The notes under the pieces were generated by a model. It searched no databases. It saw only the letters and a list, made by a program, of their open reading frames with translations, and had not been told where the DNA came from. Both the position numbers and the translations under genes were made by a program. From Paracoccaceae bacterium (lineage in GTDB: Bacteria > Pseudomonadota > Alphaproteobacteria > Rhodobacterales > Rhodobacteraceae), in the NCBI GenBank assembly GCA_902632125.1, contig CACPBQ010000001.1, positions 1 to 64,000 on the forward strand: a stretch of 64,000 nucleotides of DNA, given 5' to 3'. Below are positions 1 to 64,000 of this stretch, piece after piece (positions within the stretch are counted from its first letter, which is position 1; each line of letters starts with the position of its first letter).

Positions 1-68
1 ATCTGTAGAGACCAAATTAAAGAGTAAAAAGATCAATTAATTTAATATCCATATTAGGTATTTCTCAT

Positions 69-572
69 ATGGCAAAACTTATTTGTGTTGGAGCGATTGC
101 TGGCGCCTATGGTGTCAAAGGGGAAGTTCGCTTAAAAAGTTTTACTTCTATTCCAGAGGCAATAGCCAACTATGCCCCACTATTTACAGAAAAAGGTGAA
201 AAAAAATTTGATGTCGTCTTAACAGGTGAGATAAAAAATGGCTTATCGGCGCGAATGTCTGGAATTATATCAAAAGAAGATGCTGATAATTTGAAGGGAA
301 CAAAGTTGTACGTCCCGAGAGAAAGGTTACCAGAACTACTAGAAGATGAATACTACCACACTGACTTGATCGGTTTGATGGTTCAAAATTTAGAAGGTAA
401 AGATATTGGGCGACTTAAATCAGTTCTCAATCATGGAGCCTCTGATTTGTTAGAAATAGAAAATAAAACCGGAAACAACACTATTTTAATACCGTTTACC
501 AGAAAAATTGTGCCTAAAGTTGATATAAAAAACTCTATTGTGATTATTGATCCACCTAAAGGATTATTTTAA
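69..572 (+). CDS. rimM: 16S rRNA processing protein RimM
   Basis: ORF protein resembles RimM (ICVGAIAGAYGVKGEVRLKSFT); directly upstream of trmD. Confidence 0.95.
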   Translation: MAKLICVGAIAGAYGVKGEVRLKSFTSIPEAIANYAPLFTEKGEKKFDVVLTGEIKNGLSARMSGIISKEDADNLKGTKLYVPRERLPELLEDEYYHTDLIGLMVQNLEGKDIGRLKSVLNHGASDLLEIENKTGNNTILIPFTRKIVPKVDIKNSIVIIDPPKGLF

Positions 573-574
573 TA

Positions 575-1369
575 ATGAGCGGAAAACCTGTATCTTATGG
601 TAGAAAATCAATTTCGGCGTCCAGAAATCCCAAAGAGTTGATGACAATAAGCCCACGACTAAGCAAAGTATGGACAGCAGATGTGATTACACTCTATCCT
701 CAATCATTTCCTGGTGTATTGAACGAAAGTATTGTGGGGGCTTCCCTTTACAAAAAGAAGTGGGCACTTGAAATCGTAAATTTGCGCAATTTTGGTATCG
801 GACCTCATAAAAAAGTTGACGAAACTCCAGCAGGAGGAGGCGCAGGACTAGTATTACGCGCAGATGTAATAGAGCCTGCATTGGAGAAATCGATTTCAAG
901 CGCACCCAAAGGTAGGCCATTAATTTATATGTCGCCTAGAGGTAAAAGATTTGACCAAAGGCTTGCAAAAAAATGGGCTGCGTTACCAGGAGTTATTATT
1001 TTATGCGGAAGATTTGAAGGGATTGATGAGCGAATATTAGAATACTATGATATCGAAGAAGTATCTTTGGGTGATTTTGTTATGACCGGAGGCGAAATAG
1101 CAGCACAAGCAATGATTGATGCTACCGTTCGCTTACTTCCAAATCTGTTGGGCAACCCCGAAAGTCTACTGGATGAAAGTCATTCAAGTGGATTATTAGA
1201 ATATCCACAATATACCAAACCAAACGAGTGGAAAGGTCAGGTAATTCCAGAAATATTATTGTCAGGTCATCATGAAAACATCGCAAAATGGAGAATGGAA
1301 AATGCCAAAACTAAGACACAAAAAAACAGACCTGATTTATGGAAAGCCCACAATAAAACAAAAGATTGA
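575..1369 (+). CDS. trmD: tRNA (guanine-N1)-methyltransferase TrmD
   Basis: TrmD motifs VDETPAGGGAGLVLRADV, LCGRFEGIDERI, SLGDFVMTGGE. Confidence 0.97.
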   Translation: MSGKPVSYGRKSISASRNPKELMTISPRLSKVWTADVITLYPQSFPGVLNESIVGASLYKKKWALEIVNLRNFGIGPHKKVDETPAGGGAGLVLRADVIEPALEKSISSAPKGRPLIYMSPRGKRFDQRLAKKWAALPGVIILCGRFEGIDERILEYYDIEEVSLGDFVMTGGEIAAQAMIDATVRLLPNLLGNPESLLDESHSSGLLEYPQYTKPNEWKGQVIPEILLSGHHENIAKWRMENAKTKTQKNRPDLWKAHNKTKD

Positions 1370-1459
1370 TAAGTTTTCTCTTATTTCTTGCAGCCAAATG
1401 ATAACATACAAAAAAAATTAGGTTTTAGATCGCCCAACCTTGATTAAGGAGCAATAAAG

Positions 1460-1690
1460 AACTTGCCAATCGGCAGTTTTCAATTTAAAGGCTGCTGAGA
1501 TTATTGAAACGAACAAACTTTTCGTGTGGATATTTGCTATTGGATCGCTGATGCATAGTTAGAAATCTACACAAAACCGCTGGTTGTAGACTCTTTTTGG
1601 ACGTAATTAGGATTACGGATCCAAATAAAAATTAGAGCTCTGAACCTATCTATAAATTAAACGGAAAAACCGTGTTTGAAGGAGATTTGC
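1460..1690 (+). promoter_or_regulatory. Candidate structured 5' leader of rplS
   Basis: Non-coding gap with successive inverted repeats at 1460-1479, 1566-1590, 1596-1625 and 1661-1673, ending at the GAAGGAG ribosome-binding site. Confidence 0.4.
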
Positions 1691-1691
1691 G

Positions 1692-2072
1692 ATGGATATG
1701 ATCGCACAAATAGAAGCGGAACAAATTGCCTCATTGAGCAAAGAAATACCAGACTTTAAGGCTGGCGACACCATAAAAGTGGGCTATAAAGTCACAGAAG
1801 GCACCAGATCAAGGATTCAGAATTATGAGGGTGTTTGCATTGCTCGCAAAAACGGCAATGGTGTTGGCGGTTCTTTTACTGTCAGAAAAATCTCATTTGG
1901 TGAAGGTGTAGAGAGGGTTTTCCCGCTTTATTCAACTAATATTGAAAGTATAACTATTGTACGCCGTGGACGGGTCAGAAGAGCGAAGTTATATTATCTT
2001 CGAACTCGTCGTGGAAAATCCGCCCGCATTGCAGAAGACGCAAATTATAAACCAAAAGCCGAAAAAGAGTGA
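1692..2072 (+). CDS. rplS: 50S ribosomal protein L19
   Basis: L19 motifs [44 protein letters not shown]; good RBS GAAGGAG. Confidence 0.97.
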
Positions 2073-2081
2073 GGAAATTTA

Positions 2082-2303
2082 ATGAAAAAAGATATTCATC
2101 CTGATTACCATTTTATAAATGTAAAACTCACAGATGGCTCAGTTGTAAAAATGCGTTCGACTTGGGGTTCTGAAGATGAAACCTTGTCTCTTGATATTGA
2201 CCCAACGGCTCATCCAGCGTGGACAGGCGGTGGCCAAAAGTTACTGGACCAAGGCGGCCGTGTATCGAAGTTCAAGAAAAAATATGAAGGGTTGGGCTTC
2301 TAA
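2082..2303 (+). CDS. rpmE: 50S ribosomal protein L31
   Basis: [20 protein letters not shown]...HPAWTGG. Confidence 0.95.
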
Positions 2304-2331
2304 TTTATTTCTACCTGAAAAGTTTTTGTCA

Positions 2332-2358
2332 GCCGCTCTACCAAGCGGCTTTTTTTTT
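2332..2358 (+). terminator. Rho-independent terminator after rpmE
   Basis: GCCGCT-ctacca-AGCGGC followed by T9. Confidence 0.9.
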
Positions 2359-2492
2359 ACCCTTACCCATGTAAAACTAAAAGAGTAAAAAAGGGGTCTT
2401 AAAAAATTATTAAGGTTGGGTCAGTAACATCTAAAATACCTCCATGCATATGGGTTCATATATCTCAGCCAGATCGTTTTCGGGCAGCCGAA

Positions 2493-3554
2493 TTGCTATG
2501 TATATATCTCCAAGAAAAAATAAGATCAGAATTGCTGGTAACATATGGGGAAGAATTTAATGAGAAACCCAAATCATTAAATGATTTGTTAATTGTTGGA
2601 AAAATTTCTGATCAACTTTCCTACCCAAATTTTTTTAAAATATATGATCCGAAAGTCATTATTTGTTTGGATGGACCAATACCGTATCTACTAACTTCAA
2701 GAATAAAACAAAAATCACATTTAAGTATTTTTGCCGATGCCCGCTCTAAAAATCTACTAAAGAGAACCCTGAAGATATTTCCAAACTTTAAGAAAAGTAT
2801 ACTTAATAAATTTGATTTTGTTTTTGCAGAAAACGAGACAGTCGCATCCCAACTATTCCAAATTTCAGTAGATGAACATAAAATAAAAGGCGTTGGGCTT
2901 TTACAGTCTTCGATAGCCCCCCTACCTTTTTCAGAAAATGATTTTATTTTCGATAATTTAAAGGGAAGACCGACTTGGGCTGCGCTAAACATTCACGAAA
3001 AGGAAATTGAATTTGTGCTTAAGGCTCATCGACAAGTGTTAAGAACAGCTTTTCAGTACGGCCTGTATGTTTCATTATCTGACCCCAAAACTGACTATGT
3101 CTTGAAAGAACAGTGTAGTAAGTTGGGTTTAGGACTGAGTGATGTTGAGGAAACTCGAAAACCTGGCGAAGTGCCTCAAGTCTATTTTTCAAAAGAATCG
3201 GAAAGTAGCATCAGATTTATGAGGAAATCACCCATAATCTTTAATGGGAATACCTTAGCGGCGCTCGACCAACAAAAAGACCCATTAGTAGCTGCAAGCT
3301 TTTGTTGTGGAATATTACATGGTCCAAATACTGATGCTTTCTCGGTGGAGTATAAAGGCCTAAAGAGTGTTGGCGCAGCATTACAAGTCAAAAGTAGTAA
3401 TGAGTTAGCAACTGAACTAAATAAGCTTTATGCAGCAGACAATGCTGCGAATATGGGCGTCGCAGCACTTGATTTTATTTCCGCTGGTGCTGAAAATACT
3501 GATAAAGTTGTAGAACTTGTTTTTGGGTATTTAAAAGACAGAGAATTAATATGA
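2493..3554 (+). CDS. WaaA/KdtA-like 3-deoxy-D-manno-octulosonic acid transferase family protein; true N-terminus probably further upstream (see findings)
   Basis: Position directly before lpxK with 4-nt overlap; glycosyltransferase-like pattern (DARS, IFGENE-like FVFAENETVASQL, GNTLAALDQQKDPLVAASFCCGILHGPNTDAF). Confidence 0.7.
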   Translation: MLCIYLQEKIRSELLVTYGEEFNEKPKSLNDLLIVGKISDQLSYPNFFKIYDPKVIICLDGPIPYLLTSRIKQKSHLSIFADARSKNLLKRTLKIFPNFKKSILNKFDFVFAENETVASQLFQISVDEHKIKGVGLLQSSIAPLPFSENDFIFDNLKGRPTWAALNIHEKEIEFVLKAHRQVLRTAFQYGLYVSLSDPKTDYVLKEQCSKLGLGLSDVEETRKPGEVPQVYFSKESESSIRFMRKSPIIFNGNTLAALDQQKDPLVAASFCCGILHGPNTDAFSVEYKGLKSVGAALQVKSSNELATELNKLYAADNAANMGVAALDFISAGAENTDKVVELVFGYLKDRELI

Positions 3555-4510
3555 GAACTCCAAAGTTTTGGTATCAGCCTAGTTCTTGGAAGGCAACTTT
3601 TTTACTTCCAATAGGATATCTATACAACATCTTAACATATCTGCGCAGAAAACTTGGTAGGCACCAAAAATATGACTGCCTAGTTATATGTATTGGCAAT
3701 TTAAATGTTGGTGGCACAGGCAAAACACCCACAGCGATAGCATTAGCAGATCACTTCCTAAAAAAGGGACTAAAGGTACATATTGTTTCACGTGGGTACA
3801 AAGGTAAATTTCAAGGAACTTTTTTAGTAAATCCTAGAAAACACAAATCTGAGGAAGTGGGTGATGAGCCACTTCTGATGTCTGAATTTACATCCGTATG
3901 GGTATCAAAGAAAAGAAAGCATGGTATTGCTGCAGCAGAAAAGGCAGGTGCCCAAGTTGTTTTATTAGACGATGGATTTCAGGACCCAAGTGTCCATAAG
4001 GATTTTTCAATAATAGTAGTTGACGGGGAAAGGGGCTTTGGAAATAAAAAATGTATGCCCGCAGGACCACTTCGAGAAAATATTTCCCAAGGTTTCAAAC
4101 AGGCTGATGCGCTATTTATTGTTGGGCCCTGCTTGTATAATTTCGATGATTTTCCAAACCACCCAAAAATTATACACTCAAAGTTAAAGCCTATTGAGAC
4201 TGGTATGAATTGGAAAGAAGGCAAATATTTGGCTTTCGCTGGAATAGCCGATCCTGACAAATTTTTTGCCACACTCCAATCACTAGGTGCTAATCTAACT
4301 GAATGCGTGGCATTAAGCGATCATCAAAGGTTAAATGCACAAATTTTGAAAAGGTTAGAAAGTAAAGCGGAAAGAACACACGCACAATTAGTAACGACTG
4401 AGAAGGATGCGGTAAGGCTACCGACTGCCTTTCGCAAAAAGGTACTTTCGTTGCCTGTAAGAATTGAGTTCAATAATAAAAATGAACTTGAAAATCTATT
4501 TAAAATTTAA
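3551..4510 (+). CDS. lpxK: Tetraacyldisaccharide 4'-kinase
   Basis: LpxK motifs IGNLNVGGTGKTPTAIALA, VSRGYKGK, VGDEPLLMS, LLDDGFQDPS. Confidence 0.96.
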   Translation: MRTPKFWYQPSSWKATFLLPIGYLYNILTYLRRKLGRHQKYDCLVICIGNLNVGGTGKTPTAIALADHFLKKGLKVHIVSRGYKGKFQGTFLVNPRKHKSEEVGDEPLLMSEFTSVWVSKKRKHGIAAAEKAGAQVVLLDDGFQDPSVHKDFSIIVVDGERGFGNKKCMPAGPLRENISQGFKQADALFIVGPCLYNFDDFPNHPKIIHSKLKPIETGMNWKEGKYLAFAGIADPDKFFATLQSLGANLTECVALSDHQRLNAQILKRLESKAERTHAQLVTTEKDAVRLPTAFRKKVLSLPVRIEFNNKNELENLFKI

Positions 4511-4519
4511 TTCATAGAC

Positions 4520-5641
4520 TTAAATTTCGGTATCATCCTGACCTAATTTGGGCGAAGGCACTTGCATTTTTAATCCAGCATTGGAAAATTTAAATGGTGA
4601 TGCTACTCCCTGGATATTTCCAAAATTCAACTGCATCTCTCGAAATATAACTTGAGGGTCTTTGAAAACTTCTTCCATTGTGTTTATAGGCCCAGCAGGA
4701 ACATTTTTTTCTTCACACAATTTCAAGAGATCGTCTTTAGTAAAAATTTTTATGGCTTCAGACAGTATCGCAGTAAGTTTTTCGCGGTTTAAAACTCTTT
4801 GTTTATTAGTTAAAAAAAGAGGGTCTTTGCTCAAAGCTACCAGTTTTAATATACTACACAACCTAGAAAATTGGCCGTCATTTCCAACTGCAATTATTAA
4901 ATGACCATTAGCGCATTCAAAGACTTGATACGGGCAAAGATTGGGGTGAATATTACCCACCCTCTCAGGTGAAATGCCAGTACTTAAAAAATTCATCGCT
5001 TGGTTCACCATGACTGAAACCGCACAGTCTAGTAGAGCCAAATCAATGTGTTGGCCTTGCCCTGTATTATTTCGCATATGTATCGCTGATAATATTGCTG
5101 TAGTTGCATACAGACCGGTAAATAAATCTGTAACAGCAATACCAGCCCTCTGAGGCATTTCCCCAGCTTCACCAGTTATCGACATAAAACCACTCATACC
5201 TTGAATGATATAGTCATATCCTGCGCGGTGAGAATAGGGCCCAGTTTGTCCAAATCCAGTTATTGAGCAGTAAATTAATGCTGGATTAATGGATTTAACA
5301 CTTTCGTAATCGAAGCCATATTTCTTCAAACCACCCACTTTAAAATTTTCAATCAGGATATCAGAAGACTGTATTAATTTTTTTAGACGCAATTGATCAT
5401 TTGCATTTGACAAGTCAATAGTAATACTTGCTTTTCCCCGATTACAAGAATGAAAATAAGCAGCAGAACTTTCTCCATCCATATCTATGAAAGGTGGTCC
5501 CCAGCTTCTGGTATCATCACCACTTGGAGCCTCGACCTTAATGACTTCTGCACCTAAATCAGAGAGTGTCTGGCCTGCAAAAGGCCCTGCTAGAATCCGG
5601 GCTAATTCTACAACACGTAGACCTTCTAAGGGGGCCTTCAT
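4520..5641 (-). CDS. CaiB/BaiF family (class III) CoA-transferase
   Basis: LEGLRVVELARILAGPFAGQTLSDLGAEVIKVE and DLALLDCAVS motifs. Confidence 0.93.
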   Translation of the reverse strand: MKAPLEGLRVVELARILAGPFAGQTLSDLGAEVIKVEAPSGDDTRSWGPPFIDMDGESSAAYFHSCNRGKASITIDLSNANDQLRLKKLIQSSDILIENFKVGGLKKYGFDYESVKSINPALIYCSITGFGQTGPYSHRAGYDYIIQGMSGFMSITGEAGEMPQRAGIAVTDLFTGLYATTAILSAIHMRNNTGQGQHIDLALLDCAVSVMVNQAMNFLSTGISPERVGNIHPNLCPYQVFECANGHLIIAVGNDGQFSRLCSILKLVALSKDPLFLTNKQRVLNREKLTAILSEAIKIFTKDDLLKLCEEKNVPAGPINTMEEVFKDPQVIFREMQLNFGNIQGVASPFKFSNAGLKMQVPSPKLGQDDTEI

Positions 5642-6300
5642 AATTTTTTTAAAATCTCATCTAAAATTTCAGTTAATTTTTCATAATTTTGATTTGAATG
5701 CTTTTCACCATTTATAACCAGGGTAGGTGTGGATTTAATTTTATCTCTTTTCGCGTTCTCACTATACCATTCAACTAAAGCCCGTAATTTCACACCATCC
5801 TGAAGACACGAATTAAGTTGAGTTTCAGCAAGACCCGCCAAAAGGCCAATTTTTCTGAGCTTTGTAACAATAGCTACGTCACTTTCCGCGCGCGCCCAAT
5901 CTGATTGCTTTCTGTAAATTTGATCTGTCATTCCAAAGAATCTGTCAGGTCCAGCACACCTCGCAATCATTGAGGCCCACATCCCGTATTTATCAAAATA
6001 AACTTCTCGGTAAATGAACTTAACAAGACCTTTATCAATGTAATTAATTTTTAATTTGGGGTAAACTTCTGCGTGGAAAGTAGCACAATGAGGACAGGTA
6101 AAGGACGCGTATTCAATCATCTCAATAGGAGCGTTCTCTTCACCCTGTATCATTTCTGATATTGGCTTTATCTCTTGAGTAGCCTCTTCAGCACTTAGAG
6201 AGTAAGGCAAACTAAATTTAGTTTTTTGTCCATCTTCGTTACTAAATTGTAAGAAGTAAACAAACCCAAAAAATATTAAAAATAATGGCAATTTACGCAT
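5638..6300 (-). CDS. DsbA-family periplasmic thiol:disulfide protein
   Basis: Signal-like MRKLPLFLIFFGFVYFL; FTCPHCATFH active-site CxxC; TPTLVINGE cis-Pro. Confidence 0.9.
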   Translation of the reverse strand: MRKLPLFLIFFGFVYFLQFSNEDGQKTKFSLPYSLSAEEATQEIKPISEMIQGEENAPIEMIEYASFTCPHCATFHAEVYPKLKINYIDKGLVKFIYREVYFDKYGMWASMIARCAGPDRFFGMTDQIYRKQSDWARAESDVAIVTKLRKIGLLAGLAETQLNSCLQDGVKLRALVEWYSENAKRDKIKSTPTLVINGEKHSNQNYEKLTEILDEILKKL

Positions 6301-6304
6301 AATT

Positions 6305-6811
6305 TTACCTTTCAGATGAAGGACTATTCCCAAGCTTTGTAAATACGTTTATCGCCAGTTCTTCAAGAGCTTGTCTGAGATTTTTATCATCAATTTCACT
6401 TACGGCTTTCTCAAGGCTTGGAGAAATTTCCACTTTAATCTTTTTGTTTTCAGAAATAACACTCTCGGAATTTTCGTTTTTCCCAAGAAGTGTGACAGGT
6501 GACGACTGAGTTATTTTTATTTTATGAACGGCGTTATAGCCATATACCGCATTAATTTTATCTTTTATAAATTGTTTTTGCATTTCTAGAATAGGCCCGC
6601 TTGCTCCAGATGTTAAAATCGTCAATGTTGCGCCTAGACCATCAGATTTATAGCTTACTTTAGTAGGAATGGATACCGACGAAATCTCCTCTCCAACAAT
6701 TTCACTCCAGTGCGTCAAAACGCGAGATTGTGAAAAACCTCTAGACTCACTAGCGATTTGGATGTTTCTTTTTAATAAAATAGATGCTTTTTTGAAACCA
6801 TGTTTCCGCAT
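6305..6811 (-). CDS. DUF721 / DciA-like protein
   Basis: N-terminal DUF721 pattern (VLTHWSEIVGEEISSVSIPTKV, LGATLTILTSGASGPILEMQ); next to dsbA and divergent mutY. Confidence 0.8.
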   Translation of the reverse strand: MRKHGFKKASILLKRNIQIASESRGFSQSRVLTHWSEIVGEEISSVSIPTKVSYKSDGLGATLTILTSGASGPILEMQKQFIKDKINAVYGYNAVHKIKITQSSPVTLLGKNENSESVISENKKIKVEISPSLEKAVSEIDDKNLRQALEELAINVFTKLGNSPSSER

Positions 6812-6884
6812 TTCTTTATATTCTATACCTATGTTACAAAACCCAGTGTTTTACGACACGAGCCTTTAAAAAATGGATTAACCA

Positions 6885-7940
6885 GTGCAGCTTAGCATAA
6901 AAAATAAACCTGATCCAAACAAGTTGTTAGACTGGTATGATTATAACGCTAGGGAAATGCCTTGGCGTATTACACCTAAAAAAAGGTTATCCGGCATTAG
7001 ACCTAATCCATACCATGTTTGGTTATCTGAAATTATGCTGCAACAAACAACGGTAACCTCGGTTAAGCCCTACTTCAAAAAATTTACTACAAAATGGCCA
7101 ACCATATTTGACCTCGCTAATGCCAAAGATGAAGAAGTTATGGGAGCTTGGGCAGGACTGGGTTATTACGCAAGGGCTCGTAATTTATTAAAGTGCGCAA
7201 GACTGATCGCCAAAGAAAAAAGTGGACAATTCCCTCAAGCGTTCGAGGCATTAATAAAATTGCCTGGTATTGGGCCCTATACTGCATCAGCAATTTCCTC
7301 TATCGCATATGACATCCCAGAAACAGTCGTAGACGGCAATGTAGAGCGCGTTATGTCCAGAATTTTTAATGTACATACAGAACTACCAAAAGCCAAAAAA
7401 GAATTGTCATTTTTAGCGAAGCAACTCACACCCAAACTCAGATCTGGTGATTATGCCCAAGCAATAATGGATCTAGGCGCAACTGTTTGCAAACCAAAAA
7501 TACCAAGTTGTGATGTTTGCCCTTGGATGAAGCATTGCGTTTCAAGAAAAGCGGGAACATCTAGATATTTACCACGCAAAGTGAAAAAAGCAAAAAAACC
7601 AACACGATTTGGGATCGCCTATTTTGTTGAAAGGGTTGATGGTGCAATACTTACTGAAATTAGACAATCAAATGGTCTTTTGGGTGGAATGCTCAGCCTT
7701 CCTTCTTCTGTTTGGGGGGATAATTATCAGGATGACCCGCCAATAACCGGGGATTGGAAAACAAAAAATAATCCCATAACTCACACATTTACACATTTCG
7801 ACTTACAATTAAAAGTTATGCATGCTACCGCCAAATTAGATGAAACTCCAAAACGAGGGAAATTTTTAGCGCTAGATGAATTCGATCCAAACAATCTGCC
7901 AACAGTTATGAAAAAAGTTTGGGAAGCAATTAAATATTGA
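6885..7940 (+). CDS. mutY: A/G-specific adenine glycosylase
   Basis: EIMLQQTTVTSVKPYF, LPGIGPYTASAISSIAYD, VVDGNVERVMSR, CxxC iron-sulfur region. Confidence 0.96.
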   Translation: MQLSIKNKPDPNKLLDWYDYNAREMPWRITPKKRLSGIRPNPYHVWLSEIMLQQTTVTSVKPYFKKFTTKWPTIFDLANAKDEEVMGAWAGLGYYARARNLLKCARLIAKEKSGQFPQAFEALIKLPGIGPYTASAISSIAYDIPETVVDGNVERVMSRIFNVHTELPKAKKELSFLAKQLTPKLRSGDYAQAIMDLGATVCKPKIPSCDVCPWMKHCVSRKAGTSRYLPRKVKKAKKPTRFGIAYFVERVDGAILTEIRQSNGLLGGMLSLPSSVWGDNYQDDPPITGDWKTKNNPITHTFTHFDLQLKVMHATAKLDETPKRGKFLALDEFDPNNLPTVMKKVWEAIKY

Positions 7941-8062
7941 ACGAAGGTATTTTGAACCGATATTAAAAAAAATTAATAAGTTAACACTCAATGTAAACAA
8001 GAAACGACGAAAAGCCAGAAATGAAAGTTTTTCTTTAATTTAAAGCAGAAGTATTTACAGAA

Positions 8063-9157
8063 ATGTCTGACAAAAATATTTTATTATCTTTTAAATCTGC
8101 AGCACCGTTTTGGTCATCTATTATATTTGCAATATCGCTTTGGCTTTCATTCATTATACAAGGTTGGGCAATTTTAATTGTGCCTATCTTTACCCTATTA
8201 ATCTTACCAATAATTGACCAGTATGTAGGCTTACGCACTGACAACTTGGACACAAGTTTGAAAGAAACTCAGCTATTTTGGTACCGATTAATAACTTTGA
8301 TTTGGGCGCCAATACAGTTTTGTACTTTATTCGGTATTTTAACACTTACTGTTTTTTCAAATATGACCCTAGCAGAAAAGATTGGTCTATTTTGCGCTGT
8401 AGGCGTGTTAACAGGAACTATTGGAATAAATTATGCACATGAACTGATGCATAAGTCTGGTAAATTAGAGCGATGGTTAGCAGATGCTTTACTAGCTATG
8501 GTGCTTTATTCACATTTCCGTTCAGAGCATTTACTGGTTCATCATGTGCATGTGGGAACACCAAAAGACCCGGTAACGGCTAAATATAATGAGAATTTTT
8601 ACAAATTCTTTGTGCGGGTTTTAATTCAATGCCCAATTTCATCCTTCAAATCAGAAGCTATAAAACTTGGGCGTAAAAAACTACCGCCAAGTGACTTTTC
8701 TAATCCATTCTATATCTACTTCGCCGCACAATTTTTTATGGTTTTATTGTCATTTCTAATTGGGGGTTTTTTTGGCTTGTTTTTATTCTTACTTCAAGCC
8801 TTCATTGCTATATTATTGTTAGAACTTGTAAATTATATCGAACATTACGGTTTATCGCGTAAAAACCTAAAGAATGGTAAGTATGAATTTGTTCAACCTC
8901 ACCATTCTTGGAACTCAACATATAAGGTATCAAATTGGGTTCTTATTAATCTACAAAGACATTCTGACCATCATTTCAAACCAACCAGAAGTTTCCCACT
9001 TCTCCAAAACCTTGGTGCATCAAAGGCGCCCCAACTTCCGCATAGCTATCCCGCAATGGGAATCTTAGCGCTGTTTCCAAGCGCTTGGATGTCAGTCATG
9101 AACCCAAGAGTTAATCGTTGGCGGGAAATGTTTTATCCAGAAATAACTGAGTGGTAA
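8063..9157 (+). CDS. alkB: Alkane 1-monooxygenase (membrane di-iron AlkB family)
   Basis: Histidine boxes HELMHK, EHLLVHHVHVGTPKDPVTA, NYIEHYGLSR, LQRHSDHHFKPTR. Confidence 0.93.
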   Translation: MSDKNILLSFKSAAPFWSSIIFAISLWLSFIIQGWAILIVPIFTLLILPIIDQYVGLRTDNLDTSLKETQLFWYRLITLIWAPIQFCTLFGILTLTVFSNMTLAEKIGLFCAVGVLTGTIGINYAHELMHKSGKLERWLADALLAMVLYSHFRSEHLLVHHVHVGTPKDPVTAKYNENFYKFFVRVLIQCPISSFKSEAIKLGRKKLPPSDFSNPFYIYFAAQFFMVLLSFLIGGFFGLFLFLLQAFIAILLLELVNYIEHYGLSRKNLKNGKYEFVQPHHSWNSTYKVSNWVLINLQRHSDHHFKPTRSFPLLQNLGASKAPQLPHSYPAMGILALFPSAWMSVMNPRVNRWREMFYPEITEW

Positions 9158-9236
9158 AAATAACTCAAAACTTAAACAATTTACCCACGGGCTGATTTTT
9201 AAACTCCTGAGGCTCTCAACCAAAGGCGGTTTTTTA

Positions 9237-10416
<1,180 letters not shown>

Positions 10417-10438
10417 TAAAATTATTAAATTCAGACAC

Positions 10439-11086
10439 TTAAATATTTTTCTTATACAACATGTTGTATACAGGTTTGAATGAACGCCTATGGTATGGGG
10501 TAATACCTATATTGAAAATAGCTGATTTATGAAATTTTGTTGGATATCCGGCATTTTTAGACCATGCATAACCTGGAAAATTTTTATCTAGCCTCGACAT
10601 TAATTGGTCTCGAGAAATTTTTGCAACAATAGAAGCGGCAGCTATCGAAATAGATTTACAATCTCCTTTAACAATAGTTTTAGACTTTCTTTCAAAACCC
10701 TCAGGACTTTTGTTTCCATCTATGAGCACAAAATCTGGTGGAATATTTAGCCCCGCAATAGCCCTTTGCATTGATAACAAACTAGCCTGTAAAATGTTGA
10801 TTTGATCTATCTCTTCTACGGTGGCATGGGCAACGCTAAATGTGCATGTGTCTTTAATAGCTTGATAAGTTTTTTCTCGGTCTTTTAAACTCAATTTCTT
10901 AGAATCATTTATTCCACTTGGAATGTTGTGAGGATTTACGATCACAGCAGCAGACGTTACCGGCCCTGCGATGCATCCTCTTCCAACTTCATCAACACCT
11001 GCAATTACCGCATAGCCTTTTTTGATCAAATGTGTCTCGACATCAAAATCAGGTAGTGGCATAAAAGCTCCTTTTAAAATTTCCAA
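10439..11086 (-). CDS. rnhB: Ribonuclease HII
   Basis: IAGVDEVGRGCIAGPVTSAAVI, INDSKKLS, AAASIVAKISRD. Confidence 0.96.
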   Translation of the reverse strand: MEILKGAFMPLPDFDVETHLIKKGYAVIAGVDEVGRGCIAGPVTSAAVIVNPHNIPSGINDSKKLSLKDREKTYQAIKDTCTFSVAHATVEEIDQINILQASLLSMQRAIAGLNIPPDFVLIDGNKSPEGFERKSKTIVKGDCKSISIAAASIVAKISRDQLMSRLDKNFPGYAWSKNAGYPTKFHKSAIFNIGITPYHRRSFKPVYNMLYKKNI

Positions 11087-11171
11087 TTAAAGGTTTTGTT
11101 TTTAATAAGTAAACACTAACGTATAATTTATTTAATCCATCCTCAAAAATAGAGTTAGAGAGGTCTGTGAT

Positions 11172-12194
11172 TTGAGTCGCCTAAATAAACGCACGCTGAC
11201 CCTAAGAGACGTATCCGAAGAATCTGGTGTTTCTGAAATGACTGTGAGTCGCGTACTGCGAGGTCGCGGCGATGTTTCTCAAGCAACCCGGGAAAAAGTT
11301 CTTCAAGCCGCAAAAGCACTTGGATACGTTCCGAATAAAATAGCGGGAGCTCTAGCAAGTCAAAGAGTGAATTTAGTCTCGGTAATAATTCCATCTATGT
11401 CAAATATGGTTTTTCCAGAGGTTCTGACTGGAATAAATTCAGTTCTAGAAAATACTGAATTGCAACCGGTAGTTGGCGTTACCGACTATATTCCAGAAAA
11501 AGAAGAAAAAGTTCTTTATCAAATGCTATCATGGCGGCCTGCTGGAATTATAATTGCCGGCCTAGAACATTCTGCCGCCTCAAAGGCGATGCTTAAAAGC
11601 ACAAATATACCAGTGGTTGAAATAATGGACATAGATGGAGATCCGATAGACGCAGCTGTTGGAATTTCGCATAAACGGGTAGGTCGACATATGGCAAAAG
11701 CGATATTACAGGCGGGATATAGAAAAATAGGGTTTTTGGGGACAAAAATGCCGCTAGATCACCGCGCTAGGAAGCGTTTTGATGGTTTTTTGGAAGCTTT
11801 AGCGAAGGAGAGTGTACAAATTTCTGATCATGAATTTTATTCAGGAAGTTCCGCTTTAGCTAAAGGAGCTCAAATGACGCAGCAAATACTTAAGAGAACA
11901 CCTGATTTGGACTTTTTATATTATTCAAATGATATGATTGGTGCGGGTGGATTACTATCACTTTTAGAGAAGCAGAAAAACATACCAAAAGAAATTGGAT
12001 TGGCTGGGTTTAACGGAGTTGAGCTACTGGATGGACTGCCTATGAAGCTTGCCACTATGGATGCTTGTCGAAACGAAATTGGAAAAATTGCTGCCGAAAT
12101 CGTTTCTAACCGAGTCATGGGTCAAAAGGAGAACTATGACAGAATCACTTCTCTCAAGCCTAAACTTGATTTAGGTGACACAATAAGATCTTAA
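11172..12194 (+). CDS. LacI-family transcriptional regulator (gluconate-type)
   Basis: HTH TLRDVSEESGVSEMTVSRVLRGRGDVSQATREKV; periplasmic-binding-like C-terminal domain. Confidence 0.92.
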   Translation: MSRLNKRTLTLRDVSEESGVSEMTVSRVLRGRGDVSQATREKVLQAAKALGYVPNKIAGALASQRVNLVSVIIPSMSNMVFPEVLTGINSVLENTELQPVVGVTDYIPEKEEKVLYQMLSWRPAGIIIAGLEHSAASKAMLKSTNIPVVEIMDIDGDPIDAAVGISHKRVGRHMAKAILQAGYRKIGFLGTKMPLDHRARKRFDGFLEALAKESVQISDHEFYSGSSALAKGAQMTQQILKRTPDLDFLYYSNDMIGAGGLLSLLEKQKNIPKEIGLAGFNGVELLDGLPMKLATMDACRNEIGKIAAEIVSNRVMGQKENYDRITSLKPKLDLGDTIRS

Positions 12195-12197
12195 AGG

Positions 12198-12356
12198 CTA
12201 TCTAGTGAGCCTCGAAATTTCTTCTTTCAATCTCAATTTTTCTTTTTTTAACTGAGAAATATATAACTCATCTAAAGCTGGCGATTTATACGCTTGCTCG
12301 ACTTCACAAGAAAGCTTTTCATGTTTTTGTTTTAGATTTTGGATACGCGATATCAT
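12198..12356 (-). CDS. DUF465 (YdcH-like) small protein, 52 aa, absent from the ORF track
   Basis: Read directly: MISRIQNLKQKHEKLSCEVEQAYKSPALDELYISQLKKEKLRLKEEISRLTR*. Confidence 0.85.
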   Translation of the reverse strand: MISRIQNLKQKHEKLSCEVEQAYKSPALDELYISQLKKEKLRLKEEISRLTR

Positions 12357-12473
12357 GCTCAAATGAATTCTCCTCTCGCTACCAATACGAATATTTCAGC
12401 ATATTTCCGCCCTTATGTCACTCCAGTTAAATCAAATTCGGCTAATTTTCGCCACTCCAGAAAAGTACCTTGC

Positions 12474-13241
12474 TCAAATCCAATTTACTAAACTCGCACC
12501 ATTTAGGAGTACTTCATTAATTTCAGGCACATACTTTTCCGGAGTTTCATCTTTTAAAGGATGCAAAATTATAGGTGATGATATAGCAAAATCAGCACGT
12601 CCATTTTTTTTTGCATGTAAAATTGAAAGTTTAGCGCTCTCGTTTTTGCGCGAAATAATTGGAGTTACCACTAAACTACCCAAACTATTTGGCATGTTAC
12701 TAAAAAGTTCGAGGAGCCGCTCCGTTCTTATTATAAAATGAACATATCCTTTCGGTTTTACACGCTTGGCAGCAACTTTTAACCAGTCGGACAAAGAACA
12801 GGTATCTCCAAGAGATTTTTCTTTTGAAAAATCCACAGCTTTGATCGAAGACTTTCTATCAAAATAAGGTGGGTTTGCTATTACGTGGTCAAAACTTTTA
12901 CTGACCATATCGGAAGATAAATTCAAAATATTATTATGCTCTAATTTTAATTCTATGCCGTTTTCTTTTGAATTCAATTCTGCCAAATCGGCAAAAGATT
13001 TTTGTACTTCTATACCATATAATTCAACGTTTTTTATCCGATAACCAATCGCAAAACTAGCCGTTCCCACGCCACAACCAAGGTCAAGAACCTTTTGCCC
13101 TTCTACAACATTTACCGATGCTGCCAATAATATTGGATCTATACCAGCTCTATACCCCTTTTTCGGTTGCCATATCTTAATACCACCTCCTAAAAATCTA
13201 TCTTGAGTATAGTCAGTCACTTTAAATAATTTCCAAATCAA
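12474..13241 (-). CDS. SAM-dependent methyltransferase, TrmN6/YfiC-like (tRNA1(Val) type)
   Basis: KVLDLGCGVGTASFAIGYR motif I; VIANPPYFDRKSS (NPPY) motif. Confidence 0.85.
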   Translation of the reverse strand: MIWKLFKVTDYTQDRFLGGGIKIWQPKKGYRAGIDPILLAASVNVVEGQKVLDLGCGVGTASFAIGYRIKNVELYGIEVQKSFADLAELNSKENGIELKLEHNNILNLSSDMVSKSFDHVIANPPYFDRKSSIKAVDFSKEKSLGDTCSLSDWLKVAAKRVKPKGYVHFIIRTERLLELFSNMPNSLGSLVVTPIISRKNESAKLSILHAKKNGRADFAISSPIILHPLKDETPEKYVPEINEVLLNGASLVNWI

Positions 13242-13440
13242 AACCGAAGTCTTTTAAGAGCTCACTAGCTCGCTCGTAATCGATCGATAATACCATTAAT
13301 CGACGTGGCAATATGCCGATTGACCCTTCTAATACACTTGTGTTCATGTCTAACACAAATGATACTATATCGTTTGAGTTAAGGATAGTTTCAGCGTATA
13401 CAACTTTCGTTATATCATTTGTGCTAAATAACTCTTTCAT
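13222..13440 (-). CDS. DUF2007 small protein
   Basis: MKELFSTNDITKVVYAETILNSNDIVSFVLDMNTSVLEGSIGILPRRLMV pattern; overlaps the downstream methyltransferase. Confidence 0.8.
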   Translation of the reverse strand: MKELFSTNDITKVVYAETILNSNDIVSFVLDMNTSVLEGSIGILPRRLMVLSIDYERASELLKDFGFDLEII

Positions 13441-13495
13441 AAGAAAACTTTATGAACTAGCGCCAAATATGTCGAGAAAAGATAAGGTTTAATCG

Positions 13496-14491
13496 GTGTT
13501 GGACAAAAAAATACAACCAGATGAAAAGCTAGCCAAAATCTTTGAGTTAGAAATGCTTCGTGTTAACGAGCTTATCCGTGAACGAATGTCCTCCGAGAAT
13601 GCACCGCGAATACCCGAGGTGACTGCCCATTTGATAGGTGCAGGGGGCAAAAGATTTAGACCGATGTTGACTTTAGCCGCCGCACGCATGTTTGATTATG
13701 TTGGCGACAAACATTTAAAACTAGCGGCAACAGTCGAATTTATACATACAGCAACATTGCTTCACGACGACGTGGTGGATGAAAGTTTAAAACGACGAGG
13801 CAGACCAACAGCAAATTTATTGTGGGATAATAAATCGTCAGTATTAGTTGGTGATTATTTGTTTTCACGTTCGTTTCAATTAATGGTTGAAGTCGGTTCA
13901 CTAGCAATTTTAGATATATTGGCCAGCGCTTCCGCTACTATTGCAGAGGGAGAAGTATTACAACTTACCGCCTCAAGAAACATTAAAACAGACGAAGCTA
14001 CTTACTTAAAAGTTATCCGAGGCAAAACTGCTGCTCTGTTTTCTGCCGCAACTCAAGTCGGCGGAAAGGTAGCGGGAGCCAGGGAAGAAGATTGTGAAGC
14101 GCTTTACGAATATGGTGATGCATTAGGTGTAGCTTTTCAAATAATTGATGATTTACTCGATGTTGAGGGAAGCCTGGAAAATACTGGGAAAAACAGAGGT
14201 GACGATTTCCGAGAGAGGAAAGTAACACTGCCGTTTATAAAAGCTATTAAAAAGTCAACCAAATCTGAATTGGCGTTTTGGGAAGAAACAATTGAAAAGG
14301 GCAATCAAATTGATGGTGATTGGGAAAAAGCTCTTTTGTTGATGGAAAAATATGATTCTATCGGTGCCACGCGTAAAGAAGCTGAGCTCTGGATTCAAAA
14401 AGCAAAACTCGCATTGGAAAATTTGCCAGAGTCTGATATTCGGGTGCTTTTAACTGATCTAGCCGATTATATATTAATTAGATCTAAATAG
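13496..14491 (+). CDS. ispB: Polyprenyl (octaprenyl-type) diphosphate synthase
   Basis: GGKRFRPML, LLHDDVVDES (FARM), FQIIDDLLD (SARM); GTG start. Confidence 0.93.
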   Translation: MLDKKIQPDEKLAKIFELEMLRVNELIRERMSSENAPRIPEVTAHLIGAGGKRFRPMLTLAAARMFDYVGDKHLKLAATVEFIHTATLLHDDVVDESLKRRGRPTANLLWDNKSSVLVGDYLFSRSFQLMVEVGSLAILDILASASATIAEGEVLQLTASRNIKTDEATYLKVIRGKTAALFSAATQVGGKVAGAREEDCEALYEYGDALGVAFQIIDDLLDVEGSLENTGKNRGDDFRERKVTLPFIKAIKKSTKSELAFWEETIEKGNQIDGDWEKALLLMEKYDSIGATRKEAELWIQKAKLALENLPESDIRVLLTDLADYILIRSK

Positions 14492-15335
14492 ATAATATTT
14501 CAGTAGAAACGCTCCACCACTCTGGCCTTTCTTGTCGAAGCTTTTCCAAAGCTAAATCGCAATCGTATTTATTTTTAAAAATTCCAAAGCAGGTGGCACC
14601 AGACCCCGACATTGAAACTTTCTTGACAGAAGTTTGATTAGAAATGGTTTGCAAAACTTCTAGTATAACTGGCTCGATGTTGAGGGCTGGAATTGTTAAA
14701 TCGTTTCTTTGTAAAAGTAACCAATTTATCCAATCTTTTTTTGTTCGATTTAATTTTTCATATCCCGGTAAGGGAGAGTTTTGCTTATTTTTAAGCATAC
14801 GAAATACTGCTTGCGTGGAAACTTGTTTCAAAGGATTAACTAAAAGAATAGGAAGGGTTGGGAAAGTTTTTATTTCTTTTAATATTTCACCGACGCCTTT
14901 CATGTGCTGAGTTTTTTGATTTATACAAACTGGTAAATCAGATCCAATTTTCATCAAGCAAGCTGATTCCGGTGGATCTACCTGCCACAGCCTAGATAGT
15001 CCACGGATAGCAGCCGCAGCATCACTAGATCCTCCGCCCAAGCCAGAACTTGGTGGTAAATTTTTGGTCAAAGTTATGTGGGCACCACACTCAATTTTAT
15101 TAATTTTTCGAAGTAATTCTGCAGCCTTCAAAACCAAGTTAGTTTCATCCAAAGGTATTTGGTTTGAAAAAGCACCTTGCACAGAAAGCTCTAATCTATT
15201 GCTTTTTTCAAAAGACAAATGATCACCAAAGTCTGTAAATCCCACGATTGAGTCTAACAAATGGAATCCATTGGACTTCTGGCCCACAACGTGCAAACAG
15301 AAATTAATTTTTGCACTGGCTGTTTCTTCCAACAT
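14484..15335 (-). CDS. ispE: 4-(cytidine 5'-diphospho)-2-C-methyl-D-erythritol kinase
   Basis: ASAKINFCLHVVGQKSNGFHLLDSIV; LPPSSGLGGGSSDAAA; MSGSGATCFGIF. Confidence 0.95.
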   Translation of the reverse strand: MLEETASAKINFCLHVVGQKSNGFHLLDSIVGFTDFGDHLSFEKSNRLELSVQGAFSNQIPLDETNLVLKAAELLRKINKIECGAHITLTKNLPPSSGLGGGSSDAAAAIRGLSRLWQVDPPESACLMKIGSDLPVCINQKTQHMKGVGEILKEIKTFPTLPILLVNPLKQVSTQAVFRMLKNKQNSPLPGYEKLNRTKKDWINWLLLQRNDLTIPALNIEPVILEVLQTISNQTSVKKVSMSGSGATCFGIFKNKYDCDLALEKLRQERPEWWSVSTEILSI

Positions 15336-17014
15336 TATTTCACTGACGAGCCAGTTTGAATGTTCTCATCCATAAGTACTTGGGTAAGGCCAACTTTTAA
15401 TTTCTTCCTTATACGTTTCATATCTTTGTCCTCTGGATCAAAAGATAATGCTCTTCGCCACTGAAATTCAGCCTCAGTTTTTCTACCTACCATCCAGTAT
15501 ACATCACCTAAATGATCGTTTATGATTGGATCTACCGGCATTAATTCAGCAGCTCTTTCTAACTTTGGTACAGCTTTTTCATAATGTCCGAGTTTGTAAT
15601 AACCCCAGCCAAGGCTATCAACAATATAACCGCTGTCAGGGCTTTCTTTTACAGCCCTTTCAATCATATCCAAAGCTTCGTCTAAGTTAGAGTTTTTTTC
15701 TATTAATGAATATCCAAGATAATTCAAAACCTGCGGTTGCGAGGGATTAAGCGCAAGTGCTTTTCGAAAATCTTTTTCAGCTAAGCTCCAAAGGTCTAAA
15801 CGCTCGCGCGTTATTCCTCTAACATAGTATAAAAACCAGCCAGCGTCGCCGTCGGCCTCGTAAATCTTTATCGCTTTCCCGTAGGCAATTTCGGCTTTAT
15901 CATAGGACTCTAATCGTCTGTAGTGGTTTCCCAAAGTACTGAAACCGGAAGCCGAATTTGGATACTGATCTGTTAATTCAACTAACACTTCAATTGCTTC
16001 CACTTCTTTGCCTGAAGAACGCAAAGCTTCAGCTCTTCCCAATTCCGAAGCAAAAAACTGTGGTTGGCTTTTAGAGAGCTTTTCGTGTTCCCTGATCGCT
16101 AATTTATGTTGACCTAACTCCACAAGTAATTCGGCCGTCATTAATGTTGAGTCTACGTGAGTATCATCTAAATATTGAGCTAATCTTGAATAAATAAGTG
16201 TAAAAGTTGGGTCTGCCTCTTTTGATATTAAATTTGCGATAGAGTGAAATACATCCGCTACAGCTAAATTTATTTTTGGAAATAAGTTTTTAGGATAAGC
16301 TTTTTTATCACTTATATTGCTTAAAAGTTTGTCAATCTCTGGATCATATGTAGGCCCAAACCATTTCTCAATTAAGTTATACGCTTCGTTAAATTGCTCC
16401 TGGAATATTAGAATTTTCGCATGATAAATAACCGAGCGTCGCGTCGGATTTGCTTGGTCATTATGAATAAGATCAAATGTTTCCTTAGCTGAGTCAAACT
16501 TGCTCGTTGAAAGTTGAGACATAGCACGGTGAAAATTTGCAAAATGCCCCATTCCTTGCACTTTAGCTGTTTTATCAAAAATTAAATTTGCGTTGACTTC
16601 ATCGCCTTGTCCCATAAGTACATAAGCCGATAAAAGATCTTTTAAAATTGGCGTTATCTTACTGGCATCTTTAACAAAACGTAGAAAAGATTCATTTTTT
16701 TCATTTTTTAACAATGCAGCAGATAAAATCATTTGGGAGATTTGGTTTGTATGTCCGTTACTTCTATAAACTTCCGCAATAGATACCGCTTTATCTACCG
16801 ATCCTTGAGCTAAATAGGATACCATAAGTCTCTCTAAAAGCTTTGCATTAGAAGGATCGACACTCACACTTTTAGTTTGAAATTTTGAAGCAGTTACAAA
16901 GTTGTGATCGTAGACAGCCTGTCTACCCGCCAGATATGCTCCAGAGGATGCTGATGCAATTTCAGAAATTGAAACAACCAGTACTAAAGTTAGAACCTTA
17001 AAAAGTTTTTCCAT
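15335..17014 (-). CDS. Tetratricopeptide-repeat protein, secreted
   Basis: Signal-like N-terminus; repeated TPR units (GYSLIEKNSNLDEALDMIERAVKESPDSGYIVDSLGWGYYKLGHYEKAVPKLERA). Confidence 0.88.
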   Translation of the reverse strand: MEKLFKVLTLVLVVSISEIASASSGAYLAGRQAVYDHNFVTASKFQTKSVSVDPSNAKLLERLMVSYLAQGSVDKAVSIAEVYRSNGHTNQISQMILSAALLKNEKNESFLRFVKDASKITPILKDLLSAYVLMGQGDEVNANLIFDKTAKVQGMGHFANFHRAMSQLSTSKFDSAKETFDLIHNDQANPTRRSVIYHAKILIFQEQFNEAYNLIEKWFGPTYDPEIDKLLSNISDKKAYPKNLFPKINLAVADVFHSIANLISKEADPTFTLIYSRLAQYLDDTHVDSTLMTAELLVELGQHKLAIREHEKLSKSQPQFFASELGRAEALRSSGKEVEAIEVLVELTDQYPNSASGFSTLGNHYRRLESYDKAEIAYGKAIKIYEADGDAGWFLYYVRGITRERLDLWSLAEKDFRKALALNPSQPQVLNYLGYSLIEKNSNLDEALDMIERAVKESPDSGYIVDSLGWGYYKLGHYEKAVPKLERAAELMPVDPIINDHLGDVYWMVGRKTEAEFQWRRALSFDPEDKDMKRIRKKLKVGLTQVLMDENIQTGSSVK

Positions 17015-17079
17015 TCAATTAATTTACAACTCACAATTAATAAATTTATCTAAAAACAAATTTTAAAGAATTTTAAAAG

Positions 17080-18732
17080 CTACATATTAGGGTAATTCGG
17101 TCCATCACCACCCTGGGGTGTCATCCAATTAATATTTTGGCTAGGATCTTTTATATCGCATGTCTTACAATGCACACAGTTCTGAAAATTTACTACGAAG
17201 CGCGCAGATTGCTCTTCAACTTGGACCACTTCGTAAACTCCAGCTGGACAATAGCGTTGAGCAGGTTCACTGAACTCAGGCAAGTTTACAGATATTGGTA
17301 TTTCGGGATTGCTGAGTTTTAAATGGCAAGGTTGATTTTCTTCATGATTGGTCATCGAAAAAGAGACGTTAGTCAATCGGTCGAAGCTTATCGATCCATC
17401 AGGTTTGGGATATTTAATTTCTTTGTGCAGTGCTGCGCTTTCAGTAGACTCAGCATCAGATTTTCCGTGTTTCAGGCTACCAAAGAGAGAGAACTTGAAC
17501 AATGTCTGAAACCACATATCGAACCCTCCCAGAGTTAGCCCTCCTAATGGACCAAACCGGGCATTTAGTGGGGCCACGTTACGAACTTTCTTTAAATCTT
17601 TACCTACAGCACCAGTCTTCAATTTTTTATCATAATCCTCAAGTATATCGCCAGATCTATTATCTTTTATTGCATTGAAGACGGACTCGGCGACGTCTAT
17701 TCCAGAATGCATAGCGTTATGATTTCCCTTAATTCTAGGTAAATTAACAAGCCCAGCAGAGCACCCTAACAAAGCTCCACCTGGGAAAGCGGCCTTGGGA
17801 ATTGACTGCAAACCACCCTTAGTAACGGCTCTTGCTCCATAAGCTATTCGTTTACCGCCGGTCAGCAATTTTTGAATTTTCGGATGATGCTTAAATTGCT
17901 GGAATTCCATGTAGGGAGACAAAAATGGATTTTTATAATTTAAATCGACTATATAGCCAACGTAAACCTGGTTATTATTAAGGTGATAAACAAAAGAACC
18001 ACCTGAATTTTTAAACCCTAGTGGCCAACCCATTGTGTGGGTAACCTCACCCTCATTGTGAACATCTGGATCAACTTCCCAAATTTCTTTCATTCCTATC
18101 CCAAATTTTGGAACGTCACATTCGGAGTCCAATTCGAATTTTTCTATCACTTCTTTTGCAAGTGAACCTCTAGCTCCCTCGGAGAGAAGCACATACTTTC
18201 CATGCAATTCCATTCCTGGCTCATAAGCCTCTCCTATTGAGCCATCAGGGTTTTTCCCAAATTCACCAGCAACTACGCCTTTTACTTCACCAGCTTCTCC
18301 ATAAACCAGATTGGAACATGCCATTCCAGGAAAAATTTCCACACCTAATTCTTCGGCCTGCTCAGCCATCCATCTGCATACATTACCCATTGAGACGATG
18401 TAGTTACCATGGTTGTTCATCAGCGGTGGCATTAAGGTATTTGGCAACCTAATTTGTCCTGCCTCGCCAAGAATATAAAAATTGTCTTCTTTTACAGGTA
18501 CGTCTAACGGGGCACCTTTTTCTTTCCATTCTGGAATTAATCTGTTTAATCCAGAGGGATCCAACACCGCACCTGACAAGATGTGCGCGCCTACTTCTGA
18601 TCCTTTTTCAAGCAATACAATTTCTAAGTCTGCATCAAGTTGCTTTAGTCGAATAGCCGCGGAAAGGCCAGCTGGGCCAGCGCCAACTATGACGACGTCG
18701 TACTCCATGGCTTCTCTCGCGACTTCTGACAA
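17080..18732 (-). CDS. Electron transfer flavoprotein-ubiquinone oxidoreductase
   Basis: DVVIVGAGPAGLSAAIRLKQL FAD motif; C-terminal CVHCKTCDIKDPSQNINWMTPQGGDGPNYPNM. Confidence 0.97.
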   Translation of the reverse strand: MSEVAREAMEYDVVIVGAGPAGLSAAIRLKQLDADLEIVLLEKGSEVGAHILSGAVLDPSGLNRLIPEWKEKGAPLDVPVKEDNFYILGEAGQIRLPNTLMPPLMNNHGNYIVSMGNVCRWMAEQAEELGVEIFPGMACSNLVYGEAGEVKGVVAGEFGKNPDGSIGEAYEPGMELHGKYVLLSEGARGSLAKEVIEKFELDSECDVPKFGIGMKEIWEVDPDVHNEGEVTHTMGWPLGFKNSGGSFVYHLNNNQVYVGYIVDLNYKNPFLSPYMEFQQFKHHPKIQKLLTGGKRIAYGARAVTKGGLQSIPKAAFPGGALLGCSAGLVNLPRIKGNHNAMHSGIDVAESVFNAIKDNRSGDILEDYDKKLKTGAVGKDLKKVRNVAPLNARFGPLGGLTLGGFDMWFQTLFKFSLFGSLKHGKSDAESTESAALHKEIKYPKPDGSISFDRLTNVSFSMTNHEENQPCHLKLSNPEIPISVNLPEFSEPAQRYCPAGVYEVVQVEEQSARFVVNFQNCVHCKTCDIKDPSQNINWMTPQGGDGPNYPNM

Positions 18733-18954
18733 GACCTCCTCCTTTGACGGCTTGTTTCTATTAGTTAATAACGATTATGCCTTCTCAATACTCAGCGTCA
18801 ATCTATTAACAGTATAAAAATAATACCTTGCGGCATTATTTCCATAAATATAAATAATAAATGGAATTTAACTCTACAAAACCTTGCATTAAATACTGTA
18901 ATTTGTTCATCATAGAACTAGTGAAAATGCGTTATTAAGAAAGCTAGATCGGTT

Positions 18955-19425
18955 ATGGAAAAAATCCCAATGACGAAAACGGGAAGCCTCGCATTAGAAG
19001 CAGAATTAAAAAAATTAAAATCTGTAGAGCGACCTAGTATTATCCAAGCTATTGCAGAAGCACGCGAGCATGGAGATTTATCTGAAAATGCAGAGTACCA
19101 TTCGGCTCGTGAAAAGCAAAGCTTTATAGAAGGTAGAGTAAAAGAAATTGAAGCAATAATATCTTTAGCTGACGTAATAGATCCAAGTACTTTTTCAGGA
19201 GCGATAAAATTTGGTGCAACAGTGACTTTGGTTGACGAAGATACCGATGAAGAAAAAACTTGGCAGATAGTGGGAGAGCATGAAGCTAATATTGAGGCTG
19301 GGCTGCTGAACATAAAATCACCGATCGCGAGAGCACTCATTGGAAAAGATGAGGGCGATAGTGTGGAAGTTAGGGCTCCAGGTGGAGACAAAGCCTACGA
19401 AATATTAAAAATTGAATACAAATAA
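18955..19425 (+). CDS. greA: Transcription elongation factor GreA
   Basis: [44 protein letters not shown]. Confidence 0.97.
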
Positions 19426-19477
19426 AGTTTATTTATAAAATGTATGCGATTTAAATTCAAAGCTATACATTGAGAAA

Positions 19478-20461
19478 TTATTGTTGAACCTTCAATAATA
19501 TCTTTCCAATATGCTCACTCTTTTCCATTACAAGATGGGCAGTGGAAACATCTGACAAATCAAAAGTCTTAAATATAATAGGCTTTAATCTACCATTACC
19601 CAAAAATGGCCAGATTTGTTCATATAATTGTGAAGCTATTTTGGTTTTTAAAAAATCTGATTGAGGGCGTAAAGTACTACCAGTAACAGTTAAGCGTTTT
19701 GTCATAATTTGTGCTAAATTTATTCCAACTTTTGAACCTTTCAAAAAAGCAATTTGTACTAATCTACCATCATCAACAAGAGCCTTAATATTTTTTTCGA
19801 TATAATCGCCCCCTACCATGTCTAATATAACATGAACACCACCAATACTTTTTATCACATCTAAGAAATCTTCTTCTTTATAGTTTATTGCTCTTTTTGC
19901 GCCAAGCTCTTCGCAGACTAAACACTTCTCATAAGTCCCAGCCGTAGTATAAATTTCACTGCCAAAAACACTTGCCATCTGAATAGCTGTAGTTCCTATT
20001 CCTGATGAACCACCATGAACCAAAAATTTTTCATGAGGTTTCAATTGTGCGCGTTGAAACACATTGCTCCATACCGTGAAGTAAGTTTCAGGAAGCGCGG
20101 CTGCTTGTTTTAGGCTCAAACCTTTTGGAATTGGTAAACAATGACTGGCTTGGGTTGCTGCGTATTCAGCATAGCCACCTCCCGGCAAAAGTGCACAAAC
20201 TTCATCACCAATTTCCCAGCTGGTAACATTTTCTCCAATAGCAAATACTATACCTGAGGCTTCCAAACCTGGAAGGTCACTCGCTCCAGCAGGTGGCAGA
20301 TAAGATCCCATTCTCTGCAAGACATCAGGACGATTAACGCCAGCATAGGCAATCTTAATTACTACTTCATTTCTATTTGGACTTGGTATTTTCCTTGATA
20401 TTTGCTTAAGAACGTTCGGTCCACCTGGTTCAGAGATTGCCATTGCTCTCATCATTTGCAT
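19478..20461 (-). CDS. NAD(P)H:quinone oxidoreductase, zinc-type MDR family (PIG3-like)
   Basis: YAGVNRPDVLQRMGSYLPPAGASDLPGLEASGIV; LVHGGSSGIGTTAIQMA. Confidence 0.93.
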   Translation of the reverse strand: MQMMRAMAISEPGGPNVLKQISRKIPSPNRNEVVIKIAYAGVNRPDVLQRMGSYLPPAGASDLPGLEASGIVFAIGENVTSWEIGDEVCALLPGGGYAEYAATQASHCLPIPKGLSLKQAAALPETYFTVWSNVFQRAQLKPHEKFLVHGGSSGIGTTAIQMASVFGSEIYTTAGTYEKCLVCEELGAKRAINYKEEDFLDVIKSIGGVHVILDMVGGDYIEKNIKALVDDGRLVQIAFLKGSKVGINLAQIMTKRLTVTGSTLRPQSDFLKTKIASQLYEQIWPFLGNGRLKPIIFKTFDLSDVSTAHLVMEKSEHIGKILLKVQQ

Positions 20462-20463
20462 TA

Positions 20464-21168
20464 TCAGGTATCCAAATAACCAGGTAAGTTAGTGTCAAAT
20501 TTCCTATTAGGTTTTTTGATTTTTTTAAGAAAATTTCCCGTCAAACTATTTAATCCTCGAGTAAATTTGAATTTGTTAAGCTGTACTTTTGCATTTTCAA
20601 ATTTCATAACATCTTCGATTCTACGATCCAAAAATTGCCAGGTTTCTTCACTTCCCTCACTATTATCACCAAGCCAATATAAAACGGTACTGCCATAAAC
20701 GGCGCTTAAAATTGTTCTTTTAGAATACCAATTATAGTCTTCAGAGTTATCTCCAACTAATTCCCAAATTAAATCTGAAGTTTCCCATATTAAACAGCTA
20801 CCCTCAAACGCATGTATAGGTAAGGAAAACAAAACTACTCCTCTGCGAACTGCCTCCTTATCAGAAGCAAGTTTGATCCTTAATTCAACTGCTTTTCTGA
20901 TTCTTTCTCTTACTTTCAGTTGCGAGATTTTTTTCTTCTTAAATGTTGTTTCCAACTGATCGTCACCCCACTTATGAAATGCAACCGCCAGATCTATGGC
21001 TCCCCTCGGGCAAAATAATCTAGCTTTTCTTTCTGAAAAACCCGCCTCAGTACAAGCGGCGACGAATGTCGAATTAGACCAGCCGTCAAATGCTACATTT
21101 GGCAAGGCTGCTTTCATCAGTTTTAATATTTTAGGATCGATCGGTCTTCTCATGGGTAAATCTTTCAC
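20464..21168 (-). CDS. COQ9-family ubiquinone biosynthesis protein
   Basis: COQ9 pattern GAIDLAVAFHKWGDDQLE and SAVYGSTVLYWLGDNSEGSEETWQFLDRRIEDVM. Confidence 0.9.
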   Translation of the reverse strand: MKDLPMRRPIDPKILKLMKAALPNVAFDGWSNSTFVAACTEAGFSERKARLFCPRGAIDLAVAFHKWGDDQLETTFKKKKISQLKVRERIRKAVELRIKLASDKEAVRRGVVLFSLPIHAFEGSCLIWETSDLIWELVGDNSEDYNWYSKRTILSAVYGSTVLYWLGDNSEGSEETWQFLDRRIEDVMKFENAKVQLNKFKFTRGLNSLTGNFLKKIKKPNRKFDTNLPGYLDT

Positions 21169-21235
21169 TAGACAACATTATTTATCATTGTTATAGGAAC
21201 ACTTCCTGCCACAATATGCAACTTTAACAAAGAAA

Positions 21236-21248
21236 GGCGGTGACCGCC
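21236..21248 (+). promoter_or_regulatory. Inverted repeat immediately upstream of the rpsU start codon
   Basis: GGCGG-tga-CCGCC, ends 2 nt before ATG at 21251. Confidence 0.45.
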
Positions 21249-21250
21249 AC

Positions 21251-21457
21251 ATGCAGGTAAGTGTTCGTGATAATAACGTTGATCAGGCTTTAAGGGCTTT
21301 AAAAAAGAAACTGCAACGTGAAGGTGTATTTCGAGAGATGAAGCTAAAACAACATTTCGAAAAACCTTCAGAGAAGAAAGCTCGTGAAAAAGCAGAGGCA
21401 ATTCGCCGGGCTCGGAAACTAGCACGCAAAAAAGCCCAGCGCGAAGGTATGATGTAA
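21251..21457 (+). CDS. rpsU: 30S ribosomal protein S21
   Basis: [56 protein letters not shown]. Confidence 0.97.
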
Positions 21458-21482
21458 AACATAGTTATATATATTGAAAAAT

Positions 21483-21507
21483 GGCCCTATCTTATGGGCC
21501 TTTTTTG
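21483..21507 (+). terminator. Rho-independent terminator after rpsU
   Basis: GGCCC-tatcttat-GGGCC followed by T6. Confidence 0.9.
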
Positions 21508-21520
21508 TTACACAATTACT

Positions 21521-22438
21521 CTAGTAAATTTTTGGAACGTATAATTTATCTGGCAATACCCTTCGTTCGTAGTCAGGTTTAAATATACGTTCAGGTAAAT
21601 TTATTGGTTCATGCTGAATTTCTTTATATGGAATCATGGATATAATGTGCTCTATACAATTCAGGCGTTCTCTTTTTTTGTCGTCACCCTCTACAATATA
21701 CCACGGAGCTTCTGGGATATTCGTTCTAGAAAACATTTCCTCTTTTGCCTTTGTATAATCTTCCCAACGTATTCTACTCTCAAGATCCATTTGAGACAGT
21801 TTCCATTGCTTCATTGGATCATGGATTCTCATTAAAAACCTTATTTGCTGTTCCTCATCAGAAATAGAAAACCAATACTTTAATACCATTATTCCAGACC
21901 GAACCAGCATGCGCTCAAACTCTGGAACATCATTAAAAAATTGTTCAACTTGCTCTGCGTCAGCGAACTCCATAACTCTTTCGACACCTGCTCGATTATA
22001 CCATGATCGATCAAACAAAACTATTTCACCACCTGCAGGAAGATGAGGTACAAATCTTTGAAAATACCACTGAGATTTTTCTCTCTCAGTTGGAGCAGGC
22101 AGAGCAACAACTCTGGCAACTCTAGGGTCCATTCTTTGAGTAATGCGCTTTATAACACTTCCTTTTCCAGCTCCGTCGCGACCTTCGCATATTATTACTA
22201 ATTTTGAACCCGTTTCTTTTACCCAGTCTTGTAGCTTGATTAACTCAACCTGAAGACGCAAAAGGTTACGGTAATAAGTTGTTTTATCCAGCATATTGGG
22301 GTGCTTATCACGATAAACTTTTCGCATTTCTTCAGTTAAAGCTGGAGCATTAAACTCCTCTTCAAACATTTCGTCCAAAGTATCTTCCATTTCTGCCTCA
22401 ATCCAACTTTTTGTTTTCTTTTTCATTTTTAAGAACAC
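21521..22438 (-). CDS. ppk2: Polyphosphate kinase 2 family
   Basis: VIICEGRDGAGKGSVIKRITQRMDPRVARVVALPAPTEREKSQWYFQRFVPHLPAGGEIVLFDRSWYNRAGVERVM. Confidence 0.96.
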   Translation of the reverse strand: MFLKMKKKTKSWIEAEMEDTLDEMFEEEFNAPALTEEMRKVYRDKHPNMLDKTTYYRNLLRLQVELIKLQDWVKETGSKLVIICEGRDGAGKGSVIKRITQRMDPRVARVVALPAPTEREKSQWYFQRFVPHLPAGGEIVLFDRSWYNRAGVERVMEFADAEQVEQFFNDVPEFERMLVRSGIMVLKYWFSISDEEQQIRFLMRIHDPMKQWKLSQMDLESRIRWEDYTKAKEEMFSRTNIPEAPWYIVEGDDKKRERLNCIEHIISMIPYKEIQHEPINLPERIFKPDYERRVLPDKLYVPKIY

Positions 22439-22521
22439 TTTCTGGAGACTATCGACATTTCTAGGAGGTACTTCTTACATTGAATTTCAAACCAGGTCAC
22501 GGAAAAGTATAAATTTTGACA

Positions 22522-22980
22522 TTAGATGGGTAAAGCAGTTGTTTTAAAAACAGTACGTAAGGCAAAGGACGACTGCATCTTTGCGACACCAGGAAGTCTA
22601 GTAAGATACTGTCGATGAATTCTAGCAAAGTCTTCTGTACTTTCGGCAACAACTTTTAAAACATAATCTGCAGATCCAGCTGTAAGATGACATTCTAAAA
22701 CGTTTGGAATGCGAGCAACTTCTTTTTCAAAGGTGTCTAAGACTTCATCAGCTTGAGCCGATAGTGTAATTTCAACAAATACAGTTGTAGGGACACCCAT
22801 TTTTTTTGCATCCAAAAGCGCCACATATTCCTTTACAACTCCTTCATCTTCTAACTGCTGAACGCGTCGATAACACGCGGACTGAGACAAATTTATTTTA
22901 TCCGCCAATTCAGCGTTGGAAATTCTTCCCAGTTCCTGCAAAACTTTTAGAATTCGTTTATCAATTTCATCTAATTTCAT
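22522..22980 (-). CDS. Lrp/AsnC-family transcriptional regulator
   Basis: LDEIDKRILKVLQELGRISNAELADKINLSQSACYRRVQQLEDEGVV. Confidence 0.95.
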   Translation of the reverse strand: MKLDEIDKRILKVLQELGRISNAELADKINLSQSACYRRVQQLEDEGVVKEYVALLDAKKMGVPTTVFVEITLSAQADEVLDTFEKEVARIPNVLECHLTAGSADYVLKVVAESTEDFARIHRQYLTRLPGVAKMQSSFALRTVFKTTALPI

Positions 22981-23034
22981 GATGTGAGTTTACTTACTAA
23001 ATGCAAAAATCAGAGCAGAACAACATTAAAAGTA

Positions 23035-23472
23035 CTAAATTTTTCCATCTAAAACATACTTTAAAATTTGAACTATTTGTGCTGGACTTTCAACGACGGC
23101 TAAAGCCGCGGCATCCACTTCCTTAAGAGCATGTTGATGCTCATTGCCGTGCATCACAATCAACGATTTACCTAAAGCTGCAGCAAAACCAGCATCAAAA
23201 GCTGCATTCCATTGCTTATATTTCTCACCAAATCGTACTACGACAATATCAGCATCCATAATACCTTTTCGAGTGCGAATCGCATTGAGTTTTGCACCCT
23301 TATTGTCATGCCAGAATTTATCTGGCTCTTTTCCCATAATCATCACGCCACAATCGTCGCTCAGTTCATGTTCAGTTACTGGCCCCTCAAAAGAAATATC
23401 TAGACCTTCAGAACTGGAGATTATCTCATTCCTCCAATCTGTATGGATTTCACCCGATAAATAAACACGCAT
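23035..23472 (-). CDS. YtoQ-family protein
   Basis: MRVYLSGEIHTDWRNEI...GPVTEHELSDDCG; KYKQWNAAFDAGFAAALGK. Confidence 0.88.
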   Translation of the reverse strand: MRVYLSGEIHTDWRNEIISSSEGLDISFEGPVTEHELSDDCGVMIMGKEPDKFWHDNKGAKLNAIRTRKGIMDADIVVVRFGEKYKQWNAAFDAGFAAALGKSLIVMHGNEHQHALKEVDAAALAVVESPAQIVQILKYVLDGKI

Positions 23473-23481
23473 TTTTTTCTC

Positions 23482-25881
23482 CTAGGTTCGTAAAAAGCCA
23501 CCAGTGGCGTCTTCCACCTTCTTAATTAACTTTTCGCTGAACTCTTCGATTTCTGCATCAGTTAGGGTTTTCTCAACAGGTTGAAGTCTTACAGTTAACG
23601 CAATCGACTTTTTTTCATTGCCGAATTCTTTGCCAACAAATTCATCAAAAACTCTTACATCTTTTATTAATTGTTTATCTACTCCAGCGGCAGCAAAAAC
23701 TAAATCTGAGGCTGCTATTTTATTATCTACAATAAACGCAAAATCACGTTCAACGGCCTGTAAATCAACTAAATCAAGTGCTGAGCGCGCCGTACTCTTA
23801 TTTCTTGGAACTGGTATTGAATTAGGCCAGATTGTAAAAGCGGCAGCTGGACCCTTAACATCTAATTCTTTCAACAATTTTGGGTGTATTTCTCCAAAAA
23901 CTGCAAGAATAGTTTTTGGACCCAAACAAATACACCCATGTCTCCCCGGATGCCACCAACTACTTCCTCCTCTTCTAATTTGTACTTTTTTAGGTGCACC
24001 TAATGCAGCTAGTGTAGCCTCAACGTCAGCTTTTACATCAAAAATATCTATATTTCTTGTTTTACTGTGTACATTTTTCTGCGTTGCGTGGCCTACTAAT
24101 AAACCAGAAATTTGAAAATCCTGGTCATTCGGCTCCCCTCCACCAAATACTGGGCCAGCTTCGAATAAAGCAATATCGGAGAATCCTCTAGCTTGATTTC
24201 TGGAAGCTGCCTTTAACAAGCATGGCAAAAGGTCGGGCCTCATATGACTCATGTCAGTTGAAATCGGATTTTGAAGTTGGGTAACTTCAGTACCTCCTCC
24301 AAAAAGTTTTGCAGAACGAACATCGATAAAGCTATAAGAAACGCATTCATTATAACCTAGGGAAGCAATGCTTCGTCTAGCTAGCTGTTCACGTTTCTGA
24401 GATATATTCAAAACTGGTTTTGAAATTCCCTCTTCTTTTTTTGGTAATGGAACACCCTTTAGATTTCCTAAGGAAGCGACCCGAGCAATTTCTTCAACAA
24501 TATCTGCGTCACCCAAAACATCAGGCCGCCAAGAAGGTACATGTGCTTGATCACCTTTCACGACAAAACCTAAATCCTCCAAAATCTTTACCTGTTGATC
24601 CTCTGGAATTTCCATGCCCACAAGCGATTGAACTTTATTCGCATCAAATTTGTAAAATCTTGAGGTGTCAGGAATATGTCCGGCTTTAACTAAATCTGAG
24701 GCTTCTCCACCACACAACTGGAGGATCATCTGAGTTGCAGCTTCAATACCTTTTGGCGTCCATGCTGGATCGATACCTCGTTCAAAGCGATATCTGGCAT
24801 CAGAGTTAATCTTTAGATCCCGGCCAGTGTAAGCTGTTCTAATAGGATCGAAATATGCCGCTTCTAAAAATACATTTTTAGTTTTGTCCGTACAGCCAGA
24901 ATGTAAACCTCCCATAATTCCACCAAGGCTTTCCACTCCATTCGAGTCTGAAATCACAGTCATACCAGGTCTAATCGTATAACCTTTTTCGTCTAGCCCA
25001 GTAAATTTTTCTCCACCGGTCGCTTGATGAATTTTTAATTTATTTCCAATTATTTTATCTGCATCAAAGACATGTAGTGGGCGATTTTGATCATATGTAA
25101 AATAATTTGTAATATCGACTAGCACAGATATAGGACGTAATCCTATGGCTTTCAAATAATCCTGCAACCATTCTGGAGATTGTCCATTTTTAACTCCTCT
25201 AATAAGCCGGCCAAAGAATACTGGCGTATTATCAAAGCAGCCTTTATCAATTTCTACCGAAATAGGGCAAGGGAAACTCCCTTTAACTGGATCAACATCA
25301 TTATCTAGTAATTTTCCTAAGCCACGAGCAGCTAGATCTCTTGCTATCCCACGGACACCAAGTGCATCAGGTCTATTTGGGGTAATCGCAATCTCTATAG
25401 TAGTATCAACTTTTGAAGGTTTGTTGTCTGCTAACCAGTCAACAAAACTTTTGCCAACTTCTCCCGACGATAATTCAATAATACCATCATGTTCGTCACT
25501 CAATTGCATTTCTCGCTCGGAACACATCATCCCATAGCTTTCAATGCCACGAATTTTACCAACGCCTATTGTGGTATCTATACCCGGAACAAAAACACCA
25601 GGCTTGGCGACAACGACCCATATTCCTTTTCGCGCATTTGGCGCACCACAGATTATTTGAAGCTCACCTTCATCAGTCTGCACCTGGCATACTCGTAACT
25701 TATCCGCATTTGGATGCTGCTTAGCACTCAGCACTTTACCAATTGTGAACTTTTTTAAAGTCTCGGCTGGATTTTCAACATTTTCGACCTCAAGTCCCAA
25801 ATCCGTTAAGGCCGTGAGTATTTCATCTAAATTAGCAGACGTTTCCAAGTGTTTCTTCAACCAAGATAATGTGAACTTCAT
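23482..25881 (-). CDS. pheT: Phenylalanyl-tRNA synthetase beta subunit
   Basis: MKFTLSWLKKHLET..., tRNA-binding domain, ITPNRPDALGVRGIARDLAA. Confidence 0.97.
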   Translation of the reverse strand: MKFTLSWLKKHLETSANLDEILTALTDLGLEVENVENPAETLKKFTIGKVLSAKQHPNADKLRVCQVQTDEGELQIICGAPNARKGIWVVVAKPGVFVPGIDTTIGVGKIRGIESYGMMCSEREMQLSDEHDGIIELSSGEVGKSFVDWLADNKPSKVDTTIEIAITPNRPDALGVRGIARDLAARGLGKLLDNDVDPVKGSFPCPISVEIDKGCFDNTPVFFGRLIRGVKNGQSPEWLQDYLKAIGLRPISVLVDITNYFTYDQNRPLHVFDADKIIGNKLKIHQATGGEKFTGLDEKGYTIRPGMTVISDSNGVESLGGIMGGLHSGCTDKTKNVFLEAAYFDPIRTAYTGRDLKINSDARYRFERGIDPAWTPKGIEAATQMILQLCGGEASDLVKAGHIPDTSRFYKFDANKVQSLVGMEIPEDQQVKILEDLGFVVKGDQAHVPSWRPDVLGDADIVEEIARVASLGNLKGVPLPKKEEGISKPVLNISQKREQLARRSIASLGYNECVSYSFIDVRSAKLFGGGTEVTQLQNPISTDMSHMRPDLLPCLLKAASRNQARGFSDIALFEAGPVFGGGEPNDQDFQISGLLVGHATQKNVHSKTRNIDIFDVKADVEATLAALGAPKKVQIRRGGSSWWHPGRHGCICLGPKTILAVFGEIHPKLLKELDVKGPAAAFTIWPNSIPVPRNKSTARSALDLVDLQAVERDFAFIVDNKIAASDLVFAAAGVDKQLIKDVRVFDEFVGKEFGNEKKSIALTVRLQPVEKTLTDAEIEEFSEKLIKKVEDATGGFLRT

Positions 25882-25915
25882 AAATGTTTCCTTACATAAA
25901 CAACATACAGTCTAC

Positions 25916-26989
25916 TTATTTGGAGAGGCCTGCATGAAGGTTTGGTTGATCAAGTGCAGAGAAGCCATAATGGCGAAGCCATCTTAAGTCACTGTCAAAA
26001 AATGCACGTAAATCAGGAACCCCATACTTAAGCATTGCAATTCTGTCTATACCCATACCAAAAGCAAAACCCTGCCAAAGATTTGGATCAATATTTCCTG
26101 CTTGCAAAACTTTAGGATGCACCATTCCAGAGCCTAGTATCTCAAGCCAATCATCACCTTCGCCTACTTTAAGCTGCCCTTTATCCCATGAGCATCGAAT
26201 ATCAACTTCTGCAGATGGCTCTGTAAAAGGGAAATGCGAAGCCCTAAATCGAAGCTCAACATCGCTTACTTCAAAATATGCTTTTACAAATTCTTCTAAA
26301 ACCCATTTCAAATTAGCCATTGATAACGATTTATCAATTGCCAAGCCTTCAACCTGATGAAACATCGGAGTATGTGTCTGGTCGTAATCAGCTCTATATA
26401 CACCACCCGGACATATCACTCGCACCGGAGCACCACTATTTTCCATCGTTCTAATTTGTACTGGGGATGTATGAGTACGTAAAACATTAGGAGCTCTATC
26501 ATCATTTTCTGACCTAGACATATAAAAGGTATCCATCTCTGCTCTCGCAGGGTGATAACTAGGGATATTCAACGCATCAAAATTATACCAGTCTGTTTCT
26601 ATCCTGGGACCTTCAGCTACGGAAAAATCCATACCGGCAAATATGCTTATTACCTCTTCAGTTACTTGAGATATTGGATGAATAGTACCACTGGGCCTTT
26701 CTCGAGATGGTAAAGTGACATCTAGCCATTCTGATTTCAGTCGTTCATTTAGAATTGAGTCTTCCAGAGCTTCTTTCTTTGCAGAAACAGCACTTAAAAT
26801 TTCGTTTTTCAACTCGTTTAGTGCAGGTCCAGCCACCTGTCTTTCTTCAGGTGACATTTGACCTAATTCACGCATTTTTAGACTGACTTCACCTTTTTTA
26901 CCAAGTGCAGCCAACCGAACTGTTTCTAGAGCAGCTTCGTCATTTGCAGCAGCGATTGCTTCAATGTACTTATTGCGTAAATTTTCCAT
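25916..26989 (-). CDS. pheS: Phenylalanyl-tRNA synthetase alpha subunit
   Basis: [58 protein letters not shown]. Start chosen at MENLRNKY. Confidence 0.97.
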
Positions 26990-27121
26990 GCTTACTCTCC
27001 AATGCACTATTTTTTGTGCTAATGGAATAAAAAGACGGCTTCAAGTCACCATTCAAATTAACTTACAAAGAGTTTAGCTTTTCTGCTAATAGCAAGTATC
27101 AATCAACCAAATATCTATTCG

Positions 27122-27484
27122 TTAAGATAATGCTGATTTAGCTTGATCAACAATAGCATTAAATGCAGTTGGTTCGTGCACAGCTAAGTCAGCAAGTACC
27201 TTTCGATCGACCTCGATACCGGCCAAGCTAAGACCATTTATAAATCGGCTGTATGTCAAAGTTTCATCATGAGCTCGAACAGCAGCGTTAATCCGCTGGA
27301 TCCAAAGGCTACGAAAATTTCTTTTTCTATTATGACGGTCACGTGTCGCATATTGGTTCGCTTTATCGACCGCCTGCGTAGCTACTTTAAAAGTATTTTT
27401 CCTACGCCCATAATAGCCTTTCGCTTGGTCAATTATTTTTTTGTGACGTTTGTGTGTTGTTACACCACTTGTTACCCTAGACAT
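27122..27484 (-). CDS. rplT: 50S ribosomal protein L20
   Basis: [45 protein letters not shown]. Confidence 0.97.
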
Positions 27485-27501
27485 TGACTAAGACCTCCCG
27501 A

Positions 27502-27702
27502 CTATCTTGCGTATGGCATCATGCCTTTAATGATTTTCTCATCAGCAGCACAAAGTGTAGTTGTTCCTCGCGCGTTACGAATGAACTTAGTAGTACGTTT
27601 AATCATTCCATGGCGCTTACCCGCCTGAGCAGCCTTTACGCGTCCGCTAGCAGTTACTTTAAACCGCTTTTTACAGCTAGACTTAGTCTTCATCTTAGGC
27701 AT
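27502..27702 (-). CDS. rpmI: 50S ribosomal protein L35
   Basis: [37 protein letters not shown]; start corrected from the longer ORF. Confidence 0.96.
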
Positions 27703-27820
27703 TTTCCTCTCCTTTTGAACAGGTTCGCTTAAAATACAACTCGGCATGCCAATTGGGCCGGAAGTATACTTGAAGCGTCCATATAAACCGTTGTTTTGAA
27801 ATTCGCAACCTACTTTTTGG

Positions 27821-29266
27821 CTACTCGGGATCCATCGCATAAATCATGCGTTCGTTACAAGGAGCGACCCTCAAAATATTAGTTGTACCAGTAATATTAA
27901 AGGGAACACCTGCAGTAATTACAACTTGTTCCGTTTCATTCGCAAGTCCTTCTGCTAATGCTGCTCTCACAGCACTAACTACGGCTTCCTTAAAACGAGT
28001 TTTGTTACCAGAAAGTACACAATTTGTACCCCAGGTTAAAGCGAGCCGTCTTGCGGTCTCTATTTCAGAAGATAAAGCTATTATAGGTACTCGTGGCCGC
28101 TCCCTTGCTGTTAACAACGCAGTAGTACCGGTTTGAGTAAAGCAACAAATAGCTTTTATATCGGTGGTTTCAGCTATTTCTCTAGCAGCTGAAACAATCC
28201 CGTCGGCTACTGAGTTTCTCTTAGCTCTTCTGGACGCCTCCATTACCTCAGTATAGGTTGGATCACTCTCTACTTCGATAGCAACATTATTCATTGTTTC
28301 AACGGCTAGAACTGGAAATTGACCAGCCGCGGACTCAGCTGAAAGCATTATAGCATCTGAGCCCTCATAAATTGCAGTAGCGACATCAGACACCTCCGCA
28401 CGAGTAGGCATTGAACTTTCAATCATACTTTCCAACATTTGAGTAGCTACAATTACTGGTTTTGCTGCTGCTCTGCATTTTCTTACTAACCTTTTCTGAA
28501 TTGGTGGGACATTTTGAACGGGCAGTTCTACGCCCAAATCTCCCCTTGCAACCATCACGCCGTCAGAAACCTTTAATATGTCATCAAAGCTTTTAACTGC
28601 TGACGGTTTTTCAATTTTCGAGATAACTGATGCTCTACCCGCTATAAGGTTTCGCGCCTCGACAATATCTTCAGCTCTTTGAACGAAAGATAGCGCTAAC
28701 CAATCGATGCCTAAGTCACAAATAAAATCTAGATCAGCACGATCCTTTTCAGAAAGTGCGGCCAGTGGCACAATAACATCGGGGACGTTTACGCCTTTTC
28801 TATCGGAAATTTCGCCGCCATTTAAAACTAAACAATCGGCAAAGTCTTGGCCACACTTTTCGACCATTAATTTTATTTTACCATCATTTATTAATAAATG
28901 AGCTCCTTCATGCAAAGCTTGAAAAATTTCTGGATGTGGTAACTGAACGCGATCTTTTGTTCCTAGTTCATTTTTCAAATCTAACCTAAAATTCTCATTT
29001 TCAGAAAGTTCTTCAACTCCATTTTTAAATGTGCCCACTCTTAATTTCGGCCCTTGCAAGTCTGCTAAAATCGCGATTGGACTACTCAGCTCAACCTCTA
29101 TCTGTCTAATTATTTTATGTCTTTCAGCTATTTCATCGTGAGATCCATGACTCATATTTAATCTGAAGACATCCGCTCCAGCTAAGTGCAGATCTTTGAT
29201 TGTGTCATAATCACTGGAAGAAGGACCCAAAGTGGCTACAATTTTGATATTACGCTGTCTTCTCAT
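27821..29266 (-). CDS. pyk: Pyruvate kinase
   Basis: [70 protein letters not shown]. Confidence 0.97.
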
Positions 29267-29396
29267 GCTGTGATCTTATCCTCAGTCAATACTTTATAGT
29301 ATTTAAGTGTTAGCCAGACATTTCTGGCACTTGTCTTGTTTTCTGTTTATCATGGCAACTTAAGTAATTACCAGCTTTCTAAAATTAAAACTATTT

Positions 29397-30158
29397 ATGA
29401 ACTACAGACCGTTTGAAATTTTTGAAAATAAATCCAAAACACCTTGGGTCATTATTTGTGATCATGCCTCAAACGTCGTTCCCGAAAGTGTTGCAAAAGG
29501 CAGTTTAGGCCTCGATAAACCTGAGATGAATAGACACATCGCTTTTGATATTGGAGCAAAGAACTTAGCTGTTGAATTAGGCAATATTTTAAATGCTCCA
29601 GTTATTTGCTCAAATTTTTCAAGATTGGTAATTGACCCAAACCGTGGAGAAAAAGATCCAACTTTAGTCATGCAGTTATATGATGGAACAATAATTCCAG
29701 CTAATAAAAATATTGAAAAAACAGAAATTCTAAGAAGATTAAACCTCTTTTACAGGCCCTATCATGATGCAATAGAACAAGTATTAGCTCGCCTAGAAAA
29801 TCCAATAGTTGTTTCAATCCACTCGTTTACGCCACAATTGAAAGGAAAGAAGAAAAGGCCTTGGCAAATTGGTTTATTAGCTGCCAACGATCGTCGTCTT
29901 CATGATGTCCTCCTTCGCTGCCTCAAACAGGAACAAAGCCTTTATATTGGTGATAACCAGCCTTACGTAGGAAAATTACCAGGTGATACAATAGATCAGC
30001 ATGCAATTAAAAAGGGAAGGCTAAATACTTTAATTGAAGTTAGGAACGATTTAATTTGTAATAATGAAAATCAAAAAAAATGGGCCGCGATTATTGGGAA
30101 AAAGTTAAAACAAGCAAAGGATCTTTTAGATGGACGAAGCTTTAAAAACAAAACTTGA
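29397..30158 (+). CDS. N-formylglutamate amidohydrolase family protein
   Basis: WVIICDHASNVVPES; DIGAKNLAVELG; SIHSFTPQLKGKKRPW-type motif. Confidence 0.92.
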   Translation: MNYRPFEIFENKSKTPWVIICDHASNVVPESVAKGSLGLDKPEMNRHIAFDIGAKNLAVELGNILNAPVICSNFSRLVIDPNRGEKDPTLVMQLYDGTIIPANKNIEKTEILRRLNLFYRPYHDAIEQVLARLENPIVVSIHSFTPQLKGKKKRPWQIGLLAANDRRLHDVLLRCLKQEQSLYIGDNQPYVGKLPGDTIDQHAIKKGRLNTLIEVRNDLICNNENQKKWAAIIGKKLKQAKDLLDGRSFKNKT

Positions 30159-30444
30159 GGCATCTGCATTCAGAGCATTACGGGAACATTTAATGGTAGA
30201 AAGAACAGATGTTCAAAATATTGACCTTATGAATCTGGCTGGATTTTGTCGCAACTGCTTATCCAGATGGTATCAAGAAGCGGCGTTGGAAAATGGTCTG
30301 GAAATGAGTAAAGAAGAAGCTCGCGAAATTTTTTATGGGATGTCGATGGAAGAATGGAAAACAAATTATCAGACAGAGGCTAATAAAGAAAAAGAAGACA
30401 GTTTTAAAAGTGCATTTTCAGAAAATGTAAAATTAAAAAATTAA
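30130..30444 (+). CDS. DUF1244 family protein
   Basis: FRALREHLMVERTDVQNIDLMNLAGFCRNCLSRWYQEAA. Confidence 0.9.
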   Translation: MDEALKTKLEASAFRALREHLMVERTDVQNIDLMNLAGFCRNCLSRWYQEAALENGLEMSKEEAREIFYGMSMEEWKTNYQTEANKEKEDSFKSAFSENVKLKN

Positions 30445-30468
30445 CCTTTGAAAACGAATGTCTTAGAC

Positions 30469-31809
30469 CTATTCACTTTCCTGAAACTTTTTTGCTTTGA
30501 TATTTTGCAATAATGGTAGAATTTTCGCCATGTCTGGCCCACGCTCCCTTCCGGTAAGAGCAAGCCGGAGAGGCATAAAAAGCCCCTTGCCCTTGCGGCC
30601 AGTGAGTTGCTTAACTTCTTCGGTCCATTTCGACCAAGTAAATTCATCGAAAGGCCCAGTTGGTAAAACAGACAAAGCTTTTTTAACAAATTCTTGGTCA
30701 ACTTCTGCTATCACTGGCTCCGCACCTTTGGAAAAAATATCCCACCAAACCGATAAGTCATTCAAAGTATCAATATTCTCGCGTGTAATTTCCCAGAAAG
30801 ACTGAGCTAAATTCATTGGTACACCTAAAGAAGCAAGATTTTGTTGGATGTCACTTAAGTTCAAAGTTTGAAGATATCGATGCGTTAATGGGTAAAGGTC
30901 TTTTTCATCAAATTTAGTGGGAGCTGACCCAAAGATTGAAAGATCAAAGTCTTTGGCAATTTCGTCTAATGTTAAACGAAGCTCAACCGGCTGGGAAGAT
31001 CCTAATCTTGCCATTAAACTGCACAAGGCGGCCGGCTGAATACCTGCGTCTCTCAAATCTTTCAAGGCTAACGTGCCCAGCCTTTTGGATAAGGCCTCTC
31101 CGCCGGGACCAGTCAAAAGAGAATGGTGAGAAAAGTTTGGAATGTTACCACCCAAAGATTTAATCATTTGAATTTGTGTTGCGGTATTTGTAACGTGGTC
31201 TGATCCACGGACTACGTCTGTTATTCCCATTTCTATATCATCAACTACAGATGCAAGTGTATACAGATATTGACCGTCTGCTCTTATTAAAACAGGGTCC
31301 GAAACTGATGCTGCGTCGATAGAAAGATCCTTCAGAATTCCGTCATTCCATTCAATACGATTTCGTTCTAACTTAAACCTCCAGTGACCATCACCACGAT
31401 CACTTCTAAGTTTTGACTTTTCTTCATTTGATAAAGCCATTGCCGCACGGTCATAGACTGGTGGTTTGCCCATATTAAGTTGTTTTTTACGTTTTAAATC
31501 CAATTCTGAAGGGGTCTCAAAACATTCATAGAGCAAATCAATAGAACGAAGCTTATCGGATGCAGAATCATATAAGTCTAATCTAGATGACTGATATTCA
31601 ATGCGATCCCATTCTAGACCTAACCACTCTAAATCTATCTTAATCGCTTCGATATATTCCTGCTTAGATCTCTCTTGATCAGTATCATCAATCCTGAGAA
31701 TAAAAACACCATTACTCTTCTTAGCAAGAAGATAGTTCATTAGAGCCGCTCTCACATTTCCTACGTGCAATAGGCCCGTCGGCGAAGGAGCAAAACGCGT
31801 AATTACCAT
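30469..31809 (-). CDS. gltX: Glutamyl-tRNA synthetase
   Basis: ITRFAPSPTGLLHVGNVRAALMNYLLAKK; LSKRLGTLALKDLRDAG (KMSKS-type). Confidence 0.96.
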   Translation of the reverse strand: MVITRFAPSPTGLLHVGNVRAALMNYLLAKKSNGVFILRIDDTDQERSKQEYIEAIKIDLEWLGLEWDRIEYQSSRLDLYDSASDKLRSIDLLYECFETPSELDLKRKKQLNMGKPPVYDRAAMALSNEEKSKLRSDRGDGHWRFKLERNRIEWNDGILKDLSIDAASVSDPVLIRADGQYLYTLASVVDDIEMGITDVVRGSDHVTNTATQIQMIKSLGGNIPNFSHHSLLTGPGGEALSKRLGTLALKDLRDAGIQPAALCSLMARLGSSQPVELRLTLDEIAKDFDLSIFGSAPTKFDEKDLYPLTHRYLQTLNLSDIQQNLASLGVPMNLAQSFWEITRENIDTLNDLSVWWDIFSKGAEPVIAEVDQEFVKKALSVLPTGPFDEFTWSKWTEEVKQLTGRKGKGLFMPLRLALTGRERGPDMAKILPLLQNIKAKKFQESE

Positions 31810-32015
31810 TAATCATCTCCTGATTATGTTGCTTTTTCATAAGTCCCAGAAATTGTCCAGCACCCAAAAATTTAGAACTATTTAAAATTTATTAATTTAG
31901 CCTCCTACTAATAATTGGGTTTTTATTAAAAAGTCATATACTCCATTAGCCATTATGTGTTTTTTATGAGTTATTTTATGGTGGATCATAAAGATATTCG
32001 TTGGTTATTTGAATT

Positions 32016-33263
32016 ATGAAGCGTGAGATGAAACCAATTGTTGTTATCGGAGCGGGCATCGTAGGTGTGTCGACAGCTCTCTGGCTCCAAAAGCAAGGCA
32101 AAGAAGTAATTTTAATTGATAAAGCACTTCCTGGAAATGGCGCAAGCATGGGTAATGCGGGCTTGTTGGCCCAGTGGGCAATGGTTCCCGTTAATGTTCC
32201 TGAACTTTGGAAATCAGCTCCAAAATATTTACTAAGTAATTCATCACCAATTTTTTTTAGATGGCGCTATTTTCCAAAATTACTACCCTGGTTAATAAGA
32301 TTTATGGCAAATGCTACTGAAAGCCGTTCAAAAAAAATTATTGAGAACCTAACACCCCTCGTTCAGGACTCTGTCGATCAACATAAGAGTTTAGTAAAGG
32401 GTACATCAGCAGAAAAATGGTTACGCGACAGCAAATTCAGTTACGTATATAAAACGCATGAAGCGTTTAAAGCCGACGACTATGGATGGAAAATAAAATC
32501 CGAGTATGGATTTAAACCAAATGTAGTTTTGGGCAGCCATGTCCGCGATGAGGAACCAATCCTTTCACCCAGCATCGAATGCTTAGCTGTCCTAGAAGGT
32601 CAAGGACACATAACTAATCCGCTAGGATATGTGACAGCATTATTTGATGTATTCCAAAGAAATGGTGGAAAGTTCATTAAAAAGTCCGTTAAAAACCTCA
32701 ACATTTCAAATGATCATGTTTATTCAGTTCAATTGGAAGATGAAGAAATATTTTGCCAAAAAGCAGTCGTCACTTCCGGTATTTGGTCTAAAAATCTTAT
32801 TAAAAACTTGAAAATAAAAGTTCCTCTTGAAACAGAACGCGGTTATCACGTTGTTTACGAAAACCCTTCTATAAAGCCACGCAACCCCATGATGATTACT
32901 GAAGGTAAGTTTGCCGTCACTCCAATGACTACTGGGTTGAGGTGTGCTGGCACTGTCGAATTAGGAGGTTTAAACGCATCAGCTTCGAGACAACCGGTAG
33001 ATTTTATAAAAAAGGTTAGTCGGAAAACTTTTCCCGAATTAAAATTTGACAATATATCAGAGTGGATGGGCTTTAGGCCAACATTACCCGACAGCCTTCC
33101 CATGATTGGAGAGATTGATAATACTGGTATTTTTACTGGTTTTGGACACCAGCATATTGGGATGACTTCAGGACCGAAAACCGGTTATATTTTAGCACAG
33201 TTAGTCACCGGTAATAAGCCAAATTTGGATATAAGCGGATACAGCCCAAAACGCTTTGGATAA
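32016..33263 (+). CDS. FAD-dependent oxidoreductase, D-amino-acid dehydrogenase (DadA)-like
   Basis: PIVVIGAGIVGVSTALWLQKQGKEVILIDK; GMTSGPKTGYILAQLV C-terminal FAD motif. Confidence 0.9.
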   Translation: MKREMKPIVVIGAGIVGVSTALWLQKQGKEVILIDKALPGNGASMGNAGLLAQWAMVPVNVPELWKSAPKYLLSNSSPIFFRWRYFPKLLPWLIRFMANATESRSKKIIENLTPLVQDSVDQHKSLVKGTSAEKWLRDSKFSYVYKTHEAFKADDYGWKIKSEYGFKPNVVLGSHVRDEEPILSPSIECLAVLEGQGHITNPLGYVTALFDVFQRNGGKFIKKSVKNLNISNDHVYSVQLEDEEIFCQKAVVTSGIWSKNLIKNLKIKVPLETERGYHVVYENPSIKPRNPMMITEGKFAVTPMTTGLRCAGTVELGGLNASASRQPVDFIKKVSRKTFPELKFDNISEWMGFRPTLPDSLPMIGEIDNTGIFTGFGHQHIGMTSGPKTGYILAQLVTGNKPNLDISGYSPKRFG

Positions 33264-33265
33264 AT

Positions 33266-34483
33266 TTATTCGTAATCGCGAAGGTCTTCAATGACTATAC
33301 CGTCTCTGGGCAGAGACCCAGGACTTACCAAGTCTACATAACCCTTAAGTTTTAGCGCGGATGAAATCGACGCGTCGAATATTGATGGATCTTGATGGTC
33401 TGTTTCAATTTTAACGGTCATAACGTCCATTTCCCCCTCTCGTGTAGCAATAACTCGAGCTCGTTGTATATCTTTGTGACTAGAAACAAGATTAGCGACC
33501 TGTTCTGGACGAACAAAGAGACCTTTAATTTTTGTTGTTTGGTCTGCTCTTCCCATCCATCCTTTGATACGAATGTTGGTTCTACCACAAGGAGATATAC
33601 CTTCCATCAATGCACTCAAATCACCCGTTGCAAACCGAATTAATGGGTAGTCGGCATTAAGTGAAGTAACAACTACCTCACCAACTTCACCAGTTGGTAC
33701 TGGATTTCCTGTACCAGGAGTAACTATTTCCACGATAACACCCTCATCTACGATCATGCCGTCAAGTGCTTCACTTTCATAAGCTATATTCCCTAAATCG
33801 GCTGTTGCGTAATTTTGCCTACAGACAATTCCTCTGTCAGCATATTCTTGCCTTAAAGAAGGAAACAATGCGCCTCCACCAACGGCAGCCCGGTCGAAAG
33901 ACAGAATTTCGCCCATCTCATCGGCTTTATCCAATATGATTTTCAAATAATCAGGTGTCCCTGTATAAACGTTTGAACCAATATCTGATGCCGCTCTAAC
34001 TTGTAACTCGGTTTGACCTACTCCTGCTGGTACCACCGCCGCGCCGACAGCTCTCGCACCGCTCTCGAATATCATGCCTGCAGGAGTTAAATGGTAACCA
34101 AAGCAGTTGTGCACAATATCGCCATTTCCGATATTAAGCGCATGTAAGAACCGTCCAATGCGCCACCAATCATGACTAATACCACCTGGTTCGTAGATTG
34201 GTCCTGGCGACTGAAAGATGTGAGCGAAGTTAAATAGTTCCTTAGCAGAGTAACCACCAAGCAAATTACCTTTAACCTGCTTTTCAGATAATTCAGATTT
34301 TCGCAATACTGGTAGGAACTGTAGGTCTTCTAACGAAGCAAATGTTGTTAGGTCCACGCTACCTAATGTAGCTTTGTAACCGTCAAGAGTAACAGCCAGT
34401 TTAATGATATCTTTGAGTAAAGCAAAATTTTCAGTAGACCTTTGGTCACTACTACGTGTTTCCAAATCGTCAAAAAACGTCAT
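33266..34483 (-). CDS. Phenylacetate-CoA ligase (PaaK)-like AMP-binding enzyme
   Basis: PaaK-like architecture: FQSPGPIYEPGGISHDWWRIGR, YTGTPDYLKIILDKA, GRADQTTKIKGLFVRPEQV. Confidence 0.85.
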   Translation of the reverse strand: MTFFDDLETRSSDQRSTENFALLKDIIKLAVTLDGYKATLGSVDLTTFASLEDLQFLPVLRKSELSEKQVKGNLLGGYSAKELFNFAHIFQSPGPIYEPGGISHDWWRIGRFLHALNIGNGDIVHNCFGYHLTPAGMIFESGARAVGAAVVPAGVGQTELQVRAASDIGSNVYTGTPDYLKIILDKADEMGEILSFDRAAVGGGALFPSLRQEYADRGIVCRQNYATADLGNIAYESEALDGMIVDEGVIVEIVTPGTGNPVPTGEVGEVVVTSLNADYPLIRFATGDLSALMEGISPCGRTNIRIKGWMGRADQTTKIKGLFVRPEQVANLVSSHKDIQRARVIATREGEMDVMTVKIETDHQDPSIFDASISSALKLKGYVDLVSPGSLPRDGIVIEDLRDYE

Positions 34484-34516
34484 TACTTTCTCTTTTCTTT
34501 AAGTCAAAGATCTTTT

Positions 34517-35341
34517 CTATGAAAGCCATCGCTTTCGTCGACGGTAGCTTCTAACATCACGAAAAGACTTACGCCCTTCCTCCGACATACCTAAATAAAA
34601 TTCTTTAACATCCGGGTTTTCACGCAATTCTGACGCCTCACCATCCATCACCACTCTACCGGACTCGAGTATGTATCCATAATGTGCGTAACGTAAGGCA
34701 ACGTTCGTATTTTGCTCCGCGAGTAAAAAAGTCACACCTTCATTCTCATTGACTGACTTCACTATTTCAAAAATTTGCTCAACAAGCTGTGGCGCTAAAC
34801 CCATAGAGGGTTCGTCTAAAAGAATTGTTTCAGGTTTACTCATTAAGGCGCGGCCAATTGCACACATTTGCTGCTCACCGCCGGAAGTATAACCAGCTTG
34901 GCTTTTTCTTCGATCTTTGAGACGCGGAAAATAATTGTAGACCATGTCAAGGTCCGCTTCAATCGCGCCCTTTCCATCTGGCCTTGTGTAAGCACCAGTC
35001 AACAAATTTTCTTCTACCGTTAAGTGTTCAAAACAATGTCGTCCTTCCATAACCTGAACAACACCTCTTTTAACCAAATCTGCAGGCTCACTATGAGCGA
35101 TATGGTCTCCCCGGTAAGTTATATGACCCTTGGTAACTTCACCCCTCTCAGACTTTAACAAATTGGAAATAGCCTTCAAAGTCGTTGTCTTGCCGGCTCC
35201 ATTACCACCGAGCAAAGCGGTTATCCCACCCTTAGGAACATTTAGGGAAACACCTTTTAGAACAAGTATCACGTGATTGTAGATCACTTCTATGTTGTTT
35301 ACTTCCAACAAATTTTCGTGATCTTGCGTTTGATCGAGCAT
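34517..35341 (-). CDS. livF: Branched-chain amino-acid-type ABC transporter ATPase (LivF)
   Basis: LLGGNGAGKTTTLKAIS Walker A; YTSGGEQQMCAIGRALMSKPETILLDEPSMGLAP. Confidence 0.93.
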   Translation of the reverse strand: MLDQTQDHENLLEVNNIEVIYNHVILVLKGVSLNVPKGGITALLGGNGAGKTTTLKAISNLLKSERGEVTKGHITYRGDHIAHSEPADLVKRGVVQVMEGRHCFEHLTVEENLLTGAYTRPDGKGAIEADLDMVYNYFPRLKDRRKSQAGYTSGGEQQMCAIGRALMSKPETILLDEPSMGLAPQLVEQIFEIVKSVNENEGVTFLLAEQNTNVALRYAHYGYILESGRVVMDGEASELRENPDVKEFYLGMSEEGRKSFRDVRSYRRRKRWLS

Positions 35342-35371
35342 AAAATATCTTTTCTGTTTGAACTATTTTAA

Positions 35372-35400
35372 ATGGTCCCCGCAAATTAAGCGGGGGCCAT
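35372..35400 (-). promoter_or_regulatory. Strong intercistronic stem-loop between SBP gene and livF
   Basis: ATGG-t-CCCCGC-aaattaa-GCGGGG-g-CCAT inverted repeat without a clear downstream U-tract. Confidence 0.75.
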
Positions 35401-35415
35401 CTATCATTTCATTAT

Positions 35416-36699
35416 TTAGCTACAGTTAGGTGAAAGGTTATTCTCTGCAGCAAAGGCACCACTGTCTTCATCGATGAGCGGTTGAATTACGCTCATATCA
35501 GATGCCTGAAAATCGCTTACAATTGACCATTTTGCTGCACCAGCATCCCATTGTGCGACAGCAACCATTCCGTCACCGCCATGGTTTTCACAGCTAACGC
35601 TAAAACTTGGACCGAAACCTCCAAGTCCGAGCTCCTCCATTCTTGCATCAGTCATTTCCAATGCTTCAAATCCTTTGATCATGTCGGCCTGAGAAATATT
35701 ACTTTTACCCGCGATCTCCTGAGCTTTCCTTGCTGCTTCGGTAATCAACATAGCATTGTACATACCTCTATTATAAAGCACAGTACCAACTTGGTCACCG
35801 GCCCCAGCAGCTTTTCCTGTATCGACAACGTACTTTTTAATGTCATCAAAAATAGGGAAATCGCTATTAACAGCATGGAATGCTAGAGCTTTGTATCCGG
35901 TCGCCTTGTCTCCTGCTGGCAACACATCGTTCTCGGAACCTGACCACCAAACACCAATGAAATTTTCCATTGGATATCTAATGTTCACAGCCTCCTGGAT
36001 AGCAACTGGGTTCATAACACCCCAGCCCCACATCAACACGTAGTCTGGCTTCTCACGGCGAATTTGAAGCCATTGCGATTTCTGTTCTTGACCTGGATGA
36101 TCTACAGGAAGAAGCATCAATTCATAACCATGTTTTTTTGAAAGCTCTTCAAGAGTACGGATTGGTTCTTTACCATAAGCCGAGTTGTGGTAAACGAGCG
36201 CAACTTTTTTACCTTTAATGTCACCATTATTGATGTCTAACAAGTGCTTGATACCAACTGACGCACCATCCCAATAGTTAGCAGGGAAATTGAACACATT
36301 TCTAAAAATTTGACCATTTTTAGCTGAAGTACGCCCATAACCCATAGTATGCAGCGCTATTCCGTCCGCTGTTGCTTTTGGAATAAGCTGGTAAGTGATG
36401 CCCGTAGATAGTGGAGAGTATGATAATACACCTTCGCCTTTTGTGGCCTCATAACACTCAACACCTTTTTCAGTATTGTATGCTGTTTCACACTCGATTA
36501 CTCTAATGCTTTCGCCACCAATACCGCCATCTCTCTCTTGTAGAAGGGTGAAGTAGTCTAGGTAACCATCAGCAAATGGAATACCATTATTTCCATAAGC
36601 ACCTGTTCGGTAGCTTAATGCAGAAAATGTCAACTCCGCCATCACTGGCGTCGCTGCCATGAATCCCGCAATCACTGCGGAAAGTAGTTTCTTTTTCAT
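35416..36699 (-). CDS. Liv-type ABC transporter substrate-binding protein
   Basis: Signal peptide MKKKLLSAVIAGFMAATPVMA; periplasmic-binding LivK-type fold pattern; operon context. Confidence 0.9.
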   Translation of the reverse strand: MKKKLLSAVIAGFMAATPVMAELTFSALSYRTGAYGNNGIPFADGYLDYFTLLQERDGGIGGESIRVIECETAYNTEKGVECYEATKGEGVLSYSPLSTGITYQLIPKATADGIALHTMGYGRTSAKNGQIFRNVFNFPANYWDGASVGIKHLLDINNGDIKGKKVALVYHNSAYGKEPIRTLEELSKKHGYELMLLPVDHPGQEQKSQWLQIRREKPDYVLMWGWGVMNPVAIQEAVNIRYPMENFIGVWWSGSENDVLPAGDKATGYKALAFHAVNSDFPIFDDIKKYVVDTGKAAGAGDQVGTVLYNRGMYNAMLITEAARKAQEIAGKSNISQADMIKGFEALEMTDARMEELGLGGFGPSFSVSCENHGGDGMVAVAQWDAGAAKWSIVSDFQASDMSVIQPLIDEDSGAFAAENNLSPNCS

Positions 36700-36741
36700 C
36701 GGTTTTATCCTCCCATTATGGTTTCCGACGTTCATAATTAC

Positions 36742-36755
36742 CGGGTACCAACCCG
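36742..36755 (-). promoter_or_regulatory. Short stem-loop upstream of the SBP cistron
   Basis: CGGGT-acca-ACCCG. Confidence 0.5.
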
Positions 36756-36770
36756 ATCTTCAATTCAGCC

Positions 36771-37847
36771 CTAGTGAGGAAAGGGCCAAAGCCTTAGTTT
36801 TTCTTTTGCAACCCGCCACAATTGAGCAATTCCATGTGGCTCCACTATAAGAAACACTATTATTAAAAATCCAACAATCATAAATTCTAAATGGGCGGCT
36901 AAATCTGTTGGCCAACCCAACCCGGTGACGAGCACGTTTTTCAATAATACGGGTAAAAGGACAAGAAATGCTGCTCCCGCAAAACTACCAAAAATTGAAC
37001 CCAGTCCACCTATAATAATCATAAAAAGAACTAAAAACGATTTATTGATCCCAAATACCTCACCTACTTCTACGGCGCCTAGATATACTGAGAAAAAAAG
37101 AGCACCAGAAACACCTACGAAAAAAGAGCTTATTGCGAAAGCACTCAATTTAGCCGTCAGTGGGTTCACACCTATAATCTCAGCAGCAATATCCATGTCC
37201 CGAATAGCCATCCATTTCCGACCCATCGCTCCTCGGGTTAGGTTTCTAGCGACAACAGCTGATATGGTAACAAAAACGAGGCAAAATAGATAAACGGCCC
37301 AGGGTTCGGTATTAGCGCCGGTAATCGGTATTCCAAAAAGAGTTCTCTCTGGAGAATTGATTTGACCAGATGCAGAATAATTATAGAACCAAGGAACCCG
37401 GTTAAATAGCCAAACTAAGAAAAACTGTGCTGCCAAAGTTGCAACTGCCAGATAAAATCCTTTGATCCTAAGTGATGGTAAACCAAACAAAACGCCTACA
37501 AAAGCTGTGACCCCTCCAGCGAGCAGAATATGTACGACCATACTTACCTCGGGAAACGCCGTCATTAATTTATAAGTCGCATAAGCACCAACAGCCATAA
37601 ATCCACCGGTACCTAAAGAAACTTGCCCACAATAGCCTGTGAGAATATTCAATCCAATTGCAGCTATAGAATAAATTAAAAAAGGTAAGAATATTGCATT
37701 TACCCAATAATCATTGAGTAAAAATGGGATAATAGCAAAAGCAATTATCAACACGGCATAGTATCTATACCGATCAAATTTTATAGGGAAAGTCTGACTA
37801 TCTTCTCGATATGTCGTACTGAAATCTCCAGCCTCACGATAAAACAT
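36771..37847 (-). CDS. livM: Branched-chain amino-acid-type ABC permease (LivM)
   Basis: IAAIGLNILTGYCGQVSLGTGGFMAVGAYATY; IIGGLGSIFGSFAGAAF. Confidence 0.93.
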   Translation of the reverse strand: MFYREAGDFSTTYREDSQTFPIKFDRYRYYAVLIIAFAIIPFLLNDYWVNAIFLPFLIYSIAAIGLNILTGYCGQVSLGTGGFMAVGAYATYKLMTAFPEVSMVVHILLAGGVTAFVGVLFGLPSLRIKGFYLAVATLAAQFFLVWLFNRVPWFYNYSASGQINSPERTLFGIPITGANTEPWAVYLFCLVFVTISAVVARNLTRGAMGRKWMAIRDMDIAAEIIGVNPLTAKLSAFAISSFFVGVSGALFFSVYLGAVEVGEVFGINKSFLVLFMIIIGGLGSIFGSFAGAAFLVLLPVLLKNVLVTGLGWPTDLAAHLEFMIVGFLIIVFLIVEPHGIAQLWRVAKEKLRLWPFPH

Positions 37848-37850
37848 TAA

Positions 37851-38837
37851 CTATACCCTCTCAATAATCTTTTCGCCAAACAAACCTTGAGGACGAAAAA
37901 CCAAAAGCAATAACGCCAAAACGTAAGCAAACCAATTTTCCGTTGCCCCGCCGATTAATGGGCCTACAAGAAACTCAAATAATTTCTCGCCTACTCCAAT
38001 TATCAGACCACCGACGATCGCTCCTGGAATAGAAGTGAATCCACCAAGCATCAAAACAGGCAATGCTTTTAAAGCAATTAGTGATAACGAAAACTGTACG
38101 CCTGATTTAGTGCCCCACATTATGCCGGCAACAAGCGCCACAAAACCAGCGACTGACCACACCATAATCCATATGAAGTTCAAGGAAACACCAACCGATA
38201 AAGCAGCTTGGTGATCATCGGCAACGGCACGCATCGCTCGCCCTTCTTTGGTATATTGGGCGAAGATAACTAAACTACCAACAAGAGTAATCGCTATAAT
38301 TGTGGCAACAATATCTAGGTTATCGATAAAAAACCCATAGTCAAAAATGTTGTAAGTAGCTTCATCAATCCACAAATTAATGCCCTGCGGCAAACCAACG
38401 TCGAGCTTTTTTATTTCAGAGCCCCACATCATATCACCCAAGCCTTCCATAAAATATGCCAAACCAATTGTTGCCATAAATAGAATTATAGGTTCCTGCC
38501 CAACTAAATGTTTAAAAATAACCCGCTGAACTAACCAGGCTAAAACTACCATTACCAAGACAGTCGAAACTATTCCTACCAGTGCGGGTAGATGCCATCC
38601 AAAATGATGAACTTTAGTTCCAAGAACCGCATTTATTAAATGGGCAAAAGGTACCTGCCCTTCCATAACGCCAACCAAAGTCATCGCAGCAAAGAGCGCC
38701 ATAACTCCCTGAGCATAGTTAAAAATACCGGATGCTTTGTAAATTAAAACAAAACCCAAGGCGACCAAAGCGTACAAAACTCCAGCCATCAATCCATTAA
38801 AAAACACTTCTATGGCATAAATTAATTGATCTGGCAT
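37851..38837 (-). CDS. livH: Branched-chain amino-acid-type ABC permease (LivH)
   Basis: NGLMAGVLYALVALGFVLIYKASGIFNYAQG; LPVLMLGGFTSIPGAIVGGLIIG. Confidence 0.93.
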   Translation of the reverse strand: MPDQLIYAIEVFFNGLMAGVLYALVALGFVLIYKASGIFNYAQGVMALFAAMTLVGVMEGQVPFAHLINAVLGTKVHHFGWHLPALVGIVSTVLVMVVLAWLVQRVIFKHLVGQEPIILFMATIGLAYFMEGLGDMMWGSEIKKLDVGLPQGINLWIDEATYNIFDYGFFIDNLDIVATIIAITLVGSLVIFAQYTKEGRAMRAVADDHQAALSVGVSLNFIWIMVWSVAGFVALVAGIMWGTKSGVQFSLSLIALKALPVLMLGGFTSIPGAIVGGLIIGVGEKLFEFLVGPLIGGATENWFAYVLALLLLVFRPQGLFGEKIIERV

Positions 38838-38894
38838 TTACTACTCCTCACAATTGATATCTGAGATAATGCACAGTGGTGCAACTGCAGTTTT

Positions 38895-39713
38895 TTAATC
38901 ATGGCTTACCCCCAAATAAGCATCAATTACAGCTTGGTTATTCCTTACCTCGCTAGGCGTCCCATCGCCAATTTTCTTTCCATAATCCATGACAACAACT
39001 CGATCAGATAGGTCCATTACAACACCCATATCATGCTCAATGAGTGCTATTGTCGTTCCAAATTCATCATTTACATCCAAAATGAAGCGGCTCATATCTT
39101 CTTTTTCTTCCACATTCATTCCGGCCATCGGCTCGTCTAACAATAACAATTTTGGCTCTGAGGCAAGAGCACGTGCTAGTTCCACACGCTTCTTTAAACC
39201 GTACGGAAGGCGAGAAACAGGTGTCTTTCTAATCGATTGGATTTCAAGAAAATCTATTACCCGCTCACAAATTTCGCGATTTTCAACCTCCTCCTTCTCA
39301 GCTTTCCCTCGCCAAATTGATTGAGAAATAAATCCAGCCTTCATTTGGGTAAGACGCCCAGTCATAACATTGTCCAAAACACTCATTCCTTCGAAAAGGG
39401 CTATGTTTTGAAATGTACGCGCAATACCTTGTCTAGCAACTTCAAAAGGTTTTAAAGCTGGCCGCTTTTCGCCTCTAAAAAACACTTCTCCCTCTTGGGG
39501 AACATAAAACCCTGAAACAACATTAAGCATGGATGACTTTCCAGCGCCATTTGGGCCTATTATCGCTCTAATCTCACCTTCTCTTATATCAAACGTGATA
39601 TCTTTGATCGCAGTAACACCGCCGAAACGAAGAGTAATGTTCTTCATCTCCATGACCACGCCACCGATTGTGCGCCCGTCCTCCGTCACATATCCATCAG
39701 TATTACTCAACAT
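38895..39713 (-). CDS. livG: Branched-chain amino-acid-type ABC transporter ATPase (LivG)
   Basis: IIGPNGAGKSSMLNVVSGFYVPQEGEV; GIARTFQNIALFEGMSVLDNVM; LLLLDEPMAGMN. Confidence 0.94.
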   Translation of the reverse strand: MLSNTDGYVTEDGRTIGGVVMEMKNITLRFGGVTAIKDITFDIREGEIRAIIGPNGAGKSSMLNVVSGFYVPQEGEVFFRGEKRPALKPFEVARQGIARTFQNIALFEGMSVLDNVMTGRLTQMKAGFISQSIWRGKAEKEEVENREICERVIDFLEIQSIRKTPVSRLPYGLKKRVELARALASEPKLLLLDEPMAGMNVEEKEDMSRFILDVNDEFGTTIALIEHDMGVVMDLSDRVVVMDYGKKIGDGTPSEVRNNQAVIDAYLGVSHD

Positions 39714-39720
39714 CTAACCC

Positions 39721-41688
39721 TCACTGAGCAGCAATTGCTGCTACGTTATTCGTCGTTGCGTCTTTGATTTGCAATGTAGCTGAAATTTGTCCTTTTCGGC
39801 CATCTTCATAAGTTACCTCTGTTTCTGTGTAAATTGAGGTTGATCCATCATACAAAGCATTGATCAAATCTTCGAACTTATCAGCTATAATTTTACGCCT
39901 CACTTTTCTCGTGCGCGTTAATTCTCCATCGTCAGCGTCTAGCTCCTTATGCAGGACTAAAAAACGATGAATTTGACATCCAGCTAACATTTTATCCTTC
40001 GCTATCGACGCATTAACCTCTTCGACATGGGATTGAATTGTCTCAAGCACTTTTGGATGCCCTGCCAGTTCTTGGTAACTGGAATAGGCAATGTTATTGC
40101 GCTCAGCCCAATTCCCAACGGCGGACAAATCAATATTCACAAAAGCAACACAACGCTCTTTGCCAGCTCCAAAGACAACAGCCTCTAGAATATTTGGATA
40201 AAACTTTAATTTATTTTCAACATATTTGGGTGCAAACATAGAACCATCGGACATTTTAGCTACATCCTTGGCTCGATCAATAATACGCAAATGCCCCGTA
40301 TCTTCTTCAAAAAAACCAGCGTCACCCGTAGCAACCCAACCCTCTGGATCTTTCGTATCAGCCGTACTTTCAGGGTTTTTATAATATTCAACGAATGTAC
40401 CCGGGCTTTTGTAATAAACCTCTCCATTATCGCCTATCCGAACTTCAACTCCCGGAGTTGGAACACCAACGGTATCCCCGCGTACTTCTCCGTCTGGCTG
40501 CTGCGTTATATAAACCGACGCCTCAGTCTGTCCGTAAAGTTGCTTAAGGTTTATTCCCAAGGATCGATAAAATTCAAAAATTTCGGGCCCAATTGCTTCT
40601 CCAGCGGTGTAACCGACACGCACTTTTGAGAAACCCAACGTATTCTTTAGCGGACCATATACCATCAACTCCCCTAGGAAATATTTTATCCGACTAGCAA
40701 CTCCAACCGATTTTCCATCAAGTATATCCGCACCCACGTGTCGCGCGTGATCCATGAAATAATCAAATAACCATTTTTTGAAACGTCCAGAGTCCTCCAT
40801 ACGTATCATTACGTTGGTAAGTTGCATCTCAAAAACTCTTGGAGGCGCAAAATAGTAAGTTGGACCTATCTCTCTAAGGTCATTGGATAAGGTATCGGCG
40901 CTTTCGGGACAATTTACGCAAAATCCACTCCACATGGCTTGCCCAACAGAAAATATAAAGTCACCGATCCAAGCCATTGGCAAATAGGCCAAAATTTCGT
41001 CACTCTGTTTCAAATCGTCAAACTGGCATGTAGTCTTTGCGGTTTCAATAATATTGGCGTTTGATAAAACAACCCCTTTCGGCTTACCTGTTGTACCAGA
41101 AGTGTACAGCATAACGCACGTAGAGTCGTAGTCGAGAGCACCCTCTCTTTCACTTAAAGTCGTCCTAGTGCTAGAACCACTATTTTTTCCGTTCTCCATG
41201 ATTGAAGCAAAAGAATGTAATTTTGAGTGGTCATATTTTCGAAGGCCTCGACCATCAAGATAAATCATTTGCTTAAAGTCAGGGAGTTTAGACTGAATCT
41301 CTAAAATTTTGTCTACTTGCTCTTGATCGCCAGCAATGACAAACTTAGCACCGCAATGTGCAAGTACATATTCCATCTCATCGGCTACCGAGTCCTGATA
41401 TTGGGGTACGGGAGTTGCACCGGTCATCTGTATTGAGATCATTGCGATATATAGATCAGGCCGATTACGTCCAAGTATAGCAACAAAATCACCAGGCTTA
41501 ATTCCCAACTCAATTAAACCAAGAGCAAAATATTCAGCTTCTTCCAAAGCTTTCGTCCAAGACCAGGTTTGCCAGATACCAAATTCTTTTTCTCGAAAGG
41601 CAGCTGAGCTTCCAAAACTGCTCGCATTTTTTCGCAATAAAGCGGGTAGTGATACCATATCATTGGTACCTAGTTTCGGCTGTGCCAA
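39721..41688 (-). CDS. AMP-dependent long-chain-type acyl-CoA synthetase
   Basis: VMLYTSGTTGKPKGVVLSNANI; KQLYGQTEASVYITQQ; GWVATGDAGFFEEDTGHLRIIDRAKDVAKMSDG. Confidence 0.92.
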   Translation of the reverse strand: MAQPKLGTNDMVSLPALLRKNASSFGSSAAFREKEFGIWQTWSWTKALEEAEYFALGLIELGIKPGDFVAILGRNRPDLYIAMISIQMTGATPVPQYQDSVADEMEYVLAHCGAKFVIAGDQEQVDKILEIQSKLPDFKQMIYLDGRGLRKYDHSKLHSFASIMENGKNSGSSTRTTLSEREGALDYDSTCVMLYTSGTTGKPKGVVLSNANIIETAKTTCQFDDLKQSDEILAYLPMAWIGDFIFSVGQAMWSGFCVNCPESADTLSNDLREIGPTYYFAPPRVFEMQLTNVMIRMEDSGRFKKWLFDYFMDHARHVGADILDGKSVGVASRIKYFLGELMVYGPLKNTLGFSKVRVGYTAGEAIGPEIFEFYRSLGINLKQLYGQTEASVYITQQPDGEVRGDTVGVPTPGVEVRIGDNGEVYYKSPGTFVEYYKNPESTADTKDPEGWVATGDAGFFEEDTGHLRIIDRAKDVAKMSDGSMFAPKYVENKLKFYPNILEAVVFGAGKERCVAFVNIDLSAVGNWAERNNIAYSSYQELAGHPKVLETIQSHVEEVNASIAKDKMLAGCQIHRFLVLHKELDADDGELTRTRKVRRKIIADKFEDLINALYDGSTSIYTETEVTYEDGRKGQISATLQIKDATTNNVAAIAAQ

Positions 41689-41836
41689 TGCTGTTTCCTC
41701 CCAGTAACAACTAAAAAAAATAAGCGTTAAAAAAAAAATTCAACCCATAATTTTCGTAAGAGCGTAGCCTGTGTGTTTAACTTAAAATTATAGAATATCC
41801 AAGTTTAAAAAAACAAATAGAAACAAAAGGCTATAT

Positions 41837-43087
41837 TTATAAATCAAAACTAGAAAAGGGAATGTATTTAACTTTATCTCCATATTTAACCCTGATTTCC
41901 TCATCAGGTAATTCAACAAATCCAGTCGCCCAAGCTAATCCACTCGTTAAGCCAGACCCTTCAGATTTAAAAATTTCTACACTATTGTTTACAACTTTCG
42001 CTCGAAGGAACTCTCGACGACCAGCTTTCTTAGTTTTTTCGAACGCTGCTGGCATATAGTAAGCTTGAGGCACCACCCAATTTCCTCCAGAAAATTTTGA
42101 TAAGGCCGGATGTACAAAAACCAGAGCACAGGTAGCTGCAGCTACAGGATTTCCTGGAAGACCAAATATTGGAGTATGGTTCCAAAAGCCCATTGCCATA
42201 GGTCTTCCGGGCTTTATAGCCACTCTCCACTCAGTGACCTGTCCTTCATTTTTTAATATTGAAGATATGTGATCTTGCTCACCGGCAGAAGCTCCTCCCG
42301 AGGTAATTAAGACGTCAAAAGCCTTTGATGCATTATTCAAATGATCCCGAAGCAGATTGAGATTGTCTGGAATTTTTCCAAGTTCGGATACTTCGTAGCC
42401 CCACGCCCTTAACAAATTAGCAATCATCGGCGAATTTACGTCAAAAACTGAGCCAAACTCAAGCGGTTGCCCAAAACTAATCAATTCATCACCGGTAGAA
42501 AAAATTCCAACTTTGAGCTTTCTGTAAACTTGAACACTTCCAATTCCTGTAGAGATAAAAGAGGCAACCATAAATGGTGTTATCAAGTCCCGTTTGCGAG
42601 CAATTAATTGTCCCTGCTGTATATCCTCCCCAACCTTTCTGGTGTTTGCACCGAGTTTCAATTTATTTTCAAAGTAAATATTGTTGCCAGTAATCTTTAC
42701 ATCTTCTTGCAATACAACCGTATCAGCACCCGCTGGTAAAACGGCACCGGTAAAAATACGTACGGCTTGGCCTTTCTCGACAGTTTGAGAAAATGGATGG
42801 CCAGCAGCTGACCTGCCTTTTTTTAATTCTAAATTTTTTTCATATCCTGCTACAAACTTAAAAGCAAAACCGTCAACTGCTGAGTTCGAAAAAGGTGGAG
42901 AGGCCGAAACTGCTTCTAAATCACTGGCTAAGATTCTTCCAACGGCTAAATTTATCGGTAGGGCTTCAGTTTCAACAGTAGGAATGATGCTATTTTTCAA
43001 ATGCAACAAAGCATTATCCAACGGCGTCCAGTCTACTCCCGGTGGGAGAGCAAAACAATCATTATTAATTTGCTTCTTTGTACTCAT
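41837..43087 (-). CDS. moeA: Molybdopterin molybdenumtransferase
   Basis: SPPFSNSAVDGFAF; RIFTGAVLPAGADTVVLQED; ITSGGASAGEQDH; FGLPGNPVAAATC. Confidence 0.95.
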   Translation of the reverse strand: MSTKKQINNDCFALPPGVDWTPLDNALLHLKNSIIPTVETEALPINLAVGRILASDLEAVSASPPFSNSAVDGFAFKFVAGYEKNLELKKGRSAAGHPFSQTVEKGQAVRIFTGAVLPAGADTVVLQEDVKITGNNIYFENKLKLGANTRKVGEDIQQGQLIARKRDLITPFMVASFISTGIGSVQVYRKLKVGIFSTGDELISFGQPLEFGSVFDVNSPMIANLLRAWGYEVSELGKIPDNLNLLRDHLNNASKAFDVLITSGGASAGEQDHISSILKNEGQVTEWRVAIKPGRPMAMGFWNHTPIFGLPGNPVAAATCALVFVHPALSKFSGGNWVVPQAYYMPAAFEKTKKAGRREFLRAKVVNNSVEIFKSEGSGLTSGLAWATGFVELPDEEIRVKYGDKVKYIPFSSFDL

Positions 43088-43965
43088 GTTTCAAGCTTGT
43101 CAAAGCTTAAGCCAACAATCCAGCCCTCTTCCATAATTTGTTTTCGAAATTTGCAAGGAAGAATAGGAAGCAGTCTACCTTCTTTATTTAAATTTAGCAG
43201 ATTTTCTACTGTTCTGTAAGTTTGATATGCATCCGTGATATCATGGCAAAATACTTTGGAATTAGATTTGATTTCACTATCCAATGGAAACTTATAAAGG
43301 CTAGGGTAAACCTCTCCTAATACAATTTGAGCAGAATTGAAATCCTGATCGAAAGGCCAAACGCACAAATTCTTATAAAATTTTTCTCTTAATTTTTGGA
43401 GGTGAGGTATACCCATTAGGCTCTGTGAACCTACTGCACCAGTTGTAAACAATTTCCATACACTATGAGCTGATCGTGCATATTTTTCGCAAAGCCTAAA
43501 CTCACTTACACTATCTCCTGATCTATCGGTGCCCTTATGCGGCAAACCATCAAGACATAAATTTTGTGGACAACCCCAAAATGGGCCAATTCCTGGAAGC
43601 TTTAGATTTAATCTTTGGGCAACTTCAAATCTATTATTTGAATTGTTGTCATTATCAACAACCTTCCGCTTTAAAAGTTTCCAAATAGAAAAGACATTTG
43701 AGGAAGAAGTAACACTTTCGGAAAAACCCAGTGGATAGCCGAACGCAAAATCAAAGCCAACAAAAATACGCTCTTTTAGAACTAAAGATTTTTCAATCAG
43801 TTTTTCGATGAATATTAAGGCTTCTCGCCGAGTTCGAAAGTATTCTGTGTTTTGCATTTCAAAATTTATTGAATGGCAGATATAAATTGCATCTTTAGTC
43901 GGTTTTTTTGGAGAAGGTTTAGAACGGGCTGACCAATCTACCACGACCAGACGATCAAAGTTCAA
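43084..43965 (-). CDS. Uncharacterised protein embedded in the Moco operon; possible RNase H-like fold
   Basis: LVVVDWSARSKPSPKKPTKDAIYICHS and FVGFDFAFGYPLGF; overlaps moeA and mobB. Confidence 0.6.
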   Translation of the reverse strand: MNFDRLVVVDWSARSKPSPKKPTKDAIYICHSINFEMQNTEYFRTRREALIFIEKLIEKSLVLKERIFVGFDFAFGYPLGFSESVTSSSNVFSIWKLLKRKVVDNDNNSNNRFEVAQRLNLKLPGIGPFWGCPQNLCLDGLPHKGTDRSGDSVSEFRLCEKYARSAHSVWKLFTTGAVGSQSLMGIPHLQKLREKFYKNLCVWPFDQDFNSAQIVLGEVYPSLYKFPLDSEIKSNSKVFCHDITDAYQTYRTVENLLNLNKEGRLLPILPCKFRKQIMEEGWIVGLSFDKLET

Positions 43966-44446
43966 GATAATCCCCTATAAAGTTAGCAATACCAATTGTA
44001 TCATTTAAATCTAAACAAGTTTTATCGATAGGTATTTCTGCATCGGTGGCCAAAGCCAAAATAGTCGGGTCACTATTTGCAATTAAATCTCTATCGAGGT
44101 CTTTCCTGACCACTTCAATTTTTGGATGCTTATCCTGTTTAAAGCCCTCTACAAGTACCAAATCAACTTTTGATAGTTTTTTTATCAAATCTGTGAGTGT
44201 AGGTTGCAACTCATTATAATTCTCGTGCATTAGCACCCAACGTTTTTCTGACGCAACGAGAACCTCCTGGGCCCCAGCTTGCCTATGGCGGAAACTATCT
44301 TTTCCGGGCTGGTCAACATCAAAACCATGATGGGCATTTTTGATTGTAGAAACAGACAGGCTTCGGTTTTTGAACTCTACAACAAGTCTCTCCATCAGAT
44401 GTGTTTTGCCAGAATTTTTCCACCCTGTAATCCCAAATAATTTCAA
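43955..44446 (-). CDS. mobB: Molybdopterin-guanine dinucleotide biosynthesis adaptor MobB
   Basis: GITGWKNSGKTHLMERLV P-loop; STIKNAHHGFDVDQPGKDSFRHRQAGA. Confidence 0.95.
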   Translation of the reverse strand: MKLFGITGWKNSGKTHLMERLVVEFKNRSLSVSTIKNAHHGFDVDQPGKDSFRHRQAGAQEVLVASEKRWVLMHENYNELQPTLTDLIKKLSKVDLVLVEGFKQDKHPKIEVVRKDLDRDLIANSDPTILALATDAEIPIDKTCLDLNDTIGIANFIGDYLEL

Positions 44447-45054
44447 AATATACCGATCCTTCTTTGAGCTTCTTCTAAGTCACTATGCGTATTGATATTA
44501 AAGAAAGGATCATATTTGACTGAAGGAAACAAAACCGTTTTTGCGGAATGTTTATCAGCCCACAGAACTATTTTTCGCAAACCGTCATGAATATTCTTTT
44601 CCAAGTCATCTGCTAACGAAACTGACCATAACCCAAAAGTAGGGTGTCTTACCAACTTGTTATTCTGTTTCGTCGCAGCAATAGAGATTAACGCGTTCTC
44701 CTTTAAACTCACATTTGACAATTTATTCGCCAGATCTGCTGGAAAGAAAGGGGTATCAGAAGCAACTGTGAGGATTGAAGTGAAACCATTTTTTTCGGCA
44801 AACCGCATTCCTGATAAAATTCCAGCCAATGGCCCAAAATATCCCTTTATTGTATCTGGAATGACTTGGATCTTTAAATCTGAAAATCGGCTAAGATCTC
44901 CATTCGCATTCAAGACAATTTTTTCCAACTGATCACTCAAACAATTCGTTATAATTTCCAAGATAGAAGTATCGCCGATATTCAATCTTCCTTTGTCAAT
45001 GCCGCCCATTCTCTGTGCCTGTCCACCTGCTAATATGACACCAAGAGTATTCAA
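44443..45054 (-). CDS. mobA: Molybdenum cofactor guanylyltransferase MobA
   Basis: GVILAGGQAQRMGGIDKG; LTVASDTPFFP. Confidence 0.95.
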   Translation of the reverse strand: MNTLGVILAGGQAQRMGGIDKGRLNIGDTSILEIITNCLSDQLEKIVLNANGDLSRFSDLKIQVIPDTIKGYFGPLAGILSGMRFAEKNGFTSILTVASDTPFFPADLANKLSNVSLKENALISIAATKQNNKLVRHPTFGLWSVSLADDLEKNIHDGLRKIVLWADKHSAKTVLFPSVKYDPFFNINTHSDLEEAQRRIGIF

Positions 45055-45935
45055 GCCAATTTTGATCCTGCGTTATAGGTTTCATCAATATTTTCAGAAC
45101 TAGCTGTCTCAATATCCCAGACTAAACGTTCCTTTCCAGATAAGCATAAAAACCGTTTGCCCCGTAATCTACCGATCAAAGTCATACCCAAGTCGTTAGC
45201 CAACTCGACACCCCAGGCTGTAAAACCTGAACGTGACACTAATATTGGTATCTCCATTAAAGCAGTTTTTATCACCATTTCAGAAGTCAATCGGCCAGTT
45301 GTATATAGAATTTTATCTCCACCAAAATTGTCATTTTCAAACATCCAACCCGCAACTTTATCGACGGCATTATGGCGACCCACATCCTCCATATAGACTA
45401 ATGGAATATTATCTTTACAAAGAACGGTGCCGTGAATTGCTCCAGCTTCAAGATATAAAGACGGAATTAAATTTATTTTTCTAGATAGGTCGTAAAGGTG
45501 TGATATTTTCATTTTTGAAGATGGTAGTTCGATATCTTGCAAACCATCCATTATATCACCGTATATAGTTCCGACGGCGCATCCACTTGTTCTTATTTTA
45601 CGAGATAGTTTTTCCTCGTAATTTGTTTCACGTTTCGTCCTTACGACAACTACATCCAAATCTTCATCGACTTCGATAGAAGTGATCTGATCGGTTTGTT
45701 TTATCATACCCTGATTTTTCAAATATCCCAATGCTAACAGAGATGGGTAATCACCAATTGTCATTGCAGTTACAATTTCCTGAGAATTTAAGTAAATCGT
45801 TAGAGGCCTTTCAGTAACAACAGGTATTTCTGAAATTTCACCGAAATGATCTATACCAGTCACCGAAGCAGTTAACTGCTTATTTTTTGGGTCTGGGCCA
45901 ACGAGTTTACTTTTTTCCCAAGAATTTTTAGACAA
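45051..45935 (-). CDS. fdhD: Formate dehydrogenase accessory sulfurtransferase FdhD
   Basis: TERPLTIYLN; RKIRTSGCAVGTIYGD; MEDVGRHNAVDKVAGW; LYTTGRLTSEMVIK. Confidence 0.95.
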   Translation of the reverse strand: MSKNSWEKSKLVGPDPKNKQLTASVTGIDHFGEISEIPVVTERPLTIYLNSQEIVTAMTIGDYPSLLALGYLKNQGMIKQTDQITSIEVDEDLDVVVVRTKRETNYEEKLSRKIRTSGCAVGTIYGDIMDGLQDIELPSSKMKISHLYDLSRKINLIPSLYLEAGAIHGTVLCKDNIPLVYMEDVGRHNAVDKVAGWMFENDNFGGDKILYTTGRLTSEMVIKTALMEIPILVSRSGFTAWGVELANDLGMTLIGRLRGKRFLCLSGKERLVWDIETASSENIDETYNAGSKLA

Positions 45936-46065
45936 AAAACACTCTTTTTCTTAAATAACTTTACAAAAAACCGTAAACTCGTTTTTATAAGTGTCAACGC
46001 TTTGAAGTTTTAAAACTCGCTGTTTTGGCGAAACCAATTATCTAAAGAGCTTTCACGAATTTGGT

Positions 46066-46200
46066 TTAACTGTTAATTAGAGCTAACAAAACCAACAAAA
46101 CGATACATATTATTATTATATTTGTGCTGTATTTTACGAAACCAGCAAAGGTTTTTTCTTGATCTTTTGTGTCCATTGAACCGTGTTTATGCTCAGACAT
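46066..46200 (-). CDS. aa3-type cytochrome c oxidase subunit IV (bacterial CoxIV), 44 aa, absent from the ORF track
   Basis: Read directly: MSEHKHGSMDTKDQEKTFAGFVKYSTNIIIICIVLLVLLALINS*; matches the HKHGxMD-xxEKTFxGFxK-TM pattern of the family. Confidence 0.88.
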   Translation of the reverse strand: MSEHKHGSMDTKDQEKTFAGFVKYSTNIIIICIVLLVLLALINS

Positions 46201-46284
46201 TAGTTTTTCCTTAAAATTGCTAAATACCCCTGTAAAATCTTTATAAAAGTTTTGATCAGGTTTAAACTATTAAATTATATTATT

Positions 46285-47313
46285 TCATTTTTTTAGTCGA
46301 TACACATAAGCCCCATCGCTATTCATGTCACGAGTGACCATTTTTTTTCTATATAAGTTATTAAGGTGTGCAACCGCTTCCACTAATGCAAGCCCGTATT
46401 CATTTTCATTTATTTTTCGGTTGTAAAGGGCTGGAAAGCATCCAACTGCCGTTTGAGGTTCTTTCAGAAAATCGACTAGCCTAGAGAGCGCACTGTGGTG
46501 GTTTTCTATTAATTGCCTCAATCTGTGCGGGAGTCCAATAAAAGGCAGCTTATGGCCTGGCAAAACAAGTTGGTCATTATTTGCAAATGGCACAAAGTTT
46601 TTACAACTTATAAGCCAATCTTCTACTGGATCAGCTTCTGGTTCAGTTGCATATACTCCTAAGTTGGGACTAATTGATGAAATTATTTGATCACCGGCTA
46701 TAATAAGTGGTTCATCTTCACACCATAACGTCGCATGCTCAGGAGCGTGCCCATTTCCAACTCTCACAATCCAAGAACGATCACCTAAAGTAATTTTCTC
46801 GCTGTCTGTAATACGTCTAAAACCAAGTGGCATTTCAAATACCGAGTCTCCAAAATTGAAGGGCTTTCCGGCAGCACGTTCTTTTACGATTTTTCCATCC
46901 ATACCGGATCTGCGCCAGAAATTTACTATCTCCTCTGTTGGTAATTTTTGATAATCTAATCTTAGCATACGCGCCATAAGCCATGCTGTTCTTGTCATCC
47001 AAAGGACGGCCTTAAATTCTTTTTGGAACCAACCCGCCAAACCGACATGATCTGGATGATGGTGGGTTACAATAATTCTATTTATAGGTTTATTTCCAAA
47101 ATATTTATCAATGATTGAGCGCCATATAGACAAAGTTTTTTTAGACCAAAGGCCAGTATCTATTATTGTCCAACTATCACCTTCATCCACTGCATAGATA
47201 TTGACATGATCTAGAACCATAGGAAGGGGCAACCTAAACCAAAAAATCCCCTTAGATACCTCTATTGGCTCTCCAACTATTGGAGCAGAGTTCCAGGGGT
47301 AATCCAAAGTCAA
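46285..47313 (-). CDS. MBL-fold metallo-hydrolase
   Basis: IIDTGLWSKK; IVTHHHPDHVGLAGWF; GNGHAPEHATLW; LPGHKLPF. Confidence 0.93.
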   Translation of the reverse strand: MTLDYPWNSAPIVGEPIEVSKGIFWFRLPLPMVLDHVNIYAVDEGDSWTIIDTGLWSKKTLSIWRSIIDKYFGNKPINRIIVTHHHPDHVGLAGWFQKEFKAVLWMTRTAWLMARMLRLDYQKLPTEEIVNFWRRSGMDGKIVKERAAGKPFNFGDSVFEMPLGFRRITDSEKITLGDRSWIVRVGNGHAPEHATLWCEDEPLIIAGDQIISSISPNLGVYATEPEADPVEDWLISCKNFVPFANNDQLVLPGHKLPFIGLPHRLRQLIENHHSALSRLVDFLKEPQTAVGCFPALYNRKINENEYGLALVEAVAHLNNLYRKKMVTRDMNSDGAYVYRLKK

Positions 47314-49031
47314 GCTTCCAACATTTCATTGGGCGAAAAGGAATATAAGACTTCACAGCCTTGTTTTGCTTGCTGTAATAATCCTATGTATTCTGGCATT
47401 AAATTTAGAATATAAAATCTAGCCAATTTTGTTCGCGGTCCCACATGCTCCTCTTGAATTGCACTCTTCAAGTGAAAATAACCCCCTAAAACCCTTGCAA
47501 AAGCATTTAAAAACGGAACAGCGCCAGAAAATCTGTCATTTATATTTTTCTGTGAACACATCCATTTGATAGCTTCACGAAGAGCTTTGCTTGCCAGCAT
47601 AACTTCGCCCGCCATTGAAGAAAAATCTTCGGGACAAGATTTGACCGTCTTCTCAATATCATCGACTAAAGAATAAGCAGCCTCGCCCCCATCCAGTAAT
47701 TTTCGTCCTACCAAATCCATGGCTTGGATACCATTTGTACCTTCGTAGATAGTGGTTACCCTAACATCCCGATAATATTGCGCTGCTCCACTTTCTTCAA
47801 TGAAACCCATCCCTCCATGAACTTGCACGCCTAGCTCTGCTACCCGACAACCTGTTTCAGTTCCAAAAGATTTAGCTATTGGCGTCAGGAAGGCTGCTCG
47901 AGATTTCCATCGACCATCTCTTGAAGCGTTACTTAAATCTATTGAAACGGCAGTTTCTAAAGCTAAAGATCTAGCGGCAAAAATATCAGCTTTCATTGTA
48001 AGAAGCATTCGCCGAACGTCCGCGTGATCTAAAATTGTTCCAATTCCTTTTGGTACATTGGTCGTTCCTTGCTTTCTTATTTTTGCATAAGTGAGCGCAT
48101 GTTGATAAGCCCCCTCTGCCGCTCCAATTCCTTGACCTCCAACACCCAACCGAGCGTTGTTCATCATGGTGAACATAGCGCGCATCCCGTCATGACGTTC
48201 GCCTATTAACCAACCTGTTGCTCCATCATATTGCATGACTGCAGTCGGTGATCCATGTAGTCCCAGTTTATGCTCAAGACTTATCACTTTTAATTTGTTA
48301 GCTACGCCTGCTTTACCATCTTGATCTGGAATAAACTTTGGCACAATAAATAGTGATATACCTTTCGTTCCAGGCTTTCCATCTGGTAACCTCGCTAAAA
48401 CTAAATGACACACATTTTCTGAGAAGTCGTTATCACCCCATGATATATAAATCTTTTGTCCAGTGATTGCATAGGAACCGTCACCATTATCGGTAGCTTT
48501 GGAAGAGAGTGCTCCCACGTCAGAACCAGCATGAGGCTCTGTCAAATTCATTGTCCCACACCAGGCACCAGAAATAAGCTTTGGTAAATAAATATCTTTT
48601 ATCATGTCTGAAGCATGGTTTTCTAAAGCCTCTATTTGACCTTGAGTCATTAAAGGATTGAGTTGTAGCGAAAGACATGCTGAAGCCATCATCTCATTGA
48701 CTGCGGTTGTAATTGTCAAAGGTAAACCCATTCCGCCATATTCTGGGTCGGCAGATGTTGACACCCAGCCCCCCTCAGCAATCGCTTTATAACCATCGCC
48801 AAAACCGGGAGAAGTTCTAACAACACCATTCTGCAAAGTCGCTGGATTTAAGTCACCCATTCGCTGCAAAGGCGATAATTTTTCTTCACACATACGTCCA
48901 GCCTCAACCAAGACTGCCGAAACAGTTTCATAGGAAGCCTCTGAAAATTTATCGGTACTCGACACCAAATCATAATTTACTACATGTTTTAAAATATATT
49001 CAAAATCTTCGGTGCAAGCGCGATATACCAT
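47310..49031 (-). CDS. Acyl-CoA dehydrogenase, DmdC (3-methylmercaptopropionyl-CoA dehydrogenase)-like
   Basis: RTSPGFGDGYKAIAEGGWVSTSADPEYGGMGLPLTITTAVNEMM; GTMNLTEPHAGSDVGAL; AQYYRDVRVTTIYEGTNGIQAMDL. Confidence 0.88.
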   Translation of the reverse strand: MVYRACTEDFEYILKHVVNYDLVSSTDKFSEASYETVSAVLVEAGRMCEEKLSPLQRMGDLNPATLQNGVVRTSPGFGDGYKAIAEGGWVSTSADPEYGGMGLPLTITTAVNEMMASACLSLQLNPLMTQGQIEALENHASDMIKDIYLPKLISGAWCGTMNLTEPHAGSDVGALSSKATDNGDGSYAITGQKIYISWGDNDFSENVCHLVLARLPDGKPGTKGISLFIVPKFIPDQDGKAGVANKLKVISLEHKLGLHGSPTAVMQYDGATGWLIGERHDGMRAMFTMMNNARLGVGGQGIGAAEGAYQHALTYAKIRKQGTTNVPKGIGTILDHADVRRMLLTMKADIFAARSLALETAVSIDLSNASRDGRWKSRAAFLTPIAKSFGTETGCRVAELGVQVHGGMGFIEESGAAQYYRDVRVTTIYEGTNGIQAMDLVGRKLLDGGEAAYSLVDDIEKTVKSCPEDFSSMAGEVMLASKALREAIKWMCSQKNINDRFSGAVPFLNAFARVLGGYFHLKSAIQEEHVGPRTKLARFYILNLMPEYIGLLQQAKQGCEVLYSFSPNEMLEA

Positions 49032-49161
49032 CAAAATTCTCCAAAATTTGTTAGTTTCTTTACTTGGCAAATGTTATGTAAAGATTTAATGGACAGTGTC
49101 TTTTGCATACTTCAGACAGCTAAAAAGCTTCAAACAGAACGCAACGTCATAGAGTAACAAA

Positions 49162-50106
49162 TTGAAAACAAAAATTTTCAACACTTCAAGAACCGATTTA
49201 TTGAAAGCAAGCGAACTTATCAAATCCGGCGATACTTTAGCCTTTCCGACTGAAACAGTTTATGGTTTGGGAGCGGATGCTACAAACAAACTCGCTGTTG
49301 CTAAAATTTTCCAAGCGAAAGGGCGACCAAGTTTTAATCCTCTTATAATTCATTGTTCCTCAATTAAGCAGATAAAAACTTTTGCAAAGTGGGGTTCTGA
49401 AGCCCAAATGGTAGCAGACAAATTTTGGCCAGGACCATTAACGATGGTGTTGCCGCTTTTGCCCAACAGTCAAATAGCATCTTTGGCATTAGCCGGGCTG
49501 CAAACTGTAGCTGTTCGAATGCCAGAACACTCTATTGCTAAATCAATTCTTCAACTCTCAAACACACCAATCGCGGCTCCCTCAGCCAATCCGTCGGGCG
49601 CAGTCAGCGCAACGAGAGCCGAGCATGTAGTATCGAGACTAGATGGAAAAATTGGCGGAATTATTTTGGGTAATCCGTCAAAGATAGGACTTGAGAGTAC
49701 CATAATTTGTTTCTTGCCCGAACCAAGTATCTTAAGATTTGGTGCAATAAGTGACACTGATATATCTCAAAAACTTGGCTTGAATTTGAAAAAAACAGTA
49801 GAGAACTCAAAAATATCAGCACCAGGTCAACTTTCATCTCATTATGCCCCCAAAGGCTCTATCCGTTTAAATAGTAAAGTATTTGAAAAAAATGAGGTAA
49901 GCCTTGGGTTTGGTGAAGTTCTTTGCGATTTAAATTTATCCCAAAAAGCAAATTTAACTGAAGCTGCCGCAAATTTGTTTGATTGCCTCCACAGGTTAGA
50001 TGAAATAGGCGCCGAAAAAATTGCTGTTTCACCAATACCTGAAGAAGGAATTGGAATTGCAATAAATGATCGACTTAAAAGGGCTGCGGCACCAAAAAAA
50101 ATTTGA
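49162..50106 (+). CDS. L-threonylcarbamoyladenylate synthase (Sua5/YrdC family)
   Basis: LAFPTETVYGLGADATNKLAVAKIFQAKGRPSFNPLIIH; APSANPSGAVSATRAEHV; TTG start. Confidence 0.94.
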   Translation: MKTKIFNTSRTDLLKASELIKSGDTLAFPTETVYGLGADATNKLAVAKIFQAKGRPSFNPLIIHCSSIKQIKTFAKWGSEAQMVADKFWPGPLTMVLPLLPNSQIASLALAGLQTVAVRMPEHSIAKSILQLSNTPIAAPSANPSGAVSATRAEHVVSRLDGKIGGIILGNPSKIGLESTIICFLPEPSILRFGAISDTDISQKLGLNLKKTVENSKISAPGQLSSHYAPKGSIRLNSKVFEKNEVSLGFGEVLCDLNLSQKANLTEAAANLFDCLHRLDEIGAEKIAVSPIPEEGIGIAINDRLKRAAAPKKI

Positions 50107-50107
50107 T

Positions 50108-50677
50108 TTAGGCACTTCCAAAATTTGAAGAAATTTTTGAAGGTTCAACACCGCTGTTTTTTAGAGAATTTGACCATTTCTTTTCAAAGTTTATGCTGAA
50201 AATTTCTGTATCGTCTAGTTTTCCAAACATCCAGCAATTGCTGGCCAATTCACTTTCTAATTGGCCAGGAGCCCAGCCGGCATAACCTAAAGCTAAAAGT
50301 GCATTCTTTGGACCCAGTCCTCGGGCTAAGTCAGATATGATCGAAAATGAAGCGGTCATTGATAAGGTAGATGTGCACTCTATTGTTTCTTTTTCAGCCG
50401 AATAATCCTGAGAATGCAAAACTACACCTCTATTATTTTCAACCGGCCCACCAAAAAGTATTGGCAAATCCAAAAAAATTTGATCCTTAATTTTCAAATC
50501 TTTACAGATTGATGAAAAAGACAAAGCCTTTAAGGGCTTGTTTATTATTATCCCCATTGCGCCATCTTCCGAGTGCGAACAAATAAAAATAACTGTGTCT
50601 TTAAAAATACTATTATTCATAGACGGCGTTGCCAACAAAATCTGTCCACCAAGGTGATTTAAGTCAATTTTAAACAT
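50108..50677 (-). CDS. YqgE/AlgH family protein
   Basis: GGQILLATPSMNNSIFKDTVIFICSHSEDGAMGIIINKP; GYAGWAPGQLESELASNCW. Confidence 0.93.
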   Translation of the reverse strand: MFKIDLNHLGGQILLATPSMNNSIFKDTVIFICSHSEDGAMGIIINKPLKALSFSSICKDLKIKDQIFLDLPILFGGPVENNRGVVLHSQDYSAEKETIECTSTLSMTASFSIISDLARGLGPKNALLALGYAGWAPGQLESELASNCWMFGKLDDTEIFSINFEKKWSNSLKNSGVEPSKISSNFGSA

Positions 50678-50756
50678 GTAAGTTTTCTCAAAACATCGAT
50701 AGTAATTTATTCTTTTACTAATTGTTGGCAATAAGATAAATTTTTTAAAAAAAGAT

Positions 50757-51539
50757 ATGAAGAAATTTTTATTTACTTTAGTTTTATTTACGTTGAGCAG
50801 TTCCATGGCAACAGGAAGTGCTCTAAAAAAAATAGAAATATTAGAGGGTTGGGTAAAGCCAGACGGTTCTTTACTTTATGGGTTAAAAATTTCGCTTGCT
50901 GAAGGTTGGAAAACATATTGGCATACTCCAGGACCGATGGGTCTAAAACCTGACTTTAATTTTGAAGGTTCTTCCAATGTAAATAGCCTAGACGTTCTTT
51001 GGCCCAGTCCAATAGTTTTTGGCTCAACTGGCTTTGAAAGTATAGGATACCAAAATGAAGTCATTCTCCCAATAGTCATTAAAACGAAAAATAACTCGGA
51101 TCCTATCAATCTTAAAATTAAAGGACAAATTGGTATTTGCTATAATGTTTGCATCCCAGCTGAGTTTGAAACTCAGTCTGTATCAAAAATACTATCTAAC
51201 GATTTAAATACCGATTTGTTGGCAGCTCTGGCCAATTTACCACTTTCGCCTTCTGATCTCGAAAAAAAAGATGCGCGCTGTAACATAACCTTTAGTCCAA
51301 CAGGTTTTAGGATAGAGGCAGATATCCCATTTTTAGAAAGGGCAGATGCTATAATAATTTTTTCAATAATTGATTACGGAAATACTATCACCATCGAACA
51401 ACCCAAGCAGCTTTCCCCAGGGAAAATTATCTCTGCAACTGGCGAGTGGCATGATGAACCAAATTTCGAAATAACCAGTGATTTAATCACAATAACGCAT
51501 CTTTATAAAAATCAGGTTATTGAACAACGAGGTTGTTAA
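50757..51539 (+). CDS. Stand-alone DsbD N-terminal (disulfide reductase) domain protein, secreted
   Basis: Signal peptide; DsbD_N-like GLKISLAEGWKTYWHTPGPMGLKP and GQIGICYNVCIPAEFE. Confidence 0.82.
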   Translation: MKKFLFTLVLFTLSSSMATGSALKKIEILEGWVKPDGSLLYGLKISLAEGWKTYWHTPGPMGLKPDFNFEGSSNVNSLDVLWPSPIVFGSTGFESIGYQNEVILPIVIKTKNNSDPINLKIKGQIGICYNVCIPAEFETQSVSKILSNDLNTDLLAALANLPLSPSDLEKKDARCNITFSPTGFRIEADIPFLERADAIIIFSIIDYGNTITIEQPKQLSPGKIISATGEWHDEPNFEITSDLITITHLYKNQVIEQRGC

Positions 51540-54500
51540 ACATGCAAAAAATTTCTCGATCGCCAAAATAAGAAATAACCTACTGAAGCAAATAAAAATA
51601 TAAGGAAAAAAGAACCAATAAAAAACAAAGTCAAGGCGGATAGCATGGTTTCAGGAAGGGATTGAATTAAACTTAATTGGCTAAGTATTGGCGCTAAAGA
51701 TCCACTTATAATCATGAATCCTAGGGTCAATCCACCCCACAACAAAATTACAAAAGTTAAGGTAGCAAATGAGCGTTGAACTAATTTATTTTGTGATCTA
51801 AGAGCAAATAAATAAGCTTTCCTAAATCGTTTTATATCTTCTTGCATCGCAACCAGAGCGGGAATGACCAAAAGAACAATCAACAACCCAAAGCCAAGGC
51901 CATAAACTAAAGTGATGACTGTAGGTTTCAAAAATTGAGCTTGAGTTGAACGCTCATACAACAGTGGTGCAAGGCCTAAAACGGTCGTGAAGGTTGTGAG
52001 TAAAACCGGTCTCAGACGATCGAGTGAACCATCGATAATAGATGGTATTATTCCTCTTTCTTTTGAGTATTCATCTATAGTTGAGATCAAAACTATAGAG
52101 TCATTAATTATGATCCCAGTCATTCCAATTAATCCTACAACTGTAAACAAAGACATAGGAACATCCCAGATATAATGACCATAAATTGTTCCTACCAGCC
52201 CAAATGGAATTATTGACATAATTATGAAAGGTCTTGTCCAACTAGCAAATATCCAAGTTAAAACAAGATAGATGCCTAAAAGTGTCAAAATCATACCAAC
52301 TCGCGCATCATTGAGAAATTCTTGCTCTTGTTCGGCTAATCCGGACATGCGCCATTCCACTTGGTTTACAGTAGCAATCTCGGGTAAAATTTTATCTTTA
52401 AGGGTCTCAAAGACTTGCTCTGCATCTTCAGGATTATCTTCCGAAACGTCACCCGTAACAGATACAAGCCTAATGCCATTTTCACGCCGAACAGTTGAGA
52501 AGCCAACCTTTCGCTCCACGCTTACAATATCAGCTAGCGGTACATAAATTCCACTGTTCGCACGAAGTTGCGTTCTTTCCAAGAAATCTGAGGTTAATTC
52601 ACCCTCGGGCAATTCAACACGAATAGTAGCACTGCGCGGCCCAAGAGGATATGAAGCCGCTTCAACTCCATTTAAGCGATTACGTAAAACCACTCCCAAG
52701 GTATCTATAGTAAAGCCTAAAGCTTTACCTTGAGGAGTTAGTTCTAAAATAATCTCTTCTTTGTCATAGGCTAAGTCATCCTCAACTGCAGACACAACCG
52801 AGAACGCCTCTAATTCAGTTTTTAATGCCTCTGCTGCATTTTTCAGAGTGGCCGCATCTGCTCCATAAAACTGAATATCTAATGCATCATCACCTGGTCC
52901 AGAACGCCAGCCTCGGAAGGAAATAGCTTCAAGAAGTGGATGCCGAACAATCTTATCCTGTAAATCGCCAACAAAGGAAAAACTGGAATATGGTCGCAAA
53001 TCTGCATCAATAAGTTCGACGGAAATGCCCCCTAAAAGATCAGCAGATTTATTTTCTGTGCCAGAAAGACCACGACCCGAATTACCGCCCAACTCTGCTA
53101 AAACATATTTAACTGGATTAAGACCATGTTCTTTTTCATATTCTTTAGCAAGTTCATCGACTGAGTTTTGTAGTATTTTCATCATTGAAAGCGTATCAGC
53201 ACGTGTTGCCGAATTGAACATAGCGAAGTTTCCAGTTACCGAAGATTGCTCAGGTGCATTAAAAAACCGCCACGTTACTGAACCATTAATAAATAGCACG
53301 ATCTGCGATGATAAGACTAGCAGAGTACCCGCTAAAACAACATACCGGGCGCGAATAACTAGTTTTATAAAAGGGCGAAATATGTTTTCTCGAAACCAAA
53401 CAAATCCAATATTTACTATATAACTCGGGCGATCATACCAATTTATATTTGAACTATTACTTATAGAATGAGCCATGTGGTTGGGTAAAATTAGAAAGCA
53501 CTCCACCAAAGATGCCAAAAGAACGACACTGACTGTAAATGGAATATCAGCAATTAGATCTCCAAACCGGCCTCCAATTGCAACTAAGCCAAAAAATGCA
53601 ATCACAGTTGTCATAGTAGCGGCCAAAACAGGCATAAACATTCTTTGTGCAGCCGTTTCAGCTGCAACTACAGGTGGCAAGCCAGACCTAGCCCGATAAT
53701 CAGCATGCTCGCCAACCACAATTGCATCATCAACGACTATTCCTAGTGTAATGATAAGTGCAAAAAGAGAAATCATATTTATTGTGATACCTGCTACATA
53801 CATAAGGGCTATAGCTGTCAGCATTGCCGTTGGAATACCCGCTGCTACCCAAAATGCTGTCCTCGTGTTGAGAAATAAAAATAATAATGTGACTACCAGA
53901 CCAAGTCCTATAAGCCCATTATCTAACAGCATATTAAGTCGGCTGGATATTGTCTCAGCTCTAGTCCGAATTAACTCTAATTTCGTACCCTCGGGTAATG
54001 TAGCTTCCAGCTCCCGAGCAATATTTTCAACTTTATGCTGAATATCAATAGCATCGCCTTGCTGATTGCGGTCAATCCTTATGGTAATTGCGGGATCAGT
54101 TCCAACAAAGTAGGTTCTTTCCCTATCTATTCCATTGACATTCAACTCGGCCACATCGGCAACGGTAAGTTTTGACCCGTCGGAATTAGACCGTAGTACA
54201 ATGGATCCGATATCCTTGGCTAGTCGCTTCTCTATTCCTGTTCTAACTCGTGCATTAGCGGCCTCCACGTCACCAGCAGGATCCGCACTTACCTCTTCAG
54301 AGATCGCAATTGCTATCTCTTGCATAGTAATGTCATGCATAATTAGATTTGAAGTAGAAACTGCAACAACAGTCTCAGGAGCAGCCAACCCCCTCATGGT
54401 AGTGCGCGTTACACCAGCCGTAAAAAGCCTCATAACAAATTCGTCGGCAAATAAACCCAGCTGATCGATAGCCACTGGACCGGAAATGACTACATCGGTA

Positions 54501-54934
54501 ACGCGGTCGCTCCATCTACCTCTTATAATGGTAGGATCTTCACTATCCTGCGGCAGAGAAGTAACACTATCCAAAGCTGTTTCCACATCCACTTTTGCTC
54601 GCGACATGTCCCAACTAGGTTCAAATTCAAGAGTTATTTTTGCTCTGCCCTCATTTGAAATACTTTTGGCATTACTAACCCCATCTACAGCCAGTAAAAC
54701 TGGCTCTAAAACTCGGATAATCGCAGCATCTACGTCTTCTGCGCCAGCACCTTGCCAAACGATACCAATATTAATGTTATCAACTACAACATCTGGAAAA
54801 AACTGTGCGCGCATTTTAGGTAAAGCCATAAGCCCAGCGACAACTAAAATGACCAAAAGCAAATTAGCCATAGTTTTATGTCGTGTAAAATAAGATAAAA
54901 TCCCATTTGCTGTTTGAGGTGACAATCGGGTCAT
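51536..54934 (-). CDS. RND-family efflux transporter permease
   Basis: AcrB/CusA-type architecture: GILSYFTRHKTMANLLLVILVVAGLMALPKMRAQFFPDV; TLGIVVDDAIVVGEH. Confidence 0.95.
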   Translation of the reverse strand: MTRLSPQTANGILSYFTRHKTMANLLLVILVVAGLMALPKMRAQFFPDVVVDNINIGIVWQGAGAEDVDAAIIRVLEPVLLAVDGVSNAKSISNEGRAKITLEFEPSWDMSRAKVDVETALDSVTSLPQDSEDPTIIRGRWSDRVTDVVISGPVAIDQLGLFADEFVMRLFTAGVTRTTMRGLAAPETVVAVSTSNLIMHDITMQEIAIAISEEVSADPAGDVEAANARVRTGIEKRLAKDIGSIVLRSNSDGSKLTVADVAELNVNGIDRERTYFVGTDPAITIRIDRNQQGDAIDIQHKVENIARELEATLPEGTKLELIRTRAETISSRLNMLLDNGLIGLGLVVTLLFLFLNTRTAFWVAAGIPTAMLTAIALMYVAGITINMISLFALIITLGIVVDDAIVVGEHADYRARSGLPPVVAAETAAQRMFMPVLAATMTTVIAFFGLVAIGGRFGDLIADIPFTVSVVLLASLVECFLILPNHMAHSISNSSNINWYDRPSYIVNIGFVWFRENIFRPFIKLVIRARYVVLAGTLLVLSSQIVLFINGSVTWRFFNAPEQSSVTGNFAMFNSATRADTLSMMKILQNSVDELAKEYEKEHGLNPVKYVLAELGGNSGRGLSGTENKSADLLGGISVELIDADLRPYSSFSFVGDLQDKIVRHPLLEAISFRGWRSGPGDDALDIQFYGADAATLKNAAEALKTELEAFSVVSAVEDDLAYDKEEIILELTPQGKALGFTIDTLGVVLRNRLNGVEAASYPLGPRSATIRVELPEGELTSDFLERTQLRANSGIYVPLADIVSVERKVGFSTVRRENGIRLVSVTGDVSEDNPEDAEQVFETLKDKILPEIATVNQVEWRMSGLAEQEQEFLNDARVGMILTLLGIYLVLTWIFASWTRPFIIMSIIPFGLVGTIYGHYIWDVPMSLFTVVGLIGMTGIIINDSIVLISTIDEYSKERGIIPSIIDGSLDRLRPVLLTTFTTVLGLAPLLYERSTQAQFLKPTVITLVYGLGFGLLIVLLVIPALVAMQEDIKRFRKAYLFALRSQNKLVQRSFATLTFVILLWGGLTLGFMIISGSLAPILSQLSLIQSLPETMLSALTLFFIGSFFLIFLFASVGYFLFWRSRNFLHV

Positions 54935-54938
54935 CTAA

Positions 54939-56399
54939 CTATCCCCCCATCCTACTTTCGATACGATTGACCATTTCAGCCGGAACTTTTTCTTTTTTTA
55001 GTTTTCCAATAGTCCGTTCTTTTGCAGTTTTTGGTATCCACTTGTTACCTTCAATAAATTTAATTAACTTTTCTCGCCTTTCTTCAGTCAACTCTATCAT
55101 TTCGGGGGACTTTGGAGGTTTATCTGCTTCGCCTGACCTGACAGCTCTCACTTTTATACCTGCACCTAGAAGCGGAGATCTTTGTGCAACTACTTCTTTA
55201 CCTGTTAAATCACGTGATCTGATTATCACATCATCACCTTGACGGCGTAATAAAGAAACATCGACGTTTTCAAGCCGTTCCTCTTCATTCAATATTAAAA
55301 CTTGGTTATCTGAGTTAAGCGCTGAAGCGGGTAATTTTATAGCAAATCCCAATTCTGGTTCATCCACCTTAACCACAACATAGTCGCCTGGTTTGAAACC
55401 TACCGCTGTCTCCAACTTTGCGTAAAGCAGGCGCCCAGTCTGACCCTCAGCTACTGAACCACTATCTCTTTCCAACACAGCATTTGTGATTATTTCAGAT
55501 CCCATTAGGTTCAATGATACGGAAACTGGCGCGTTAAAAAGTTGACCATTTTCATTTAAAAGTCTGCTATATTGCTCCGTTGAAACCCGAAAAGCGACTT
55601 CAAGGTAATTTGGGTCAATTAAGCGACCAATGCGTTCATTTGCGCTCACGATACCCCCTTCAACCAATGTAATGTTACTTAAAACACCATCAAACTTCGA
55701 AAAGAGTTTTGTATCTTCCAAAACGCGTAATGCGTCGTCCAAAGCAAGTTTGCTTCTGATTAACCGTGTCCCTGCACTTGCACCACGGGCTTTTGCCTGG
55801 TCAACTGCACTACGCCTGTTTAGAACAGATTGCTCTGCAGAAGATAATGCAAGTTCAGCAGCTTCAACTGCTGCTTTCGTACCTACTCCCCTAACCTGTA
55901 AGTCCCGTTGACGAGATAAGGCTGTTGATCTAAGCGAGGCCTGCTTAAGAGCAGCTTCAAGTTCATCTTTACTCAAAAGCAGAGCTCTTTCAGCATCTTC
56001 AACTTCCGCTTCGGCATCCATGATATCAGCTTTTGCCTTTAGATAATTAGACTGTGCGTCTGCATCATCGATCTCAACCAGCTTTTCACCAGAACTTACC
56101 TGCCCACCGTCCACGAAATTTTCTGATAACCCAGTGACCTGACCGCCCAAAGCAAGTCTTAAATCTAGTGTTCGCCGGCTTTTAATTTCTCCAAATGCCT
56201 CAAGCTGAGGTGTTATTGATTTAGGCTCTGCGGTTACCACGTTTACTGCAAAAGTACGCTCACGTGGCTGTGCAGACCTCTCCTCCTGCGCAAACCTTTC
56301 ACTTAAAGCGTCTTTAATCAGATAAACTGCGTAGGATAGAATACCTAGAGAGAGGGTTAATAGCGTTAAACCTATCAAGGCCTGTCGAAAAAAACGCAT
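54939..56399 (-). CDS. RND efflux periplasmic adaptor (membrane fusion protein)
   Basis: Biotinyl-lipoyl-like VTGLSENFVDGGQVSSGEKLVEIDDADAQ; coiled-coil hairpin; next to RND permease. Confidence 0.93.
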   Translation of the reverse strand: MRFFRQALIGLTLLTLSLGILSYAVYLIKDALSERFAQEERSAQPRERTFAVNVVTAEPKSITPQLEAFGEIKSRRTLDLRLALGGQVTGLSENFVDGGQVSSGEKLVEIDDADAQSNYLKAKADIMDAEAEVEDAERALLLSKDELEAALKQASLRSTALSRQRDLQVRGVGTKAAVEAAELALSSAEQSVLNRRSAVDQAKARGASAGTRLIRSKLALDDALRVLEDTKLFSKFDGVLSNITLVEGGIVSANERIGRLIDPNYLEVAFRVSTEQYSRLLNENGQLFNAPVSVSLNLMGSEIITNAVLERDSGSVAEGQTGRLLYAKLETAVGFKPGDYVVVKVDEPELGFAIKLPASALNSDNQVLILNEEERLENVDVSLLRRQGDDVIIRSRDLTGKEVVAQRSPLLGAGIKVRAVRSGEADKPPKSPEMIELTEERREKLIKFIEGNKWIPKTAKERTIGKLKKEKVPAEMVNRIESRMGG

Positions 56400-56546
56400 A
56401 ATGCTAGCTTCCAATTTTTTTCCTGCACAAACTTATTTTCTTAGTTTTTCTTTTTCATAAGCTTAACAGGAGATTTATTTTTTCTCTTATATAAGGAAGT
56501 TGTAGTGAAAAAACTAGAAATTCCCAGCAAACTCTCAAATTTTAAA

Positions 56547-57086
56547 CTACTTCCTTCGTAAATGTTCTTCTAGTCTCGGCAATATTTCTACGAAGTTACA
56601 CGGCTGATGTCTGAAATCTAATTGTTTCACTAAAATTTCATCCCATGCATCTTTACAGGCCCCAGGACTACCAGGAAGAGCAAAAAGATAAGTTCCACCA
56701 GCAACGCCGGCAGTACTGCGCGATTGAACAGCAGACGTTCCAATTTTTTTCATACTCACGATCGAAAAAATTGTGCTGAATGCATCGATTTCTTTTTCAT
56801 AAACATCACGGTGAGCCTCGACCGTTACATCTCGCCCCGTGAGACCTGTTCCCCCTGTTGATATGATCACATCGACAGTTTTGCTTCTGACCCAATTTTC
56901 AAGCTTTGACCTTATTGCCTGCCTATCATCCTTAATTAGTTCTCGAGTAACAACTTGATGCCCTGAATTTTCTATTCTTTCAGCAAGAATAGAGCCACTT
57001 TTATCGTCTGCCACAGAGCGTGTATCGGACACAGTTAATAATGCAATACGTACCGGTATAAAGCTTTTACTTTCGTCGATAGTCAC
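56547..57086 (-). CDS. moaB: Molybdenum cofactor biosynthesis protein MoaB
   Basis: ALLTVSDTRSVADDKSG; VIISTGGTGLTGRDVT; FALPGSPGACKDAWD. Confidence 0.94.
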   Translation of the reverse strand: MTIDESKSFIPVRIALLTVSDTRSVADDKSGSILAERIENSGHQVVTRELIKDDRQAIRSKLENWVRSKTVDVIISTGGTGLTGRDVTVEAHRDVYEKEIDAFSTIFSIVSMKKIGTSAVQSRSTAGVAGGTYLFALPGSPGACKDAWDEILVKQLDFRHQPCNFVEILPRLEEHLRRK

Positions 57087-57655
57087 GCTAGGTTTCCTAG
57101 TCTTTCTTTAATTTTTAACAAATCGGACCAAGCATCTTTTTTCGCTGCATTATTCCTAAGTAAATATGCAGGATGGCACATGGGCATCAAAGGGACATTA
57201 TCGAAATCAAACCAATTTCCTCTCAGCTTTGTTATCCCAGTTTGGTCGATCAAAGCTCTGCAGCTTATATTCCCTAGAGCTACAATTATTTTGGGTTGAA
57301 CCAATGAAATATGTTTTTTCAAAAATGGTAGCATCATTTTTATTTCTTCAGGGCTCGGATCACGGTTATGAGGGGGTCTCCATGGAATAACATTACAGAT
57401 ATAGGCAGTAGTCGTTAATTTTTCATTCAGATTGTTTTTATCCCTAGTCAGGCCGATTGGTCTGAGCATTTTATCTAAAAGCTGCCCAGCACGACCCACG
57501 AAAGGTACCCCTTGAATATCCTCCTCTCGCCCAGGGGCCTCACCGATAAACATTACTTCTGCATCAGGATCGCCAGACGAAAAAACTAAGTTTCTAGATC
57601 CTTTTTTTAATTCACAGTACTCGTAGTTGGCTAAAGAAGATTTTAATTGCTCCAA
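57083..57655 (-). CDS. Uracil-DNA glycosylase (type 4/5 family), catalytic part
   Basis: VMFIGEAPGREEDIQGVPFVGRAGQLLDKML; ICNVIPWRPPHNRDPSPEEI; MCHPAYLLRN. Confidence 0.93.
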   Translation of the reverse strand: MEQLKSSLANYEYCELKKGSRNLVFSSGDPDAEVMFIGEAPGREEDIQGVPFVGRAGQLLDKMLRPIGLTRDKNNLNEKLTTTAYICNVIPWRPPHNRDPSPEEIKMMLPFLKKHISLVQPKIIVALGNISCRALIDQTGITKLRGNWFDFDNVPLMPMCHPAYLLRNNAAKKDAWSDLLKIKERLGNLA

Positions 57656-57702
57656 ATTTTTAGTCTGTTCTGCTTGAAATACGGCCTCAGCAACTGCCCT
57701 AT

Positions 57703-57882
57703 CTAAATTCGACGTTTTTTTTGTTGTTGAGATATCAGAGTTTTCATTTTTGTCTCATCCATTTGAGAGTGGTCAGAAAATCTATCCAAAGGAACACATC
57801 CAATATTTTCGTTTACTCCCAAATCTAGCTGCCACTTAAGCAACTCTAGAGCGTCCATAATTTCATTTTTTGATTCCATCAT
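57703..57882 (-). pseudogene. Frameshifted N-terminal segment of the uracil-DNA glycosylase gene
   Basis: Read directly: MMESKNEIMDALELLKWQLDLGVNENIGCVPLDRFSDHSQMDETKMKTLISQQQKKRRI*; joins the downstream UDG frame if one A is added at the A8 tract (T8 on + strand, 57715-57722). Confidence 0.75.
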
Positions 57883-57999
57883 TTAAAGGTAATTAATCTT
57901 TTGAAAAAGTAAAACTGCATGTAATTAGAAATTCACAATAAATCCTTGTTTGTGTTTGAAGGTATGATTATGACCTTGCTTAACCATAGAGAGTTCTAA

Positions 58000-58941
58000 A
58001 TGAGTTTTGAGGATAGACATCTGCTAGGAATCGAACCTATGCGCCCTGAAGCAATAACAGAAATACTAGATCTCGCCGAAAATTACGTTCAATTAAACCG
58101 ATCTATGGATAAACGAGCCGAGTCTCTAACTGGTCTCACTCAGATCAATATGTTTTTCGAAAACTCGACACGAACGCAAGCAAGTTTTGAGTTAGCAGGA
58201 AAAAGGTTGGGAGCTAACGTTATGAACTTATCAATGGAGGCAAGTTCTCTAAAGAAAGGTGAAACTCTTATTGATACAGCTCTTACTTTGAATGCCATGA
58301 AGCCAGACCTCTTAATTGTTAGGCATCCTCAATCTGGTGCAGTAGATTTACTTGCACAAAAAGTAAACTGCTCTGTCTTAAATGCAGGAGATGGACGGCA
58401 TGAGCATCCTACGCAGGCACTTTTGGATGCGTTAACAATCCGTCGAGCTAAAGGAAGATTACACAGACTAAACATTGCGATTTGTGGAGATATCGCTCAT
58501 TCAAGAGTTGCTCGATCTAACATTATTCTTCTTGGTAAAATGGAAAACAGAGTGCGATTGATTGGGCCATCTACACTTATGCCTACTGAGATTGAGGAAT
58601 TAGGAGTCGAAGTATACCAAGACATGCGAATAGGTTTAAAAGATGTGGATGTGGTAATGATGCTAAGATTACAAAAAGAAAGGATGGACGGAGGCTTTAT
58701 ACCTTCTGAGAGAGAGTATTATTACCGCTATGGCCTCAACAAGGAAAAACTGTCGCACGCAAAAAAGGACGCAATTGTTATGCATCCAGGCCCAATGAAC
58801 AGAGGCGTAGAGATTGATGGTGAATTGGCTGACGATATTAATAGATCAGTTATCCAAGAACAGGTTGAAATGGGCGTCGCAGTAAGAATGGCTGCAATGC
58901 ATCTGTTAGCAAGAAATGATAAATTGGGCAATTATGGCTAA
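58000..58941 (+). CDS. pyrB: Aspartate carbamoyltransferase catalytic subunit
   Basis: [45 protein letters not shown]. Confidence 0.97.
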
Positions 58942-58945
58942 TTGA

Positions 58946-60202
58946 ATGAAAACTCTTTTAACTAATGCAAAAATAATTGATCCAGTTTCTGAAACCATTT
59001 CGGATGGTGAAGTTATGTTTGAAGACGGCATAATTATCTCACCACAAACAGCAGATAAAACTATCGACTGTAAGGGGCATTATATCAGCCCAGGGTTAAT
59101 TGATATTGGCGTTAAGGTCGGCGAACCTGGGGAACGTCACAAAGAAAGTTATAAGTCAGCAGGAGCAGCCGCAGCTGCAGGGGGTGTAACGACCATAATA
59201 ACGCGACCAGACACATATCCAGCTATAGATACACCAGAAGTTTTGGAGTTTATACGCAGAAGAGCCCAAGAAGTGTGCCCAGTAAACGTATTCCACATGG
59301 TAGCATTAACAAAAGAACGGGCAGGGCGTGAAATGACCGAGATAGGTTTTCTCAAAGACGCAGGGGCTGTTGCATTCACAGATTTTACAAATGTTGTAAA
59401 AAATTCGAAAATTCTTTTGAGGGCATTAAGCTATGCAAAATCATTAGACGCCCTTGTAATTGGACATCCCCAAGACCCCGACCTTTCAGACGCAACTTCA
59501 GCCACATCAGGAAAGTTTGCTTCTTTACGAGGGATACCAAGCGTGACACCACTCGCGGAGCGCATGACCCTAGATAGGGATATGGCCCTGGTAGAATTGA
59601 CTGGAGTTCGTTACCATTTTGATCAAATAACCACAGCTCATTCGATTTCTGCTTTAAAAAGAGCAAAAAAAAGTGGGCACAAAATCACAGCAGGAACTTC
59701 AATACATCACCTTACTCTAAACGAATTCGACATTGCCGATTACAGGAGCTTTTTTAAGCTTAATCCGCCCTTGAGATCTGAAAATGACAGAGTAGCTGTT
59801 ATTGACGCTGTCAATTCTGGGGTTATAGACGTGATATCATCTTTTCACACACCTCAAGATGAAGAAAGTAAGCGTCTACCTTTTGAAACGGCTGCGGCGG
59901 GCGCCGTTGGCCTTGAAACACTTTTACCTGCAAGCTTACAGCTTTTTCATAATCAATCAGTGAGCTTGGGAAAATTAATAAAGACAATGACATTAAACCC
60001 TGCAAATTTACTAGGCCTACCTAGTGGCAGAATTACTCCAGGCGCCCCAGCGGATCTAATTGTTTTTGATGCTGATATTCCTTTTATTTTGGACAGAGAA
60101 ACATTGAAATCAAAATCAAAAAACACCCCTTTCGACGGTCAAAAATTACAAGGTAAAGTAAGACGAACAATCGTTGCTGGAGAAACTATTTTTGAATGTT
60201 AA
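58946..60202 (+). CDS. pyrC: Dihydroorotase
   Basis: HYISPGLIDIGVKVGEPGERHKESYKSAGAAAAAGGVTTIITRPDT; NPANLLGLPSGRITPGAPADLIVFD; lacks the DxHxH metal motif (GLIDIGVKVGEPG). Confidence 0.92.
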   Translation: MKTLLTNAKIIDPVSETISDGEVMFEDGIIISPQTADKTIDCKGHYISPGLIDIGVKVGEPGERHKESYKSAGAAAAAGGVTTIITRPDTYPAIDTPEVLEFIRRRAQEVCPVNVFHMVALTKERAGREMTEIGFLKDAGAVAFTDFTNVVKNSKILLRALSYAKSLDALVIGHPQDPDLSDATSATSGKFASLRGIPSVTPLAERMTLDRDMALVELTGVRYHFDQITTAHSISALKRAKKSGHKITAGTSIHHLTLNEFDIADYRSFFKLNPPLRSENDRVAVIDAVNSGVIDVISSFHTPQDEESKRLPFETAAAGAVGLETLLPASLQLFHNQSVSLGKLIKTMTLNPANLLGLPSGRITPGAPADLIVFDADIPFILDRETLKSKSKNTPFDGQKLQGKVRRTIVAGETIFEC

Positions 60203-60816
60203 CAGTGCTTCCAGAATTTACTAGTAGACCAGAAGTCTTGCTGGCATTATTTACGCTTGGATATTTAGCAGGCTCGATTCCTTTTGGTATTCTTATTTCT
60301 CAAATTCTTGGGCTTGGAGATTTGAGAAAAGTGGGATCTGGAAACATTGGAGCCACTAATGTTCTACGTACCGGAAATAAAATTGCAGCGTTTTTAACCC
60401 TTTTATTAGATTTTTCCAAAGGTATTTGCGCAGTCCTAATTGCTAGACAAATATCTGCTGAAGACGCAGTTCAAGTTTCGGCTTTTGGCGCGATGGTGGG
60501 ACACTGTTTTCCAATATGGTTAAAATTTAGAGGTGGTAAAGGTGTGGCAACTTTTTTAGGCGTTATGATCGCTTTATCTTTTTTAGTTGGAATTACCTGC
60601 TGTTTTGTTTGGTTGTTGGTCGCTCTTGCGAGGAAAATGTCTTCGCTTGCATCTTTAGTAAGCGCTATAAGTGCGCCAATCGCAACTGTATTTCTCGACC
60701 AGCCAAATAGTATTATCCTTATAACATCCTTAGTATTTATTGTTTTTTTTAGGCATAGACAAAACATCGACCGAATAATTAAAGGAGTTGAACCTAAGAT
60801 TGGAAAAGCCGGATAA
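60196..60816 (+). CDS. plsY: Glycerol-3-phosphate acyltransferase PlsY
   Basis: YLAGSIPFGILISQILGLGDLRKVGSGNIGATNVLRTG; FRGGKGVATFLGV. Confidence 0.96.
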   Translation: MLTVLPEFTSRPEVLLALFTLGYLAGSIPFGILISQILGLGDLRKVGSGNIGATNVLRTGNKIAAFLTLLLDFSKGICAVLIARQISAEDAVQVSAFGAMVGHCFPIWLKFRGGKGVATFLGVMIALSFLVGITCCFVWLLVALARKMSSLASLVSAISAPIATVFLDQPNSIILITSLVFIVFFRHRQNIDRIIKGVEPKIGKAG

Positions 60817-60817
60817 A

Positions 60818-61735
60818 CTACGGTGTGATTGTTTTATCAAAAATCTGTGCACAAATCTTAGAATGCGTGATTGGCAGCATGTGCCCTGCGTTTTGAACAC
60901 ACTGAAGAGCCGTGTTAGGAATTCGAATCGATAAGGCTTCAACAATATAAGGCATAACAAAATGAGACTTATCACCATAAATAATTGAAGATTTACCAGT
61001 TAGTGATGAAAAAGTGTGCTCTTTAAGCATTTGATGTGGATCCTGATAAATAGCTTTAGATACTTCAAAAGTTAAAGGGATTCTTTGAGCAAATTGTCTT
61101 TTTTTTGTTTCACTTAACAGATTCCAATCCTCGTTATTGCCCCACTTTTGAAGAAACAATTCTGCTGCTAGCTGCCAATTTTTTTCACTGCCTGCCCTAA
61201 AATAATCAGCATGATCCGACATAAATCGTACTTCCAATGCCCGGTTACCAAAAAATGCTGCGGCAAAAAATACTGGCTCAATAAGCGTAAGGGATTTTAC
61301 AAAATTAGGATATCGTTGCGCCACACGCAAAGCAATCGTTGCTCCAAAAGAGTGTCCCACAAGATGAATTGGCTTATTTATGAAAGTTGAACTTATTTCG
61401 AGACAACAGTCTTGATAGTCAGTCGAATAGTCCCAATCTTGGCTCATCCCATGACCTGGCAGATCAAATGCAGTCATCGAAAGTCTATCTTTTAATCCAT
61501 CTGCAAAAGATAGCCAAGCTCTGCTGTTAGCTAAAGAACAATGCAACAACAAAGCCTGATCGTCTCCTATACCAAAATTTAAGGAGTTTATTTTCAGTCC
61601 TGCGCGCCTTTCTATTGGCATTTCACTACCATCACTTATGTAAGAGATTTCTTTACTACTTTTAAATTTGGGTGCAAATGCAGTAACATAAAAGTCCCAC
61701 AAATAATAAAAATAATTATTTTGGTGTTCAATCAA
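60818..61735 (-). CDS. Alpha/beta-hydrolase fold protein
   Basis: LLHCSLANSRAW; HLVGHSFGATIALRVA nucleophile elbow; C-terminal NAGHMLP; exact start uncertain. Confidence 0.88.
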   Translation of the reverse strand: MIEHQNNYFYYLWDFYVTAFAPKFKSSKEISYISDGSEMPIERRAGLKINSLNFGIGDDQALLLHCSLANSRAWLSFADGLKDRLSMTAFDLPGHGMSQDWDYSTDYQDCCLEISSTFINKPIHLVGHSFGATIALRVAQRYPNFVKSLTLIEPVFFAAAFFGNRALEVRFMSDHADYFRAGSEKNWQLAAELFLQKWGNNEDWNLLSETKKRQFAQRIPLTFEVSKAIYQDPHQMLKEHTFSSLTGKSSIIYGDKSHFVMPYIVEALSIRIPNTALQCVQNAGHMLPITHSKICAQIFDKTITP

Positions 61736-61831
61736 TTTAATTTACTCAACTGGATCTTTGCCTATTGGCATCGCCATGTTATCCGGAGTCACAAGACCGA
61801 TTCTTTTAACATAAGCGAGGATTTCTATTAG

Positions 61832-62854
61832 ATGCCCGCCTTAAATGAACCAAAATTAATATCCGGAAACGCGAATAAAAATTTAGCGAAAGCAATTACT
61901 CGACGTATGACTGTTCACCGAGGTCTTACTGTCGATTTAGTTGATGCTCGAATAGAGCGTTTTAATGATCAGGAGATTTTTATCGAAGTTTTTGAAAATG
62001 TTCGTGGTGAGGATATGTTTATCATTCAATCAACATCCAACCCAGCCAACGATAATCTTATGGAGCTTCTTATTATGGCTGATGCTCTGCGTCGCTCGTC
62101 GGCAAGCCGTATAACGGCCGTGATTCCTTATTTTGGCTATGCTAGGCAAGATCGGAGATCTAAGGCCAGAACTCCTATTAGTGCTAAACTTGTGGCTAAT
62201 TTATTGGTAGAGGCAGGAGTGGAAAGAGTTCTGACACTTGATCTTCATGCCACACAAATACAGGGTTTTTTTGATATACCTGTCGACAATTTATATGCAG
62301 CGCCGGTATTTGCTCTAGATATCATTCATCAATTTTCTGATAGGATGAGCGATTTAATGGTCGTTTCGCCAGACGTTGGCGGGGTTGCTAGAGCTAGAGA
62401 ATTAGCCAAGCGGATAAATGCACCGCTCTCCATCGTCGATAAGAGAAGAGAAAGGGCAGGAGAAGTTGCTGAAATGACAATCATCGGAGATGTCAAAGGC
62501 AAAAAGTGCATTATTGTTGACGATATTTGCGATACCGCCGGCACACTTTGTAAGGCCGCCGAAGTGCTTATCGAGAATGGTGCTGCCGAAGTTCATTCTT
62601 ACATCACTCACGGGGTTTTGTCTGGGCCGGCTGTTGAGCGAATTAGCAACTCGGTTATGAAATCACTAGTTATAACAGACTCAATTCAAGCGACGGATCC
62701 AGTAGCAAAAGCTGCAAATATTAGAATTGTTCCCACAGCTCCAATATTTGCCCAGGCTATCTTAAATATTTGGAATGGAACCTCGGTGTCATCGTTATTT
62801 GAGACTGAAACGTTAGAACCAATTTATGATGGTCAACTACAGAGATTGTTATAA
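61832..62854 (+). CDS. prs: Ribose-phosphate pyrophosphokinase
   Basis: [54 protein letters not shown]. Confidence 0.97.
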
Positions 62855-63013
62855 AGAACTGCTCTTTTGTAAATTCTTGTCACCAAGATCTGATATCTTT
62901 TGCTCTAGGCGAGTTATTCTTCGTTTCATGATGTCGTAATAGTAGGCAGTTACCAGCGCAAAAAGTAACCAAATCCAGAAAGGTGTAGAAACCGAAAAAC
63001 TCAGTATTTCCAT
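62849..63013 (-). CDS. Small hypothetical single-TM protein, 54 aa, absent from the ORF track
   Basis: Read directly: [54 protein letters not shown]. Confidence 0.55.
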
Positions 63014-63039
63014 TTGTAATCCCCCTTAAAATCGAGACG

Positions 63040-63064
63040 CAGAGACCTTTTTTGAAGGTCCCTG
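63040..63064. terminator. Stem-loop between amt and the downstream small ORF
   Basis: CAGaGACC-ttttttgaa-GGTCcCTG, one internal mismatch; T-rich on + strand side. Confidence 0.45.
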
Positions 63065-63090
63065 CTGTTTTTGTTAAATTAAACCTCTGT

Positions 63091-64000
63091 TTATCCTTTT
63101 GAAAATTCTGGATAAGCTTCCATACCAAGTTCAGACGTATCCAATCCAGCGACTTCCTCTTCTTCGCCAACACGTATGCCCATAGCAGATTTTAGAATGG
63201 TCCAAACGATACTCGAAGTAACTACAACAAATACCCCTACAATAATGATAGACGTAAATTGGATAAGGTATGAAGCATCACCGTTTGTTGCGGGTACGAC
63301 CATTGTTCCCCAAATACCTGCAAAAAGGTGGACTGGGATTGCACCTACCACGTCGTCGATTTTAAACTTATCTAACATTGGAACAGTAAAAACCACGATT
63401 AACCCACCTACAGCGCCGATCAGCGTTGCAGCACCTAAAGACGGTGTTAACGGTTCTGCAGTAATGGAAACTAATCCTGCTAAACAGCCATTTAGTATCA
63501 TAGTTAAATCAGGTTTTTTATAAAGAAACTGTGTTAACAACAGGGCAGCAATTGCACCACCCGCAGCAGCAGCATTGGTATTCGAAAAAATCCTGGAAAT
63601 ATCAGCTACGTCACCAACAGAACCCATCGCAAGTTGTGAACCTCCGTTAAAACCAAACCAACCCATCCATAATATAAATGTTCCTAGGGTAGCTATTGCT
63701 AAATTTGAACCTGGTATTGGAGTAACCTTGCCATCCTTGGCATATTTGCCAATACGAGGACCTAAAATTATTGCCCCCATGAGAGCGGCCCATCCACCAA
63801 CGGAGTGCACAACTGTTGAGCCTGCAAAGTCAAGAAAGCCCATCTCGTCTAAAAATCCCCCGCCCCATTTCCAACTAGCTTGGATCGGGTAAATAAGTCC
63901 AGTTAGAACAATTGTAAAAATTAAAAATGGCCACAATTTGATACGTTCTGCCAGAGCACCAGAAACAATAGATGCTGTAGCAGCACAAAACATCAATTGG
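63091..64000 (-). CDS. amt: Ammonium transporter (Amt family), 5' end beyond the window
   Basis: FCAATASIVSGALAERIKLWPFLIFTIVLTGLIYPIQASWKWGGGFL; DFAGSTVVHSVGGWAALMGA; open to the window edge. Confidence 0.95.
   Translation of the reverse strand, partial: QLMFCAATASIVSGALAERIKLWPFLIFTIVLTGLIYPIQASWKWGGGFLDEMGFLDFAGSTVVHSVGGWAALMGAIILGPRIGKYAKDGKVTPIPGSNLAIATLGTFILWMGWFGFNGGSQLAMGSVGDVADISRIFSNTNAAAAGGAIAALLLTQFLYKKPDLTMILNGCLAGLVSITAEPLTPSLGAATLIGAVGGLIVVFTVPMLDKFKIDDVVGAIPVHLFAGIWGTMVVPATNGDASYLIQFTSIIIVGVFVVVTSSIVWTILKSAMGIRVGEEEEVAGLDTSELGMEAYPEFSKG

Follow-up and report, generated by a model that had tools for sequence, protein, structure and literature searches.

The window analysed here, a stretch of 64,000 nucleotides from a Paracoccaceae bacterium, carries on its minus strand a uracil-DNA glycosylase (UDG) gene whose reading frame is interrupted within its 5' part, followed by a gene for a molybdenum cofactor biosynthesis protein (Table 1). 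The 5' part appears as a 59-aa open reading frame (57882-57703; MMESKNEIMDALELLKWQLDLGVNENIG...SQQQKKRRI), which terminates with a TAG codon at 57705-57703, just past a run of exactly eight A residues (57722-57715) flanked by CAAC on its 5' side and by CGTC on its 3' side. These coordinates, and the placement of the catalytic ORF in another frame, agree with those given in a first-pass annotation of this DNA, as does its statement that a -1 shift at the A8 run joins the 59-aa ORF to the UDG frame. In the stretch 57656..57714 the catalytic frame contains no ATG, GTG or TTG start codon upstream of 57655. Profile searches with the 59-aa ORF by itself gave no family match, the ORF is present only once in the genome, and a promoter scan gave no signal above chance. 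At the other end of the gene, the GTG start codon of moaB overlaps the TGA stop codon of the UDG (GTGA, 57083-57086), and due to this overlap the two genes are probably co-transcribed and translationally coupled. An arrangement of this kind suggests the coupling of a repair gene with a molybdenum cofactor gene.

Table 1. Features of the interrupted UDG gene and its downstream neighbour, in window coordinates
Feature	Position	Strand	Remarks
5' part of UDG gene: N-terminal extension (W-x4-G-x2-E helix and linker), original frame	57703..57882	-	59 codons
A8 run, likeliest site of the net +2/-1 indel	57715..57722	-	Placed by gap scan; A6 in the six nearest relatives
Codons between indel and TTG	57656..57714	-	Match relatives in the catalytic frame only; confident helix in the model of the relative's protein
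Intact UDG catalytic domain, motif A GEAPG, motif B HPAYLL, TTG start	57083..57655	-	190 aa; TIGR00758 E 2.1e-53; PF03167 E 3.7e-35
moaB (molybdenum cofactor biosynthesis protein B), GTG start	56547..57086	-	TIGR02667 E 1.5e-68

The uninterrupted gene in related genomes

The genome containing the window is a 1.9 Mb draft in 79 contigs that is 71% complete. Its nearest relatives include the marine Rhodobacteraceae single-cell and metagenome genomes MED-G52, AG-343-P20, AG-390-A18 and AG-422-J09, and the close-relative set used here consisted of six genomes of the same genus with amino-acid identities of 80-86%. In all six of them the gene is uninterrupted, with 264 codons running from MDSK... 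until the catalytic domain ends, and the N-terminal residues 1-58 of the intact homologues share 50-59% identity with the 59-aa ORF; these two observations show that the joining of the two frames is more than chance. The 59-aa ORF is therefore the genuine beginning of the UDG protein, and the earlier claim that a frameshift in A-rich sequence has divided an N-terminal extension of this enzyme is confirmed. The frame transition is absent from the six close relatives as well as from the other full-length homologues. The apparent absence of the UDG in one relative (G001) looks like the effect of a contig end, the upstream match being located at 7-144 of its contig C33, and two other relatives (G003 and G004) are incomplete genomes.

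At the site of the break, each of the six close relatives has an A6 tract with a T after it, and neither A8 nor A9 is seen in any of them, so that the window has a net gain of 2 nt in comparison to these relatives; once its tract is shortened by two bases it aligns across the 264 codons without any gap. Alternatively, the ancestral tract may have been A9, giving one extra in-frame codon, from which a single A was subsequently lost, and both of these histories would fit equally well. In pairwise gap scans against each of the six relatives the indel was best placed at about 57712-57722, with ties extending up to 57737 in some cases; the A8 run thus appears to be the best site for the indel, though other nearby positions also fit.

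In the structure predicted for the MED-G52 homologue (mean pLDDT 85), a helix at residues 3-19 is followed by a disordered linker around residues 23-51, beyond which confident helices at 58-71 and 75-84 connect to the catalytic fold. According to this model the break is located at the end of the linker, and the 58-71 helix would be missing from a product initiated at the TTG codon (residue 75). The view put forward earlier that an extension beginning near a W-x(4)-G-x(2)-E motif is common in alphaproteobacterial enzymes was borne out, as the strict motif is present in 31 of the 38 alphaproteobacterial homologues and in none of the 66 homologues from other phyla; among 20 further alphaproteobacterial families, 8 have it as well. 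A check for homologues that start at MEQLKSS and lack the extension left this view standing.

Relationship to family 4 and the iron-sulfur cysteines

The ORF 57655-57083 scored 180.6 bits against TIGR00758 (cut-off 125.3) and 121.5 bits against PF03167 (cut-off 24.3), and it contains the two motifs described for family 4 (PMC10359453), viz. GEAPG for motif A (GE(A/G)PG) and MCHPAYLL for motif B (HPA). The model of the relative's protein superimposes on 1ui1 with a TM-score of 0.91 by target length. However, in the four columns occupied by the Fe-S ligands the window sequence has Y, C, W and M, whereas each of the 66 homologues from other phyla has a cysteine in all of these columns. Of the cysteines, the first and the third are missing in all 39 alphaproteobacterial sequences of the set, and in the 20 further alphaproteobacterial families they are absent wherever these columns could be read, with the fourth often kept. 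Across the sequences compared (window 57083-57655 on the minus strand, L003-L031, L037-L045 and L237-L256) the first cysteine is replaced by F/Y or another residue and the third by W (once by Y), and the fourth is often lost too. As the protein fits the profile, motifs and fold of family 4 yet fails its Fe-S cysteine feature, we refer to it as family-4-like, and judged from its sequence it presumably works like a family 4 UDG. The label 'type 4/5' used previously can thus be narrowed to family-4-like on the basis of the match with TIGR00758, but most of the Fe-S cysteines of that family are missing. The sequence comparisons suggest that the alphaproteobacterial UDGs of this type may form a class-wide subfamily devoid of the cluster, mostly with an N-terminal extension; in the literature searched, no paper on cluster-less family 4 UDGs was found.

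The same genome encodes another intact PF03167 protein on contig C6 (L145:5021-5617), which is 198 aa long, has the motifs GQAPG and HPSWRN and scores below the family 4 cut-off; PF03167 matches of similar score are present in the genomes G001, G002, G004 and G007. This protein may or may not overlap with the UDG in function.

Origin of the frame break

A census of frameshifts covered 456 kb of the 1.9 Mb genome. Within this portion, the ORFs of at least 150 aa hold 72 A8 and 32 T8 runs, and the occurrence of A8 in coding DNA of this genome is thus not remarkable by itself. When 204 genes of this genome (about 205 kb) were compared with those of the relative G007, the UDG was the only clear internal frameshift that remained after review. 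The break signals near 64440 and 171800 of contig C1 were rejected, as they arose from ORFs extended upstream of the true start, and the remaining stop flags were judged to fall either close to the start of query ORFs that had been extended too far or within a 95-aa ORF of doubtful status. In the relative G007 itself, a stretch of N within a coding gene, after which the same sequence is repeated (contig C12, L129:8319-8420), is apparently a scaffolding artefact. In the sister single-cell genome G002, an A9 run on contig C3 (T9 on the + strand; L161:10254-10262) breaks the frame of an aminotransferase-like gene close to its 3' end. In view of the one-off breaks in the window UDG and in G002, such breaks at A runs represent a low-level background of these draft genomes.

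The catalytic domain shows dN/dS values of 0.05-0.08 between the window and its relatives, in comparison to 0.04-0.14 among the intact relatives, and for the part preceding the tract the values are 0.16-0.33, similar to the relatives' own range of 0.16-0.29. The catalytic domain is thus still under strong purifying selection with no sign of enzyme decay, and since the constraint is the same as that between intact relatives, the break is either too young for decay to have set in or it is not real. In the 18 codons after the tract, a short stretch whose synonymous sites are near saturation, the changes specific to the window were 5 nonsynonymous to 0 synonymous, a ratio that differs from the 9:14 of the catalytic domain (p = 0.04); against the 7:3 ratio of the stretch preceding the tract, the same changes do not differ significantly (p = 0.5).

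Based on these results, the break is in all probability a singleton indel at the A-rich tract of the linker, i.e. a net +2 nt against the relatives, or -1 from an A9 ancestor, that interrupts a family-4-like UDG gene conserved in all other respects, and it resulted either from a very recent replication slippage in this cell or lineage or from an error in sequencing, amplification or assembly. Between these two origins the odds are about equal, with error slightly ahead. The intact A6 gene in each of the six nearest relatives, the lack of the transition in any other full-length homologue, the mapping of the indel to the A run against every relative, the undiminished constraint on the catalytic domain, the uniqueness of the break among the 204 genes, the comparable A9 case in G002 and the fragmented, incomplete state of the assembly all favour this explanation, and homology-validated frameshifts seen in only one genome are expected to be mostly sequencing errors and otherwise recent indels (Antonov et al. 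2013, PMC3711429). However, a technical error would have to be sporadic, because the presence of about 104 A8/T8 runs in intact ORFs, versus one internal break, argues against a systematic homopolymer error across the genome, and the 5:0 changes after the tract could hint at an older, real break, although they do not differ significantly from those in the stretch before the tract. Of the four explanations offered in the first-pass annotation, sequencing or assembly error and recent mutation fit the observations, whereas phase variation and programmed slippage do not.

If the A8 run is real, ribosomes would complete the 59-aa peptide, and full-length enzyme may be made only at a low level through slippage of RNA polymerase or of the ribosome on the A run, a -1 slip on A_AAA_AAA being one possible leaky route, while a shortened enzyme might result from reinitiation at TTG 57655, 47 nt past the stop. 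These rescue routes, if they operate, would be incidental by-products and no regulatory design. A real break might in addition lower the expression of moaB by polarity. That the A8 run is fixed in the species, so that a constrained repair enzyme is made only via slippage or reinitiation at a level set by polymerase or ribosome infidelity, is very improbable.

It is likewise very unlikely that a real A8 has become fixed in the population with transcriptional slippage, or -1 frameshifting on the in-phase slippery heptamer A_AAA_AAA (57721-57715), restoring a low level of full-length UDG. In its favour, the phase of the A8 suits a -1 slip, constraint on the catalytic domain persists, the frequency of insertions during transcription climbs steeply with the length of A/T runs in E. 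coli and Buchnera (PMC5574713), and in some bacteria IS elements with eight A are believed to make use of slippage (PMC1088944). However, the site is not conserved, as the tract is A6 and in frame in all six relatives, the recency of the break explains the constraint equally well, and pseudoknot-free folding showed no stable stimulatory structure 3' of the run (z-score of +0.87, with 165 of the 200 shuffles folding as well).

There is similarly little likelihood that the gene was rebuilt in this species, with a functional short UDG initiated at TTG 57655 and the 5' part surviving as a relic or a separate peptide. Although this TTG opens the entire catalytic domain, UDGs without an extension exist in other phyla and the window-specific changes in the intervening codons are all nonsynonymous, this excess does not reach significance when compared with the preceding stretch, constraint persists in the part upstream of the tract, no Shine-Dalgarno sequence is evident before the TTG, and initiation here would lose a helix (58-71) that has a pLDDT of about 97 in the relative's model. 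The least probable explanation, with hardly any likelihood, is phase variation, in which switching of the tract between A6/A9 (on) and A8 (off) would serve to vary the repair capacity, for although homopolymers in the 5' part of the gene, as here, are found in known phase-variable genes, this tract is short and not maintained (A6 then T in the relatives), A8 is common in the coding DNA of this genome, and the gene is a repair housekeeping gene with a strongly constrained catalytic domain.

Significance and comparison with known systems

Phase variation and programmed slippage are unsupported, and the frame break is an ordinary finding. Its main consequence is for annotation, where one frameshifted UDG gene starting at 57882 or 57879 should be recorded, instead of a 59-aa hypothetical protein and a short UDG. 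The alphaproteobacterial UDGs of this type have lost two or more of the four Fe-S ligands and have gained an extra N-terminal segment in comparison to other phyla, which may outweigh the frameshift in interest and is biochemically testable. Similar to the genes for which transcriptional slippage is described (the Thermus dnaX gene with its A9 run and the IS elements, PMC1088944), the window UDG has a coding A run and a frame that is off by one; however, unlike in these genes, its run is not conserved among homologues and two useful products are not in evidence. A closer likeness is seen with the singleton frameshifted genes of Antonov et al. (PMC3711429), which also show a homopolymer break in one genome that is confirmed by homologues, and no notable difference from these was observed. 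In comparison to the family 4 UdgA proteins (Thermus 1ui0, Sulfolobus 4zbx and Thermotoga 1vk2), the window enzyme shares the TIGR00758 match and the GEAPG and HPA motifs, and the relative's model shares the fold; however, the window enzyme keeps a single cysteine at the four Fe-S ligand positions, and its homologues add an N-terminal extension of about 74 residues.
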